64,000 bases of DNA. Origin: an uncultured Proteiniphilum sp. (GTDB lineage: Bacteria; Bacteroidota; Bacteroidia; Bacteroidales; Dysgonomonadaceae). The position numbers and the translations under genes are program-made. This document shows positions 1-64,000 of this stretch, piece by piece (position 1 is the first letter of the stretch; every line of letters begins with the position of its first letter). Location of the stretch: positions 1-64,000 of the forward strand of contig CAKMJT010000010.1 of the NCBI GenBank assembly GCA_927407015.1, given 5' to 3'. The notes beneath the pieces were generated by a model that had not been told where the DNA came from, made no database searches, and was given only the letters and a program-made list of their open reading frames with translations.

Positions 1-46
1 GGCGTTCCAATATCGCCAGGAATTCTTCTTTGCTTACAGGCTTCAT
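1..46 (-). CDS. Start of a probable IS66 accessory (TnpA-like) protein, partial
   Basis: An ATG at 44-46 opens a frame reading MKPVSKEEFLAILER before it leaves the window. The 'EEFLAILE' start resembles the small first ORF of IS66-type elements in Bacteroidota, which usually begin with a short helix followed by a helix-turn-helix. Only 15 residues are available, so the assignment rests mainly on the neighbouring terminal repeat. It could equally be another small gene that happens to lie beside a broken cas3. Confidence 0.35.
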   Translation of the reverse strand, partial: MKPVSKEEFLAILER

Positions 47-118
47 AAAAATTACGTTTGCCGGCAAAGATCAACAAAAAACTCTTGCCCTAAAAGGGGT
101 ATTTTATCGGGGGCTTAC
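1..118 (-). mobile_element. Right end of an IS66-family-like insertion sequence (partial)
   Basis: On the minus strand the sequence entering from position 118 begins GTAAGCCCCC, which resembles the GTAAGC-type terminal inverted repeat of IS66 elements. About 72 bases further in, a short reading frame starts. The host cas3 frame changes from recognisable Cas3 sequence to meaningless residues exactly at this point. The junction, leader spacing and small N-terminal ORF are seen directly. The IS66 assignment is an inference, because the rest of the element, its other end and any 8-bp target duplication lie outside the window. Confidence 0.55.
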
Positions 119-1565
119 AATAGTTTAACGGTAACAATGAATAAGGTACGAAATGCTGTTTAAAGAAATTCAATGCATCAAAATTATCCTTCGGTAATTC
201 AAAATTTGGCTGTGTTGCTGTTGATATGATTGCATAGCTTCCAAATTTCCCACAGAAACGGTTCAAGTATGCAACAAAAAAACCATATAGGCGGGGTGGC
301 AATGCTTGAATTTCATCCAATAAGAAAATGCAATTTGAAAAGTTGGGAAGCTTAAGTAATTCGGCATTCCGATTACTCAATAGGGTTTCAAAAAAACGGA
401 CAAATGTTGTGATGATGAAAGGGTAGGCAAATGTATTATCTCTGAATTCAAGGATACTTGCTTCCTGTATCATTTCTTCTGATGGATTATCATCCAATTC
501 TTCCTGGATTTTCTCGAATCTGTGATTTTCCGATTTTGAATCAATTCGTTGAATGAAATCTTCATGACCTTTAAATATCTTCAGAACTTCGGTTTCCACT
601 TGTTCCGTAATCGAAAGAAACGGTAATGCGTAAATAATTCGTTTGTCACCTTTGATTTTTATTATTTCAGAAGCCAAAGAAAGAAGCATTAATGTTTTTC
701 CAGAACCTGTTGGAGCTGTAAGTTCAAAAACTTGTTTGTTATGTTTCAATCCTTCGTTGATATTCCTTATCGCATTTCCCCTGATTTCAGTTCTCAATTT
801 ATTGAGCTCTGTATCCTGCTTAAGTTGACTCAAATAGGAGTCTAATTGTAAACCAAAACAGGAAGAAAATGATTGAACAGCTGCTTTTTGATCTTCGATA
901 ATGTTCTCAATATTCCCGGCATCAGCTTTATCTGCATAGAGCACACTTGCAAAGGTAAATTGATAATCAATGAAGAAATCCAATGCAGATTTATTCTTGT
1001 CTCCGTTGAAAATAAACTTCTCCGTATAGCCTTGCTTTATTCTGGGATTCAATAAAAGTTCCCGAAAATCATCAATCTGAATAAAATGATTAACAAAATT
1101 ATAAAATGGTAACTCTTGCTCTTTCTCCAAAAATTTAAACAACGCATAATTTTCATCCTTCGATAAAATACTTGCACCTGAACCATTGTAGTCGGCAGGT
1201 GAAAAGTCGGGTAAATTGCCGTGGTGCTTTGCTATAATCACAGACAAGGCAATAATATCATTTTGTGTTAATTCGTTTACATCAAGGAATTGTTTAAGAG
1301 CATCCGCATTTTTCTTATTGCAACAAAAAACACAAAAGAAAACATAAGCTGACAAATAGGCATGATTAGCATATCCACAAGCAGCTTTTTGTGTGTCAAG
1401 TTTATCCTGAAAATTCGGATTTATTTTTCCCAAATCATGAAAAATAGCTACCAACTCCGCAAAACGGGAGTTGGTCAGCTTTTTCGTATTATCTATCACG
1501 CCCTGAACATGCTTTAACAACAACTTATCAGGGTGTGATTTTAGCAATGTTATATCAGACACCAT
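90..1565 (-). pseudogene. cas3: CRISPR-associated nuclease/helicase Cas3, truncated by insertion
   Basis: Cas3 is recruited by Cascade to unwind and degrade the target strand. The HD nuclease residues are present: H43-D44 (FHDLGK), H68, and H114-H115. Helicase domain 1 is also present, with Walker A TAPTGSGKT at 283-291, the DEAD-type box DEIQ at 417-420 and motif III STATQP at 448-453. The recognisable protein ends at about N481-Y482. The last nine residues (from C483) come from the inserted element and end in a stop. Intact Cas3 proteins of this type are typically well over 700 residues, so the whole second RecA-like domain (motifs IV-VI) is missing here. The start overlaps the end of cas5 by 16 bases. 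Unless the product works without helicase domain 2, interference should be impaired. Confidence 0.85.
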
Positions 1566-2260
1566 TTTTCAGTACCTTTTGATGAATGATATTCGAAGTA
1601 CACTCCTTCAACTTGAATTGAATGAGGGTAATCAGGATAAATCACATTTTTATACTTTTCCGGAAGATTCCAAAAATCATCTGTTTGGTAGGTTGGTATC
1701 CTGTCAAAACCAACTCGAAAACCACCTATAATATCCTTTGGAGAATGTTCTCCAGAAAGCACAAAGCCTTTAGTTTCAAACATTCCGTTTTCCATTGCGG
1801 AAAAATCGCCCTCCGATTCCCATTTCAAATCTGCAGGACAATTATGCCACCCCAAAACAGGTGGATAAACTGCCTTTTCTTCTTTAATTGAAAGTTGAAA
1901 TTCATCAAAAATGGAAATAGACCTTTCATTATTCAATGCAATCGAAACCAAGAATTTGGGGTCCTTTAAAAACTCAAAATACTTTGGAGTACCATCAGCT
2001 GTTGGGTTAATTGCCGTTCTGCTGGTAAAGCCCCACGAAATCTTCTTAACCGGGCTGAGAAGTCGAACTCCATAAAGCAAATCCTCGGAGAGTTGCGGAA
2101 ATTCCCTTTTCATATCTTCACGTTCAATACCCAAAACGGCTCCAATTAGTCCAATCAGTGCTGTTTTGGTTATCAAATCGTGAGATAACGGATTGTTATT
2201 TGTTTCCGGCTTTTTGAAATGCCCCCAATTACCTTCTATGATAAGTTGGAAACCTTTCAT
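1550..2260 (-). CDS. cas5: CRISPR-associated protein Cas5 (type I-B)
   Basis: This 236-residue RAMP-superfamily protein should bind the 5' handle of crRNA at the base of the Cascade backbone. Its N-terminal beta strand and 'GNWGHFKKPET' segment, followed by 'LSHDLITKTALIGLIGAVLG' (about residues 25-44), fit the Cas5 family pattern. A glycine-containing loop 'GGFRVGFDRIP' lies near residue 180. Its ATG overlaps the cas7 stop in an ATGA arrangement, and its end overlaps cas3, so the genes are translationally coupled. It is intact and of usual length. The specific I-B assignment comes from the operon partners. Confidence 0.88.
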   Translation of the reverse strand: MKGFQLIIEGNWGHFKKPETNNNPLSHDLITKTALIGLIGAVLGIEREDMKREFPQLSEDLLYGVRLLSPVKKISWGFTSRTAINPTADGTPKYFEFLKDPKFLVSIALNNERSISIFDEFQLSIKEEKAVYPPVLGWHNCPADLKWESEGDFSAMENGMFETKGFVLSGEHSPKDIIGGFRVGFDRIPTYQTDDFWNLPEKYKNVIYPDYPHSIQVEGVYFEYHSSKGTEKWCLI

Positions 2261-3231
2261 TTTGATTCAGTATTATTTTCCGTAAAATGGATTTCTTCAA
2301 ATTTATTCTTACCAGAGAATATTGTTTTTATAGATTCTATTTCTGTGTAATATTTAATTTTTGAGATTTTTTCTGTATCTGCAACTGATAATAACTTTGA
2401 AAAATCAAACTCATAGTCATCCATGCTTCGCAGTTGCTCTCCCTTTTTATCTTCTTTTGGTTTCAATTCAATCAAACGGTCAACTCCATAAATCTTTTTG
2501 TTGTTTTGGGAATATTCAATTTCAAGTAAAAGAATTGAATTTTGACCAACTTTACTTCGTGAATGCGAACTTCCATCACCGCTTGTTCCATACCAAAGTC
2601 CTTCATACATCAGCTTCAAATCTTCTTCCGTCATTCCTGTTTTTTCAGCAACTTTAGGATTAACCCAACCGTGAATCTGTACCAAAGAATAGGGAACTAA
2701 AGTTGTGGTGCCAATTGCTCCCTGTTTATTTTCAGCACTTGATGTAAACACGGAAGTGTTCTGATGCATTCGAAGAATAACTTCATTAAATGAAGGATTC
2801 AATAACGAAAATTGTACAGGACCTGTAAGATTTACCGCATCACCTTTCCCTGTTGCAATGCCACCAAAAAGTTTTACGTCAATACATTTTCCCATAACAA
2901 AAAGAGCAGGACTGAATTGCTTCTTTTGCTCTTTGGATAGTTTCTCTTCAGCTTCAATTTCAGCCTTGAATTTAATCTGAAGCGATTTAATTCTTGAAGC
3001 GGAGCCAGATTCATTTCCTTCTGCATAACTTTTATCATTAACAACATAAATGTCGTGACCTCTCTCATTGAGATAGTCTCTCACATATCTTTTCATACGA
3101 ACATCGCTTACCAAAATCTTTTTGGTTTCCTCATCGTAGCGTTGTTCACCGGTAAAAGGATCCCCATTTGGAATGTTATACGACGTTTCGTACAAAAATA
3201 AAATTTCTGATTTTTTTAATTGATTCGCCAT
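2257..3231 (-). CDS. cas7: CRISPR-associated protein Cas7 (Csh2-type), Cascade backbone
   Basis: A 324-residue Cas7 subunit that polymerises along the crRNA. The chosen start (MANQLKKSEILFLYETSYN) gives the typical Csh2/Cas7 opening: a beta strand leading into 'NIPNGDPFTGEQRYDEETKKI' and then 'VSDVRMKRYVRDYL'. A longer frame extends 37 codons upstream but would overlap cas8, while this start leaves 13 bases after the cas8 stop. The middle contains 'LFGGIATGKG' and 'LTGPVQFS', both common in this family. It is intact, AT-rich like the rest of the operon, and overlaps cas5 by four bases. Confidence 0.9.
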   Translation of the reverse strand: MANQLKKSEILFLYETSYNIPNGDPFTGEQRYDEETKKILVSDVRMKRYVRDYLNERGHDIYVVNDKSYAEGNESGSASRIKSLQIKFKAEIEAEEKLSKEQKKQFSPALFVMGKCIDVKLFGGIATGKGDAVNLTGPVQFSLLNPSFNEVILRMHQNTSVFTSSAENKQGAIGTTTLVPYSLVQIHGWVNPKVAEKTGMTEEDLKLMYEGLWYGTSGDGSSHSRSKVGQNSILLLEIEYSQNNKKIYGVDRLIELKPKEDKKGEQLRSMDDYEFDFSKLLSVADTEKISKIKYYTEIESIKTIFSGKNKFEEIHFTENNTESK

Positions 3232-3244
3232 TGTCGTAAGTTTT

Positions 3245-5254
3245 TTAAAGTTGTTGATTTTTAGTAGTATTTGTTTCATCGGAGATTGCTCCCCCCTTCT
3301 TGGGTATGGGTCTGAAATAGTTTTCAAAAAAACCAAAAGCACATTCCTCTGTATCGTACCTCGATTTGAATTCTTTTAACTTTTGTGCTAAATCGTACGA
3401 CGTTTGGAAGGTAAATTTTGCCTTATCGTGCATGATCAGTTTTTGTTCGATTTCATTTTTAAGTTTAATGAAATCGGACAGAGTTCCAATTCTTCGGGTA
3501 AGGTTACCCACATAATTCTTTTCAAAAGAATTAATTTCCTGACTCAGGTTCTTTGCCATCCCTCCCAACAAGAACCCGATTTGATAACTTTCTGATGATG
3601 TAATGTCCATAAATCTATCGTTTTTAGTGTTTTGCATTTTTAAAAGAAACTTTAAATCGTACTTTAAGAAATTAAACATGGAATCACCAGCCCTTATACT
3701 GTATTCTACATTTTGTATGAAAGCTGGTAAAAGTGTATCGTCTTGATAATAATTTTCAGTATAAATTAAGGGTAATACTTTCAAAAGATGTGATTGATAC
3801 TTAGGATTAGGCTTAAATGAAACTTTACCTGTTTTTGAATCAAATTGTGGGTTACCCAAAATCTCCCTAAAAGAATCATTGATATTTATCGGGAATAGCT
3901 CTTTTTCAGTTTTATAGAAGCTCTTTCGTTCTTCACTAATTTCTTGAGATATATGACGTATTCTTTCCCGTATCAAGCGGAGGTTACTCTTTTCGATACC
4001 AGATAATTCTATTAAATCAAAATCCGGAGATGATAAGCCACCTTTTTTACAAAAAATCAAATCAAAAGATGTAATATTCTTTTCATCATCTGAAAAAAAA
4101 TCAAAAATTGGATCAACCAACTTCTTATTGCTATCCTTATTTTTTGCAAGGATCCTTGCTTCATCCCGTTTCTCCAAAAAATCATCGTAATCTTTTGCAG
4201 TAAGATATTCTCCACGTGGTAAAATGATAAGCTTCATATTTGTGCCTGAAATTAGTTTTCCTTTACTCGAATAATCGATGGCATAAAACAAATCTTGCAA
4301 ACTGTCTGTTTGGAAATTTCTTGACTTATACTTATTTGAATCATCAAAAGAAGGAAATTGAATGTCGTTTTTTTTATCGCCGGAACAGAGCGTTTTATAT
4401 AATGTCTTCTTAAGAACTAAACCATTAGACGTATTATCTACGAATTCAGAAAGAATTTTAGTGTTCAATAGTTCCATAGCTTTTTCATACTTATACCAAT
4501 GCTTTTTTTCTGGGAAATCAAAATGGATAAACAAGGATGAGTTATTTAAATCAAAAATTTTACTTTTTTGGGTTTCATTACATTCAGATAATTCAGAAGG
4601 TAATCCGACTTTCTCTAAATTTGATTTAGACGTATTTTTAAATATTTGATCAATAGTCCTTAAATACAATTCTTCTTCGTTGTCTAGTAAACTTACAAGT
4701 GGTGTGGAATCAGATCTAATTTCTAAAAAAATTGAAATTGCCGGGATATATTTTAAAATCCTTTCGACTTTTTGAATGTTCTTTTCTAACTGTTCATGAA
4801 ATTGCTGAATGACTGATAGTGAATCCACATTATTTTTTATAATGTCATTATAACCACTCATTCCACGGAAAAATGAGCTTGGTCTATATGCAGGATTTGG
4901 ATGGTTTGGATTCGCCAATCTATAATAGCCTCCTTCACCACAATCAATAGAACCATCCCTTTTTATACTCGATTTCTTCTCAAAAAAGATGTCACCAAAA
5001 ACATATTTTACTAATCCGTCACTATCTGAAGTTTTAAATTTCAAATAGTATAGAGTATCTCTTTGGTTTTCCGGTGTAAATATCATTCCTTCCCAATCGA
5101 ATGAAAAATTTTCTTTTAAAGGAATGGTAATACATATCGGCCATTCATTAGTCCTTGGATCTCTTGGGCAAGGCTCCACATATTTAAAATATTTTAGACT
5201 ATTTTCCGAACTGCGAAGAACTTTGCCTATCTGAAGTACAGTCTCTAAACTCAT
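3245..5254 (-). CDS. cas8b: CRISPR-associated large subunit Cas8b (Csh1-type)
   Basis: A 669-residue protein in the position of the Cascade large subunit, which recognises the PAM and recruits Cas3. The assignment rests on operon position, size and family-like stretches: 'YRPSSFFRGMSGYN' near residue 125, and a helical C-terminal region with 'GFLLGGMAKNLSQEI' and 'NYVGNLTRRI' near residues 560-590. That C-terminal part is where Cas8b proteins carry their small-subunit-like helical bundle, which would explain why no separate cas11 gene is seen. The gene is very AT-rich (15 of 60 bases G or C at 4501-4560). I saw no interruption. The Csh1 subfamily assignment is less certain than the role. Confidence 0.8.
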   Translation of the reverse strand: MSLETVLQIGKVLRSSENSLKYFKYVEPCPRDPRTNEWPICITIPLKENFSFDWEGMIFTPENQRDTLYYLKFKTSDSDGLVKYVFGDIFFEKKSSIKRDGSIDCGEGGYYRLANPNHPNPAYRPSSFFRGMSGYNDIIKNNVDSLSVIQQFHEQLEKNIQKVERILKYIPAISIFLEIRSDSTPLVSLLDNEEELYLRTIDQIFKNTSKSNLEKVGLPSELSECNETQKSKIFDLNNSSLFIHFDFPEKKHWYKYEKAMELLNTKILSEFVDNTSNGLVLKKTLYKTLCSGDKKNDIQFPSFDDSNKYKSRNFQTDSLQDLFYAIDYSSKGKLISGTNMKLIILPRGEYLTAKDYDDFLEKRDEARILAKNKDSNKKLVDPIFDFFSDDEKNITSFDLIFCKKGGLSSPDFDLIELSGIEKSNLRLIRERIRHISQEISEERKSFYKTEKELFPININDSFREILGNPQFDSKTGKVSFKPNPKYQSHLLKVLPLIYTENYYQDDTLLPAFIQNVEYSIRAGDSMFNFLKYDLKFLLKMQNTKNDRFMDITSSESYQIGFLLGGMAKNLSQEINSFEKNYVGNLTRRIGTLSDFIKLKNEIEQKLIMHDKAKFTFQTSYDLAQKLKEFKSRYDTEECAFGFFENYFRPIPKKGGAISDETNTTKNQQL

Positions 5255-5465
5255 ACAATTCTCTTTTATATTAATTTTTTAATTCAAAACCGTAAAAAAT
5301 CCACATTAATCATTCATAAATCAAAAATTTACCGGTATAAGGCATCATCTAATACTTCTAATACTTCGAGCTTTGAATTTAATTTTTTGGTTTTTCTAAT
5401 TAATTGCAAAAATTGTTTTAAGGAATTAATCAAACAAATTTTGACTTTAAATCAACGATCTATGT
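5255..5465 (-). other. AT-rich spacer between cas6 and cas8b with a 9-bp tandem repeat
   Basis: These 211 bases separate cas6 from cas8b, in contrast to the overlapping genes downstream. They contain a perfect tandem duplication of TAATACTTC (5350-5358 and 5359-5367) and long A/T runs, but no reading frame, CRISPR-like repeat or clear terminator. The spacing suggests that cas8b-cas3 may have its own promoter. Confidence 0.5.
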
Positions 5466-6257
5466 TTAAATTTTAACTTTCTCAACACTAAGTTCAAGCC
5501 ACCCAAATCCGCTACTGCTCTTTTCACTCACGCCGGCATTCCAGATCATACGGTGTACTTCAACCGGAGCGGAAATCTCAAAATCAAACAAATTACCCAC
5601 AACTCTCGACTCTTCTTTGCTTCCGGGTTTTATTACAAAACCGGCTCGTTTAAAAGATGTGGTCAGACTCAGTTTTATTTGATCATCAGAAATCTTCACG
5701 CTATTGCGGGTATTGGTATATTTCTCATCCAGATGCTTGATTGCAAGCGAATGGAATCTTTCATCGTCGGGAGAGAGATATTGCGGATATTTGTCCTGTT
5801 CGGATTGATAACTGACCACCCAGGGAGTAACCAGATGATATTCCATGATTTCAGAGAAATGCGGTTCGGGTAATGCCTCTACCTGCGTCACGGCAAAGTC
5901 TATCCCGTTGAATTTGTCGCCCAGATAGAACTCTTGCCGCATAAACAACCCCTTGATAAAGTTTGATGCGGCTTCTGGTACATCAAACGATATCTGAAAC
6001 TTAATATCGTGCGCATCAATCTCGAAAAGTTTTTTTTCTTTCCAAAGCTTCGGCTTCCCAAAGTCCAGCGGAGAAAAACAAAACAGTTTATACAATTTGG
6101 ATGCATCCTTTCCATATCCTTTCTCATGAAGAAAGTGTGCAAAATCGTTATCTGCCTGCTTCAGTACTTTGTAAATCCACGCACTGATGTAGTACTGATA
6201 ATCCATGGGCAACATACGCTGCTTTGTTGTACGGTTTAACGAAAGCCTGAATCTCAT
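5466..6257 (-). CDS. cas6: CRISPR RNA endonuclease Cas6
   Basis: A 263-residue RAMP-fold endoribonuclease that would process pre-crRNA. The N-terminus 'MRFRLSLNRTT' followed by 'LPMDYQYYISAWIYKVL' (about residues 16-32) matches the opening of Cas6 proteins. The C-terminus has the diagnostic glycine-rich loop 'NAGVSEKSSSGFGWLEL' (about residues 241-257). A histidine at about residue 44 (HEKGY) is a possible catalytic residue, but I cannot confirm it by alignment. It is the first gene of the operon and the only one not tightly packed against its neighbour. Confidence 0.87.
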   Translation of the reverse strand: MRFRLSLNRTTKQRMLPMDYQYYISAWIYKVLKQADNDFAHFLHEKGYGKDASKLYKLFCFSPLDFGKPKLWKEKKLFEIDAHDIKFQISFDVPEAASNFIKGLFMRQEFYLGDKFNGIDFAVTQVEALPEPHFSEIMEYHLVTPWVVSYQSEQDKYPQYLSPDDERFHSLAIKHLDEKYTNTRNSVKISDDQIKLSLTTSFKRAGFVIKPGSKEESRVVGNLFDFEISAPVEVHRMIWNAGVSEKSSSGFGWLELSVEKVKI

Positions 6258-6639
6258 GACAACGGATCATTAAATGTCGAACAAAGAAAATAATGGAAAC
6301 TGACAAGTTGTGTCAAAAAATATTTGTTTTGTTTTATTATGTATTTTTAATTCATAATCATGTGATGGAGGATGCATAAAAAAGATGAGGAACCGATTCT
6401 TTTCAACAAAATTGAATAGCTTCTCAAGGCATAATTGTTGTAAATACGATTTGAAGATGGCTGCATCCGATTTAAACGCTAAAGTTATATTTTTTTTAAT
6501 AACAAAAAAATAAAATTTCAAAATTAACAACCAAAAAGTTAATATGCAAAAAATGACATCGGAAATTGAATTTGAAGTAAGATGTTCCCAACAAAAAAAC
6601 ACCTACCGAACTGAATCGATAAGTGTTTGATTTTCAATG
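6258..6639. other. AT-rich intergenic region between cas6 and tRNA-Pro
   Basis: About 380 bases, strongly A/T-rich, with no convincing gene. A 110-codon frame covering 6270-6602 on the minus strand is rich in F, K and I, lacks any family resemblance and is rejected. The region should hold the cas operon promoter: on the minus strand a TTGACA (6316 to 6311) is followed 18 bases later by TATTTT, and it overlaps a short palindrome. The AT-rich stretch marks the edge between the cas segment and the GC-richer core genome. Confidence 0.5.
6301..6315. promoter_or_regulatory. Palindrome TGACA-N5-TGTCA, possible operator of the cas operon
   Basis: The arms TGACA and TGTCA are perfect inverted repeats separated by AGTTG. 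The site lies about 45 bases upstream of the cas6 start and overlaps a possible -35-like TTGACA on the minus strand. A dyad at this position could be bound by a dimeric regulator. The pattern is short enough to be chance. Confidence 0.3.
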
Positions 6640-6714
6640 TCGGGGTGGCGGGATTCGAACTCGCGACCCCCTGCTCCCAAAGCAGGTGCGCTAACCGGAC
6701 TGCGCTACACCCCG
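6640..6714 (-). tRNA. tRNA-Pro (anticodon UGG)
   Basis: Read on the minus strand, the sequence folds into a standard cloverleaf. The acceptor stem is CGGGGTG paired with CACCCCG. The anticodon stem CCTGC/GCAGG closes the loop TTTGGGA with anticodon TGG. The T-arm contains GAGTTCGAATC. The discriminator base is A and CCA is not encoded. It lies between the cas island and aspS, and tRNA genes are common integration boundaries. Confidence 0.95.
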
Positions 6715-6884
6715 AATAAACTGTTTTTATGTTTTCATCTCTTTTGCCGAAAGAAATTGCGGGTTGGCATGGTTCTGCAAAAATAAATTCTGAAAACGTG
6801 GATGCAAAAGTACAATTATTTTCCGGGATTTTCAAATCTGGTCAGCTTTTTTTGTTTCAACATCCGTTTCACACAAGAATTATG

Positions 6885-6892
6885 TACATTTG
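6885..6892 (+). promoter_or_regulatory. aspS promoter -7 element (TACATTTG)
   Basis: TACATTTG matches the Bacteroidota TAnnTTTG consensus and lies 38 bases upstream of the aspS ATG. No well-spaced TTTG -33 element is evident. Confidence 0.55.
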
Positions 6893-6930
6893 CACTACTG
6901 AAATCAAACCCTAAACAACAGAACTCATTT

Positions 6931-8688
6931 ATGTACAGAAACAGCACGTGCGGCGAACTGCGGTTGGCCGATGCAAACAGGGAGGTGACTTTGGCCGGCT
7001 GGGTATCCAAAATACGGAAGATGGGCGGCATGACTTTTATCGATCTGCGCGACCGCTACGGCATCACGCAGCTATCGTTCAACCAGGAGGTGAACCACGA
7101 CCTTTGCGAACAGGCCAACAGGCTGGGCCGCGAGTGGGTGGTACAGGTGACCGGCACCGTGAAGGAACGCTCCAGCAAGAATACAAACATCCCCACCGGC
7201 GACATCGAGATCATCGCCTCCCAACTGACTGTACTAAATGCATCCCAAACACCGCCTTTCACCATCGAGACGGAGACCGACGGCGGCGATGAGCTGCGGA
7301 TGAAATACCGCTACCTCGACCTGCGCCGTAACGTGGTGCGACAAAACCTGGAATTGCGGCACAGGATGGCGTTCGAGACACGACGCTACCTCAACGAACG
7401 GGCTTTCCTGGAGGTGGAGACGCCGGTGCTGATAGGTTCCACGCCCGAGGGTGCACGCGACTTCATTGTCCCCTCGCGCATGAACCAGGGGGAGTTTTAT
7501 GCCCTGCCTCAGTCGCCCCAGCTCTTCAAACAGCTGCTGATGGTCTCGGGCTTCGACCGTTACTTCCAGATCGTGAAGTGCTTCCGCGACGAGGACCTGC
7601 GGGCCGACCGTCAGCCGGAGTTCACACAGATAGACTGCGAGATGTCGTTCGTGCAGCAGGAAGATGTGCTGAATACTTTCGAGGGACTGACGAAGCATCT
7701 TTTCAAAACGATCAAGGCGATCGACATCCCCGACTTTCCCCGTATCAGCTATGCCGACGCGATGAAACAGTACGGGTCGGACAAGCCGGATATCCGCTTC
7801 GGGATGCAGTTCACGGAGCTCAAGGAGCTGACCACGGGACACGACTTCGCCGTCTTCGATGCGGCTGAATACGTGGGTGCGATCTGTGCCGAAGGATGTG
7901 CCGCCTACACCCGCAAGCAGCTGGACGAGCTGACCGACTTCGTGAAACGGCCCCAGATTGGCGCCAAAGGGCTGATCTATGTGCGATATAATGAGGATGG
8001 AACGCTCAAATCGTCGGTGGACAAGTTCTATGGCGAGGAGGTGCTGAAAACATGGGCTGCGGCGTGCCACGCCAGACCGGGCGACCTGATCCTGATGCTG
8101 GCGGGCGAGACGGAGAAGACACAGAAACAGTTGGGTGAGCTTCGCCTGGAGATGGGCTCACGCCTCGGGCTGAGGGACAAAAATAACTACAAGTGCCTCT
8201 GGGTGGTGGACTTCCCCCTGCTGGAGAAAGATGAGGAGCTGAACCGCTTCTTCGCGAAACACCACCCCTTCACCTCTCCCAAACCGGAGGATATTCCCCT
8301 GTTGGATACAGACCCGGGCGCCGTGCGGGCCAACGCCTACGACCTGGTGATCAACGGCGTGGAGATTGGCGGCGGATCGATCCGTATCCACGACAGCGCC
8401 CTGCAGCAGAAGATGTTCTCGGTGCTCGGCTTCACCGAGGAGAAGGCACAGCAACAGTTCGGCTTCCTGATGAACGCCTTTAAGTATGGCGCCCCACCCC
8501 ACGGCGGCATCGCCTTCGGACTGGACCGCTTCGTCTCCATCTTCGCCGGGCTCGACAGCATCCGCGATTGCATCGCCTTCCCCAAGAACAACGCGGGACG
8601 CGATGTGATGATCAACGCCCCCTCCACCGTGGAGCAGGAGCAGCTCGATGAGCTGGGTATCATGCTCAAACCCGAAAAGAAGGATTGA
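6931..8688 (+). CDS. aspS: Aspartyl-tRNA synthetase
   Basis: A class II synthetase that charges tRNA with aspartate. It has 585 residues, the normal bacterial length. The chosen ATG gives '[11 protein letters not shown]', the usual start of the N-terminal OB anticodon-binding domain; the frame extends 43 codons further upstream into the promoter. Visible features are '[11 protein letters not shown]' in the OB fold, the bacterial GAD-type insertion in the middle, motif 2 '[16 protein letters not shown]' near residue 216 and motif 3 '[10 protein letters not shown]' near 526-535. It is GC-rich (38 of 60 bases at 7081-7140) and contrasts sharply with the cas genes. It is monocistronic, with its own promoter and a terminator shared with the convergent gene. 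Confidence 0.97.
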
Positions 8689-8752
8689 CATCCAGCACAA
8701 CTGAAACCCTGCGGGGTATGATGCATCAACGAATCACATCTCCGCCGAAACC

Positions 8753-8782
8753 AAAAAAAGCTGCCCGAAAGCAGCTTTTTTT
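8753..8782. terminator. Bidirectional intrinsic terminator
   Basis: AAAAAAAGCTGC and GCAGCTTTTTTT form a perfect 12-bp inverted repeat around the loop CCGAAA. It lies between convergent aspS and the Gfo/Idh/MocA gene, with T tracts for both strands. Confidence 0.9.
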
Positions 8783-8800
8783 GATTGATTCATCCCTGTA

Positions 8801-10129
8801 TCAAAGGATGTATCCTTCGCTGTAGGTCTTGTTGAACAGACGGTGACCCGCGGCCTCGGCATCTTCCACGAACTGCTCGGCTGCCGGATCCCACTTCACG
8901 GGACGGCCCAGGTCGTAGGCGATGTTACCCAGCGTGCACACCGTGCAGGAACGATGGCCTATCTCCACGGGTACCACCGGGTCGGTCTTTGTCTTCACCG
9001 CGTTGATGAAGTTCTCGAGATGCGGTATCTTGGTCTCATAGGCACCTTCTGCGGCTTCTGCCGCGGGAGGCAGCAGGCTGTCGTCGGAAGCGAGGAAATG
9101 TTCCCTCGAGATCTCGATCCATCCTTTGTCGCCCCAGAACTTCACTCCCTTGGTCTTCTGCTCGTTGAACGGCTCTTCGGTCATCACGGCTCCACTGGCA
9201 TACTTGTAGGTGAGGTATTTGGTGTCTTCGAAACCGGCGGGGATGATCTCCACCGGGCCGCTCTCGTCCATACCAAGTCCCCACTGGGCGATGTCGAACA
9301 TATGGGCACCCCAGTCGGTGGTGAAGCCGCCACCCAGCTCCTTGTACCAGCGCCAGCCGCCCCAGAACTGCTCGTTCTGCTCGGGATCGAGCGAGATGGG
9401 TGGGTTCAGCTGCGCATTGTAATGGACGAACTCCGACGGGCCCAGCCACAGCGGCCAGTTCAGGTCGGCAGGCACGGGCTCCTCAGGCAGGTCGTACGGT
9501 GTGGGTGGTGCACCCACATAGGCGTTCACCCGCTCGATCTTGCCGATCTTGCCCTCCTGCACCATCTTCACGGCATGCTGGAAGTTGGCATCGGAACGCT
9601 GCTGGCTGCCTACACCCAGGATGACGCCATTGTCGCGCACCGCCTTACGGAGCATCTGCCCCTCCTTGATGGTGAAGGTGAGCGGTTTTTCCAGGTAGAT
9701 GTTTTTCTTTGCCTTCGCTGCCTCGATGGCGATGAAGGCATGCCAGTGGTCCGGCGTGGCGATCACCACCACATCGATATCCTCACGGGCCAGCAGGTCC
9801 TTGTAGTTCTCGTACACCTCCACAGCCTCGGGCTGCTCCTCTCCGGCATACTTGTCGTTCACCCGCTTCAGGAAGCGCTCTCTCTTGATGCCATAGACAT
9901 CGCTGCCGGCCACCACACGCACACCGGCGATACCCAGGTAGCCTCTCAACAGGTACATGGACTGTTGTCCCAGCCCGATAAATCCCAGACGGAGGATGCC
10001 GTCATCTGCCTTTGCAGCTCCACCCTTGTTTTGGGTACACGATGCGAGAAACTGCGGGAACATGGCCACGCCTACCGCTCCTACGGCGGCTGTCTTGAAA
10101 AACTTTCTTCTTGTTAGTTGATTACTCAT
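8801..10129 (-). CDS. Gfo/Idh/MocA-family oxidoreductase, Tat-exported
   Basis: A 442-residue NAD(P)-dependent oxidoreductase of the sugar/inositol dehydrogenase superfamily. The N-terminus carries a twin-arginine signal (TRRKFFK, R7-R8), a hydrophobic stretch and a lipobox-like LASC with Cys at 31, so it is probably exported by Tat and possibly lipidated. The nucleotide-binding loop GFIGLG is at 49-54 and the family motif EKP at 147-149. Such proteins in Bacteroidota often act on sugars or glycosides in the periplasm. The substrate cannot be told from sequence. It appears monocistronic, with a TATATTTG -7 element 51 bases upstream of its start. Confidence 0.88.
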   Translation of the reverse strand: MSNQLTRRKFFKTAAVGAVGVAMFPQFLASCTQNKGGAAKADDGILRLGFIGLGQQSMYLLRGYLGIAGVRVVAGSDVYGIKRERFLKRVNDKYAGEEQPEAVEVYENYKDLLAREDIDVVVIATPDHWHAFIAIEAAKAKKNIYLEKPLTFTIKEGQMLRKAVRDNGVILGVGSQQRSDANFQHAVKMVQEGKIGKIERVNAYVGAPPTPYDLPEEPVPADLNWPLWLGPSEFVHYNAQLNPPISLDPEQNEQFWGGWRWYKELGGGFTTDWGAHMFDIAQWGLGMDESGPVEIIPAGFEDTKYLTYKYASGAVMTEEPFNEQKTKGVKFWGDKGWIEISREHFLASDDSLLPPAAEAAEGAYETKIPHLENFINAVKTKTDPVVPVEIGHRSCTVCTLGNIAYDLGRPVKWDPAAEQFVEDAEAAGHRLFNKTYSEGYIL

Positions 10130-10179
10130 GACTTTAGATAATATTGATAAGAAAATAATGGTTCGTTCCTGACTGACTG

Positions 10180-10187
10180 CAAATATA
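10180..10187 (-). promoter_or_regulatory. Promoter -7 element (TATATTTG) of the Gfo/Idh/MocA gene
   Basis: On the minus strand TATATTTG fits TAnnTTTG and is placed 51 bases upstream of the start codon. The -33 element is not clear. Confidence 0.5.
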
Positions 10188-10251
10188 TGCTTTTTTATCT
10201 TTTATCGGACTTCTCCGCAGCAAAATAACAAAAAAAAATAGCAGCGCCGTG

Positions 10252-10383
10252 TCAGACCGGCCCTTCCATCAGCAGGCAGAGGTAGTGGATGGGATCGCCC
10301 TGACGGACCACATAGTTGCCCTTGTCCAACGTGCGCACCCCGGTGACGGCACGATAAATCTGGTTAAAAAGAGGAAATGTCAC
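10252..10383 (-). pseudogene. N-terminal remnant of a Crp/Fnr-type regulator
   Basis: A 43-codon minus-strand frame from a GTG start contains 'GVRTLDKGNYVVRQGDPI', then 'HYLCLLMEGPV' and a stop. This matches the cyclic-nucleotide-binding fold of Crp/Fnr regulators ('...kGdyvfrqGdp...lyllleG.V'). The rest of the effector domain and the whole helix-turn-helix are absent, and the N-terminal part is shorter than usual. The resemblance is seen directly; that it is a decaying gene rather than a tiny protein is inferred. It sits head-to-head with the cupin gene, whose promoter lies in the gap. Confidence 0.5.
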
Positions 10384-10414
10384 CCATGTTACAATTTATA
10401 CTGTTTCCAAATAG

Positions 10415-10422
10415 TACATTTG
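10415..10422 (+). promoter_or_regulatory. Cupin gene promoter -7 element (TACATTTG)
   Basis: TACATTTG lies 28 bases upstream of the cupin ATG. It is identical to the aspS -7 element. Confidence 0.5.
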
Positions 10423-10450
10423 CAGACAATCCATTTAAAAAAAAACCATT

Positions 10451-10780
10451 ATGGCAACCTACGAAAAAGCAAAAGCGATCGCCCTGGAGGCATCCATCGA
10501 CTACACTTCCGGCGGGGTGATCAGTAAGCAGGTCACGAAGAACAAGGCTGGGAACATCACCCTCTTCTCCTTCGACAAGGATCAGGGACTCACGGAGCAC
10601 ACCGCCAACTATGACGCATTCGTGCAGATCCTCGACGGCGAGGCGGAGATACTGATCGACGGCATCGCCCACCAGCTGGTGGCAGGCGACTGCATCATCA
10701 TGCCGGCCAACATCCCGCATGCACTCAGGGCCACTGAGCGTTTCAAGATGCTGCTGACCATGATCAGGGGAGAAGAATAA
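10451..10780 (+). CDS. Small single-domain cupin protein
   Basis: A 109-residue protein forming one cupin beta barrel. Cupin motif 1 is 'LTEHTANYDAFVQILDGEAEI' (about residues 47-67) and motif 2 is 'LVAGDCIIMPANIPHAL' (about 75-91), with His residues in both that could bind a metal. The usual second His of motif 1 appears to be replaced by Asp (YDAF). The function is unknown: proteins of this size can be small isomerases, dioxygenase-like enzymes or stress proteins. It stands alone between a Crp/Fnr remnant and a terminator. A short in-frame ATG start just after it (10802) leads only into the terminator hairpin. Confidence 0.85.
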   Translation: MATYEKAKAIALEASIDYTSGGVISKQVTKNKAGNITLFSFDKDQGLTEHTANYDAFVQILDGEAEILIDGIAHQLVAGDCIIMPANIPHALRATERFKMLLTMIRGEE

Positions 10781-10823
10781 ACCCATCAACCATAACCCAT
10801 TATGAGCGAAATCATCAAGAACG

Positions 10824-10852
10824 AAAAGAGACGGCTTACGGCCGTCTCTTTT
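10824..10852. terminator. Bidirectional intrinsic terminator
   Basis: AAAAGAGACGGC and GCCGTCTCTTTT form a 12-bp perfect stem around the loop TTACG. It serves the convergent cupin gene and mdh. Confidence 0.9.
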
Positions 10853-10874
10853 CTGTTAGGGAAGGATTGTTGTA

Positions 10875-11873
10875 TTACAGATTGGGGTTCACCGTGTTCC
10901 ACTGGTCGGTGGCAGGGATGATGCCCATGGCGATCACCTCGTCACGCAGTTTCACCAGGTGGCCGTAGCTCTGTTGCAGCTCGGCAATCTCGGCATCGGT
11001 ACCTTTCACCGCGCCAAAGGAGACACCGTTCTTGTCGAGGGTGGTCTCCATCGCCATCATGATATGCGCAAAGCCCTGGCTGTTCACATAGCAGCCGGCA
11101 GGCCAGCGGAAGGATTCACCACCCATGGCGGCACGAATCATCTCCACCGAGGTGTAGGCGGGACTCTGGAAAGAGGAGCGGCCGCGCAGCTTGATGATGG
11201 CGGCACCACCCTTGGTGACACGCACCTTCAGGTCAGCCCATGCTTCATTCGTCAGCTTGTCGGTGCCGATCAGGTCGGTCAGCGGCGTGCCGTCCACCTT
11301 AGCGGTAGAGGCGAAGACAGCCATCTGCTCACCGTGGCCGCCGTAGGTGCGGGTGCCGGTCACCTTGCTCTGCTCCACACCGAAGTGTTTCGCCAGCTCG
11401 CTCTGCAGACGGGTGCTGTCGAGGGCTGCCAGGGTGGTCACCTGTGACGGTTTCAGTCCCGAGTAGATCAGTGCCACCAGGCCGGTGATATCGGCGGGGT
11501 TGAAGATGATGGTCAGATGCTGCAGCTCCGGGCAGTAGGCTTTGATGTCCTTACCCAGCTGGGCGGCGATCTCGGCGTTGCCCTTCAGCAGGTCCTCGCG
11601 TGTCATCCCGTCCTTGCGGGGTGCACCCCCGGAGGAGATCATGTATTTTGTTCCTGTGAAGGCTTCTTTCACGTCGGTGGAGAAGGTGAAGTTGATGCCG
11701 TCGAAACCGCAATGGCGCATCTCTTCCACTACCCCTTCAAGACCTTGGGCAAACGGGTCGTACAGACAGATGTTGGGTGTTAAACGCATCATGGCAGCCG
11801 TCTGCGCCATGTTGGAGCCAATCATGCCGGCAGCTCCTACAATTGTTAATTTGTCGTTCGTTAAAAAGCTCAT
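10875..11873 (-). CDS. mdh: Malate dehydrogenase
   Basis: A 332-residue NAD-dependent dehydrogenase of the lactate/malate dehydrogenase family that interconverts malate and oxaloacetate. The Rossmann loop 'TIVGAAGMIGS' spans 10-20, with Asp39 at the end of the second strand. The mobile-loop region 'APRKDGMTRED' (84-94) carries the substrate-binding arginines. 'NPADIT' is at 125-130 and the catalytic His is H180 in 'YGGHGEQ'. In this Bacteroidales clade it would work in the reductive (fumarate/succinate) branch of fermentation. It is monocistronic, with a TACATTTG promoter element. Confidence 0.93.
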   Translation of the reverse strand: MSFLTNDKLTIVGAAGMIGSNMAQTAAMMRLTPNICLYDPFAQGLEGVVEEMRHCGFDGINFTFSTDVKEAFTGTKYMISSGGAPRKDGMTREDLLKGNAEIAAQLGKDIKAYCPELQHLTIIFNPADITGLVALIYSGLKPSQVTTLAALDSTRLQSELAKHFGVEQSKVTGTRTYGGHGEQMAVFASTAKVDGTPLTDLIGTDKLTNEAWADLKVRVTKGGAAIIKLRGRSSFQSPAYTSVEMIRAAMGGESFRWPAGCYVNSQGFAHIMMAMETTLDKNGVSFGAVKGTDAEIAELQQSYGHLVKLRDEVIAMGIIPATDQWNTVNPNL

Positions 11874-11931
11874 AGTTAGTCGTATTTTGAATGTTGATGA
11901 TCCTTCTTACACAGGTGATTTTTTCGGACGT

Positions 11932-11939
11932 CAAATGTA
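11932..11939 (-). promoter_or_regulatory. mdh promoter -7 element (TACATTTG)
   Basis: On the minus strand TACATTTG lies 58 bases upstream of the mdh start. It is the same octamer as at aspS and the cupin gene. Confidence 0.5.
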
Positions 11940-11997
11940 CAAAAAGTTATCGTAAACAGCCCCATGCCAAATGATAATAAACGCTAAAGATGACTTT

Positions 11998-14199
11998 TTA
12001 CAGGAGGCTCCAGGCCACCGTCAGGCCGGCCATCACGATGGAGACCATACTCATCAGCTTCACCAGGATATTGAGCGACGGGCCGGAGGTGTCCTTGAAC
12101 GGGTCACCCACCGTATCGCCTACCACGGCAGCCTTGTGCGCCTCACTGCCCTTGCCGCCCAGGTGGCCCTCCTCGATATATTTCTTCGCATTGTCCCAGG
12201 CACCGCCCGCGTTGGCCATGAAGATGGCCAGCACGAAGCCGGCACCCAGGCCGCCGGCCAGCAGGCCCATCACGCCGGAGACACCCAGCAGCAGACCTAC
12301 CAGGATGGGAACGGCAATGGCCAGCAGAGAAGGCAGCAGCATCTCCCGCTGTGCACCCTTGGTGGAGATCTCCACGCACCGCGCATAGTCGGGCGTACCC
12401 TCACCGGTGAGGATGCCGCTGATCTCACGGAACTGGCGGCGTACCTCCTCGACCATCTTCTGTGCAGCCCTGCCCACGGCGTTCATCGTCAGCCCGCAGA
12501 AGAGAAAGGCCATCATGGAGCCGAGGAAGATGCCGGCCAGCACCTTCGGGTTCATCAGCGTCACCTGGAAATAATTCATGAAATCGACAAAGCTGGCCCT
12601 GGCCACCTCCACAGTCTCCCCGTCGGCAAATACCAGGAGGTTGTGACCCAGGCGCAACATGCCGATACGGATCTCCTCCATGTAGGAGGCCATCAGCGCC
12701 AGGGCCGTGAGGGCTGCCGAGCCGATGGCAAAGCCCTTGCCGGTGGCGGCGGTGGTATTGCCCAGCGCATCGAGGGCATCGGTGCGCCTGCGCACCTCCG
12801 GTTCAAGGCCGCTCATCTCGGCGTTACCGCCCGCGTTATCGGCAATAGGTCCGTAAGCGTCGGTGGCCAGGGTGATGCCCAGCGTGGAGAGCATCCCCAC
12901 CGCGGCGATGGCGATGCCATAGAGGCCCATGCTCAGGTTCTCAGCCGTCATCATGTTGGCCACATCGAAGCGGATGGCAGCAAGATAAGAGATCAGGATG
13001 GCCAGCACGATGGTCACCACGGGGATCACCGTGGAGATAAATCCTGTCCCCATACCGGAGATGATGACGGTGGCGGGACCCGTTTTGGTGCTCTCGGCAA
13101 TCATCCGGGTAGGCTTGTAGGAGTGGGAAGTGAAATATTCGGTACCCTGCCCGATGATGATGCCGGCCAGCAATCCCGAGATCACGGAGAACGACAGTCC
13201 CACCCAGTTCTCAAAACCGAGGAGGTAGAGGATGCCAAAGGTGAAGACGGCGATCAGCAGCGCACTGGCGTTGACACCTCTGTTCAGTGCATCCATCAGC
13301 TCTTTCATCGTGGCCTGCTCCTTCGTCTTCACCAGGAAGATGCCGAAAATGGAGAGGAAGACACCGATGGCAGCGATGATCATCGGGGCAAACACCGCAT
13401 TCTGCTGCATCGAGGGATTCAGCACAAAAGCGGAGGCGCCCAGCGCCGCCGTGGAGAGGATCGAGCCGCAGTACGACTCATACAGGTCGGCACCCATGCC
13501 GGCCACATCGCCCACGTTATCACCCACGTTGTCGGCGATGGTAGCAGGATTGCGCGGGTCATCCTCGGGGATGCCCGCCTCTACCTTCCCCACCAGGTCG
13601 GCGCCCACATCGGCCGCCTTGGTATAGATACCTCCTCCCACACGGGCAAACAACGCCTGCGTGGAGGCACCCATGCCGAAGGTGAGCATGGTGGTGGTGA
13701 TCATGATCAGCTTGTGTCCTCCGTCGGCATTATCGATGAAGAAATCCAAAATAAGATACCAGGCCGAGATATCGAGCAGTGCCAGCCCTACAACCACCAG
13801 CCCCATCACGGCTCCCGAGCGGAAGGCTATCTGCAGCCCGCTGTTGAGGGAGCGTTGCACGGCGTTGGCCGTCCGCGCCGAGGCGTAGGTGGCCGTTTTC
13901 ATGCCGAAGAAGCCGGCCAGCCCCGAGAAGAAGCCTCCGGTGAGGAAGGCAAAGGGCACCCAGTTGTTCTGCAGGCCAAAGTAGGCCATCACGGCAAAGA
14001 GGAGTGCCAGGATGATAAAGACCACTGTCACCACCTTGTACTGTTGTCTCAGGTACGACATGGCACCTTCACGTACATAACGGGCGATGGTCTGCATCTT
14101 TTCAGTGCCTTCGCTCTCTCTCATCATTCTCTTAAAAAAATAGTAGGCGAATAGCAACGCAACTACTGAAGCAAGGGGTACAAGATAAAAGTAATTCAC
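11998..14199 (-). CDS. hppA: Membrane-bound ion-translocating pyrophosphatase (K+-dependent type)
   Basis: A multi-pass membrane pump that hydrolyses pyrophosphate and exports H+ and/or Na+. The substrate-site signature 'DVGADLVGKVE' followed by 'DDPRNPATIADNVGDNVGD' lies in roughly the second fifth of the protein. The segment 'GNTTAATGKG' has Ala where K+-independent enzymes carry Lys, which in this family marks K+-dependent enzymes. Bacteroidota members include Na+- and dual Na+/H+-pumping forms, so the ion here is uncertain. I chose a GTG giving 'VNYFYLVPLASVVALLF' at the start of the first membrane helix (733 residues). ATGs 42 and 63 bases upstream are alternatives. Confidence 0.93.
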   Translation of the reverse strand: MNYFYLVPLASVVALLFAYYFFKRMMRESEGTEKMQTIARYVREGAMSYLRQQYKVVTVVFIILALLFAVMAYFGLQNNWVPFAFLTGGFFSGLAGFFGMKTATYASARTANAVQRSLNSGLQIAFRSGAVMGLVVVGLALLDISAWYLILDFFIDNADGGHKLIMITTTMLTFGMGASTQALFARVGGGIYTKAADVGADLVGKVEAGIPEDDPRNPATIADNVGDNVGDVAGMGADLYESYCGSILSTAALGASAFVLNPSMQQNAVFAPMIIAAIGVFLSIFGIFLVKTKEQATMKELMDALNRGVNASALLIAVFTFGILYLLGFENWVGLSFSVISGLLAGIIIGQGTEYFTSHSYKPTRMIAESTKTGPATVIISGMGTGFISTVIPVVTIVLAILISYLAAIRFDVANMMTAENLSMGLYGIAIAAVGMLSTLGITLATDAYGPIADNAGGNAEMSGLEPEVRRRTDALDALGNTTAATGKGFAIGSAALTALALMASYMEEIRIGMLRLGHNLLVFADGETVEVARASFVDFMNYFQVTLMNPKVLAGIFLGSMMAFLFCGLTMNAVGRAAQKMVEEVRRQFREISGILTGEGTPDYARCVEISTKGAQREMLLPSLLAIAVPILVGLLLGVSGVMGLLAGGLGAGFVLAIFMANAGGAWDNAKKYIEEGHLGGKGSEAHKAAVVGDTVGDPFKDTSGPSLNILVKLMSMVSIVMAGLTVAWSLL

Positions 14200-14544
14200 G
14201 GGTCGATTGTTTATTGTTATTAATTGGGTCTGTGCGGCCATCCGTATTCGAACCGGCGCCACACTTTTCAGGGTACAAAGATGCAGAAATTATTTAAAAA
14301 AATAAAAACAAAGCAGAAAAAAGGAATAAAGAGGCAACTTGTCCCTTTTCTTTTTGATTATCCAAAAATATTCGTAATTTTGTAGGTTAAGCGGGATATT
14401 CCCAATTTAATTCGTGTATAATCAGGCATTTTGGATACGCAGGCAAGTGATCATGAACCGTTAATTTGTCAGTACAAGTCAATCTCAATACAGAAACACA
14501 TCATTGAAAAAAATCCACCTTTAGTCACTAAGTTTTTGAAAATC
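14200..14544. other. Divergent promoter region between hppA and the ROK regulator
   Basis: About 345 bases with no gene if the later ROK start is right. It holds a good plus-strand promoter at 14353-14382. On the minus strand a weaker CATCTTTG (14276-14283) could serve hppA. The plus transcript would have a leader of about 150 bases. I see no clear riboswitch or terminator in it. Confidence 0.5.
14353..14382 (+). promoter_or_regulatory. ROK gene promoter (TTTG-N18-TAATTTTG)
   Basis: TTTG at 14353-14356 and TAATTTTG at 14375-14382 are 18 bases apart, close to the Bacteroidota -33/-7 consensus. This is one of the best-formed promoters in the window. Confidence 0.65.
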
Positions 14545-15750
14545 ATGGTAAAAAACTTCTTTTTACAAAGCGATAAAAGTCCAAAAAATATTCAGATTAA
14601 AAAGGACATCATCTCCCATTTCATTACCACGGGCAACGATACAATTGCTGAGCTGGCCAGGGAACTTGATCTGAGCGTGCCTACCGTCACTAAATTCATT
14701 GCTGAGCTCACCGACCAGGGGCTGATAGCGGAATTCGGCAAGATCCACACCCCCGGGGGAAGACATCCAAATGTCTATGGCTTAAACCCTTCCTCTGCCT
14801 ATTTTGTGGGGGTGGACATGAGCCGCCATCATCTCAACATCGCCATCATGGATTTCACGGGCAACATCATCGACAACCAGATGGGCATCTCCTACACCTA
14901 CGAGAACACACCGGAATCGTTCGATCTGTTATGCAGCCACATCCAGAAATTCATTGACAAGACAGGGGATCTCAAACGGAAAATATTCAACATCAACCTG
15001 AACATCTCGGGCCGCGTGAACCCCGAATCGGGATACAGCTACAGCAGTTTCTATTTCAGTGAAAGACCTATCAGCGAGACACTGACGAAGAAGCTCAACT
15101 ACAACGTGGGCATCGATAACGACACGCGCGCCATGGCTTACGGCGAGTACATGAAGGGTGCGGTGGAAGGAGAACAGGATGTCATCTTTGTCAACGTGGG
15201 ATGGGGTCTCGGTATAGGCATCATCATCGACGGGAAACCCTACTACGGCAAATCGGGTTTCTCGGGCGAGTTCGGCCATTTCCCCATTTTCGAAAACGAG
15301 ATTCTCTGCCACTGCGGCAAAAAAGGCTGCCTCGAAACCGAAGCTTCCGGCCTGGCCATCCACCGCAAGGTGCTCGACCGGATCGGGAAAGGAGAGAGCA
15401 CACTGCTCACCGATATGGTGAAAGACATCAACAAACTCACGCTGACCGATATCATCAAGGCAACCAACCTGGAAGACCCGCTCTGCATCGAGATCGTGGA
15501 AGAGGTGGGCTACAAACTGGGAAAATACATCGCCGGGCTCATCAACATTTTCAACCCCGAGATGGTGATCATCGGCGGACAGGTGGCTGAGACCGAGGGC
15601 TTCATCATGCTGCCCATCCGCAGCTCCGTCAAGAAGTACTCGCTGAACCTGGTCAACAAAGACACCCAGATTATATCGTCGAAGCTGAAAAACAAGACCG
15701 GCATCATCGGCGCCTGCATGATCGCGAGAAGCAGGCTGTTTGCCGAGTAA
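14545..15750 (+). CDS. ROK-family transcriptional regulator / sugar-kinase-like protein
   Basis: A NagC/Mlc-like ROK protein of 401 residues. An N-terminal winged helix (about residues 18-70, with 'TIAELARELDLSVPTVTKFIAEL') precedes a sugar-kinase fold starting 'FVGVDMSRHHLNIAI'. The ROK zinc motif 'CHCGKKGCLE' lies near 255-264, preceded by 'GFSGEFGH', whose His completes the site. The presence of the HTH favours a sugar-responsive repressor over a plain glucokinase. A longer frame starts 38 codons upstream at 14431, but the chosen ATG gives the usual N-terminus. No sugar gene is adjacent, so the regulated pathway is unknown. Confidence 0.88.
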   Translation: MVKNFFLQSDKSPKNIQIKKDIISHFITTGNDTIAELARELDLSVPTVTKFIAELTDQGLIAEFGKIHTPGGRHPNVYGLNPSSAYFVGVDMSRHHLNIAIMDFTGNIIDNQMGISYTYENTPESFDLLCSHIQKFIDKTGDLKRKIFNINLNISGRVNPESGYSYSSFYFSERPISETLTKKLNYNVGIDNDTRAMAYGEYMKGAVEGEQDVIFVNVGWGLGIGIIIDGKPYYGKSGFSGEFGHFPIFENEILCHCGKKGCLETEASGLAIHRKVLDRIGKGESTLLTDMVKDINKLTLTDIIKATNLEDPLCIEIVEEVGYKLGKYIAGLINIFNPEMVIIGGQVAETEGFIMLPIRSSVKKYSLNLVNKDTQIISSKLKNKTGIIGACMIARSRLFAE

Positions 15751-15757
15751 GTGTTAA

Positions 15758-17134
<1,377 letters not shown>

Positions 17135-17150
17135 CGCTGCTGCGTGAACC

Positions 17151-17185
17151 AAAAAAGACGATCCTCCCCGGATCGTCTTTTTTTT
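17151..17185. terminator. Strong bidirectional intrinsic terminator
   Basis: AAAAGACGATCC (from 17153) pairs perfectly with GGATCGTCTTTT (17170-17181) around the loop TCCCC, followed by more T. It separates metY from the convergent lipoprotein gene. Confidence 0.92.
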
Positions 17186-17202
17186 GTTGTTGTTCCCGCC
17201 GT

Positions 17203-17769
17203 TTATTGAATCACCCGGTCGATTACCTTTTTGACGACCTCATCATTATCGAGTAACGTCCGGAGTTCCTGCCGCAGGTCCACATTGCTCACCTCCAGAT
17301 CCTCAATGCGCACGCGCTGCCATATTTCTTCCACCCACCGGTTCTGGACCACGCCAAACTCATCGATCGGCTGAAACCAACGCAGGTACATGAAGTTCTC
17401 ATGCGACAGCTTTATCTGCAGGGGATTGTCTTTCCCCACCTGACTCTTGTTGAAGGAGTGCACGATCGCCTCTGTATACAGATCGCCTTCCAACCGGTAG
17501 GTACCATCCACCGTAATGATGGCTCCCTCCTCTGTCGACATGAAATTCATGAACTGACCGTCGGGAAAAACCATCTTAAACATGCCCTGAGGTGTAACCT
17601 TATAACCCGATTCGTCGCTGTTATGAATCGCTTTCACCTCCCACAATCCAATGATACGATCTGCCGTTTTTCCGCCCGCACCGTGTTGGGTGATGCCGCA
17701 ACCGGTGAGAGAGACAAGAAAGCAGATGACCAGTAAAAAACCAACCGAAGCTTTCATACGATTTTTCAA
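17203..17769 (-). CDS. DUF4488-like lipoprotein
   Basis: A 188-residue probable lipoprotein. It has a signal peptide with a lipobox (SLTGC, Cys at about 24), then a small lipocalin-like beta domain that begins 'IIGLWEVKAI' and includes 'GTYRLEGDLYTEAIVHS'. This pattern resembles the DUF4488 family common in Bacteroidales, whose function is unknown. The C-terminal 40 residues are helical and acidic. An internal ATG four codons in is an alternative start. It is monocistronic and convergent with metY. Confidence 0.7.
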   Translation of the reverse strand: MKNRMKASVGFLLVICFLVSLTGCGITQHGAGGKTADRIIGLWEVKAIHNSDESGYKVTPQGMFKMVFPDGQFMNFMSTEEGAIITVDGTYRLEGDLYTEAIVHSFNKSQVGKDNPLQIKLSHENFMYLRWFQPIDEFGVVQNRWVEEIWQRVRIEDLEVSNVDLRQELRTLLDNDEVVKKVIDRVIQ

Positions 17770-18209
17770 TTTTTTCCGTTACGGTGTATGGAACGCGGCT
17801 CAATCCTAAACCGGAGAGCGTGTGATTGTCAGTCCCGTTTCATACGATTCACTTCTTGTACATATACCTCCTGCAAGTATAACACATTTTTAGAAATATT
17901 GCTGGTTTTTAGGTGCTTTTTTTAAAAGATTTTTTTATCCCGGTTCTATCTCTTCCACCAGGTGCGGGGCACCGATAAAAAGAAAAATAACCATTTGCGC
18001 CGGAAGCGATGTATTTAGGCCTATCTTTGCACGGCAGAAATTCATGACGGCCGACAGCGGCCCGGCTGATCTCCCGCGACGGTACTCCGGCGGAAGTGGG
18101 GATGAGAAGGACAGGCGTAATTCTTAAATTAACGAAAAAGACAAACCAATCATTGGCTTTTAAGGTGAAAACCTGTAATTTTGCCGACTATTGAAAAATA
18201 AGCACTTAG
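17770..18209. other. 440-base intergenic region with two promoters and a possible decayed riboswitch
   Basis: There is no credible reading frame. Seen directly: a GGTGC/GCACC hairpin at 17960-17973; a TATCTTTG promoter element at 18022-18029; a GC-rich block at 18048-18117; and a good TTG-N20-TAATTTTG promoter at 18153-18183 for the next gene. The GC-rich block has partial similarity to the 3' half of cobalamin riboswitches. If the first promoter is real, it would make a short RNA of unknown role. Confidence 0.45.
18153..18183 (+). promoter_or_regulatory. Promoter (TTG-N20-TAATTTTG) of the coiled-coil gene
   Basis: TTG at 18153-18155 and TAATTTTG at 18176-18183 have Bacteroidota spacing. They lie 27 bases upstream of the ATG at 18210. 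Confidence 0.6.
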
Positions 18210-19100
18210 ATGAAGAAAGACTTTAAGGAACGGACACCTCAACTGATTGCCATCATTGGCGTGCTGGCCATTGTGCTGGCCATAGTTATCGGCTTCCTCC
18301 TGAACAAAAATACACAAATCACGGAGATGCAGGAACAGTACACGGTCGACAAACAGGAGCTGGAGGATGAGTATGAAGCAATCTCCCTGCAATACGAAGG
18401 GTTCAAGTTCAGTGTCCGGAACGATTCCCTGTTGTACAAGCTGGAGAACGAACAGGCGAAGGTACTGCGTTTGCAGGAAGAGCTGCGAATGACTAAGGCG
18501 ACCGACAAGGCGGAGATAAGCCGGTTGAAGGATGAGCTGGCCACGCTGCGCAGGGTGTTACGCTCCTATATCCAGCAGATTGACTCGCTGAACAGGCTGA
18601 ACGAGGAACTGCGCGCCGAAAACAGGGAAATCTCGCAGCAGTACCAGCAGACCAGCAGAACGCTCAACCAGGTATCGCAGGAGCGGGAGGCGCTGTCAGA
18701 GAAGGTCTCGCTGGCTGCCCAGCTGGTGGCCACCAATATCACAGCCAAAGCGGTGAACGACAGGGGACGCGAGCAGACAAGGCTGAGCCGCAGCGCCCAG
18801 TTTGTGATTTCGTTCATCATTGCCCGCAACATCACCTCAGAGCCCGGCGAGCGTACCATCTTCGTACGCATCCTGTCACCCGACGGGGCTGTGCTCTCCA
18901 AGAGCCCGTCCAACACCTTCCCCTACGAGAACAGGGATATCCGCTACTCCATGAAGCGTATCGTGGAATATGGCGGGGAAGAGATCCCCGTAACCATGTA
19001 CTGGGATATCGAGGAGTTTCTGATGCCGGGCACCTACAAGGCAGACATCTTCGCCGACGGCCATCATATCGGCTCGCACAGCTTCACCATGCAGGAATAG
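18210..19100 (+). CDS. Membrane-anchored coiled-coil protein, unknown function
   Basis: A 296-residue protein. A short basic N-terminus is followed by one membrane helix (about residues 11-30), then a long coiled coil (about 33-165) rich in E, Q, L and R heptads. A C-terminal globular beta-rich part (about 190-296) starts 'SAQFVISFIIARNITSEPGERTIF' broken over short strands and ends 'ADIFADGHHIGSHSFTMQ'. The layout suggests an inner-membrane protein projecting a coiled coil and a sensor or binding domain into the periplasm. Similar proteins occur across Bacteroidales as conserved hypotheticals. I do not recognise a function. Confidence 0.75.
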   Translation: MKKDFKERTPQLIAIIGVLAIVLAIVIGFLLNKNTQITEMQEQYTVDKQELEDEYEAISLQYEGFKFSVRNDSLLYKLENEQAKVLRLQEELRMTKATDKAEISRLKDELATLRRVLRSYIQQIDSLNRLNEELRAENREISQQYQQTSRTLNQVSQEREALSEKVSLAAQLVATNITAKAVNDRGREQTRLSRSAQFVISFIIARNITSEPGERTIFVRILSPDGAVLSKSPSNTFPYENRDIRYSMKRIVEYGGEEIPVTMYWDIEEFLMPGTYKADIFADGHHIGSHSFTMQE

Positions 19101-19168
19101 GCGAAAGTGCATTAAAAAAGGGTGATATCACCTGGTGACTCACCCCCGTTTACAACTCCGCAAGCAGA

Positions 19169-19669
19169 TTAGTTGATTGCTTCCTCCGCCTCGTCGACGG
19201 TCTCTTTTACTTCCTCCTTCATATTCTGCCAGCCTCGTTTCAGGTCGGCACTCACCTCGTGGTACTTGTTGTTGATGTCTCTTTTGACCTCTTCCCAGTT
19301 ATCCTCGGTGCTGTTCTGCAGTTTATCCACTTCTGCCTTGAATTCATCCCTTTCTCTTTCGAGATCGGCGATAGCCCTGTCAGAGGCTGCCTTTGCATCG
19401 TCCGACAGCTCACCGGCCTTCGCGGCTGCATCGGTCTTCCACTCGTCAATGCGGCGGTTCATCTCATCCAGCTTTCTGTTGGCTTCGCTCACCGCTTCAT
19501 TCTTCTCCGTGTAGGTATATCTCGTGAAGTTGGTCACTGTGTCCGTACCGTTGATCTCCACGGTTACCTCCTCTTTGGCCTGTTTACGCTCATTGCATGA
19601 TGTGAACAGGATCAGGGCTACCAGGCTCACTGCTATCGTTCCTGTTCTCACGGTTAAATTCCTTTTCAT
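19169..19669 (-). CDS. Small lipoprotein with helical stress-protein-like repeats
   Basis: A 166-residue protein with a signal peptide and lipobox (LFTSC, Cys at about 25). The remainder is almost wholly helical and charged, with sll1863/CsbD/LEA-like amphipathic stretches such as 'DAAAKAGELSDDAKAASDRAIADL' in two parts. Tryptophan-spaced segments (W117, W143 region) recall helical bundles. It probably sits in the outer membrane facing the periplasm. Such proteins are often linked to envelope stress, but no function is established here. It is convergent with the coiled-coil gene. Confidence 0.7.
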   Translation of the reverse strand: MKRNLTVRTGTIAVSLVALILFTSCNERKQAKEEVTVEINGTDTVTNFTRYTYTEKNEAVSEANRKLDEMNRRIDEWKTDAAAKAGELSDDAKAASDRAIADLERERDEFKAEVDKLQNSTEDNWEEVKRDINNKYHEVSADLKRGWQNMKEEVKETVDEAEEAIN

Positions 19670-19763
19670 CTTTTTTCTTTTTTTATATGATTAAAAATCA
19701 ATCTTATAACAAAAGAGACCTTATGAATGTTCACGAAATGGCTGTAAAAAAACCGGGGAAGAA

Positions 19764-22854
<3,091 letters not shown>

Positions 22855-22949
22855 ATCACTCACTAATTTACTGATTGAACGATTTGTTGATTTGATCATC
22901 ACATCATCATATCATCACAAATCATCCGGTAAAGATAAAAATAAATTCA

Positions 22950-24272
22950 TTAAATCTTCCTGTCTTTCCATTTCCCGCTTCGCAGGTAAATGAACGAAAG
23001 CATCATCAGGAAGATCCAGTAGACATGTTCGGTGGTCCAGGCGGCTGCTACGGAAGAACGCGTGTAAATGATAATGAACCACATGTAGGTTACGTAGAAC
23101 AGCAGGGTAATAATCTCGAACGTGAGTGCCGTGCGGGTATTGCCGGTACCCGATACAGCGCTGAACAACACCGAGCCTACACTGAACAGGGGGAGCGAAG
23201 AGATCAGCACGTAGAGCGGCAGGACCGTATCGTTGATAAGTGAGGGGTTGTCGGTATATACATGGATCATGGTCCGGGGGAAGGCCGAGACGACGAGAAT
23301 CACACACCCCATCACCGTCATGCTGAGGAAGGCAATCCTTTTGATGAGAGGGAACACCTCCGCTGTTTTGCCTGCGCCGATGGTGTTGCTCACCAGCGTG
23401 CTGGTGGCGGCCCCCACCGCCTGGGAGGGGATAGTGAAAATGGTGTATAAGCTCCGCACGATATTGGTCACCGCCAGCGACCGTTCACCCATGTAGTTCT
23501 CTATGAACACGAAAAAAAACAGCCAGGTGACGATGGAGAAAAGATACTGAGCCATCATAAAAACGGAGATATCGAGAATTTTTTTGATGACATGCCACTG
23601 GAAACCAATCCTGATGAATCCATACTTCTTCGTGTTCACTGTCTTCCTGGTATAGATAAAGAAAAAGAGGGTAGACGATATTTCCGCGATCACGGAGGCG
23701 ATAGCTGCACCGGCAATGCCCATTTCCGGCATACCCAGGTTCCCGAAGATAAGCCCGTAATCGAACACCACATTCACCAGTGCCATCACCACGGCATTGA
23801 CGGTGAGCACCTTCGTGCGGGCGATGCCTATATAAAAGGCACGGAACATGACGTTGGTGAAGGCGAAAAGGATACCGAAGACACGCCATTCGAGGTAGGA
23901 TGACACGGCATGCGATACATCCTGCGATTCCAGCATGCCGGGAAGCCAGTGGACGGCGCCGAATCGCAACAGGGAGATCAGCAGTACCGACGGTATCAGG
24001 AGAAAGATGATACCCTGGATGACGATCTCGCCGATCATGTGGTAATTCCCTTCACCGTTGCGGCGGCCTATCAGTATCTGGCTGCCCATGCTGAAACCAA
24101 AGCCCAGCGTGTATAAGGCGATATAGATGATCCCCGCCAGAGCTGAGGCACCCAGCTCCACCTCGCCCACCCGGCCGAGAAAGGCGGTATCGATCACCTG
24201 TATCAAGTTTTGCGCCAGCAGGCTTAACAGGATGGGCGTACTTATTTTAACGACTTGTTTGTTGGTATACAC
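22950..24272 (-). CDS. MATE-family multidrug/cation efflux transporter
   Basis: A 440-residue inner-membrane protein with about 12 hydrophobic helices in two homologous halves. Features typical of MATE proteins are 'PILLSLLAQNLIQVIDTAFLG' (in the first helix pair), 'GFGFSMGSQILIGRRNGEG' and the mirrored 'SQAVGAATSTLVSNTIGAGK' in the second half. These transporters exchange organic cations or drugs for Na+ or H+. The substrate is unknown. A terminator separates it from panD, so it probably starts its own unit leading to the outer-membrane protein gene and ligA. Confidence 0.9.
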   Translation of the reverse strand: MYTNKQVVKISTPILLSLLAQNLIQVIDTAFLGRVGEVELGASALAGIIYIALYTLGFGFSMGSQILIGRRNGEGNYHMIGEIVIQGIIFLLIPSVLLISLLRFGAVHWLPGMLESQDVSHAVSSYLEWRVFGILFAFTNVMFRAFYIGIARTKVLTVNAVVMALVNVVFDYGLIFGNLGMPEMGIAGAAIASVIAEISSTLFFFIYTRKTVNTKKYGFIRIGFQWHVIKKILDISVFMMAQYLFSIVTWLFFFVFIENYMGERSLAVTNIVRSLYTIFTIPSQAVGAATSTLVSNTIGAGKTAEVFPLIKRIAFLSMTVMGCVILVVSAFPRTMIHVYTDNPSLINDTVLPLYVLISSLPLFSVGSVLFSAVSGTGNTRTALTFEIITLLFYVTYMWFIIIYTRSSVAAAWTTEHVYWIFLMMLSFIYLRSGKWKDRKI

Positions 24273-24283
24273 CTGTGAATGCT

Positions 24284-24317
24284 AAAAAACCGTCAATTGC
24301 TCCTGCAACCGACGGTT
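24284..24317 (-). terminator. Intrinsic terminator after panD
   Basis: On the minus strand AACCGTC pairs with GACGGTT, with an inner TTGC/GCAA helix and AGGA tetraloop, followed directly by T residues. It ends the panC-panD unit 20 bases after the panD stop. Confidence 0.85.
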
Positions 24318-24336
24318 CATGTGATCGTGATCCCCG

Positions 24337-24690
24337 CTATTTTCTGATCCGGTTTGTACCGGGTTCAAGATGGACAATGGTCGGCTGGTACTCCTTCGCC
24401 TCCTCCAGCGGCAGAATGGCATAGCTCATGATGATGATAACATCGCCTTTTTGTACTTTACGGGCAGCGGCCCCATTGAGGCAGATGATCCCCGACCCGC
24501 GTTCACCACGGATGATATAGGTTTCGAAACGCTCTCCGTTATTGTTGTTCACCACAGCCACCTTCTCATGAACGAACATGTTGGCGGCATCAATCAGATC
24601 CTGATCAATGGTGATACTGCCTTCGTAGTTGAGGTTCGCATCCGTCACCGTCGCCTTGTGTATTTTTGATTTTAATGTTTCTACCCACAT
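24337..24690 (-). CDS. panD: Aspartate 1-decarboxylase
   Basis: A pyruvoyl-dependent enzyme converting aspartate to beta-alanine for pantothenate and CoA. It has 117 residues, the usual size. The self-cleavage site Gly24-Ser25 lies in 'NYEGSITID', so processing would give a beta chain of 24 residues and an alpha chain starting with the pyruvoyl group. '[20 protein letters not shown]' near 73-92 is the conserved C-terminal part. It is six bases downstream of panC, whose product uses the beta-alanine made here. Confidence 0.97.
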
Positions 24691-24696
24691 AAGTTC

Positions 24697-25539
24697 TTAC
24701 TTGTATCTGATATTGTCGATCAACCGTACATCGCCGCAATAGACGGCTATACACCCCACGATATAACCGGAGTGCTGCCAGGAGGAGATAAGCTGCAGGG
24801 AGTGACCGTCGACTATTTCAAAATATTCAACAAGCAACCCGGGTACTTTGTTTATCTCCCCGATCACAAAATCGGTGATATGCTGTGGAGTTGACTCACC
24901 CGCCAGCAGGGTACTCTCCCGCAGGATACGGTATATTTCCGCGGCGCTTTTTTTCTGTTCTTCCGATAACCGCTGATTACGGCTGCTCAAGGCCAGTCCG
25001 CTGGCCTCCCTGACAATAGGCACCCCCACGATCTCCACAGGCAGCTGCAGCTGCTGCACCATCTCTCTCACGATGGCCAGCTGCTGGAAGTCTTTCTCTC
25101 CAAAGTATGCCCTGTCCGGCTCCACGATGGTCAACAGCTTGCTCACCACCTGCGCCACACCGTTGAAATGACCGGGCCGGTACTGGCCCTCCATCACCGT
25201 ATCGAGCAGGCCGAAGTGAAAAACCCGGCGGTCCGGCTCAGGATACATCTCCTCTACCGTGGGTGCAAACACGATATCGGCGCCGATGCTCTCCAGCAGT
25301 GCCTGATCCTGCTCAGGCGTACGCGGGTAGTGGTGCAGGTCGTCGGCGTTGTTGAATTGCGTGGGGTTCACGAAGATGCTTACCACACACCGGTCATTCT
25401 CCGACACACATTGCTTCACAAGCGCAGCATGCCCCTCGTGAAGGGCTCCCATCGTGGGGACGAAGCCAATGGTCCTCCCTTCCCCGCGAAAGACCTGCAG
25501 TGCATCTGCCAAACCGGAAACACTCTGTATGATCTTCAT
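24697..25539 (-). CDS. panC: Pantothenate synthetase
   Basis: Joins pantoate and beta-alanine using ATP. It has 280 residues from the ATG that gives '[14 protein letters not shown]'; the frame extends 14 codons upstream. The nucleotide-binding motif '[10 protein letters not shown]' is at about 28-37. 'GEKDFQQL' and the KMSKS-like '[12 protein letters not shown]' are in place. It forms a two-gene operon with panD. A near-consensus -7 element (TTGCTTTG on the minus strand, 25559-25566) lies just upstream. panB is not in the window. Confidence 0.96.
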
Positions 25540-25678
25540 TCGTTTGTATTTTAGACTGCAAAGCAACAAAATATTTGCCATATACAGAAAATTATTTGCA
25601 TGAACTACCCGGAAAACAGGAGGAAAATTGACTTATCTTATTATAAAACAGCATGTTAAAAAATAGTTGCCTTTTTAT

Positions 25679-25712
25679 TTTGTAGTTATGTGGATTTTTT
25701 TTATTATCTTTG
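25679..25712 (+). promoter_or_regulatory. Promoter (TTTG-N22-TATCTTTG)
   Basis: TTTG at 25679-25682 and TATCTTTG at 25705-25712 lie 26 bases upstream of the glycogen-synthase-like gene and point away from panC. Confidence 0.6.
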
Positions 25713-25737
25713 TACTCAAATTAAGATAATTAGCTTC

Positions 25738-26556
25738 ATGTCTCAGAAAAAAATTTTGTATATTACTCAGGAGATTTTTCCGTATCTCGACGAAACCACT
25801 ATTTCGAATACCTCTCGTTTTTTACCACAGGCCATCCAGGAAAAAGGAAAAGAAATACGTGCCTTCATGCCTAAATACGGGAACATCAACGAACGCCGCA
25901 ATCAGCTTCATGAAGTGATACGTCTTTCGGGCATGAACCTCATCATCGATGATACGGATCATTCCCTCATCATCAAGGTGGCCTCGATACAATCGGCACG
26001 CATGCAGGTATATTTCATCGACAACGAGGACTATTTCCAGAACAGGGAGACGCTGGTGGATAAGAACAGCGAAGAATATGAAGACAATGACGAACGCAGC
26101 ATTTTCTTTATTCGCGGTGTGATGGAGACGATCAAGAAGCTGCGCTGGGTGCCCGATGTGATTCACTGTCACGGATGGTTCAGCGCCCTGGCTCCCCTCT
26201 ACATCAAGAAAGGATACGGCGATGACCCCTGTTTCAAGAATGCCAAAGTGGTCAGTTCCTTGTACAATGAGACATTCAGTAAGCCGTTTAACCACGGGTT
26301 TGCCGATAAGCTCCGCTTCGACGGTATCGGCGATCCGGAAATAGAAAACGTGAAACAACGGGGTGTGATGGATTATCAGAGCCTGATGAAGCTGGCCATT
26401 GATTATTCAGACGGCATTATCCAGGGTAGTGAAACAATGGATGCAGAGATCAGGCAATATCTTCTGGAAGGAAAAGTGCCGTTTCTGCCCTACCATGCCG
26501 ATTTCGGCCAGAACGTGGATGAGATTGACGCCTTCTACGAAAAAATTGACGCCTGA
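25738..26556 (+). CDS. Half-length glycogen/starch synthase-like protein (GT5 N-terminal domain)
   Basis: A 272-residue protein matching only the N-terminal Rossmann domain of GT5 glycogen synthases. It begins 'KKILYITQEIFPYL', has 'RAFMPKYGNINERR' near 41-54 and 'HCHGWFSALAPL' near 143-154. The C-terminal GT-B half, which provides most of the ADP-glucose site, is absent. The KxGGL loop that normally follows the first strand is replaced by 'DETTISNTSRFLPQ', and the usual Asp in HCHDW is Gly. It is therefore probably not a normal synthase. It is followed by a DUF4270 lipoprotein, an association I recall from other Bacteroidales. A regulatory or binding role is possible. Confidence 0.8.
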   Translation: MSQKKILYITQEIFPYLDETTISNTSRFLPQAIQEKGKEIRAFMPKYGNINERRNQLHEVIRLSGMNLIIDDTDHSLIIKVASIQSARMQVYFIDNEDYFQNRETLVDKNSEEYEDNDERSIFFIRGVMETIKKLRWVPDVIHCHGWFSALAPLYIKKGYGDDPCFKNAKVVSSLYNETFSKPFNHGFADKLRFDGIGDPEIENVKQRGVMDYQSLMKLAIDYSDGIIQGSETMDAEIRQYLLEGKVPFLPYHADFGQNVDEIDAFYEKIDA

Positions 26557-26563
26557 TTCATAT

Positions 26564-26590
26564 AAAATAAGGTTCGAAACCCTTTTTTAT
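26564..26590 (+). terminator. Weak intrinsic terminator
   Basis: AAGGTT-CGA-AACC forms a short stem followed by CTTTTTTATTTTT just after the GT5-like gene. The stem is short with one bulge, so read-through into the lipoprotein gene is possible. Confidence 0.5.
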
Positions 26591-26703
26591 TTTTCATCGA
26601 TACACAAATATCTATAAAAATAAGCAGAAAGCATTTCTTCAGCTTTTAAATGACGTTTTTTTTTCAGATATTTGCGGGGTTAAAAACAAATTTTTTGAAA
26701 CGA

Positions 26704-28086
26704 ATGAAGCTCAAATCATTATACAAGGCGCTTATCATAACCTTTGTCGCTATTCTCACTCTTTCGTGCAACGACACACTCGATCAGGTCGGATTCACTG
26801 TGCAGCCCGGCAAAGACCGTCTCACGGTGGGCATGGCCACCCTCAATCTGCAGGCGCGCACCGTTGCGACAGACTCCGTTTATGCCAAAACAAAATATCC
26901 TGTGCTGGGTGAATATATTGACCCTGTCTTCGGCTCTATCAAGTCGGAGTACATGGGTGAGTTTTATTTCCCCGAAGGTGCCGGGTTCAGTGAAGGGGCT
27001 TCCATCGACTCAGTGAGAGTGGTTGTATCCTATACCACGATGATGGGCGACACGCTGGCTCCCATGGAGTTGTCGGTGTATGAAGTCACCAACTCCCTCA
27101 GGGGAGTTGATGATTACACGAATGTCGACCCTGCGGAGTTTGCCGATATGTCGGCACCACTGGGGAGACAGGTATTCACGGGCAAGAACTCCACCTACAG
27201 TATCCGGTCAACATCTACGGGTGCCAGCATTAAGGTGTATGATATCAACGTAGCGATGCCGGTTACACTGGGTGAAAAATTACTCGCTGAATACAATAAA
27301 CCCGGACACGGGCAGATGGTGAACCCTGATACCTTCAGAATGTTCTTCCCCGGCTTGTATTTCACCACCACCTACGGACAGAGTACGATTGTCAATGTAG
27401 ACATCACCTCACTCAATGTGCATTATCACTACCTGGACAAGGGAGGATCATCCACGGGACAGGATACCATCCGCAACACCGCCTTGAGGCTGAATATCAC
27501 GCCGGAGGTGACGCAGATCAACCACATCAGGACAAACAATAACCCGTTACTGGTCGGCAATGCCACCCATACTTACGTCAAAAGCCCTGCCGGAGTCAAC
27601 ACGGAGATTACCTTCCCGCTTTCGCAGATGCACGACAGCCTGAAATCTCAGGCGCTGAACCTGGCAAACCTGACGGTATATGCCATGCCCGATGCCATTG
27701 AGAATCCCATGGTTAAGGTCAGCCCGCCCGATTACCTGTTGCTGGTGAACCGGGATTCGCTGAGCGGTTTTTTTGAAAACAGAAAACTAAGAGACAACAT
27801 CACCAGCTTCCTGTCGAATAAGTTCGACGCCACCACCTATTCCTACAAGTTCAACAACATCTCCACGATGATCAATCACTACAACGAGCAATTCAACGGG
27901 GAGCCGTATGATCTGGTATATTACCTCATTCCTGTGAGAACAACCTTTGTCTCATCACAGCAGAGTTATTACTCTTCGGGCAGCACGGTGCTGACGGACA
28001 TCTATAACCAGATGTGGCCCACGGGCGCCATACTTGACAAGCGGGAGGGGAATTTAAAGCTGGAACTGATCTTCAGTAACTTCTAG
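26704..28086 (+). CDS. DUF4270 outer-membrane lipoprotein
   Basis: A 460-residue secreted lipoprotein. The signal peptide ends in the lipobox LTLSC (Cys at about 20), followed by 'NDTLDQVGFTVQPGKDRL', the typical start of DUF4270 proteins of Bacteroidota. The remainder is predicted beta-rich, with segments such as 'YAKTKYPVLGEYIDPVFG' and 'SIDSVRVVVSY'. The function is unknown; the family resembles surface adhesin-like or structural domains. The chosen ATG gives the signal peptide, and the frame runs 18 codons further upstream. It probably belongs with the preceding GT5-like gene. Confidence 0.85.
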   Translation: MKLKSLYKALIITFVAILTLSCNDTLDQVGFTVQPGKDRLTVGMATLNLQARTVATDSVYAKTKYPVLGEYIDPVFGSIKSEYMGEFYFPEGAGFSEGASIDSVRVVVSYTTMMGDTLAPMELSVYEVTNSLRGVDDYTNVDPAEFADMSAPLGRQVFTGKNSTYSIRSTSTGASIKVYDINVAMPVTLGEKLLAEYNKPGHGQMVNPDTFRMFFPGLYFTTTYGQSTIVNVDITSLNVHYHYLDKGGSSTGQDTIRNTALRLNITPEVTQINHIRTNNNPLLVGNATHTYVKSPAGVNTEITFPLSQMHDSLKSQALNLANLTVYAMPDAIENPMVKVSPPDYLLLVNRDSLSGFFENRKLRDNITSFLSNKFDATTYSYKFNNISTMINHYNEQFNGEPYDLVYYLIPVRTTFVSSQQSYYSSGSTVLTDIYNQMWPTGAILDKREGNLKLELIFSNF

Positions 28087-28214
28087 GAAATCTCCTGTAC
28101 ACTACTATCTGCTTCGCCAGATAATTATTCAGCAGGTGATACACCATTTAAAATTCATAGCTTTCTTCAGGTAATGATATCGTCACTGATAGTGTATTTT
28201 TAATCAAACCAACG

Positions 28215-28952
28215 ATGCAGATGAACTGGCGTCTGTTTTTTTTCCTGTCCCTATCCTTGTTGTCAGGTTTCGCAGATCCTTTTACGGAGGATATTAAAGC
28301 AGGCATAGATCTGTCACGCCTGATAAGCATCGATTTGACGACAACAGGGAACCTCTTGAATCCCGTTGATCGGATGCCTGGCGTAGTGGATCGACTTTAC
28401 CGGTTTGGAGAAGTACATGAAGCATCACCCATCCTTACCGACAATACCTTTACTAACCCCCAGACAACTGATCACGGACAAACTTTATTGGTTGCCGGAA
28501 AAAAGAAAGCCCATCTGATCAGATCCTTGGTAGCCACACTGGTGATTATCGGGGTGGCCCTGTTACCCAAGGGGATTATGATCTATTACGTCTGGAGAAA
28601 ATCCCGTACAAGACAGCCGGACGATGGAAAAGACAGACAGGCTGAACCGACGGGAGACATCTATGATGAAGAGATCAGAAACCTCGCGATGAAAAATGAT
28701 CCCCTTTTTTTAGACCGATTCCGGCATACCTATCCTGAGTTTACCCGGAAGCTTTTACATAAACATCCTACGTTGCTGAAATCGGAATTGTTGCTCTGTG
28801 CCATGGTTTTTTTAGATTTCTCCTCCAAGGAGATCGCAGCATATTCGTATCTGCAACACCGATCGGTGCAGACCAAAAAAAGCCGTCTGAGAAAAAAAAT
28901 GCAACTTCCTTCCACTATCGATTTGTACACGTATATCAGATCGTTTGCCTAA
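28215..28952 (+). CDS. Membrane-anchored protein with C-terminal LuxR-like HTH
   Basis: A 245-residue protein of unusual layout. An apparent signal peptide (about 1-20) leads to about 80 periplasmic residues with no recognised domain. One membrane helix follows (about 103-126, 'SLVATLVIIGVALL'), then a cytoplasmic tail. The tail 'NDPLFLDRFRHTYPEF...' ends with 'DFSSKEIAAYSYLQHRSVQ' and 'KKSRLRKKMQL', which matches the C-terminal helix-turn-helix of the large TPR-containing LuxR-type regulators of Bacteroidota. The TPR sensor is missing. It could sense something across the membrane and regulate locally. It sits just upstream of the nuo operon, but a link is only inferred. Confidence 0.7.
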   Translation: MQMNWRLFFFLSLSLLSGFADPFTEDIKAGIDLSRLISIDLTTTGNLLNPVDRMPGVVDRLYRFGEVHEASPILTDNTFTNPQTTDHGQTLLVAGKKKAHLIRSLVATLVIIGVALLPKGIMIYYVWRKSRTRQPDDGKDRQAEPTGDIYDEEIRNLAMKNDPLFLDRFRHTYPEFTRKLLHKHPTLLKSELLLCAMVFLDFSSKEIAAYSYLQHRSVQTKKSRLRKKMQLPSTIDLYTYIRSFA

Positions 28953-29326
28953 ACCCCCTGGCCGTACAATCACCCATCAGTTCAACAGGGTATCTGCCCG
29001 TCTGAATCGCTAATTTTTCACATCAACCTCATAATGTGTATAATACCATCCGGTATTGTACCTGTTTTTCCTGTTTTGATGTATGAATTGCAGCAAACTG
29101 TCGTATGTATGTTGTATCTGTTTATCGATATATATTGCCGGAAAAAGCGAACTTTGCCCGGTTTTTTTGAAAACATTTCCTTTCCCCTGTTTTATTTTTA
29201 TCACAACCCATGCCGTTCATCCGGTTTGGCTATATGACGAGGAACCGGAATGACTTAAAAAGACACACTGGAAAAGATAGAAAGATCTTTACTGATCATC
29301 GTACGTGTAAAGTAAGCATATCCCCT
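28953..29326. other. Intergenic region upstream of the nuo operon
   Basis: About 370 bases without a convincing gene. A terminator-like hairpin lies at 29038-29070. Past it the sequence is AT-rich and should contain the nuo promoter; GAACTTTG near 29150 is a one-mismatch -7 element. A 64-codon minus-strand frame here has no recognisable features. Confidence 0.45.
29038..29070 (+). terminator. Probable intrinsic terminator
   Basis: GTATAATACC and GGTATTGTAC form a 10-bp stem with one T-G pair around the loop ATCC, followed by CTGTTTTTC. It lies 85 bases after the HTH protein gene and would insulate it from the nuo operon. Confidence 0.6.
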
Positions 29327-29695
29327 ATGACAGATACCTCATTTTTTGTTGTCGTTCTCCTGGCAGGAATCACACTGGTGGCAGGCGGACTCGGATTGGC
29401 ATTGCTGATTGCCCCGAAATCGGTCAACTTTCAGAAAGGAGAACCCTACGAGTGTGGACTCCCCACACACGGAACATCGTGGATGCAATTCAAGGTAGGC
29501 TATTATTTGTATGCCATCCTTTTTCTGATGTTCGATGTGGAGATCATTTTTTTGTTCCCCTGGGCCACGGTTGTCCGTAGTCTGGGAATCACGGGACTTG
29601 TCAGCATTTTACTGTTTATATTAATTCTGAGTCTGGGGCTGGCCTATGCCTGGAAGAAAGGAGTATTGGAATGGAAGTCAAGGATATCAAAATAA
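29327..29695 (+). CDS. nuoA: NADH-quinone oxidoreductase subunit A
   Basis: A 122-residue membrane subunit of complex I. Three membrane helices are visible, and the conserved loop '[36 protein letters not shown]' (in pieces between about 44 and 80) carries the Cys and Glu/Asp residues of the quinone-site loop. The chosen ATG (MTDTSFF) fits the family; the frame extends 39 codons further. It overlaps nuoB by 25 bases and opens a 10-gene operon. Confidence 0.95.
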
Positions 29696-30315
29696 AAGCA
29701 TTCCCTGCCGAAGAGTTCAAGGATAATGAAACCCTTCAGCTATATATCGATGAGTTGAAAAGAGAGGGTGGCAGTGTGATCGTCGGTAAACTCGATCAGC
29801 TGGTGAATTGGGGACGTGCCAATTCGCTCTGGCCGCTCGCCTTTGCCACCAGCTGCTGTGGCATTGAGTTCATGGCGGCTGCTTCGGCACATTACGACCT
29901 GTCGCGCTTCGGCATGGAGGTCACCCGCAACAGTCCCCGTCAGGCCGATGTGATGGTGGTGGCAGGAACCATCGTGAACAAAATGGCGCCACTGCTCCGC
30001 AGGGTGTACGACCAGATGGCGGAACCTAAGTATGTGGTGGCAATGGGTGCCTGCGCCATCTCAGGCGGCCCTTTTGTACACTCCTACAACGTGGTGAATG
30101 GGGTGGATCAGCTCGTTCCGGTGGATATCTACATTCCCGGATGCCCTCCACGGCCCGAGTCGTTGTTCTACGGGTTGCTGCAGTTACAACGTAAAGTAAA
30201 GGTAGAACGGTTTTTCGGCCATAAACGCATCAAAAGGAATTACCGGCCCGAGACGCTGGTAGATCCGGAAACAGGAGAACGCATTGATCCCCAAATTGAT
30301 TTCAACACCAAATAA
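29671..30315 (+). CDS. nuoB: NADH-quinone oxidoreductase subunit B
   Basis: A 214-residue peripheral subunit that carries the terminal iron-sulfur cluster N2 next to the quinone site. Its four ligands are visible: adjacent Cys62-Cys63 in '[10 protein letters not shown]', Cys128 in 'GACAISGG' and Cys158 in 'PGCPPRPE'. The C-terminal tail '[23 protein letters not shown]' is a little longer than in E. coli. It is translationally coupled to nuoA. Confidence 0.97.
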
Positions 30316-30337
30316 TCCGGTAAATGGGAAGACTGCA

Positions 30338-31969
30338 ATGAGAGACATCAGGAAAATGATATTAGTTACAGCACCGGATGCGCTGATAGAAGAAAGACAA
30401 AAGCTTACGGTCACGCTCAGGCCGGAGCAGCTCCATCGGGTGATGGAGGAGCTTCGCAGGGATGAAACGATTCCCTACGACTATCTGATCAGCCTCACGG
30501 GGATGGACTGGGGAGACACACTGGGCGTGATTTACCAGCTCTCATCCTCTGCCGATCTCACCCGTGAAATCATTGTGATTACATCGACGGCCAACCGCAC
30601 TGATCCCTTGTTGTATTCCGTTTCTGATCTGTATGAGACCGCTCAGCTGAACGAGCGTGAGGTGTATGCCCTGTTCGGCATCCGCTTTATCAATAACCCG
30701 GATATGCGCCGTTTCCTGTTGAACGATCAGTGGAAAGGGTTTCCTTTCCGCAAGGATTACACCCATGATCCTGTTGTAAACCCGGTTACGGTTATCAGCA
30801 GCGACATCGTGGACATTGCTCCCCGTATCAGGGAAACAGCCGGGGGTGATCTGGTGGAAGAGAGCGTCGCGATCTTCGATGAGGATGATTATATTATTAA
30901 CATCGGCCCTCAGCATCCCTCCACCCATGGTGTGATGCATTTCAGGACAACACTCGACGGGGAGATCGTCAAAAAGGTAGATGTGCACAGCGGGTATATT
31001 CACCGGGGGATTGAGAAACTGTGCGAAAACATGACTTACCCGCAGATGCTGCATCTGACCGACCGTCTTGATTATTTGTCGGCCAACATCAATCGCCATG
31101 CCTTATGTATGTGCATTGAGAAAGCAGCCGATATCGCTGTGCCGGCACGTGCTCAGTATATCCGCACCATCATGGATGAGCTGCAGCGCATCAGCTCCCA
31201 CCTCCTTGCCTGGGCCGCCCACTGTAACGACCTGGGAGGTACTACCGCCTTTATTTATGGTATGCGCGAGCGGGAACATATCCTCGATATCTTCGACAAG
31301 ACCTGTGGTGGCCGGCTTATTGTCAACCAAAACGTGGTAGGCGGGGTCATGTTCGACATATATCCCGATTTTCAGAAAGATGTAAAAGCATTCATTCCGT
31401 ATATGCGCCGGCAGCTGATAGAATACGATCATTTTTTCTCCCACAATGCCATTGCGCTGGGTCGTTTGGTGGATATCGGTCACCTGAGCAGGGAGGATGC
31501 CATCAGCTACGGTGTCACCGGTCCCGCCGGCAGGGCATCGGGATGGTCGTGTGATGTGCGCAGATACAAGCCCTACGCGTTATACGACAAGGTGGAATTC
31601 AAGGAAATACTACGCACCGACGGGGACTCCTATGCCCGCTATATGAACCGGCTGGACGAAATAGCACAATCGCTTCACATCATTGAGCAACTCATCGATC
31701 GCATCCCTCCGGGAGAGGTGTGCACCAAAGTGAAGCCGGTGATCCGTCTGCCCGAGGGTCAGTTCTTTCAGAGTGTGGAGACGGGAAAAGGCGAGTTCGG
31801 GGTCTTCATCGAAAGCAGGGGAGAGAAAACCCCTTACCGGGTTAAATTCCGCTCTCCCTCACTCTCAGCCGTATCGGCGATACCACTGATCTGTAAAGGG
31901 TCTTTTCTCTCTGATCTCATCGGTATTGCCGGGTCGATGGATTTTGTCATCCCTGACATCGATCGCTGA
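30338..31969 (+). CDS. nuoCD: NADH-quinone oxidoreductase fused subunits C and D
   Basis: A 543-residue fusion. The N-terminal 30-kDa NuoC part (about 1-170) contains '[14 protein letters not shown]' and '[23 protein letters not shown]', followed by a linker. The 49-kDa NuoD part begins near '[16 protein letters not shown]' (about 195), the quinone-site His loop, with '[15 protein letters not shown]' and '[12 protein letters not shown]' following. Fused CD also occurs in E. coli. The ATG chosen does not overlap nuoB; one 54 bases upstream is possible. The NADH-oxidising genes nuoE, nuoF and nuoG, which normally follow, are absent. Confidence 0.96.
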
Positions 31970-32010
31970 CAGGAATCACCATACAACGGAAATTAAAGCA
32001 ACTTAAAACG

Positions 32011-33135
32011 ATGCTCATCTATTCACAACCGCTGGAAGTCACACAGATACTTGATACTGTAGACCAATTCTTACGCACCCATCTTTCCCCGGGAATGGTT
32101 TCCCTGAGCAAGGGCATCCTCACGGGCCTGCTCCTGCTCGTGGCTTACGCTGTGATCGCGCTGGCCCTTATTTACATCGAACGTAAGGTGGCTGCTTTCT
32201 TCCAGGCACGCCTGGGCCCTAACCGTCTGGGTAAGTACGGTGTATTCCAATCGCTGGCCGACATGATCAAGATTTTGATCAAGGAAATTATTCCTATTAA
32301 TAAAGCAGATCAATTGCTGTTTTTTGCTGCTTCCTTTTTTGTGATCATTGCTTCTTTGCTGGCTTTTGGCGCTATCCCCTTTGGGATGGACCTGCATGCC
32401 ATCGATTTTAACCTAGGCGTCTTTTACCTGCTGGCGGTCTCGTCGCTGGGCGTTATCGGTATTTTGCTGGCAGGATGGTCGAGCAACAACAAGTATTCCA
32501 TGATCGGGGCCATGCGCAGCGGTGCCCAGTTTATCAGCTACGAGCTGTCAGCCGGTTTTTCGCTGATGACCATCGTGGTATTAAGCGGTACCCTGCAGTT
32601 TTCTGAAATCATCGAGGGACAGCGCTACTGCTGGAACCTGTTCAACGGGCATCTGCCCGCCGTCGTCGCCTTTGTCATCTACCTCATCTCCGGACATGCC
32701 GAGACCAATCGTGGGCCTTTCGACCTGCCTGAAGCCGAATCGGAGCTTACGGCGGGATACCACACCGAATATTCCGGGTTGCAATTTGGTTTTTTTTACC
32801 TGTCGGAATATCTCAACATGTTCATCGTTGCCGCAGTGGCAACCACGATGTTCCTCGGGGGATGGATGCCTGTGCAGATCAAAGGCTGGGAGGCATTCAA
32901 TCAGGTGATGTGGGTTATCCCTTCCTGGGCATGGTTTATCGGCAAAGTGGGTGTCATGATATTTCTCAGTTTATGGGTACGGTGGTCTTTCCCGCGTTTG
33001 CGCATCGATCTGCTGTTGAACCTGGAATGGAAATACCTGCTACCAATCAATTTGGTGAACCTGCTGGTCATGGTGATCATCGTATTATCGGGATTTACAC
33101 TGACTGAGCTGTTCCCGGCTTTTTTCGGAAGATAA
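32011..33135 (+). CDS. nuoH: NADH-quinone oxidoreductase subunit H
   Basis: A 374-residue membrane subunit that joins the peripheral arm to the proton-pumping arm and lines the quinone chamber. It has about eight helices. Conserved segments are '[23 protein letters not shown]' (near 57-80, in pieces), '[27 protein letters not shown]' (near 232-258) and '[16 protein letters not shown]'. The acidic residues of the E-channel are present in the PEAESEL loop. It follows nuoCD by 41 bases. Confidence 0.96.
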
Positions 33136-33181
33136 ATCCTACTTTTTCGTCATGCATCACATACAGTAAATTCAAAAAAGA

Positions 33182-33706
33182 ATGAGTTTTTCAAGCTACA
33201 TACAGGGTATTTTTACAGGACTGAGATCGCTGGCAGGAGGGATGCGCATCACATGGAGAGAATTCCGGACGGCCAAAGTAACGATGGAGTATCCCGAAAA
33301 CAGAAAAACACTGGCTATTTCAGACCGCTGGCGGTCTGAACTGATCATGCCCCACGATGAACAGAATGAACATGCATGTACCGCCTGCGGTATCTGTATG
33401 ATAAATTGTCCGAACGACACCATCAATGTGATATCGGCGACAACAGATACCATTGATGGCAAAAAGAAGAAGATACTGGACAAACATCTCTGGGATTATG
33501 GAAGTTGTACCTTCTGCAATCTGTGCGTGATAACCTGTCCGTCGGATGCCATCATCTTCAACAACGATTTTGAGGGTGCCGTGTATGACAGGAAGAAGCT
33601 TGTGCATCAACTCAATCACGAAGGATCGAAACTACGTGAGAAGAAAGGGGAACCGGTGAAGGTTACCAGGGAAGGAACTACGGATAAAGCAAACAGACAG
33701 GAATGA
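33182..33706 (+). CDS. nuoI: NADH-quinone oxidoreductase subunit I (2x[4Fe-4S])
   Basis: A 174-residue ferredoxin-like subunit carrying clusters N6a and N6b. Both CxxCxxCxxxCP motifs are intact: Cys66, 69, 72 and 76, and Cys109, 112, 115 and 119. The N-terminal amphipathic helix anchors it to the membrane arm. Without NuoEFG it would be the likely entry point for electrons from a soluble carrier such as ferredoxin. Its stop overlaps the nuoJ start. Confidence 0.95.
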   Translation: MSFSSYIQGIFTGLRSLAGGMRITWREFRTAKVTMEYPENRKTLAISDRWRSELIMPHDEQNEHACTACGICMINCPNDTINVISATTDTIDGKKKKILDKHLWDYGSCTFCNLCVITCPSDAIIFNNDFEGAVYDRKKLVHQLNHEGSKLREKKGEPVKVTREGTTDKANRQE

Positions 33707-34242
33707 CAGAACAAATTATATTTTACATGTTGGCGATAGCCATCACGGTCTTTTCAATCATGGCCGTCACGAGTAAGCTTATTGTACGGTCGGCTACCTA
33801 CCTGCTGTTTGTTTTACTGGCCACGGCAGGGCTTTATATGTTGCTCGATTATTATTTTTTATTCGCGGTACAGGTGTCTGTCTATGCCGGAGGGATCATG
33901 GTGCTCTTTATCATGGCCATCTTTCTCACCCATCGGCCCGGTACAGAGGTACGCACGAAGCACGGCTGGAGAATCGGGTTATCGGTGCTCCTCTCTCTGG
34001 CAGGTCTCCTGCTGTGCGGGGATATCATCCTGCACAATGCGGTGCGTCTCTATCAGTTTACCGATGCCGAGACAATCACCATGCAGGAGATGGGCACAGC
34101 CATGCTGGGATCGGGAAAAAATCAGTATCTGTTGTCTTTCGAGATGATGAGCGTCCTGCTGCTTGCCTGTATTGTGGGAGCCATACTGATTGCCAGGAAA
34201 ACGAACGGGAGTGAAAAAGAGACAAAAGAGACAGATCAATGA
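33703..34242 (+). CDS. nuoJ: NADH-quinone oxidoreductase subunit J
   Basis: A 179-residue membrane subunit with five hydrophobic helices. The conserved helix 'LFAVQVSVYAGGIMVLFIMAIFL' (around 47-69, in pieces), which forms the pi-bulge helix TM3, is present. The gene overlaps nuoI (ATGA) and nuoK by four bases each. Confidence 0.94.
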   Translation: MTEQIIFYMLAIAITVFSIMAVTSKLIVRSATYLLFVLLATAGLYMLLDYYFLFAVQVSVYAGGIMVLFIMAIFLTHRPGTEVRTKHGWRIGLSVLLSLAGLLLCGDIILHNAVRLYQFTDAETITMQEMGTAMLGSGKNQYLLSFEMMSVLLLACIVGAILIARKTNGSEKETKETDQ

Positions 34243-34589
34243 ACACGATGGGAGATTTTTGGGTAGTGAATGCAGGGGCAGCAGTGCCTGTGGTGGCTTA
34301 TCAGCTGGTGAGCCTGATCCTGTTTTTTGCCGGCATCTATGGCTTCTTAACCCGCCGAAACATCATGATGATGCTCATATCCGTTGAGTTGATACTCAAC
34401 GCGGCCGACATCAATTTCGCGGTTTTTAACCGCTATCTCTATCCCGGTCAGATGGACGGGATGTTTTTCGCCCTTTTCACCATTGCCATTGCGGCCTGTG
34501 AGACAGCTGTTGCCATCGCCATCATCATCAATGTATACCGCAACTTCGGAAATGCGGATGTTGACAATCTCAAAAAGATGAAAGGATAA
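34239..34589 (+). CDS. nuoK: NADH-quinone oxidoreductase subunit K
   Basis: A 116-residue three-helix subunit. The two buried carboxylates of the proton path appear in 'SVELILNAADINF' (Glu near 48) and 'IAACETAVAIAI' (Glu near 87). The start overlaps nuoJ by four bases. The first 10 residues may be replaced by an internal Met four codons in. Confidence 0.95.
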   Translation: MNTMGDFWVVNAGAAVPVVAYQLVSLILFFAGIYGFLTRRNIMMMLISVELILNAADINFAVFNRYLYPGQMDGMFFALFTIAIAACETAVAIAIIINVYRNFGNADVDNLKKMKG

Positions 34590-34593
34590 GCTC

Positions 34594-36495
34594 ATGGAAT
34601 ATACGCTTCTCATACTATTGTTTCCCCTGACCTCTTTCATTGTTTTAGGACTGTTCAGCAACAGGCTGAGCCACAAGGCTGCGGGAATCATCGGAACGGG
34701 TGCTCTCCTGGCGATGACGTTGCTCTCCTTTTATGCGGCCTGGGATTATTTTACCACGCCAAAAGCAGAAGGTTTTTATCAAACGCTGATACCGTTTAAC
34801 ACCCCATGGCTGCACATGGGAAGCCACCTGCATATCGATATGGGAATCCTGCTTGATCCGATCTCGGTGATGATGCTTGTGGTGATATCCACCGTTTCGC
34901 TGATGGTGCATATCTACAGTCTGGGTTACATGAAAGGGGAAAAAGGATTCCAGCGTTATTACGGGTTCCTCTCTCTCTTTACTTTCTCCATGATGGGATT
35001 GGTTTTATCAACCAACATTTTTCAGATGTATATCTTCTGGGAACTGGTGGGCGTTTCTTCTTACCTGCTCATCGGCTTCTATTACACCAGACCCGAAGCT
35101 GTGGCCGCATCCAAAAAAGCATTTATTGTGACCCGTTTTGCCGACATGTTTTTTCTAATCGGCATCCTGGTGCTCTCCTACTATACGCAGACGTTTGACT
35201 TCGGCACGCTGATGTCGGGAAACGAAACCATTTTCCAACATGCGCTCTCTACCCGTTTTCTGGGAGCATCGGCGCTGGTATGGGCTATGGCATTGATTTT
35301 CATTGGAGGAGCCGGCAAGTCGGCCCTGTTCCCGCTGCATATCTGGCTGCCAGATGCCATGGAAGGCCCTACGCCCGTGTCGGCACTGATACATGCTGCG
35401 ACCATGGTAGTGGCCGGTGTGTATCTGGTGGCACGGCTGTTTCCGATCTATGTGGCATTTACCCCGGAAGTACTGGAAGGAATTGCCTGGGTGGGCGCTT
35501 TCACTTCGATGTTCGCGGCGGTCATTGCCATCGTGCAGACCGACATCAAACGGGTATTGGCCTTCTCCACCATTTCCCAGATCGGGTTTATGATGGTGGC
35601 GCTGGGCGTGTCGAAGCTCGAAGGGCATGAGGGACTGGGATACATGGCTTCCCTGTTCCACCTGTTCACCCATGCCATGTTCAAGGCGCTCCTCTTTTTG
35701 GGCGCGGGCTCCATTATTCATGCCGTTCACAGCAATGAAATGGAGAGGATGGGAGGATTACGCACATATATGCCCGTCACCCACCTGACCTTTCTGGTAG
35801 CCTGCCTCTCCATTGCAGGCATACCACCCTTTTCCGGATTCTTCAGCAAGGATGAGATCCTCGCGGCGATCTACGGTTACCATACGGGGCTGGGTATCTG
35901 GATGACGGTGGCGGCCGGATTCACTGCTTTTTATATTTTCCGGCTGTACTTTTCCATCTTCTGGGGTAAACAGACGCAATATGCGCACACACCCCATGAA
36001 TCTCCCCGCTCCATGACCTTTCCCCTGATATTCCTGGCAATACCCACGCTATTGGGCGGTTTCATCCCCTTTGGTCATTTTGTGACGGCCAATCGTTCCG
36101 TGTACACGATCCACCCTGACTGGCCGATCATGTTCATCAGCGTTCTTGTTTCCCTGACAGCCATTTTCATTGCCAGGAAGATGTATCAGTATGCCGGGAC
36201 AAAAACGGGCGAAGCTTCCTCCGGACTGAAAGGGTTTCAGAAGGCTGCCTATCACCGTTTTTATGTGGACGAAGTTTATCTGTTCATCACCAAAAAGATC
36301 CTGTTCAATGGCATTGCCCGGGCGTTTGCCTGGTTCGACCACCATGTGGTGGACGGTTCTATCAACGGACTTGCCTCGGTAACAGACTGGGTATCCATCA
36401 AAATCAGAGGTTTCCAGTCGGGTGAAATACAATGGTATGCCTATATATTCCTGTTCGGAACGCTGCTGATCACGGCATTGTTCCTGTTTATGTAA
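34594..36495 (+). CDS. nuoL: NADH-quinone oxidoreductase subunit L
   Basis: A 633-residue antiporter-like subunit at the distal end of the membrane arm, with the long lateral helix at its C-terminus. Conserved features are 'YIFWELVGVSSYLLIGFYY' (Glu near 150), 'GAGKSALFPLHIWLPDAMEGPTPVSALIHAATMVVAGVYL' (in pieces around 230-270, with Lys and His of the channel) and 'THAMFKALLFLGAGSIIHA' (near 355). Length and architecture are normal. Confidence 0.96.
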   Translation: MEYTLLILLFPLTSFIVLGLFSNRLSHKAAGIIGTGALLAMTLLSFYAAWDYFTTPKAEGFYQTLIPFNTPWLHMGSHLHIDMGILLDPISVMMLVVISTVSLMVHIYSLGYMKGEKGFQRYYGFLSLFTFSMMGLVLSTNIFQMYIFWELVGVSSYLLIGFYYTRPEAVAASKKAFIVTRFADMFFLIGILVLSYYTQTFDFGTLMSGNETIFQHALSTRFLGASALVWAMALIFIGGAGKSALFPLHIWLPDAMEGPTPVSALIHAATMVVAGVYLVARLFPIYVAFTPEVLEGIAWVGAFTSMFAAVIAIVQTDIKRVLAFSTISQIGFMMVALGVSKLEGHEGLGYMASLFHLFTHAMFKALLFLGAGSIIHAVHSNEMERMGGLRTYMPVTHLTFLVACLSIAGIPPFSGFFSKDEILAAIYGYHTGLGIWMTVAAGFTAFYIFRLYFSIFWGKQTQYAHTPHESPRSMTFPLIFLAIPTLLGGFIPFGHFVTANRSVYTIHPDWPIMFISVLVSLTAIFIARKMYQYAGTKTGEASSGLKGFQKAAYHRFYVDEVYLFITKKILFNGIARAFAWFDHHVVDGSINGLASVTDWVSIKIRGFQSGEIQWYAYIFLFGTLLITALFLFM

Positions 36496-36516
36496 TGTAT
36501 GTAAAGAAATCAAACT

Positions 36517-37995
36517 ATGAATTTTTTATCCCTTTTTGTCCTCCTGCCGCTGCTGATGATCCTGACCCTTTTCATGACCAGCAACAGGAAACAGGTGTTG
36601 GGGACAATGGTTGCCGGGAGTACGCTGCTGGTTATCCTTTCGGCTTTTCTGGCATACCGGTATATGGCGGCCAGGAGTGACGGGGCAACTGATCCGATGC
36701 TCTTCACCGCCTCCCTATCGTGGTTCGAACCGCTCCATATCCGTTATGCGGTGGGCGTCGACGGCGTGTCGGTGGTCATGCTGTGCCTCACCTCGCTGAT
36801 TGTCTTCACCGGGACCTTCGTTTCATGGAAAATGGCACCGCTCACCAAGGAATTTTTCCTGTGGTATTGCCTGCTGGCCACCGGTGTCTTCGGATTTTTC
36901 ATTTCCACCGACCTGTTCACCCTCTTTCTCTTCTACGAGACAGCACTGATACCGATGTACCTGCTGATTGGCGTGTGGGGTACCGGCAGAAAAGAATATG
37001 CTGCCATGAAGCTGACACTGATGCTGATGGGATCCTCCATGATCCTTCTGGTGGGCATTCTGGGCATCTATTTCAGCTCAGGAGCAACCAGCATGAATAT
37101 CACCGATCTTGTGCATATATCGATTCCGCTGGAACAGCAATATCTGTTCTTTACCCTTACCTTTTTCGGGTTTGGCGTTTTGGGCGCTCTTTTCCCGTTT
37201 CACACCTGGTCCCCCGACGGACATGCGTCGGCACCGACAGCCGTCTCCATGCTTCATGCGGGTGTACTGATGAAGCTGGGCGGGTATGGAAGCTTCCGGG
37301 TGGCCATCACACTGATGCCGGAGGCGGCTGAAAAACTCTCTCCCATCTTTCTTGTCCTCACCGCCATCGGGGTGGTGTATGGCGCTTTGGCAGCCATTCG
37401 CCAGACCGACCTGAAGTATATCAACGCCTATTCATCGGTAAGCCACTGCAACCTGGTGCTGTTCGCTATCCTGATGCTCACGCAGACAGCGCTCACGGGA
37501 GCCGTGTTACAGATGCTTTCCCACGGGTTGATCACCGCCCTTTTCTTTGCATTGATCGGGATGATATACAGTCGCTCGCATACCCGTCTGATCACGGATA
37601 TGGGGGGGTTGATGAAGATCATGCCTTTCCTGGGTGTCGGTTTTGTGGTTGCCGGATTGTCCAATATCGGTGTGCCCGGGTTTAGCGGATTTGTAGCAGA
37701 GATGACCATTTTTGTGGGTGCCTTTGAAAATGATGACCTGTTTCGCCGTATACTCACTGTAGCCGCCGTCACGTCCATCGTGATTGGCGCGGTGTATATC
37801 CTGCGCACCATCGGGAAATTCCTTTACGGACCCCTCCAGAATCCGGAGCACGGGAAGCTCGATGATGCCCGCTGGTATGAACGCCTGGCAGTGATTACAC
37901 TGGTGGCGGCGATCATCTATCTTGGCTCCTTCCCGACAGGGATATCGGCAATGATCAACGACAGCTTCAGCAGTATGTTACAGGTAGCAAGGTGA
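36517..37995 (+). CDS. nuoM: NADH-quinone oxidoreductase subunit M
   Basis: A 492-residue antiporter-like subunit. The channel Glu is in 'LFLFYETALIPMYLLIGVWG' (near 145). The broken-helix and lysine region 'FGVLGALFPFHTWSPDGHASAPTAVSMLHAGVLMKLGGYG' lies in the middle, with 'SHGLITALFFALIGMIYSR' further on. It follows nuoL by 21 bases. Confidence 0.96.
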   Translation: MNFLSLFVLLPLLMILTLFMTSNRKQVLGTMVAGSTLLVILSAFLAYRYMAARSDGATDPMLFTASLSWFEPLHIRYAVGVDGVSVVMLCLTSLIVFTGTFVSWKMAPLTKEFFLWYCLLATGVFGFFISTDLFTLFLFYETALIPMYLLIGVWGTGRKEYAAMKLTLMLMGSSMILLVGILGIYFSSGATSMNITDLVHISIPLEQQYLFFTLTFFGFGVLGALFPFHTWSPDGHASAPTAVSMLHAGVLMKLGGYGSFRVAITLMPEAAEKLSPIFLVLTAIGVVYGALAAIRQTDLKYINAYSSVSHCNLVLFAILMLTQTALTGAVLQMLSHGLITALFFALIGMIYSRSHTRLITDMGGLMKIMPFLGVGFVVAGLSNIGVPGFSGFVAEMTIFVGAFENDDLFRRILTVAAVTSIVIGAVYILRTIGKFLYGPLQNPEHGKLDDARWYERLAVITLVAAIIYLGSFPTGISAMINDSFSSMLQVAR

Positions 37996-38083
37996 AGTGC
38001 GTGCACCTCCCTGTCTTCCTGAAGCCGGCTGACCGGTATCAGATAGCAGGCAATAGCGCACAGCATAAACAACATTATGATTC

Positions 38084-39508
38084 ATGAGTTATTTCAGTAA
38101 TTTTGCCACCATGCGCAGCGAGGGTTCGCTGCTGGCATTGATCCTTTTTTTGTTGCTCTTCGATATCCTCGCCGGTAGAAAAGGGAAGAACTATTTTCAA
38201 CCGGTTGCGATACTCCTGTTTGCCTTGCACACCCTGTTCACACTGATGCCGGCGGAAGCGGGGGAATCTTTCGGCGGCATGGTTCAGTACCATCCCATGA
38301 TGACGATGGTTAAAACCATGCTGAATATAGCTACGCTGATTATTTTTCTTCAATCCAAACATCACTTCGACGGGCCTGAGCAGAAGTATCAGCAGGGCGA
38401 ATACTATTTCCTTACATTGAGCACGCTGCTGGGCATGTATCTGATGATCTCCAGCGGCCATTTTCTCCTGTTTTTTATCGGTCTGGAGATGGCTTCTATC
38501 CCCCTGGCCGCGCTGGTGGCATTCAACAAACACCATAAAAAATCGGCGGAAGCGGGAGCTAAATTTATCCTCCTCTCCGCCTTCTCTTCGGGCATCCTGC
38601 TCTTCGGCATTTCTTACCTGTACGGTACCACAGGCAGTCTGTACTTCTCCGATATACCGTCATTGCTAAGCCACAACCCGTTGCAGATCATGGCTTTTGT
38701 GTTCTTTCTCTCCGGCCTGTTCTTTAAAATATCGATTGTGCCGTTTCACCTGTGGACTGCCGATGTATATGAGGGAGCGCCGACCAATGTCACTGCCTAT
38801 TTATCGGTCGTCTCCAAAAGCTCTGCCGTATTTGTTTTGATGACCCTGCTGTTCAAGGTATTCGGGAATTTTGTTGTTGAATGGCAAACGATGCTCTTTT
38901 GGTTGATTATCGTAACCATTACGGTGGGTAACTTATTTGCCCTGCGACAAAAGAATGTCAAACGCTTCCTCGCCTTTTCTTCTATCTCACAGGCAGGGTA
39001 CATTGCTTTGGGGATCATCAGCGGGTCACCGCTGGGAATGACAACAGTCGTCTATTACCTCTTCGTCTACCTGTTCTCCAACCTGGCTGCATTTGGCGTG
39101 ATTACCGCCATCGGGAGCAGAACCGGTAAAATGAACATTCCCGATTATAAAGGGCTTTATCAGACCAACCCGAAACTCAGCTTCGTGATGATGATGGCCC
39201 TCTTCTCCCTGGCGGGTATCGCCCCCTTTGCCGGATTCATGAGTAAGTTTTTCATCTTTTCGGCAGCCGCGCAACAGGGTTATTACCTGTTGGTCATCAT
39301 CGCCGTAATCAACACCATCCTCTCCCTGTACTATTATCTGATGGTGGTGAAAGCCATGTTCATCGATCAAAGTGACCATCCGGTACCCGCACTCAGGACC
39401 GACTCCTGGAACAGGGCAAGTATGGTCATCTGTACGGCTGCGATTATGTTTGCCGGTATGCTGGGTTTTATCTTCAGCTATCTCGGGGATTACAGTTTTG
39501 GCTTATAG
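38084..39508 (+). CDS. nuoN: NADH-quinone oxidoreductase subunit N
   Basis: A 474-residue antiporter-like subunit and last gene of the operon. It has about 14 helices with 'FFIGLEMASIPLAALVAFNK' (channel Glu near 132), 'FKISIVPFHLWTADVYEGAPTNVTAYLSVVSK' (in pieces near 208-240) and 'LFALRQKNVKRFLAFSSISQAGY'. The gap after nuoM is 88 bases. No strong terminator is visible, although TGACGGA and TTCCGTCA could pair in the 130 bases that follow. Confidence 0.95.
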   Translation: MSYFSNFATMRSEGSLLALILFLLLFDILAGRKGKNYFQPVAILLFALHTLFTLMPAEAGESFGGMVQYHPMMTMVKTMLNIATLIIFLQSKHHFDGPEQKYQQGEYYFLTLSTLLGMYLMISSGHFLLFFIGLEMASIPLAALVAFNKHHKKSAEAGAKFILLSAFSSGILLFGISYLYGTTGSLYFSDIPSLLSHNPLQIMAFVFFLSGLFFKISIVPFHLWTADVYEGAPTNVTAYLSVVSKSSAVFVLMTLLFKVFGNFVVEWQTMLFWLIIVTITVGNLFALRQKNVKRFLAFSSISQAGYIALGIISGSPLGMTTVVYYLFVYLFSNLAAFGVITAIGSRTGKMNIPDYKGLYQTNPKLSFVMMMALFSLAGIAPFAGFMSKFFIFSAAAQQGYYLLVIIAVINTILSLYYYLMVVKAMFIDQSDHPVPALRTDSWNRASMVICTAAIMFAGMLGFIFSYLGDYSFGL

Positions 39509-39639
39509 GAAAGCAGCACATTGACGGAGAGCAGTACATTGTGTTGAGAGAGGGTAGCGGTTGTCCCGCAGTTCCGTCACGGTGTCTGTTTTTTGGGAAG
39601 GCAAAATGGGAATAAATAATGGAATGCCTTGTTGTCAAT

Positions 39640-40668
39640 TTAAAACAACAACCCCTGTTCGTTGACCCTTTTTCTTCCCAGATGCCGGTATGCCAGGTCG
39701 GTAACCTCCCTTCCCCGCGGGGTTCGTTTGAGAAACCCTTCTTTGATCAGGAAGGGCTCATATACTTCTTCAATTGTTCCGGGATCATCACCCACGGCTG
39801 TAGCGATAGTGGTGATACCTACCGGTCCTCCTTTAAACTTGTCGATGATGGTGAGCAGTATCTTGTTGTCGATCTCATCGAGCCCGTAACGGTCAATATT
39901 GAGTGCTTCCAGCGCGTAGGAGGAGATGGCTTTATCGATTTTTCCGTTTCCTTTTACCTGGGCGAAGTCGCGCACACGACGCAGCAGTGCATTGGCTACA
40001 CGGGGTGTGCCGCGGCTGCGGGAGGCGATCTCTTCGGCGGCATTCCGGTCGCAGGCGATTTTCAGGATGTCGGCAGAACGTAACACGATACCCGTGAGGG
40101 TGCCCATATCGTAGTACTCCAAATGCATGTTTATGCCGAAACGTGCCCTCAACGGGCTGGTCAGCAAACCGCTGCGGGTGGTGGCACCGATCAGCGTGAA
40201 CGGGTTCAGGTCGATCTGGATGGAACGGGCGCTGGGGCCCTTATCGATCAGGATATCAATCCGGTAATCCTCCATGGCACTGTAGAGATACTCCTCGACC
40301 ACGGGTGAGAGGCGGTGTATCTCATCGATAAACAGCACATCGTTGGGTTCCAGGGAGGTCAGGACGCCGGCCAGGTCACCGGGTTTATCGAGCACAGGGC
40401 CCGAACTGACCTTAAAGCCCACGCTCAGTTCATTGGCGATAATATTCGAGAGAGTGGTCTTCCCCAGACCGGGAGGGCCGTGCAGCAGCACATGATCGAG
40501 CGATTCGCCGCGCATACGTGCTGCGCTGACAAATATCTTCAGGTTCTCCACGATCTTCTCCTGGCCGCTGAACCCGCCGAATGTCAGGGGACGCAGCGTG
40601 TTCTCATATTCGCGCTCTGTCTCAATAAACTGACGGTGGCTGTGTATATCGAAGGTTTCTTCCATCAT
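39640..40668 (-). CDS. ruvB: Holliday junction ATP-dependent DNA helicase RuvB
   Basis: The motor that drives branch migration with RuvA at Holliday junctions. It has about 342 residues. The N-terminus '[14 protein letters not shown]' precedes '[17 protein letters not shown]'. Walker A '[13 protein letters not shown]' is near 64-76 and Walker B 'LFIDEIHRL' near 116-124. The sensor-1 motif '[18 protein letters not shown]' and a C-terminal winged helix follow. The chosen start leaves an 18-base gap after queG; an in-frame ATG four codons upstream is possible. It is probably in an operon with queG. Confidence 0.97.
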
Positions 40669-40686
40669 TCGTTGATGCAAAAGTAA

Positions 40687-41607
40687 CTAATTATTCTGAC
40701 TTTTGGAAATTGCTTCTGCATTCCTTTTCAATCCGGAGAATTTGGCTCTTTTGACGGCGGAGTGGCGGAAGATGGCGCGGTAGTCCTCCTCGTCCATGCT
40801 CCTCAGCTTCTGCAGATCGAGCGCCATGAATGCTTCCGACGGCATCAACTCGGGGGTGCTGTGGGGCCGGGAGTAATGGTTCCAGGGGCATACCTTCTGA
40901 CAGATGTCGCAGCCGTACAAGTTGTTGTGCAGCAGCGGGACGATATCGGGAGATATCTCACCCCTGTTCTCGATGGTCTGCCAGGAGATACATTTGCGGG
41001 CGTTGAGGCGGTATGGCTGCTCTATGGCACCGGTAGGACAGGCGTCGAGGCAGCGACGGCATTTGCCGCAATTTTGGGTGACGGGGCTGTCATAGTCCAG
41101 TTCGATATCGATGATCAGCTCACCCAGAAAGAAAAAAGAACCCTTGCCGGGAATAATCAGCAGCGTATTTTTACCGATAAAACCCAGTCCCGCCTGTGTA
41201 GCCCAGAATCGTTCCAGCACCGGTGCCGAGTCGGAAAAATACCGTCCGGTGACAGCGGGGACCCTCTCTTTGATCCAGTCGTACAACTGCCGCAGCTTAC
41301 CGCGCACCACCTCGTGATAGTCCCTACCGTAGGCATAATAGGCAAACTGAGGCACTTCATCGGGCAGTTTGCGGTGCGGATAGTAGTTCAGGGCGACGGA
41401 GACCACCGAGCGGGCACCCTCCACCAGCAACCGGGGATCAAGCCTTTTGTCGATGTTGCGCTCCATGTAATCCATCCCGGCATGACCGTTCTCCCGGATC
41501 CACTGCATATAACGTGCCTCCTCACCGCTATCGGCGGCACGGCATATGCCGCAGGCATCAAAGCCCAGCGAATGCGCCTGCTGTTTGATCTCCTCGGAAA
41601 AAGTCAT
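40687..41607 (-). CDS. queG: Epoxyqueuosine reductase
   Basis: A 306-residue cobalamin- and iron-sulfur-dependent enzyme for the last step of queuosine synthesis in tRNA. The N-terminal cobalamin-binding part includes 'SDSAPVLERFWATQAGLGFIGKNTLLI' in two stretches. A ferredoxin-like domain follows, with 'CGKCRRCLDACPTGAI' and 'CDICQKVCPWN' supplying two [4Fe-4S] clusters. It lies just upstream of ruvB on the same strand. A poly-A rich gap separates it from the divergent flippase gene. Confidence 0.95.
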   Translation of the reverse strand: MTFSEEIKQQAHSLGFDACGICRAADSGEEARYMQWIRENGHAGMDYMERNIDKRLDPRLLVEGARSVVSVALNYYPHRKLPDEVPQFAYYAYGRDYHEVVRGKLRQLYDWIKERVPAVTGRYFSDSAPVLERFWATQAGLGFIGKNTLLIIPGKGSFFFLGELIIDIELDYDSPVTQNCGKCRRCLDACPTGAIEQPYRLNARKCISWQTIENRGEISPDIVPLLHNNLYGCDICQKVCPWNHYSRPHSTPELMPSEAFMALDLQKLRSMDEEDYRAIFRHSAVKRAKFSGLKRNAEAISKSQNN

Positions 41608-41735
41608 GGGCCCTTCAATTATCCATCAAACATACAAAAAAAACGTTCAAAAAAAAAACACATCCCGGCGGAACCACAATCTCCTCAACGTGTAAACTCT
41701 TGTCGCCAAAAAACGGAAATCTGAATTAAGTTGTG

Positions 41736-41743
41736 TATTTTTG
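41736..41743 (+). promoter_or_regulatory. Polysaccharide cluster promoter -7 element (TATTTTTG)
   Basis: TATTTTTG lies 29 bases upstream of the flippase ATG and matches TAnnTTTG. Confidence 0.5.
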
Positions 41744-41772
41744 CGGGAGTAAACCGGTATTTTCAACCTCGG

Positions 41773-43233
41773 ATGACGGAATCAACGTTAAAACAGACAA
41801 CAACCGTATCACTTTTCTGGAGCTTCATCGATAAATTCGGGCAACAACTGATCAATCTGGGAACGAGCATCGTACTGATGCGGATACTGGATCCTTCCGA
41901 ATATGGATTGATAGGAGCGCTGGCGGTCTTCATCGCCTTCTCCGGCCTGTTGATAGACAGCGGCTTCACCCGTGCCCTGCTCAACAGGAAGACCATCTCG
42001 CCGGAGGAGTACAGCACCGTTTTTTATTTCAACCTGGGCTTCAGCCTGCTCTTGTATATGATTCTCTTTGCCGCGGCACCCCTCATCGCCCGTCTGTTTC
42101 ATGAACCCCGTTTAGAGCCTGTTTCGCGGTTCCTCTTCCTGGCGCTGGTCATCAATGCCGGGGGAATCATCCAGCAAACACTGCTTACCCGCAGGGCCGA
42201 CTTCAGGGGGATGACACGGGTGAACCTGGCAGCGCTGCTCATCGCGGCCACCGTGGCCATCGTGATGGCTGTAAAGGGTTACGGGGTGTGGGCGCTGGTG
42301 GTACAGACGCTGCTCTATGCCTTTTTCCGCTCCCTGTTCCTATGGCTGTACTCAGGATGGATCCCGCTCAGGGTCTTCAGCCTCCGGTTGCTTCGTTCAT
42401 TCTCGGGGCTCAGTAATAAGCTGTTGCTGACATCGCTGATCAATGCCGTCTTCAACAACATCTATCCATCCATCATCGCATTTTTCTATCCCAATGCGAT
42501 GAGACAGGTGGGATATTACAGTCAGGCCAGCAAGTACCAGGAGATACCGTTCGGAATTCTCTCCAACACCTTCCGGTCGGTCTCCATGCTCATCCTTCCG
42601 GGCATCAACGATCAGACCGAAAGGTTGAAGCGGGTGGTCAGCAAGATGATGAAATCGCTCGCGTTCCTCTCCTTCCCCATCGGTTTTCTGATGCTGCTCA
42701 TTGCCGAACCCACATTCACACTCCTCTTCCGGGAAAAGTGGCTGCCGGCCGTCCCCTATTTCCAGGTGCTGACACTGGCAGGTGTGGTGTCACCCTTTGC
42801 CTTCGTCCTGAACGAACTGTTTATCGCCCGGGAAAAGGCCAACTACTTCCTGGGTGTGGAGATCATCAGACGTCTGATTCTGGTGCTCCTGATCGCCCTG
42901 TTGTTTCGGTACGGCATCATGGGGCTGGCCTTCAGCTGGGTTGCCTACACCTATATCACGCTTTTCATCTCTCTGATTCTGTCGCGGAAGCTGATTCATT
43001 ATGCGCTGGCAGACTTTGCACGGGACGTTTTGCCTTATGCACTGGCGGCTCTGGCGAGTGTGGCTGCCGCCTACTTCCTCACCCGGCAGATAGAGGAAGA
43101 TCTCCTCTTCCTGGTGGTGAATCTTGTTTTCACGGGACTCCTCTATCTATTGTTGTGTTATCTGTTTAAGCTGGAGATGACACGGGAAATCAAAGAATGG
43201 ATATCAACCAAAAGACAGAAAAAGAATGAATAA
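41773..43233 (+). CDS. Polysaccharide flippase (Wzx/MVF-like, oligosaccharide exporter family)
   Basis: A 486-residue membrane protein with about 12-14 hydrophobic helices. The opening 'TVSLFWSFIDKFGQQLINLGTSIVLMRILDPSEYGLIGAL' (in pieces across 8-50) is typical of lipid-linked oligosaccharide flippases of the MOP superfamily. It would flip an undecaprenyl-linked repeat unit to the periplasm. The chosen ATG drops 14 codons that precede the promoter-proximal start. Its end overlaps the next gene by eight bases, so the three-gene cluster is co-transcribed. Confidence 0.88.
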   Translation: MTESTLKQTTTVSLFWSFIDKFGQQLINLGTSIVLMRILDPSEYGLIGALAVFIAFSGLLIDSGFTRALLNRKTISPEEYSTVFYFNLGFSLLLYMILFAAAPLIARLFHEPRLEPVSRFLFLALVINAGGIIQQTLLTRRADFRGMTRVNLAALLIAATVAIVMAVKGYGVWALVVQTLLYAFFRSLFLWLYSGWIPLRVFSLRLLRSFSGLSNKLLLTSLINAVFNNIYPSIIAFFYPNAMRQVGYYSQASKYQEIPFGILSNTFRSVSMLILPGINDQTERLKRVVSKMMKSLAFLSFPIGFLMLLIAEPTFTLLFREKWLPAVPYFQVLTLAGVVSPFAFVLNELFIAREKANYFLGVEIIRRLILVLLIALLFRYGIMGLAFSWVAYTYITLFISLILSRKLIHYALADFARDVLPYALAALASVAAAYFLTRQIEEDLLFLVVNLVFTGLLYLLLCYLFKLEMTREIKEWISTKRQKKNE

Positions 43234-44122
43234 GCTCATCCAAAAGCTTCGCTACAAGCTTCGTTCACGCAGGAGCGACTATCTGCACCGCAGAAAACTG
43301 CATAAGGTGCGGAAGCATATCCTGCACTATTATGCACAAAACCCTCCGGCTGACCGGGAGATAGCAGCGGCGGTGAACTACCTGTCGCAGCACCCGCTGA
43401 GCACTTTCTACGGCACTTTCCAGGAAAAATATCCCGCCGGTGAGATCACGGTCTTTTCCGATGCACAGAACGGCTTACCTTACGTGATGGCCGGGAGCAA
43501 AAAGCTCTATTTCAAACGTTCACAGAACAAACACACCATCCGTATCCTGTACAACAACCTGCTGATTGAACAGGATCCGGCGTCACCCCATTGCTACAGT
43601 GATGACCGCTTCAGGGTTGAAAAAGGAGATGTCCTGGCTGATGTGGGCTGTGCCGAGGGCTTTTTTTCCCTGATGTACATAGAGGAGCTGGAGAGAGTCT
43701 ATCTTTTTGAACAGGACCGCGAGTGGATTGAAGCCCTGGAAGCCACCTTTGCCCCGTGGAAGGAGAAGGTCACCATCATCCCCCGCTACGTCTCCGACAC
43801 AAACAGCAGCGACGAGATAACCCTCGATGATTATTTTGGACAGACCGGGGAGAAGCCCTGTTTCTATAAGATTGATGTGGAGGGTGCCGAGGCATCCGTG
43901 CTGAGAGGGATGAAAATGATCTTGCTGCAGAAGCCACTGAAAATAGCGCTCTGCACTTATCATCACCAGGATGATTTCACCCTCTTCAGCCGTTTTTTTC
44001 AGGAGCATGGTTTTGCGCATCGTGCCAATGATGGTGTGATGATTTTTCAGAACGACCTGGAGAAACTGACTCCGCCCTATTTCCGCAAATGCCTGATCAA
44101 AGCCGTCAACCGTCATGACTGA
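43226..44122 (+). CDS. FkbM-family methyltransferase
   Basis: A 298-residue protein with a SAM-binding domain in its second half: 'GDVLADVGCAEGFFSLMYIEEL' is motif I (near 134-155, in pieces). 'YLFEQDREWIEALEATF' supplies the acidic end of strand 2, and 'FYKIDVEGAEASVLRGM' is the FkbM signature. The N-terminal 100 residues are helical and basic. Such enzymes commonly O-methylate sugars in surface glycans, which fits its place between a flippase and a glycosyltransferase. The substrate is unknown. It overlaps both neighbours by eight bases. Confidence 0.82.
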   Translation: MNKLIQKLRYKLRSRRSDYLHRRKLHKVRKHILHYYAQNPPADREIAAAVNYLSQHPLSTFYGTFQEKYPAGEITVFSDAQNGLPYVMAGSKKLYFKRSQNKHTIRILYNNLLIEQDPASPHCYSDDRFRVEKGDVLADVGCAEGFFSLMYIEELERVYLFEQDREWIEALEATFAPWKEKVTIIPRYVSDTNSSDEITLDDYFGQTGEKPCFYKIDVEGAEASVLRGMKMILLQKPLKIALCTYHHQDDFTLFSRFFQEHGFAHRANDGVMIFQNDLEKLTPPYFRKCLIKAVNRHD

Positions 44123-45014
44123 ACCCATCCCCCATGCTCCTGCGGTATGCATTATCATTGTCTCATATAACTTTGAGCCCTGGATAAACCACTGCCTTCC
44201 CTCGGCCAGGGCCTCCACGCTGCCGGCAACCATCGTGGTTGTGGACAATGCGTCGGGTGACGCCACCTGCCGGATCATCAGGGATGACTATCCGGATGTG
44301 CTGCTGATGGAGACAGGGGAGAACCTGGGGTTCGGGAGAGCCAACAACATCGGCATAGACTATGCGATGGCGGAAGAATTCGATTATGTGTTCCTTCTTA
44401 ACCAGGATGCATGGATAGAGCCCGATACGCTGCGCAATCTGGTGATGGCGGCTGAGGAAAACAGGGAATACGGCATCTTGTCACCTGTTCATCTGAATGG
44501 CAGAGGTGATGACACCGACTTCGGCTTTTCGGAATATACGGGGATTCAAAACAGGGAAGAGGCGCAGCAACTGCCTGCTGAGGTAACAGAATATGCGTTT
44601 ATCAATGCAGCCATGTGGCTGATCCCCCTGGCGGTGCTCAGGGATGTGGGCAGCTTCGCCCCCCTGTTTACCCATTACGGGGAGGACCGCAATCTGGTGC
44701 TGCGCATACAGAAACGGGGATACAGGCTGGGACTGGTGAAATCGGCATATGGCTACCACGACAGGGAAGCGCGTCCCGTGAGCCGTGAACAGTATTTCTA
44801 TGCTGAGTTCGTCTACTTCCTGACCGAGGCGGTGAATCCTTTTTACCGATGGCCAAAGGCGATAGCCTACAGCCTGCTGGCCGCCGTCAAAAAGGCATTG
44901 AAGGCCTTCTTCTCGGGCAGGGCTGCTGACGGTAAAGCGTATCTTGGTGTGGCTCTTCGTCTGATCGGGAAGAGTGCATCCATTTGTCGTACCCGCAGAG
45001 ATACCAGCGTTTAG
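44115..45014 (+). CDS. Glycosyltransferase family 2 (rhamnosyltransferase-like)
   Basis: A 299-residue GT-A enzyme. The strand 'VCIIIVSYNFEPWINHCLPS' is followed by 'TIVVVDNASGDAT' (the nucleotide-sugar Asp), then 'NLGFGRANNIGIDYA' and 'FLLNQDAWIEPDTL' (a variant DxD, here QDA). This pattern recalls rhamnosyl- and other GT2 transferases of O-antigen synthesis. The C-terminus is basic and helical, perhaps membrane-associated. Its stop overlaps the stop of rnr on the other strand by four bases. Confidence 0.88.
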   Translation: MTEPIPHAPAVCIIIVSYNFEPWINHCLPSARASTLPATIVVVDNASGDATCRIIRDDYPDVLLMETGENLGFGRANNIGIDYAMAEEFDYVFLLNQDAWIEPDTLRNLVMAAEENREYGILSPVHLNGRGDDTDFGFSEYTGIQNREEAQQLPAEVTEYAFINAAMWLIPLAVLRDVGSFAPLFTHYGEDRNLVLRIQKRGYRLGLVKSAYGYHDREARPVSREQYFYAEFVYFLTEAVNPFYRWPKAIAYSLLAAVKKALKAFFSGRAADGKAYLGVALRLIGKSASICRTRRDTSV

Positions 45015-47155
45015 GCAAAAATGAAATCGAGCTGTTTCCTGTCCAGATTGGCCCTGGCCACCTGTATGGAGACAGGCTGTCCCAGGCGGTATTCCCGCTT
45101 TTTACGCCGCCCTACCAATCGGTAGTTTTTTTCGTCCAGCTCATAAAAGTCATCATCCATTTCCCGGATAGGGATCATCCCTTCGCACTTGTTCTCATTG
45201 ATCTCCACGTATATACCCCATTCTGTGACGCCGGAGACAACACCGTCGTACACTTTCCCGATCTTGTCCGACATAAACTCGACCTGTTTGTATTTGACGG
45301 AATCACGCTCAGCGTTGGCAGCCACCTGCTCCATCTGCGAACAATGCTTGCACTCTTCCTCCAGCGGACCCTGCTCCACGCTCTTCCCGCCTTCCAGGTA
45401 AAGCTCCAGCAGCCGGTGCACCAACATATCGGGATAGCGGCGGATGGGTGAGGTGAAATGGGTATAATAGTCAAACGCCAGGCCGTAATGTCCTACATTC
45501 TTCGTGGAGTAGATGGCTTTGGACATGGTGCGTATCGCAATGGTTTCCACCAGGTTCTCCTCGGGACGGCCCTGCACCTTATCCAGCAGGGCGTTGATGC
45601 TTTTGGCCACCTCCACCTTGGTTCCATCCTGTTTGATCTTATGGCCGAAACGAAGGATAAAGGTGTTGAGGGTATCCAGTTTCTCGGGATCGGGCACATC
45701 GTGTACCCGATAGATGAATGTCCTGGCTTTCTTGCCCCTGGGCACCCTGCCTACAGTCTCGGCTACCGCCTTGTTTGCCAGCAGCATAAACTCCTCGATG
45801 AGGTGATTGGCCTCCTTCGACTCCTTGAAATACACACCCAGGGGCTTGCCTTTCTCGTCGAGATTGAACTTCACCTCATAACGCTCGAAATTGATCGCTC
45901 CATTGCTGAAGCGCCGTTCACGCAGCTGTTTGGCCAGATCATTCAGCTGTAGTATCTCCGGGCTGAAATCACCTTTTCCCGTTTCGATGACTGTCTGTGC
46001 ATCTTCATAGGTCAGACGGCTGTCGGACTTGATGACCGTACGCACAATGCGCGACTTTTTGATCTCCGCCATGTCATTGAGGGTGAAGATGACCGAGAAG
46101 CATAACTTCTCTTCCTGGGGACGCAGCGAACAGATCCCGTTACTCAATCTCTCCGGCAGCATGGGGATGGTCCTGTCTACCAGGTAAACGGAGGTGGCAC
46201 GATTTTCCGCTTCCCGGTCGATCAGGTCTCCCTGTTTCACGTAATGCGTCACATCGGCTATGTGTACCCCCACATCCCACAGTGTGGGTGAAACTTTCTG
46301 CAGCGAGAGGGCATCATCAAAATCCTTGGCATCTTTCGGGTCGATGGTGATGGTGAAGACGTTGCGGAAATCCTCCCGCCGGGCTATCTCCTTCTCATCG
46401 ATCGTCTCGGGTATCAATTCAGCCATCTTCTCCACTTTCTCGGGATACTTGTAGGGCAGGTTGTATTGTGCCAGGATAGCGTGCATCTCGGTATCGTTGT
46501 GACCCGGTTTGCCGAGGATATCAATCACTTTCCCAACGGGATTATTTGCCTTTTCGGGCCATTCCACTATCTCCACCACCACCTTATCGCCATGCTTTGC
46601 CCCGTTGAGATCTTCCCGGGGGATAAATATATCGTTGGAGAGATACTTGCTGTCCATCACCAGGAAGGCGAAATGCTTCTGGACATCGAGCACTCCCACA
46701 AAACGGCTTTGGGTATGCTCCAGGATATCGACGACGGCTCCCTCCGATTCGGCACGCTTGCGCTTGGCCAGCAGTTGTACGCGTACGCGATCGCCATTCA
46801 TGGCATGCTTGCTGTTGCGTTCGGGAATATAGATGATATTGGCATCATCATCGGGAACAAAGAAATTCTTTCCGTTGCTCCTTCTTTCAAAACGTCCTTC
46901 GAGCATCAGTCCGCGGTTGTTGATGCGGTATCTGCCCCGGGAGGTCTCCAGCACCTCTTCCTCGTCGCGGAGCTTGTCCAGCACCTTGATGAGCACACGT
47001 CGACCCTCTTCGCCACGCACATCGAGGGCCGCGCCTATCTGTTTATAATTAAATTGTTTATCATTGTTCTGCGTAAGGAAATCGATCACGGAGATAGCAA
47101 GGTCTTTCTTTTTCGGTTTTGCCACAGGAGTAGCAGGAATCACTTTTTTGCTCAT
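45011..47155 (-). CDS. rnr: Ribonuclease R
   Basis: A 714-residue 3'-5' exoribonuclease of the RNase II/R family. The N-terminus is lysine-rich with a winged-helix part ('NYKQIGAALDVRGEEGRRVLIKVLDKLRDEEEV' in pieces). Cold-shock OB folds follow ('GRFERRSNGKNFFVPDD'), then the catalytic RNB domain with 'DPKDAKDFDDALSL' and its metal-binding Asp residues. A C-terminal S1 domain ('GKVYDGVVSGVTEWGIYVEI') completes it. The ATG of 'MSKKVIPATPVAK' is chosen over one nine codons upstream. Confidence 0.96.
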   Translation of the reverse strand: MSKKVIPATPVAKPKKKDLAISVIDFLTQNNDKQFNYKQIGAALDVRGEEGRRVLIKVLDKLRDEEEVLETSRGRYRINNRGLMLEGRFERRSNGKNFFVPDDDANIIYIPERNSKHAMNGDRVRVQLLAKRKRAESEGAVVDILEHTQSRFVGVLDVQKHFAFLVMDSKYLSNDIFIPREDLNGAKHGDKVVVEIVEWPEKANNPVGKVIDILGKPGHNDTEMHAILAQYNLPYKYPEKVEKMAELIPETIDEKEIARREDFRNVFTITIDPKDAKDFDDALSLQKVSPTLWDVGVHIADVTHYVKQGDLIDREAENRATSVYLVDRTIPMLPERLSNGICSLRPQEEKLCFSVIFTLNDMAEIKKSRIVRTVIKSDSRLTYEDAQTVIETGKGDFSPEILQLNDLAKQLRERRFSNGAINFERYEVKFNLDEKGKPLGVYFKESKEANHLIEEFMLLANKAVAETVGRVPRGKKARTFIYRVHDVPDPEKLDTLNTFILRFGHKIKQDGTKVEVAKSINALLDKVQGRPEENLVETIAIRTMSKAIYSTKNVGHYGLAFDYYTHFTSPIRRYPDMLVHRLLELYLEGGKSVEQGPLEEECKHCSQMEQVAANAERDSVKYKQVEFMSDKIGKVYDGVVSGVTEWGIYVEINENKCEGMIPIREMDDDFYELDEKNYRLVGRRKKREYRLGQPVSIQVARANLDRKQLDFIFA

Positions 47156-47363
47156 AATTAACGTAGTTTTTACATAAAACAAATAAACGATGCTTTAGTT
47201 AACGCAAAGTAAAAAAAAAAATCGGTCATGCCTGCATTTTTGCGCATGTTTCTATTACCTCCCACCTGAATGACGGATGATCCGGCGGAGTGCTAGTTCT
47301 CTTTTCTTTACCGTCAAGGAGAGAAAACAGCCTTTTGTTGAGACCTTTTCCTGAAGTTATCAC

Positions 47364-47371
47364 TATTTTTG
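47364..47371 (+). promoter_or_regulatory. Epimerase gene promoter -7 element (TATTTTTG)
   Basis: TATTTTTG lies 28 bases upstream of the ATG, with a possible TTG at 47338-47340 (23-base spacing). Confidence 0.5.
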
Positions 47372-47377
47372 CAGAAA

Positions 47378-47399
47378 GTAAAAAGTAAAGAGTAAAAGA
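47378..47399 (+). repeat. Short AGTAAA-type direct repeats before the epimerase start
   Basis: The 22 bases before the start codon contain three imperfect copies of AGTAAA(A/G), between the -7 element and the ATG. The tract would form an unstructured A-rich leader. Slippage in it could alter expression, but this is speculative. Confidence 0.4.
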
Positions 47400-48412
47400 T
47401 GAAGGAGCAAAAAATCCTTATAACCGGGGCCAGCGGATTTATCGGGAGCACAGTCGTCGACAAGGCGCTGGCACTGGGGTACGAGACATGGGCCGGGATA
47501 CGCCAAAGCAGCAGTCGTGAGTACCTGCAGGACAGCCGCATCCATTTGATCGATCTGCACTACGCTGATAAAGAGCAATTGAAGGAGCAGCTGCAGGCGT
47601 TTGTGCGGGAACATGGCCGTTTCGATCATATCGTACATATTGCCGGCCTGACAAAGACACGCCGCAAAGCGGATTTCGACAGGGTGAACTACGAGCATAC
47701 ACGTCATCTGGCAGATGCACTCACAGAGATCCGGGCCCTGCCCGATACGTTCGTGCTGATCAGCTCCCTGAGTGTAATGGGTCCGTATGACGAGATCAGC
47801 TACCAACCCGTGCAGGCCGGCAGGAGCCCTCATCCCGGCACAGACTACGGCAGGAGTAAGCTGAGGGCGGAGAACTATCTGAAAAGCATGGATGGCTTTC
47901 CCTACCTCATCCTTCGACCCACAGGCGTTTACGGCCCGCGTGACAGGGACTACCTCATCCTGATGAAAGCGGTGAAAAAAGGGCTGGATGTGGGTGCCGG
48001 TTTCAAAAAACAGGTCTTGTCGTTTATCCACAGCGAGGATCTGGCCAACGTGATCTTCATGCTCATCGGGAAGGGGATCCGCAGAAAAGAGTATTTCGTT
48101 GCCGACGGCGATTTCTACACCGACAGGGAATTCAACGCCATCGTACAGGAAGCCCTCGGCAGGAAACATGTCGTGCGGCTGAAAATACCCCTTTTTCTGG
48201 TCAGGCCTGCGGCATACATCAGCGAGAAAGTGGCAGCCCTCCTGGGAAAAGCCACCACCTTCAACACCGACAAGTATCACATCATGAAGCAGCGTAACTG
48301 GGCCTGCAACATCACGCCGCTGCAGGAGGATATCGGCTTTCAACCTGTATGGAGGCTGAGGGAGGGGGTAAAGAACACCGTTGCGTGGTACAAAGCGCAG
48401 GGCTGGCTGTGA
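47399..48412 (+). CDS. NAD-dependent epimerase/dehydratase (extended SDR)
   Basis: A 337-residue extended short-chain dehydrogenase. The Rossmann motif 'ILITGASGFIGS' is at about 5-16. The catalytic 'YGRSK' motif (YxxxK) is near 154-158, preceded by 'LISSLSVMGPY' with the Ser. 'PTGVYGPRDRDYL' is the typical downstream loop. Members act on nucleotide sugars, sterols or flavonoid-like ketones, and the best guess is a sugar-nucleotide or lipid substrate. It is monocistronic. Confidence 0.85.
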   Translation: MKEQKILITGASGFIGSTVVDKALALGYETWAGIRQSSSREYLQDSRIHLIDLHYADKEQLKEQLQAFVREHGRFDHIVHIAGLTKTRRKADFDRVNYEHTRHLADALTEIRALPDTFVLISSLSVMGPYDEISYQPVQAGRSPHPGTDYGRSKLRAENYLKSMDGFPYLILRPTGVYGPRDRDYLILMKAVKKGLDVGAGFKKQVLSFIHSEDLANVIFMLIGKGIRRKEYFVADGDFYTDREFNAIVQEALGRKHVVRLKIPLFLVRPAAYISEKVAALLGKATTFNTDKYHIMKQRNWACNITPLQEDIGFQPVWRLREGVKNTVAWYKAQGWL

Positions 48413-48472
48413 GCGATAGCCGCAGGGCTACGATTTTCTTCCCTGGGTAACGTGATGTTGTTATTTATTTTG

Positions 48473-48480
48473 TACTTTTG
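48473..48480 (+). promoter_or_regulatory. dapB operon promoter -7 element (TACTTTTG)
   Basis: TACTTTTG fits TAnnTTTG. It lies 86 bases upstream of dapB, leaving a leader of about 80 bases with no obvious structure. Confidence 0.5.
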
Positions 48481-48565
48481 CGCATGACAAACCCGGGCAA
48501 ACAAGCAAAAAGTTAACTACTGCCAAAGGGTATGCACACGATACGGAGACAAAAAGCATTATCAG

Positions 48566-49285
48566 ATGAAGATAGCATTGATCGGATATGGTAAGATGGG
48601 ACATGAGATTGAGCGGATCGCCCTGGAGAGAGGGCATGAGATTGTCTGTACCATCGATATCGATGAAGAAGACAAATTCGGTTCACCCGAATTTCAAAGC
48701 GCAGACGTGGCCATAGAGTTCACCTCCCCCAAAAGCGCCCTGATGAATTACCGGCGGGCATTCGCAGCCGGTGTGCCGGTGGTATCGGGGACGACAGGAT
48801 GGCTGGAGCACCTGGAAGAGGTCAAAGAAGCATGCAGCAGGGACGGGAAAACATTTTTCTACGCTTCCAATTTCAGCCTGGGGGTATACATTTTCTCTGC
48901 CCTCAACAACTATCTGGCCAGGATCATGAATCAGTTCCCCGCCTATGATGTGCGCATGGAAGAGACGCACCACATCCATAAGCTGGATGCTCCCAGCGGC
49001 ACGGCCATCACGCTAGCCGAAGGCATTCTGGAGAAGATAGAGAGAAAAGGGAAATGGGCCCTCAACAAGGGCGACTCACCCGATGAGCTGGAGATCACGG
49101 CCTTTCGTGAGGGGGAGGTACCGGGCAGACATACCATCATCTACGAGTCGGACGCCGACCAGATCCGCATCACCCATGACGCCAAAAACCGTACGGGCCT
49201 TGCTCTCGGAGCTGTCATTGCAGCGGAGTTTACGAAGGGAAAAAAAGGCTTTCTCGGCATGCAGGATATGCTGGGTATATTATAA
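48566..49285 (+). CDS. dapB: 4-hydroxy-tetrahydrodipicolinate reductase
   Basis: Reduces dihydrodipicolinate in lysine/diaminopimelate synthesis. It has 239 residues. The nucleotide-binding start 'MKIALIGYGKMGHEIERIA' lacks the longer N-terminus of E. coli DapB, as in other Bacteroidota. The catalytic region 'ETHHIHKLDAPSGTAITLAEGI' (near 132-153, in two parts) contains the catalytic His and the Lys-Ser/Thr substrate motif. It is followed 25 bases later by lepB, a neighbourhood found in other Bacteroidales. Confidence 0.95.
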   Translation: MKIALIGYGKMGHEIERIALERGHEIVCTIDIDEEDKFGSPEFQSADVAIEFTSPKSALMNYRRAFAAGVPVVSGTTGWLEHLEEVKEACSRDGKTFFYASNFSLGVYIFSALNNYLARIMNQFPAYDVRMEETHHIHKLDAPSGTAITLAEGILEKIERKGKWALNKGDSPDELEITAFREGEVPGRHTIIYESDADQIRITHDAKNRTGLALGAVIAAEFTKGKKGFLGMQDMLGIL

Positions 49286-49310
49286 CAGACTGTTCAAAAA
49301 ATAAATCGTT

Positions 49311-50780
49311 ATGACATTTCAACAAAGGTTCTCAGGTGCAACACGCCATCAGTGGATATGGTTTATCGTGTGGGTGGCAGTGACGGTATTATTCTCCATA
49401 TGGGCCGGTTCACCGTGGCTACTGTTTTTTATTGTACTGTTCTTCGATATCTATATTACCAAATACGTTCCCTGGTCGTTCTGGAAAAAATCGAAGAACA
49501 ATGCGTTCCGCAAGACGATGGAATGGGTGGATGCCATCGTCTTCGCCCTCATAGCCGTTTATTTCATCAACACCTTTTTCTTTCAAAACTACCAGATACC
49601 GAGCTCATCGCTCGAGAAATCACTGCTGGTGGGTGATTTCCTGGCCGTCAGCAAGCTGAGTTACGGCCCCCGGGCACCCATCACACCCCTCTCCTTCCCG
49701 CTCGCACAACACACGATGCCGGTGGTAGGTGGCAAGTCCTACTTCGAAAAGCCGCAGTGGAAATACCGCCGTCTGAAAGGTTTCGGTAGGGTTCAGCGTA
49801 ACGACATCGTCGTCTTCAACTTCCCTACAGGTGACACCGTTGCCCTGAACATGCAGGGGGTGGATTTTTATACCCTTTCGAAACACAATCCCAACGGTAG
49901 CACCGGTATCCGGTCGGACAAACGATCCTACGGGGAGATTGTCTATCGTCCTGTGGACCGACGGGAGAATTACGTGAAGCGCTGTATCGGCCTCCCCGGT
50001 GAAACCATCGAGCTCAGGAACGACAGTGTCTACATTGATGGCACCCTGCAGCCCAATCCCCGTCTGTCACAGCATAACTACATGATTCAAACCGACGGCA
50101 CGGTGATTTCCGCCGACGTGTTCTCAAGCATGGGGATCAACAAAGCCGATTATTTCACCCAGGACAGTTACGGACAGGTGGTGACACGCTCCCAGGATCT
50201 GACAGGCGCCGACAGCCTGAGCCTGGCCCTTTCCGGCCTGCAGCAGCGCGACGGGAATAACGGCAGGATCTACTACAGCATACCCTTAACCGAAGAGATG
50301 GTGACGCAACTCAAGGCCAAACCGTTCGTCTGGGATATCATCAAAGAGAAAGAACAACCGGGTATGAGCTATTACTACCCGCTCAACTATGACACGGGAT
50401 GGACACGCGACATGTTCGGGCCGCTGTGGATCCCGAAAAAGGGAGCAACCATCACTTTCGAGGGTGATATCGCTTACAAGGTGGCGGCCTATGAACGCTG
50501 CATCAGGAATTACGAGGGGAACGACTTCGCCTATCGCGATGGGAAAGTATATATCAACGGCCAGCAGGCCGATTCCTACACCTTTCGGTACGATTACTAT
50601 TTCATGATGGGTGACAACCGGCACAACTCAGCCGACTCACGGGTGTGGGGCTTTGTTCCGGAAGATCACATCGTGGGTAAACCCATCCTGATCTGGTTGT
50701 CGCTCGAGAAAGACAAAGGGTGGTTCGAAGGAAAAATACGATGGAAACGGTTGTTCCGCAGTGCGAAAATTCCCGCATGA
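49311..50780 (+). CDS. lepB: Signal peptidase I
   Basis: A membrane-bound protease that removes signal peptides. It has 489 residues. Two or three membrane helices precede the catalytic domain (about 17-30, 33-50 and 74-92). The catalytic Ser is Ser100 in 'IPSSSLEKSLLVGDF', and the catalytic Lys lies near 222 in 'NYVKRCIGLPGE'. 'MMGDNRHNSADSRVWGFV' near 435 is box E. It is longer than E. coli LepB because of an insertion between boxes D and E, usual for this phylum. Its stop overlaps the wbqC start (ATGA). Confidence 0.95.
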   Translation: MTFQQRFSGATRHQWIWFIVWVAVTVLFSIWAGSPWLLFFIVLFFDIYITKYVPWSFWKKSKNNAFRKTMEWVDAIVFALIAVYFINTFFFQNYQIPSSSLEKSLLVGDFLAVSKLSYGPRAPITPLSFPLAQHTMPVVGGKSYFEKPQWKYRRLKGFGRVQRNDIVVFNFPTGDTVALNMQGVDFYTLSKHNPNGSTGIRSDKRSYGEIVYRPVDRRENYVKRCIGLPGETIELRNDSVYIDGTLQPNPRLSQHNYMIQTDGTVISADVFSSMGINKADYFTQDSYGQVVTRSQDLTGADSLSLALSGLQQRDGNNGRIYYSIPLTEEMVTQLKAKPFVWDIIKEKEQPGMSYYYPLNYDTGWTRDMFGPLWIPKKGATITFEGDIAYKVAAYERCIRNYEGNDFAYRDGKVYINGQQADSYTFRYDYYFMMGDNRHNSADSRVWGFVPEDHIVGKPILIWLSLEKDKGWFEGKIRWKRLFRSAKIPA

Positions 50781-51400
50781 GAGATACGGAGCATTCGCCG
50801 GTGGTGCTGCTGTCGTCGCTCTATCTGGCACCTGTGGAGTATTACAGTAGGCTCCACAGAGCCGGTGATGCCGTGATAGATATCCACGACAACTACCAGA
50901 AGCAGTCGTATCGTAACCGGTGCACCATAGCAGGTGCCGCAGGACCACTCTCGCTGAGTGTTCCCGTGGAGAAGCCGGTGACGGCGAAATGCAGGATAAA
51001 GGATATCCGCATTGCCGATCACGGCAACTGGCGCCACCTGCACTGGAATGCCATTGTCTCGGCCTACAACTCCACCCCTTTCTTCCCGTATTACGAAGAT
51101 GATTTCCGCCCTTTCTATGAGCAAAAAGTTGACTTCCTGCTCGATTGGAATGAAATGCTGCGTCAGCTCGTTTGCCGCCTGATCGGTATCGGGACGGCGG
51201 TAACCTTTACAACGGAATACCTGGAGAATGTACCGGCACACTGGGCCGATCTGCGTGAGGCCATCCACCCCAAAAAGAAATCGGCATACGACGCAGCTCC
51301 CTATTACCAGGTGTTTGCCGGCAAGCACGGCTTCCTTCCCAATCTGAGCATCATCGATCTGCTGTTTAACATGGGAAACGAATCGCGGCTATATTTATGA
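50777..51400 (+). CDS. WbqC-like family protein
   Basis: A 207-residue protein of the WbqC family, found in surface-polysaccharide clusters and beside lepB in Bacteroidota. Visible features are 'SSLYLAPVEYYSRL', 'QSYRNRCTI', 'LHWNAIVSAYNSTPFFPYYEDDF' in two pieces, and the C-terminal 'YYQVFAGKHGFLPNLSIIDLLFNMG'. The biochemical role is not established. The ATG overlapping the lepB stop is preferred over two upstream in-frame starts. Confidence 0.85.
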   Translation: MRDTEHSPVVLLSSLYLAPVEYYSRLHRAGDAVIDIHDNYQKQSYRNRCTIAGAAGPLSLSVPVEKPVTAKCRIKDIRIADHGNWRHLHWNAIVSAYNSTPFFPYYEDDFRPFYEQKVDFLLDWNEMLRQLVCRLIGIGTAVTFTTEYLENVPAHWADLREAIHPKKKSAYDAAPYYQVFAGKHGFLPNLSIIDLLFNMGNESRLYL

Positions 51401-51422
51401 TTTCCTTTTGATCGATTTTTCC

Positions 51423-51430
51423 TATCTTTG
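51423..51430 (+). promoter_or_regulatory. gltX promoter -7 element (TATCTTTG)
   Basis: TATCTTTG lies 94 bases upstream of the chosen gltX ATG, giving a leader of about 85 bases. Confidence 0.5.
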
Positions 51431-51523
51431 CAGCGTCAAACGCATGTTTTAGCATATCCCCACAGGGATAACCATGCATCACAGATGCGGGGGATGCAGG
51501 AAAACGCTAATTTTTCAAACCAG

Positions 51524-53053
51524 ATGCAACAGAAGACCAGAGTCCGTTTTGCACCCAGCCCTACCGGCCCGCTGCATATAGGGGGAGTACGCACAGCCTT
51601 ATACAACTACCTGTTTGCCCGGCAGCAGGGGGGTGATTTCATCCTGCGTATCGAGGATACCGATTCGGCACGCTTTGTTCCGGGAGCCGAGGAGTACATA
51701 GAGGAAACATTCGACTGGCTGGGACTCTCATTCGATGAGAGTCCGGCCGGGGGAGGTAAGTACGGGCCCTATAAACAGTCGCACCGCAAGGAGATCTACA
51801 AGGAATATGTGCGGGTGTTGCTGGATCAGGGAGCCGCATATGTCGCCTTCGACACGCCGGAGGAGCTGGAAGCCAGCAGGGCGGCGATCCCTAACTTCCA
51901 GTATGATGCATCCACCCGGGAGATGATGCGCAACTCGCTCACGCTGACACGGGAGGAGACGCAGTCGCTGATGGATGAGGGCGCTCAGTACGTGGTGCGC
52001 ATCAAGATCGATCCGAACAAGGACATCATCGTCAACGACCTGATACGCGGAGAGGTGGTGACCCACTCCTCGGTGCTCGACGACAAGGTGATCTACAAAT
52101 CAACCGACGAGCTGCCCACCTATCATCTGGCCAACGTAGTAGACGATCACCTGATGGAGATCACACACGTGATCCGCGGGGAGGAATGGCTCCCCTCGGC
52201 ACCGCTGCATGTATGGCTTTACCAAAGCCTCGGCTGGGAAGAGAGCATGCCTCAGTTCGCGCACCTGCCCCTGCTGCTCAAGCCGGAAGGGAACGGCAAG
52301 CTGAGCAAACGCGATGGTGACCGTCTCGGCTTCCCTGTTTTCCCGCTGGAATGGAGGGACCCGGTAACGGGTGATCTCTCGTCGGGATACCGCGAGAGCG
52401 GTTATCTGCCGGAGGCGGTAATCAATTTCCTCGCTTTTCTGGGATGGAACCCGGGAACGGAGCAGGAGATCTTCTCCCTCGACGAGCTTGTCGGGGCGTT
52501 CTCCTTTGAGCGATGCAGCAAGAGCGGCGCTAAATTCGACGTGGAAAAGGCCAAATGGTATAACCACCAATATATCCTCCACACCCCCGATGCTGTGCTG
52601 GCAGGCCTGTTCACCCCGCTACTGCAGGAAAAAGGGGTGAACGCACCACCGGAAAAGGTGACGAAGGTGGTGGGGCTGGTGAAGGAACGGGTTCACTTTG
52701 TGAGTGAGCTATGGGATCAATCCTTCTTTTTCTTCACTGCACCGACGGTCTACGACGAGAAGACCATTCGTAAACGATGGAAAAAGGAGACCCCCGCACA
52801 GATGAAGAGGCTGATCCAACTGATCCGTGAGATGGACGACTTTTCGGCAGAAACACAGGAAAAGACCGTGATGGGGTGGATTCAGGATAACCAGCTGCAT
52901 ACCGGCAACATCATGAATGCATATCGTCTGGCCATCGTGGGTGAAGGCAAGGGACCCCATATGTTTCACATCACGGAAGTGATCGGCAGGGAAGAGACCA
53001 TCGCCAGGTTGCAGCGTGCCACAGACCTTATACCCGTTCCCGAAGATGTATAA
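51524..53053 (+). CDS. gltX: Glutamyl-tRNA synthetase
   Basis: A class I synthetase of 509 residues. The start gives '[25 protein letters not shown]' (in pieces), with the HIGG signature near residue 17. The KMSKS-equivalent '[12 protein letters not shown]' is near 260. The C-terminal helical domain binds the anticodon. A longer frame adds 32 codons upstream, but those overlap the leader and resemble no synthetase. Its end overlaps waaA by eight bases. Confidence 0.96.
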
Positions 53054-54266
53054 CCTGTCCATCGTCCTGCTGGCGTTTATCTCGCGCCTGGCGGCTCCTT
53101 TTCGAAAGAAGCTGAGGCTGATGACGCATGGGCAGAAAGAGACCTATCGCATCCTGAAAGAGAAAATCGACCGGCAGGCCAGCTATATATGGTTTCATGC
53201 TGCCTCACTGGGTGAATTTGAGCAGGCCCGCCCGCTGATCGAATCGGTGAAAAGAGAACATCCGGCATACAAGATCCTGCTCACCTTTTTCTCACCTTCG
53301 GGGTACGAGGTACGTAAAGACTATCCGCTGGCCGATATCGTATGCTATCTGCCTTTCGACACTAAAGACAGGGTGAGACGATTTCTCGATCTGGCCAATC
53401 CCCATATCGCCATCTTCATCAAGTATGAGTTTTGGTATAATTATATCCACGAAAGCTATCTCCGTCACATCCCCGTCTATCTTGTTTCGGCCGTTTTCCG
53501 GCCCAATCAGCCATTCTTCAAAAAATACCGTAGCAGCTACGGGAAGATGCTTGGGCTCTATACCCATTTTTTCGTGCAGGACGAAGCATCAGCCATCCTG
53601 TTGCAAGATCACGGCATTCGGCAGGTGACCGTGGCCGGTGATACCCGTATCGACAGGGTCATAGCGATTCAACAGGAGGCAAAGCCACTGCCCTTGATCG
53701 AGAGATTTGCGGGACCGGGAGACCTCGTGTTTGTTGCCGGCAGCTCCTGGACTCCCGATGAAGAACTATTCATCGACTATTTCAACAGGAACAGCGGGAT
53801 GAAACTGATTGTGGCTCCGCATGAGATCCATGAATCGCATCTCGCTGAGATTGAGAAAAAGCTGAAGCGTCCTCACCTGCGTTATTCACGTGCTACGGAG
53901 GATAATGCAGCTGCGCAGGACTGCCTGATCATAGACAGCTTCGGGTTGCTCTCTTCGATATATCGTTATGGGCACATCGGCTATATCGGCGGTGGTTTTG
54001 GTGCGGGGATCCACAATCTGCCCGAAGCGGCAGTATACGGTATTCCCGTTTTATTCGGACCCCGTTACGCCAAATTCCGTGAAGCCGGCGGATTGATCAG
54101 TGCCGGTGGCGGATATTCCGTACAGAACAAAACGGAGTTCAATAAACAGATGGATATCTTCATGGAGAATCCGGCAGAAAGGGTCACGGCAGGAGAAAAA
54201 GCGAAACAGTTCATTTCCGGCAATGCGGGTGCAACAGCTACAATCATGCAACATCTGCCGCTGTAA
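53046..54266 (+). CDS. waaA: 3-deoxy-D-manno-octulosonic acid transferase
   Basis: Adds Kdo to lipid A in lipopolysaccharide synthesis. It has 406 residues. An N-terminal membrane-anchoring helix (about 3-18) is followed by '[19 protein letters not shown]', the conserved start of the GT-B catalytic part with its Glu base. '[13 protein letters not shown]' and the C-terminal '[28 protein letters not shown]' are typical. The ATG lies inside the last codons of gltX, so translation is likely coupled. Confidence 0.94.
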
Positions 54267-54360
54267 CAGCAGGTGCCGGCTTCGGGTACTGAAAGATTTG
54301 AGGAACAATTCATTCGTTTGGTTGTTGTATTATATTGGTACAAAGTAAAAACGGGGAGGA

Positions 54361-56493
54361 ATGAACGCATCATCATCAACAAGAAAGAAAATAAGAATCA
54401 GGACAAAAGTATTTGTCCCCCTGGTTTTTATTGCAGCGGTACTTCTCATCACCTATATCTTCCCCCGTCAGGGAAGCTTCAAGTACTCCTTCAACGAGGG
54501 GAGGCCCTGGCAGTACGGGCTGCTCACGGCCCCTTTCGATTTTCCTATCTATAAACCTGCCGATCAGCTGAAAGCGGAACAGGACAGTATTCTGGCCTTT
54601 TACGAACCCTATTTCAAGATTGACGAAACGATACAGAAGAACGCCCTCGCTGATTTCGATGCGGATGTCAACCTGAACGAAAAGCTGTTGGCACTGCCTC
54701 CCGCCTACAAAATATATATCCGAAGCAAGCTCAATGAGATCTACGAGAACGGGATCATGCGGTCGGCAGATCACGATCGCCTGAAAGAATCTGAGACCGG
54801 ATCGTTGCGCATCAAAACAGGGAACGTGGCCGAATCGAGAAAGGCGGAAACATTTTACACGATACGCTCGGCATACGAAAAAGTGATAAATGACGTGCCT
54901 GAGGGTATTGACGCCAGCCTGCTGCAATCGGCCGATATCAACGAATACATCCGGGAGAATGTCATTTATGATGCCGAGACATCAGAAAAGGCGCAGAACG
55001 AATTCATCCAGCAGGTAGACATCAGCCGTGGCATGGTGCAACAGGGCCAGCGTATTATTGATCAGGGAGAAATTGTGGATGCAAGAACCTATAATATCCT
55101 CTCATCGCTGAAGCAGGTGACGGAGGAACGCAGCGGAGGCACCACCCGAAACAGCTGGATGGTCTTCGGGCAGCTTTTGCTCATACTCCTCATGTTCAGC
55201 TCCTTTTATATGTATCTGTTGTATTTCCGGCCGACGGAGTTCCGCAACCGCAAGCATGTGGTTTTCATGGTGCTGCTCATTGTCATCTTTCTCTTGCTGA
55301 CCGCTGTCACAGTCCGGTTCGACCTTTTCAGCGTTTACATCATCCCCTATGCCATTGTGACCATTCTCATACGTACCTTCATCGACTCCCGAACCGCCCT
55401 GTTTGCCAGTCTCATCACCATCATCCTGAGCTCGCTGATGGTATCATTCCCTTTCGAGTTTATCGTGGCTCAGATTGCGGTGGCCATGGTATCCATATTC
55501 ATGCTGAAAGAGTTGTCGGAGCGCTCTCAGCTGATAAGAAGCTCTTTCTTTATTCTTCTCACCTATATATTGGTTTATATCGGATTGGTGATGTATCAGG
55601 AGGGAAATGTGAAAGAAATCAACTGGCTGATGCTGCTCTATTTCCTGATCAACTTTATATTCATCATGTTCTCCTACTCACTGGTCTACCTGGTGGAACG
55701 ATCGTTCAGCTTCATCTCCGGGGTGACGCTGGTGGAGCTGTCCAATATCAACAAGCCCTTACTGAAAGAACTCTCGGAAAAGGCCCCCGGCACGTTCCAG
55801 CACTCTCTTCAGGTATCTAACCTGGGCATGGCGGCAGCGGCGAAGCTGGGAGCCAATGCCTCATTGATAAGAACAGGCGCCCTGTATCACGATGTAGGGA
55901 AGATGATCAATCCCGCATTCTTTACCGAGAATCAGACACCGGGCATGAATCCGCATGCAGGCCTTCCTTTCGAGGAGAGCGCACGCATCATCATCAACCA
56001 TGTGAAAGACGGAGTGAAGATTGCACAGAAGCACAACGTGCCGCAGCAGATCATTGATTTTATTGAGACGCACCACGGAACGAGTATGCCGAAGTATTTT
56101 TACATCTCATGGAAAAATGCAAACCCCGACAAAGAGGTGAACGAGGCGGATTTCCGTTATCCCGGGCCTAATCCATTCACCAAGGAAACAGCGATCATGA
56201 TGATGGCCGATGCGGTGGAAGCCTCATCGCGCAGTTTACCGGAGTATACGGAGCAGTCGCTCCGTACCCTTGTCGACAAGATTATCGACGCCCGGTTAAA
56301 CGAAGGATACTTCCGGCTGGCTCCCATCACCTTCCGGGATATTCAGACCGTCAAGGATGTGTTTGTGGATAAACTGCAAACGATGTATCATTCTCGTATT
56401 GCCTATCCAGAACCGAGAAAGCCGGAAAAGCTGCCGCCTCAGCCAACCGCCGAATCGCTGACGGCAGACTTTGGAACGGATAGTTCCGAATGA
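54361..56493 (+). CDS. 7TM-HD domain phosphohydrolase (PgpH/YqfF-like)
   Basis: A 710-residue membrane protein. The N-terminal helix is followed by a large extracytoplasmic 7TMR-HDED-type domain (about 50-260), then about seven membrane helices ('LLLILLMFSSFYMYLLYF' and following). A cytoplasmic HD domain has 'GTFQHSLQVSNL', 'ALYHDVGKMINP' near 508-518 and 'IETHHGTSM'. Family members such as Listeria PgpH hydrolyse cyclic di-AMP. The same activity is likely but not proven here. The C-terminal tail is proline-rich. It stands alone after waaA by 94 bases and converges with guaA. Confidence 0.9.
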   Translation: MNASSSTRKKIRIRTKVFVPLVFIAAVLLITYIFPRQGSFKYSFNEGRPWQYGLLTAPFDFPIYKPADQLKAEQDSILAFYEPYFKIDETIQKNALADFDADVNLNEKLLALPPAYKIYIRSKLNEIYENGIMRSADHDRLKESETGSLRIKTGNVAESRKAETFYTIRSAYEKVINDVPEGIDASLLQSADINEYIRENVIYDAETSEKAQNEFIQQVDISRGMVQQGQRIIDQGEIVDARTYNILSSLKQVTEERSGGTTRNSWMVFGQLLLILLMFSSFYMYLLYFRPTEFRNRKHVVFMVLLIVIFLLLTAVTVRFDLFSVYIIPYAIVTILIRTFIDSRTALFASLITIILSSLMVSFPFEFIVAQIAVAMVSIFMLKELSERSQLIRSSFFILLTYILVYIGLVMYQEGNVKEINWLMLLYFLINFIFIMFSYSLVYLVERSFSFISGVTLVELSNINKPLLKELSEKAPGTFQHSLQVSNLGMAAAAKLGANASLIRTGALYHDVGKMINPAFFTENQTPGMNPHAGLPFEESARIIINHVKDGVKIAQKHNVPQQIIDFIETHHGTSMPKYFYISWKNANPDKEVNEADFRYPGPNPFTKETAIMMMADAVEASSRSLPEYTEQSLRTLVDKIIDARLNEGYFRLAPITFRDIQTVKDVFVDKLQTMYHSRIAYPEPRKPEKLPPQPTAESLTADFGTDSSE

Positions 56494-56515
56494 ACAACGG
56501 TCACTTCTGCAGGGA

Positions 56516-58036
56516 TCATTCCCACTCAATCGTTGCGGGTGGTTTGGAAGAGATATCGTAAACAACCCGATTGACCCCTTTTACTTTATTGATGATCTCA
56601 TTCGACACTTTCGCCAGAAACTCGTAAGGCAGATGAGCCCAGTCGGCGGTCATGGCATCGGTAGAGGTCACTGCACGCAGTGCGATCGTGTTCTCGTAGG
56701 TACGTTCATCACCCATCACACCGACCGATTGAACGGGCAACAGGATGGCTCCCGCCTGCCACACCTTCTCATAAAGACCTACTGCACGCAGATGGGAGAT
56801 GAATATATCATCCGCCTCCTGAGCGATGCGTACCTTCTCCGGTGTGATGTCTCCCAGTATACGGATACCCAGCCCGGGACCGGGGAAAGGATGCCGCTGA
56901 ATAAGATGAGGCTGCATACCCAGCTCGAGACCTATCTTGCGCACCTCATCCTTGAACAGGAGTCTGAGCGGTTCGCACAGCTTCAGGTTCATCTTCCCGG
57001 GCAATCCCCCCACGTTGTGGTGGCTCTTGATGGTCACGCCGGTGATGGAGAGCGACTCAATGATGTCGGGATAGATGGTTCCCTGTGCCAGCCATTTGAT
57101 ATCTTGCAGTTTATGTGCTTCCCTGTCGAAGATATCGATAAACCCTTTTCCGATGATCTTCCTTTTTGTCTCCGGATCGGTCACACCCGCCAGCTCCCGG
57201 TAGAAATGCTGCTTTGCATCCACGCCGATCACGTTCAGCCCCAGATGCTCGTAATTAGTCAGCACGGTATCGAATTCATTTTTACGCAGCAGGCCGTGAT
57301 CCACGAAGATACAGGTCAGGTTCCTGCCTATGGCCCTGTTGAGCAATACAGCCGTCACCGACGAGTCGACGCCTCCCGAGAGAGCCAGGATCACCTTGTC
57401 GTCACCCAGCTGCGCTTTCAGCTCCTCCACCGTTGTTTCAATAAAGGATGCCGGTGTCCAGTCTTTCTTCACACCGCAAATGGCAAGAAAATTATCCAGT
57501 ATCTTCGTTCCCTCTTCCGTATGAAACACCTCCGGATGAAACTGTACCCCCCAGGTTTCCTCATCATCGATCCTGTAGGCAGCCAGCGTCACATCTTCGG
57601 TAGAAGCAATCATCCGGAACCGGTCAGGTATACTGACAATGGTATCACCGTGTGACATCCATACCTGACTGTTTGGCGGAATATTTCCCAGCAACGGGTC
57701 GTTGCTCTCTTTCACGCTAAGCTGGGCCCTCCCGTACTCACGGGAGCCGTTTTTCCCCACTTCCCCGCCCGATGCTTGGGCCATGAGCTGTGCACCATAA
57801 CAGATACCCAGTACGGGGTATCTCCCCTGTATCTCACGCAAATCGGTTTTGAAAGCGTTCGTATCATTGACCGAAAAAGGGCTTCCGGAAAGGATCACTC
57901 CTTTAACCGACTCATCGCCGAAAGGAAATTTATTGTAAGGCACAATTTCGCAGTAGGTATTGAGTTCCCTCACTCGTCTGCCGATGAGCTGTGTGGTCTG
58001 GGATCCGAAATCGAGAATAATAATTTTTTCGTGCAT
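56516..58036 (-). CDS. guaA: GMP synthase (glutamine-hydrolysing)
   Basis: Converts XMP to GMP. It has 506 residues. The N-terminal glutamine amidotransferase has catalytic Cys79 in '[11 protein letters not shown]', with the His and Glu in '[13 protein letters not shown]'. The ATP-pyrophosphatase domain begins '[18 protein letters not shown]' and the dimerisation domain closes the protein. The ATG of '[16 protein letters not shown]' is the family start; a longer frame continues 100 codons upstream across the divergent promoter and is rejected. Confidence 0.97.
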
Positions 58037-58060
58037 AGGATGTGGAAATTTTTGAAGGGT

Positions 58061-58068
58061 CAAAGATA
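58061..58068 (-). promoter_or_regulatory. guaA promoter -7 element (TATCTTTG)
   Basis: On the minus strand TATCTTTG lies 24 bases upstream of the guaA ATG. It is divergent from a second TATCTTTG at 58165. Confidence 0.55.
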
Positions 58069-58164
58069 GTGAAAAAAGAGGAGAAAATGTATTAAATTTG
58101 TATCGTTGAATAGAGTTCAACAGGTAATATTCTCTTTGTATGATTATTTTATATCTATTTTTCT

Positions 58165-58172
58165 TATCTTTG
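58165..58172 (+). promoter_or_regulatory. Promoter -7 element (TATCTTTG) of the TPR/PD40 gene
   Basis: TATCTTTG lies 17 bases upstream of the ATG, with TTTG at 58135-58138 (26-base spacing, longer than usual). Confidence 0.5.
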
Positions 58173-58189
58173 AAATCAGAAAATATAAA

Positions 58190-59611
58190 ATGAAAATACA
58201 ACATACGCTTCTTGCCCTCCTGTTCGGCATTTTCGGATTCGCGCTGCAGGCGCAGACGCTCGACGATGCCAAAAGCTGGTATCTGGAAGGAAGATATGCC
58301 GAAGCGCTGCCTGTTTTTCGTGCGGAGTATCTCCATACGCCCACCAACGCCGCCCTGAATCAGTGGATCGGCGTATGTCTGCTTGAGACGGGCAGGGTGG
58401 CCGAGGCTGAGAAATACCTTATTTTTGCCTCACAAAAGAAGATTCCCGAAGCATCGCTCTACCTGGGTGATCTGTACACAAAGATGTATCGTTTTGACGA
58501 GGCTGAAAAGGAATTCGTGAAGTACCAGAGGGCCAGCCGCAGGAACGATGAGGCGCTGAACAGGCTGGCAGTGAAGAGGGAGCAGGCGGAGAGACTGAAA
58601 AGGATGGTCAGCCGCACCGAGGATGTGCAGGTGATTGACAGCATTGTATTGCCCAGGGCCGGTTTCCTGGCAGCCTATCACCTGAGTGAATCATCGGGTT
58701 CGCTGATGCCGGTGAACGCATTCTTCAGAAACCTGCCGGCAAATGCGGGAACACTGTTCATGAATGAACGCAGGGATAAGATTGTCTATTCGCAGGGTGA
58801 CACGCTGACGGGCAGCGATTTGTTTACGATGGACAAACTGCTCGATAACTTTGGCAATGAAAAGAAACTACCCGCTACCATCAACGGGGAAGGGAATCAG
58901 GCTTATCCTTTTGTGATGAGCGACGGGCTGACACTCTATTTTGCGTCTACCGGGGAGCCGTCACTGGGGGGTTATGATCTGTTCGTCACCCGGTATAATC
59001 TCGCCTCCGACACGTATCTCACGCCCAACCAGCTGAATATGCCGTTCAACTCACCGTTCAACGATTTTATGATGGCCCTGGACGAGGAAAAAGGCATCGG
59101 CTGGTTTGCCTCTGACCGTTTCCAGCCCGACGACTCGGTCTGCATATACACCTTCATTCCCAACCCGCAGGTGACGCTGATCGAAAGCAATGATTCCGTT
59201 TATATGGCCGGAAGGGCTCAAATATCGTCCATCGCCGGCACGTGGAAAGAGGGTTCAGACTACACCTCGCTCAGGGCACTGGCACGGCAGACAGCGGTTG
59301 TACAGCAGGAAGCCCGCGGTGATTTCTCATTTGTCATCAACGACGGCTTAACGTACCACACGCTGAACGATTTCAAGAGCAGCCGGGCAAAAACGCTTTT
59401 TTCCGAGGTATTGGCCCTGGAGAAAAAGTGGCAAGCCCTGCATGCAGCACTTGCTGAGAAAAGGGATCAGTTTGCTGACGGAGGCGCTGCAAACAATACC
59501 CTCGGTCAGGCTATCCTCACGATGGAAAAAGAGGCAGACGCTCTCTTCCGGGAGATTGAGAGAGGGAAAATACAGGCAAGAAACGAAGAAGCAACCTCCG
59601 TGAATCACTAA
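58190..59611 (+). CDS. Secreted TPR plus PD40 (beta-propeller-like) protein
   Basis: A 473-residue exported protein. The signal peptide ends ALQAQ. TPR-like helices follow (about 24-135), with '[17 protein letters not shown]' and '[19 protein letters not shown]'. A partial beta-propeller contains '[17 protein letters not shown]', a PD40/WD40-like blade near 260-280, and '[25 protein letters not shown]'. The C-terminal 100 residues are coiled coil. The order TPR then PD40 resembles the PorE family of the type IX secretion system, but the OmpA-like peptidoglycan-binding domain is missing. The role is unknown. It heads a unit with the NfeD and FloA genes. Confidence 0.75.
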
Positions 59612-59623
59612 ACAAACCAGGAT

Positions 59624-60097
59624 ATGACACTCGACTTACTCATTGTTGCTGCTGTAATACTGCTGGGCATACTTTTCATGCTCGTGGAAATATTTCTATT
59701 GCCCGGCATCAGTATCGCCGGTATTGCAGGCGCCATCTTCCTGGTGGGAGGTATTGTCTACGCCTATCTCTTCCTGGGAAGTACCGCCGGGAACATCACG
59801 CTGGTAGCCTCAGCCCTGGCCATGGGCGGCACCTTTTTCTGGCTGCTGAAATCGAAATCGTTGCGAAAGATCTCGCTGGAAACCAATATCGAAGGCAAGG
59901 TTGACAACTCCAACCTGCAGAAAATGGCTGTCGGCGACAGGGGTGTCGCACTGTCCCGTCTGAATCCCATCGGGAAAGTGATGGTCAACGATGTGGAGGC
60001 CGAAGGCAAATCGTTCGATGGTGAGTTTATCGAAGAAGAGACAGCCATTGAAATCGTGCGAATAGAAACCTATCATGTCCTGGTAAAGAGAATATAA
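59624..60097 (+). CDS. NfeD-like membrane protein
   Basis: A 157-residue protein with three to four hydrophobic helices ('DLLIVAAVILLGILFMLVEIFLLPG' in the first two) and a small C-terminal OB fold ('GDRGVALSRLNPIGKVMVNDVEAEGKSFDGEFIEEETAIEIV' in pieces). This is the short NfeD1b layout without a protease domain. Such proteins are usually encoded beside flotillins, as here. It follows the TPR/PD40 gene by 12 bases. Confidence 0.88.
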   Translation: MTLDLLIVAAVILLGILFMLVEIFLLPGISIAGIAGAIFLVGGIVYAYLFLGSTAGNITLVASALAMGGTFFWLLKSKSLRKISLETNIEGKVDNSNLQKMAVGDRGVALSRLNPIGKVMVNDVEAEGKSFDGEFIEEETAIEIVRIETYHVLVKRI

Positions 60098-60217
60098 TAT
60101 TTCTGCAGCGGTGCACCGGCTACGGACGTTATCCGGCTGGCAGGCCTGTCTGCTGCCTTACATTGATTCAACTAAATAACTATTCTATATATAAAAAACA
60201 CCTAAAAACAAATCATT

Positions 60218-61204
60218 ATGGATCTATCATTTCCCTTACTTGTGATCATTGCCGTCATCATCATCTTCCTGTTGATCTTCTTTCATTACGTTCCTTTCTT
60301 CCTGTGGATAAACGCTTTATCGGCAGGAGTACGCATCTCGCTGGTACAGCTCTTTCTGATGCGCCTGCGCCGTGTACCGCCACATACCATCGTTTATGCC
60401 ATGATTGAGGCGCACAAGGCCGGTCTGAAGAATGTCACCCGTGATGACCTGGAAGCGCATTACCTTGCCGGAGGGCATGTGGAGAAGGTAGTGCATGCGC
60501 TCGTTTCAGCCTCCAAGGCGAACATCGACCTATCCTTTCAAATGGCAACAGCCATCGACCTGGCAGGTCGTGATGTGCTGCAGGCCGTGCAGATGTCGGT
60601 GAACCCGAAGGTGATCGACACCCCTCCCGTCACAGCCGTGGCCATCGATGGCATCCAGCTGATCGCCAAAGCCCGTGTGACGGTCCGGGCGAACATTAAG
60701 CAGCTGGTGGGCGGTGCCGGCGAAGAGACCATCCTGGCCCGTGTGGGTGAGGGTATCGTCTCCTCCATCGGTTCAGCCTCTTCGCACAAGTCAGTACTGG
60801 AGAATCCCGACTCCATTTCGAAACTGGTGCTGAAAAAAGGACTGGATGCGGGAACAGCTTTCGAGATCCTCTCCATTGATATCGCCGATATCGATATAGG
60901 CAAGAATATTGGTGCCGTACTGCAGATGGATCAGGCACAGGCCGACAAGAACATCGCCCAGGCACGTGCCGAAGAACGCCGGGCCATGGCTATCGCCCTG
61001 GAACAGGAGATGAAGGCCAAGGCACAGGAGGCCCGGGCAAAAGTGATCGAAGCCGAGGCAGAGGTGCCGGCAGCGATGGCGGCAGCCTTCCGCAGCGGCA
61101 ATCTGGGGATCATGGACTACTACCGGATGGAGAATATCAAGGCCGATACCGACATGCGGGATGCCATTGCCAGGCCACAGGGCGGGGGTGAGAACAAAAA
61201 GTAA
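60218..61204 (+). CDS. floA: Flotillin-like protein FloA
   Basis: A 328-residue membrane-raft scaffold of the FloA/UPF0365 family. An N-terminal membrane hairpin ('[27 protein letters not shown]' in pieces) is followed by an SPFH-like domain with '[30 protein letters not shown]'. A C-terminal alanine/glutamate-rich coiled coil ('[37 protein letters not shown]' in pieces) drives oligomerisation. It pairs with the upstream nfeD gene across a 120-base gap with no clear terminator. Confidence 0.93.
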
Positions 61205-61243
61205 TGATCACTTGTTTCACTGAACAAAAAAATTGAGATCATT

Positions 61244-62110
61244 ATGAGAATTATACCCGAATCGGAATTGATCATCAATTCCGATGGAAGCGCGTTTCAT
61301 CTTCACATCAAACCGGAGCAGCTCTCTGACAGGATTGTGATGATGGGCGACCCGGAACGGGTGACCATGACCGCCGGTTTTTTCGACAGCATCGAGTGTG
61401 ATGTGACCAGCCGCGAGTTTCATACCGTCACAGGGATGTACCAGGGGAAACGCGTTACAGCCCTATCGCACGGGATTGGCACCGACAACATCGATATCGT
61501 GCTCACGGAGCTGGATGCACTGGCGAACATCGACTTCAGCACACGCATGGTCAGGGATGAGTTCAGACAGCTGACCATGATTCGTGTGGGTACCTCGGGG
61601 GGGATGCAGCCGCATTGCCCCATCGGCTCCTATGTTGTTTCGGAGAAGTCGATCGGTTTCGACGGACTGATCCATTATTACGCCAATTCAAGGAACATCC
61701 GGGAAGAGGACTTCGAGGATGCTTTTCAGAAGCATGTGAACTGGTCGCCCTTCCATTGTTCCCCCTATGTAGTCAGTGCCGACGAGGGACTGGTGGACCG
61801 TATCGGTTACGATATGATCCGTGGTGTGACCATCTCAGCCATCGGATTCTACGGTCCTCAGGGACGTCATGTGCGCATGGCGCTGGCCGACCCCGACCTG
61901 AATGCCAAAATTGAATCGTTCCGCTTTGGAGCATACTCCATCACCAACTACGAGATGGAAAGTTCCGCCATCGCCGGTTTGGGTAAGCTGATGGGCCACA
62001 AGGCCATGACGGTCTGCGCCATCATAGCCAATCGTGTAGCCCTGGAATCGAATGCCAACTACAAGGGATCAACCGAAGAACTGATCAAGATTGTACTGGA
62101 CAGAATCTAG
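61244..62110 (+). CDS. Uridine phosphorylase-family nucleoside phosphorylase
   Basis: A 288-residue enzyme of the purine/uridine phosphorylase superfamily. Phosphate-binding segments 'MMGDPERVTMTAGFF' and 'LSHGIGTDNIDIVLTEL' and the catalytic-domain 'VGTSGGMQPHCPIGSYV' are clear. 'NYEMESSAIAGLGKLMG' holds the conserved Met-Glu that recognises the ribose. Uridine phosphorylase is the most likely activity; purine substrates cannot be excluded. It is 39 bases after floA, and may be co-transcribed. Confidence 0.88.
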   Translation: MRIIPESELIINSDGSAFHLHIKPEQLSDRIVMMGDPERVTMTAGFFDSIECDVTSREFHTVTGMYQGKRVTALSHGIGTDNIDIVLTELDALANIDFSTRMVRDEFRQLTMIRVGTSGGMQPHCPIGSYVVSEKSIGFDGLIHYYANSRNIREEDFEDAFQKHVNWSPFHCSPYVVSADEGLVDRIGYDMIRGVTISAIGFYGPQGRHVRMALADPDLNAKIESFRFGAYSITNYEMESSAIAGLGKLMGHKAMTVCAIIANRVALESNANYKGSTEELIKIVLDRI

Positions 62111-62211
62111 AGACACTCTGACAGGCTATGTGTACAGCAGACCCTGACCGGACAGACAACCACCCGTGTATCACCTTTAATCACTATATGAACTATTCTT
62201 TATTTACATCA

Positions 62212-64000
62212 ATGATGAAAAAGATTTTTACTTTATTGCTTCTCGCAACAAGCATTGTTGCATTTGCACAGCAGAACCCGCCGCTTCCCGTTGACCCGAA
62301 CGTGAGGACTGGTAAACTGGAAAACGGGTTGACCTATTACATCCGCCACAACAGCCTTCCGGAGAACAGAGCCGATTTTTATATCGCACAGAAGGTGGGC
62401 TCGATGCAGGAAGAAGATAATCAGGCAGGATTGGCTCACTTTCTGGAACACATGGCTTTTAACGGGACGAAACACTTCCCCGGAAAGAGCATGCTCAACT
62501 ACCTGCAGGATAACGGCATCAAGTTCGGCACCAACATCAACGCCTACACGTCGTTTGATGAGACGGTCTACTTCATGTCCAACATTCCGACCACCAACAC
62601 CAACCTGATGGATTCAGCCCTGCTGGTGCTTCACGACTGGTCTGCCGCCATCGCCCTGGAAGAGGACGAACTGGACAACGAACGGGGCGTGATCCGTGAA
62701 GAGTGGCGTACGCGCGGCGGTGCCCAGCAGCGCCTGTGGGACCAGCTGCTGCCTGAGATGTATCCCGGCAGCAAGTATGCGAAAAGGATGCCCATCGGCA
62801 GCATCGATGTGATCAACAACTTCAAACCGGAGGAGATCAGGGCCTATTACCAGAAATGGTACCGTCCCGATCTCCAGGGCATCATTGTGGTGGGCGATGT
62901 GAACGTGGATGAGATGGAACAAAAGGTGAAAGCGCTCTTCTCACCCATCCCGCTCGATGCAGAGAGGGCGGTACGCGAATCGTATCCCGTACCCGACAAC
63001 AAGGAGCCGCTGGTAGCCATCGCTACTGACAAGGAAGCCCGGGATACCCAGCTGATGTTGTTTTACAAACATGACCCGCTGCCCGAGGAACTCAAAAACA
63101 CGCAGATGGGCTATATCACCTCCTATATTCTCAGCGCAGCCTCTTCCATGATCAACCAGCGTTTCGCGGAGATCACCCAGAAGCCCGACGCACCGTTCAC
63201 CACGGCCTATGCCTACGATGATGATTATTTTGTATCCAAGACAAAGGATGCCTGGACGGTCGTCGCCAGAAGTGCCGAAGACAAGATAGACAAGGCCCTC
63301 GCTGCCATGGTAAGGGAGACGCAACGCGTAAAGCAGTTTGGGTTTACCCCCTCAGAGTATGAAATAGCCCGTACGAATATCCTCAAAGGTTTCGAGGATG
63401 CTTACAATAACCGCGACAAACAAAGGAACGACACCTATTCGCAGGAATATGTGCGTGCCTTCACTGACGCGGAGCCATTTCCGGGCATTGAATTTGAACA
63501 TCAGTTTATGCAGGCGATGGCCCCCAATATTCCGGTGGAAGCGATCAACCAGACCGTGAAGCAGCTCATCGGTGATGAGAACATCGTGATTACCGTTACA
63601 GGGCCTGAAAAAGAGGGGCTGGTATATCCTGCCGATGAGGAGTTACTGGCTGTCTTGAGTTCGGTGAAAGCAGAGACCCTGGAGCCCTATGCCGATGAGG
63701 TCATCGATGAACCACTCGTCGCCACACCTCCCACTCCCGGCAAGATAACCAAAACAGAGAAAAATGCAGCAATGGATGCGACCGTCTGGACCTTACAGAA
63801 CGGCATGAAGGTGATCCTGAAAAATACGGATTACAAGGATGATGAGATCATAATGACCGGGACAAGCGTCGGCGGATACTCGCAATATGCCGTACAGGAC
63901 CCTGTAAACAGCAGAATGATGAGTTCGGTGATGACACTGGGAGGGGTAGGCAATTTCAGCGCTACCGACCTGCCCAAGGTGCTGGCCGGTAAAACAGCTT
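62212..64000 (+). CDS. Secreted M16 (insulinase-family) zinc metallopeptidase, partial
   Basis: The frame stays open to the window edge, with about 596 residues visible and the C-terminus missing. The signal peptide ends AFAQQ. The inverted zinc motif HxxEH is 'HFLEH' at 76-80, and the third zinc ligand lies in 'NERGVIREE' about 75 residues later. The first M16 domain is complete and the second repeats from about residue 520 ('TVWTLQNGMKVILKNTDYKDDEI' in pieces), so the full protein should be about 900 residues or more. It is probably periplasmic or outer-membrane-associated. An in-frame ATG eight codons upstream is a possible start. Confidence 0.93.
   Translation, partial: MMKKIFTLLLLATSIVAFAQQNPPLPVDPNVRTGKLENGLTYYIRHNSLPENRADFYIAQKVGSMQEEDNQAGLAHFLEHMAFNGTKHFPGKSMLNYLQDNGIKFGTNINAYTSFDETVYFMSNIPTTNTNLMDSALLVLHDWSAAIALEEDELDNERGVIREEWRTRGGAQQRLWDQLLPEMYPGSKYAKRMPIGSIDVINNFKPEEIRAYYQKWYRPDLQGIIVVGDVNVDEMEQKVKALFSPIPLDAERAVRESYPVPDNKEPLVAIATDKEARDTQLMLFYKHDPLPEELKNTQMGYITSYILSAASSMINQRFAEITQKPDAPFTTAYAYDDDYFVSKTKDAWTVVARSAEDKIDKALAAMVRETQRVKQFGFTPSEYEIARTNILKGFEDAYNNRDKQRNDTYSQEYVRAFTDAEPFPGIEFEHQFMQAMAPNIPVEAINQTVKQLIGDENIVITVTGPEKEGLVYPADEELLAVLSSVKAETLEPYADEVIDEPLVATPPTPGKITKTEKNAAMDATVWTLQNGMKVILKNTDYKDDEIIMTGTSVGGYSQYAVQDPVNSRMMSSVMTLGGVGNFSATDLPKVLAGKTA

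Follow-up and report, generated by a model that had tools for sequence, protein, structure and literature searches.

Natural transposition of insertion sequences (ISs) into cas genes is well represented among prokaryotic CRISPR loci: Sheng et al. 2023 (PMC10359306) describe 163 such events involving 20 IS families and 57 genera, and report MITEs in this role too. The main text of that study has no occurrence of IS66 or of the stem Bacteroid-, although IS66 may still be among its 20 families. Among the papers listed for IS66, cas3 and CRISPR together, none has a title on an IS66 in cas3, and among the matches listed for Proteiniphilum and CRISPR no title concerned such an insertion. For the loss of Cas3 itself, two type I systems offer a comparison. 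In the Haloferax I-B system, deletion of cas3 is reported to abolish interference, deletion of cas3 together with cas6b to permit promoter repression, and mutation of a Cas3 helicase motif to enhance repression (PMC4946936). In the P. aeruginosa I-E system, the block of Cas3 by AcrE1 is reported to make Cascade a repressor (PMC5727412).

The window discussed here is the whole 64,000-nucleotide stretch G000:C10:1-64000 from a congener of Proteiniphilum acetatigenes. Its first base is also the first base of the assembly contig, in an assembly estimated to be 94.7% complete. The window codes for a type I-B gene set, with PADLOC recognizing Cas8b1, Cas7b, Cas5b, Cas6b and Cas3b, and with additional matches to TIGR02590, TIGR01877 and TIGR01596. 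On this contig no cas4, cas1, cas2 or array adjoins cas3, and no CRISPR-like repeat was seen between positions 5300 and 8000 of the window. The features of the locus are as follows:

1..118, minus strand: left end of an IS66-family insertion sequence, 100% identical to C17:17401-17518 and C35:24-141, cut by the contig start
108..118, minus strand: outer tip of the terminal inverted repeat, GTAAGCCCCCG, the same tip as on the 2634-bp copies L077 and L079
1..46, minus strand: first 15 codons of tnpA (MKPVSKEEFLAILER), with a start near-identical to that of the 125-aa TnpA of L077
119..126, no strand: presumed 8-bp target duplication AATAGTTT, adjoining the IS tip, its partner copy not found
90..1565, minus strand: truncated cas3 frame of 491 aa, with 482 native residues (120-1565) plus nine junction/IS-encoded residues and TAG
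1550..2260, minus strand: cas5 (I-B), 236 aa, full length, 236/236 residues gap-free against L037 and L042, matching Cas5b models
2257..3231, minus strand: cas7 (Csh2, I-B), 324 aa, full length, 91.7% over 324/324 residues against L042, TIGR02590
3245..5254, minus strand: cas8b1, 669 aa, full length, 87.7% over 669/669 residues against L042, PADLOC Cas8b1 with E 3.8e-194
5466..6257, minus strand: cas6, 263 aa, TIGR01877 positions 7-200 of 200, Cas6b
6639..6714, minus strand: tRNA-Pro (ARAGORN), edge of the defence island and syntenic anchor

The cas3 frame follows its homologs closely and then stops abruptly. Residues 1-482 align without gaps to the Cas3 proteins of the related locus L037 (86.7%) and of P. 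acetatigenes (73.0%), whose full frames comprise 819 and 820 aa, respectively. Codon 483 is cut after its first base, at 119/118; the frame then continues for nine residues of junction or foreign origin (CKPPIKYPF) up to a TAG at 92-90. Reading away from cas3, the DNA from position 118 is GTAAGCCCCCG, and the homology to intact Cas3 ends exactly at this IS tip. The retained part displays the motifs HDLGK (residue 43), HH (114), TGSGKT (286), DEIQ (417) and STATQP (448). Compared to the L037 Cas3, it lacks STQLIEAGVDIDFP (575) and QSAGRCNR (602; in the longer stretch QSAGRCNRNGK), which we take to be the motifs of helicase domain 2, in line with the alignments to PDB 8zns that reach residue 457 in the truncated Cas3 and residue 627 in that of L037. 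The lost part of L037 also carries PF22590 (Cas3 C-terminal, 513-611) and the Pfam Helicase_C domain, the domain limits here being those of family and PDB sequence matches. Consistent with an incomplete Cas3 helicase, the Cas3 core model TIGR01587 aligns to the truncated protein over positions 4-168 of 358 with 61.8 bits, as against a cut-off of 102.45. The same model recovers 12 matches at E <= 10 in the own genome, with the truncated cas3 as the best (63.9 bits), a runner-up at 35 bits and none at the cut-off; thus, no intact Cas3 is seen elsewhere in G000. The initial annotation had described a Cas3 frame that is normal up to STATQP and turns into a terminal repeat at 118/119, and the alignment indeed stops there, with the remaining 118 bases belonging to the repeat. 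Its count of 482 Cas3 residues with the HD and ATP-binding domains but devoid of helicase domain 2 agrees with the motifs, the open frame itself being 491 aa, while the small ORF start that it noted past the junction proves to be tnpA, which runs for 15 codons leftwards from window position 46.

Across 120 genomes, including the own one, the Cas3 search yielded 11 with a match at E <= 1e-20. The open frame of cas3 is 809-838 aa long in nine of the ten relatives, and that of the tenth (G106; 587 aa) reaches its contig end. Hence, the truncation is peculiar to G000 among the genomes seen. Separately, the cas3 of Anaerophaga thermohalophila Valhall (L042 5517-6966) matches as two pieces that overlap near residue 205 and lie in different frames, indicating that it too is broken or misread, by a frame break or a sequencing error, albeit at another place. 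Against L037, synonymous versus non-synonymous codon differences amount to 86 versus 64 in the 482 codons of cas3 and 42 versus 25 in the 237 codons of cas5 (stop included), an excess that probably dates for the most part from before the insertion and gives no age for it.

The IS66 family is characterized by terminal inverted repeats starting with GTAA and, typically, by 8-bp target duplications. Since the contig starts within the element, the window includes no more than 118 bp of it, and this part has matches in 20 of 298 genomes (own included), with up to 91% identity to the IS copies of the relatives. Eight related copies were examined at length. Two of them, L077 and L079, have both ends and a length of 2634 bp, with the tips GTAAGCCCCCG on the left and GTAAGCACCCG on the right and perfect 8-bp duplications (TGTTTTTC and CCTTTAAC, respectively). 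The other six yielded no right end with matching flanks: two show candidate ends with unmatched flanks, and four show none in the stretch taken, one of these (L076) being cut by its contig end. The GTAA start is seen both in GTAAGCCCCCG at position 118 and at the ends of L077 and L079. The three L077 proteins of 125, 119 and 525 aa are IS66 TnpA, TnpB and TnpC: TnpA matches the NCBIfam IS66 TnpA model NF047593 and has no Pfam match, while TnpB and the transposase match IS66 models of Pfam and NCBIfam (PF05717, PF03050, NF033819, NF033517). The TnpA-TnpB-TnpC (DDE_Tnp_IS66) set is therefore present in the complete relative L077, whereas the cas3 copy is readable for 15 tnpA codons only. At the L079 site in G023, the flank resembles by eye a transposase-like gene also found on the own contig C35, and this IS66 copy may be nested in another mobile element.

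Within the own genome, the GTAAGCCCCCG tip occurs in five exact copies, including the one in cas3, as compared to none for the reversed control. The L077 element matches it with its left end at C10, C17 and C35, and with its right end at C2:1-139 (83%) and C36 (80%). The outward flanks ACCCCATT at the C35 left end and AATGGGGT at the C2 right end are reverse complements of each other, which indicates that C35 and C2 border one inserted copy with an 8-bp duplication. The IS66 assignment of the initial annotation is thereby borne out on two sides, by the 2634-bp relatives with TnpA, TnpB, TnpC and 8-bp duplications, and by this paired copy in the own genome. A right end with the AATAGTTT flank, as expected beyond the cas3 copy, was not found when the junction string was sought in the examined stretches of the own genome. 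The full IS66 transposase is likewise not assembled in this genome, the search with PF03050 giving three partial matches, all on C36, probably because the repeat copies were not assembled. Taking the junction and these copies together, we hold with considerable confidence that an IS66-family element inserted into the type I-B cas3 between the first two bases of codon 483, with its tnpA in the same direction as cas3; a whole element with its second end would then lie across the contig start.

Upstream of the insertion, cas5, cas7 and cas8b align with all their residues and without gaps to L042, at 88-92% identity. In the case of cas8b, this identifies a full-length short variant (669/669 residues), for which NCBIfam and Pfam gave no match. 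A partner of cas6 was not found in L042; cas6 matches TIGR01877 to its end, and it shows 30-37% identity to Cas6 in the five of 12 loci with a match. The earlier description of cas5 to cas6 as intact-looking is thus sustained, by full length against L042 for cas5, cas7 and cas8b and by the complete end of TIGR01877 for cas6. The stretch 3245-6257 of the window has a distinct pattern of conservation: relative to L037 and P. acetatigenes, Cas6 (32-37%) and Cas8 (45-47%) are poorly conserved but Cas3 and Cas5 retain 73-89%, and Cas8 proteins nearer to that of the window occur in L042 (88%) and L039 (72%). To judge from these sequence comparisons, a module swap within the operon likely underlies the divergence of Cas8 and Cas6.

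The genes expected beyond the contig start were sought in the rest of the assembly. With residues 481-819 of L037 as query and E up to 10, no match to the cas3 C-terminus was obtained in the own genome, in a search run without a positive-control genome; by BLASTP, this query aligns to the P. acetatigenes Cas3 at 58.5%, and the genome search with Cas3 recovered N-terminal halves down to 26% identity. Cas1 was not found in the own genome, although the same search finds it in four of four Cas3-bearing relatives. Of the adaptation genes, cas1 is hence missing from the assembly and is possibly in a gap. A candidate for the far side of such a gap is contig C33, which ends in a CRISPR array with seven identical 30-nt repeats at its very end. 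A scan of the own genome for repeat pairs gave seven matches, one forward and six reverse, the latter fitting the seven repeats of C33. The forward match is a further pair of GAATTGAAA words with array-like spacing, which could be due to chance or to a second small array.

In six of ten relatives (G008, G012, G015, G021, G023 and G034), a stretch homologous to C33 follows past tRNA-Pro and aspS with the same orientation; it is closest to the tRNA-Pro match in G015 (186 bases) and most distant in G023 (about 12 kb). No C33 match was found in the aspS neighbourhoods of the remaining four, i.e., G005 (a neighbourhood of only 9 kb), G013, G031 and G040. The PTE-family gene that lies beside the C33 array was found in one of 11 relatives, on a contig other than that of aspS, and is uninformative on placement. 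On the basis of this synteny, C33 most likely has its array end turned towards window position 1, and, with C33 thus placed across the gap, a lack of assembly rather than a deletion may explain the missing genes. By analogy with P. acetatigenes, in which cas4 and cas1 come after cas3 and the first repeat lies about 3.1 kb away from cas3 codon 482, the direction of the array repeats would be as expected if the leader and the adaptation genes sit in the gap. Near the array, C33 (L095) also codes at 9518-15596 for the type I restriction-modification proteins HsdR, HsdS and HsdM, pointing to a defence island at tRNA-Pro/aspS.

The same absences could instead have arisen if the insertion was followed by a deletion that removed everything from cas3 codon 483 through cas4, cas1, cas2 and part of the array, thereby joining the IS to the C33 array. 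Such a deletion would account for the missing cas3 C-terminus, for the lack of a Cas1 that the four Cas3-bearing relatives possess, and for the fact that the only right ends, at C2 and C36, have no cas3 flank. However, C33 breaks inside the array and not at an IS end, as would fit an unassembled or unbinned piece in between; the assembly is 94.7% complete by estimate; and a gap at a repeat requires no extra event. We accordingly consider this deletion unlikely, if still worth bearing in mind.

The cas3 copy need not be full length, given that a 139-bp derivative is present at C17:17401-17539 (L004), which includes the 118 bases of the window and bears an IS66 tip at each end. This mini-element is flanked on one side by a gene of the NAD-dependent epimerase family and on the other by a conjugation gene of the TraG family. 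The window covers only the part common to both forms, which leaves room for a miniature element of this kind in cas3. Against it, the C17 element shows no 8-bp duplication, and its second tip GTAAGCCCCCG resembles the left end rather than the C2 right end GTAAGCACCCG, and hence the element may represent a rearrangement instead of a mobile unit. Moreover, C17 and C50 have exactly 141 bases in common at their ends, from which the assembler word size was probably 141, and an element shorter than this presumed word would probably have been assembled through. A miniature derivative in cas3 is therefore rather improbable in our view. The first 141 bases of the window consist of 118 bases of IS and 23 of cas3, and the continuation of the contig past the 118/119 junction speaks against a common uninterrupted version of cas3.

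Returning to the insertion of an IS66-family element, its transposition into cas3 would halt translation nine residues past codon 482. The predicted product would retain the HD nuclease together with helicase domain 1 as far as motif III, and would be devoid of helicase domain 2. In SF2 motors without domain 2, ATP hydrolysis is not coupled to DNA translocation. Hence, Cas3 function is expected to be lost, and target degradation with it, such that interference has most likely been abolished. Any downstream cas4 and cas1, if still present, would be cut off from the operon promoter. On the other side of the insertion, cas6, cas8, cas7 and cas5 look intact, and thus crRNA processing and Cascade assembly could continue.

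By analogy with the Cas3-deficient systems, silencing is conceivable, and if the residual complex still bound its targets, it would represent a natural case of CRISPR repression. We nevertheless give little credence to the residual Cascade acting as a natural crRNA-guided repressor that silences instead of interfering. The intact-looking upstream cas genes and the C33 array with its seven identical repeats would serve such a function, and both the Haloferax I-B and Pseudomonas I-E Cascades are reported to repress once Cas3 is removed or inhibited (PMC4946936, PMC5727412). Yet, a recent null allele needs no new function. Further, save for one 14-base match, the spacers have no match outside the array in 780,637 bases, a sample made up of overlapping loci and relatives that covers only part of the own genome, and the first 23 bases of six of the seven spacers, the seventh being partial, have no exact match in viral contigs. 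The bolder proposal, in which the HD and helicase-domain-1 fragment is made, is recruited to Cascade and stabilizes target binding, giving rise to an evolved crRNA-guided repressor under selection, strikes us as highly implausible. Equally hard to credit is an assembly chimera with cas3 intact in the organism: the IS part is repetitive and lies at the extreme end of the contig, but the join falls exactly at the terminal-repeat tip, the contig extends 118 bases past it, and neither an intact cas3 nor its C-terminus was found in the assembly.

Set against the described systems, the locus agrees with the cases of Sheng et al. (PMC10359306), as reported there, in having a cas gene disrupted by an IS within a CRISPR locus, and differs in that its second IS end is unassembled. 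With IS66-family insertion sequences it shares relatives encoding TnpA, TnpB and TnpC, GTAAG tips and 8-bp duplications, while the cas3 copy is readable over its first 118 bp only. Like the Cas3-deficient repressors of Haloferax I-B and of P. aeruginosa I-E with AcrE1, it has kept the Cascade genes with Cas3 absent or inactive; as far as they are described, those repressors are engineered or inhibitor-driven and use promoter-directed guides, whereas for the locus described here repression is at most conceivable. An uninterrupted counterpart is the I-B system of P. acetatigenes DSM 18083 (NZ_KB905703.1, L038, with which G021/L080 is identical letter for letter over their overlap). It has the same cas6-cas8-cas7-cas5-cas3 order, with Cas3 at 73% and Cas5 at 74%, and far more divergent Cas8 (47%) and Cas6 (32%). 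Unlike in the window, its cas3 codes for 820 aa, and behind it come cas4 and cas1, as identified by Pfam, and an array. The case also illustrates how a CRISPR locus comes to appear incomplete in a draft genome when an insertion coincides with the edge of a contig. The locus is one more instance of an IS-inactivated cas gene, an ordinary and already documented kind of CRISPR inactivation, here through an IS66-family element and in a congener of P. acetatigenes.
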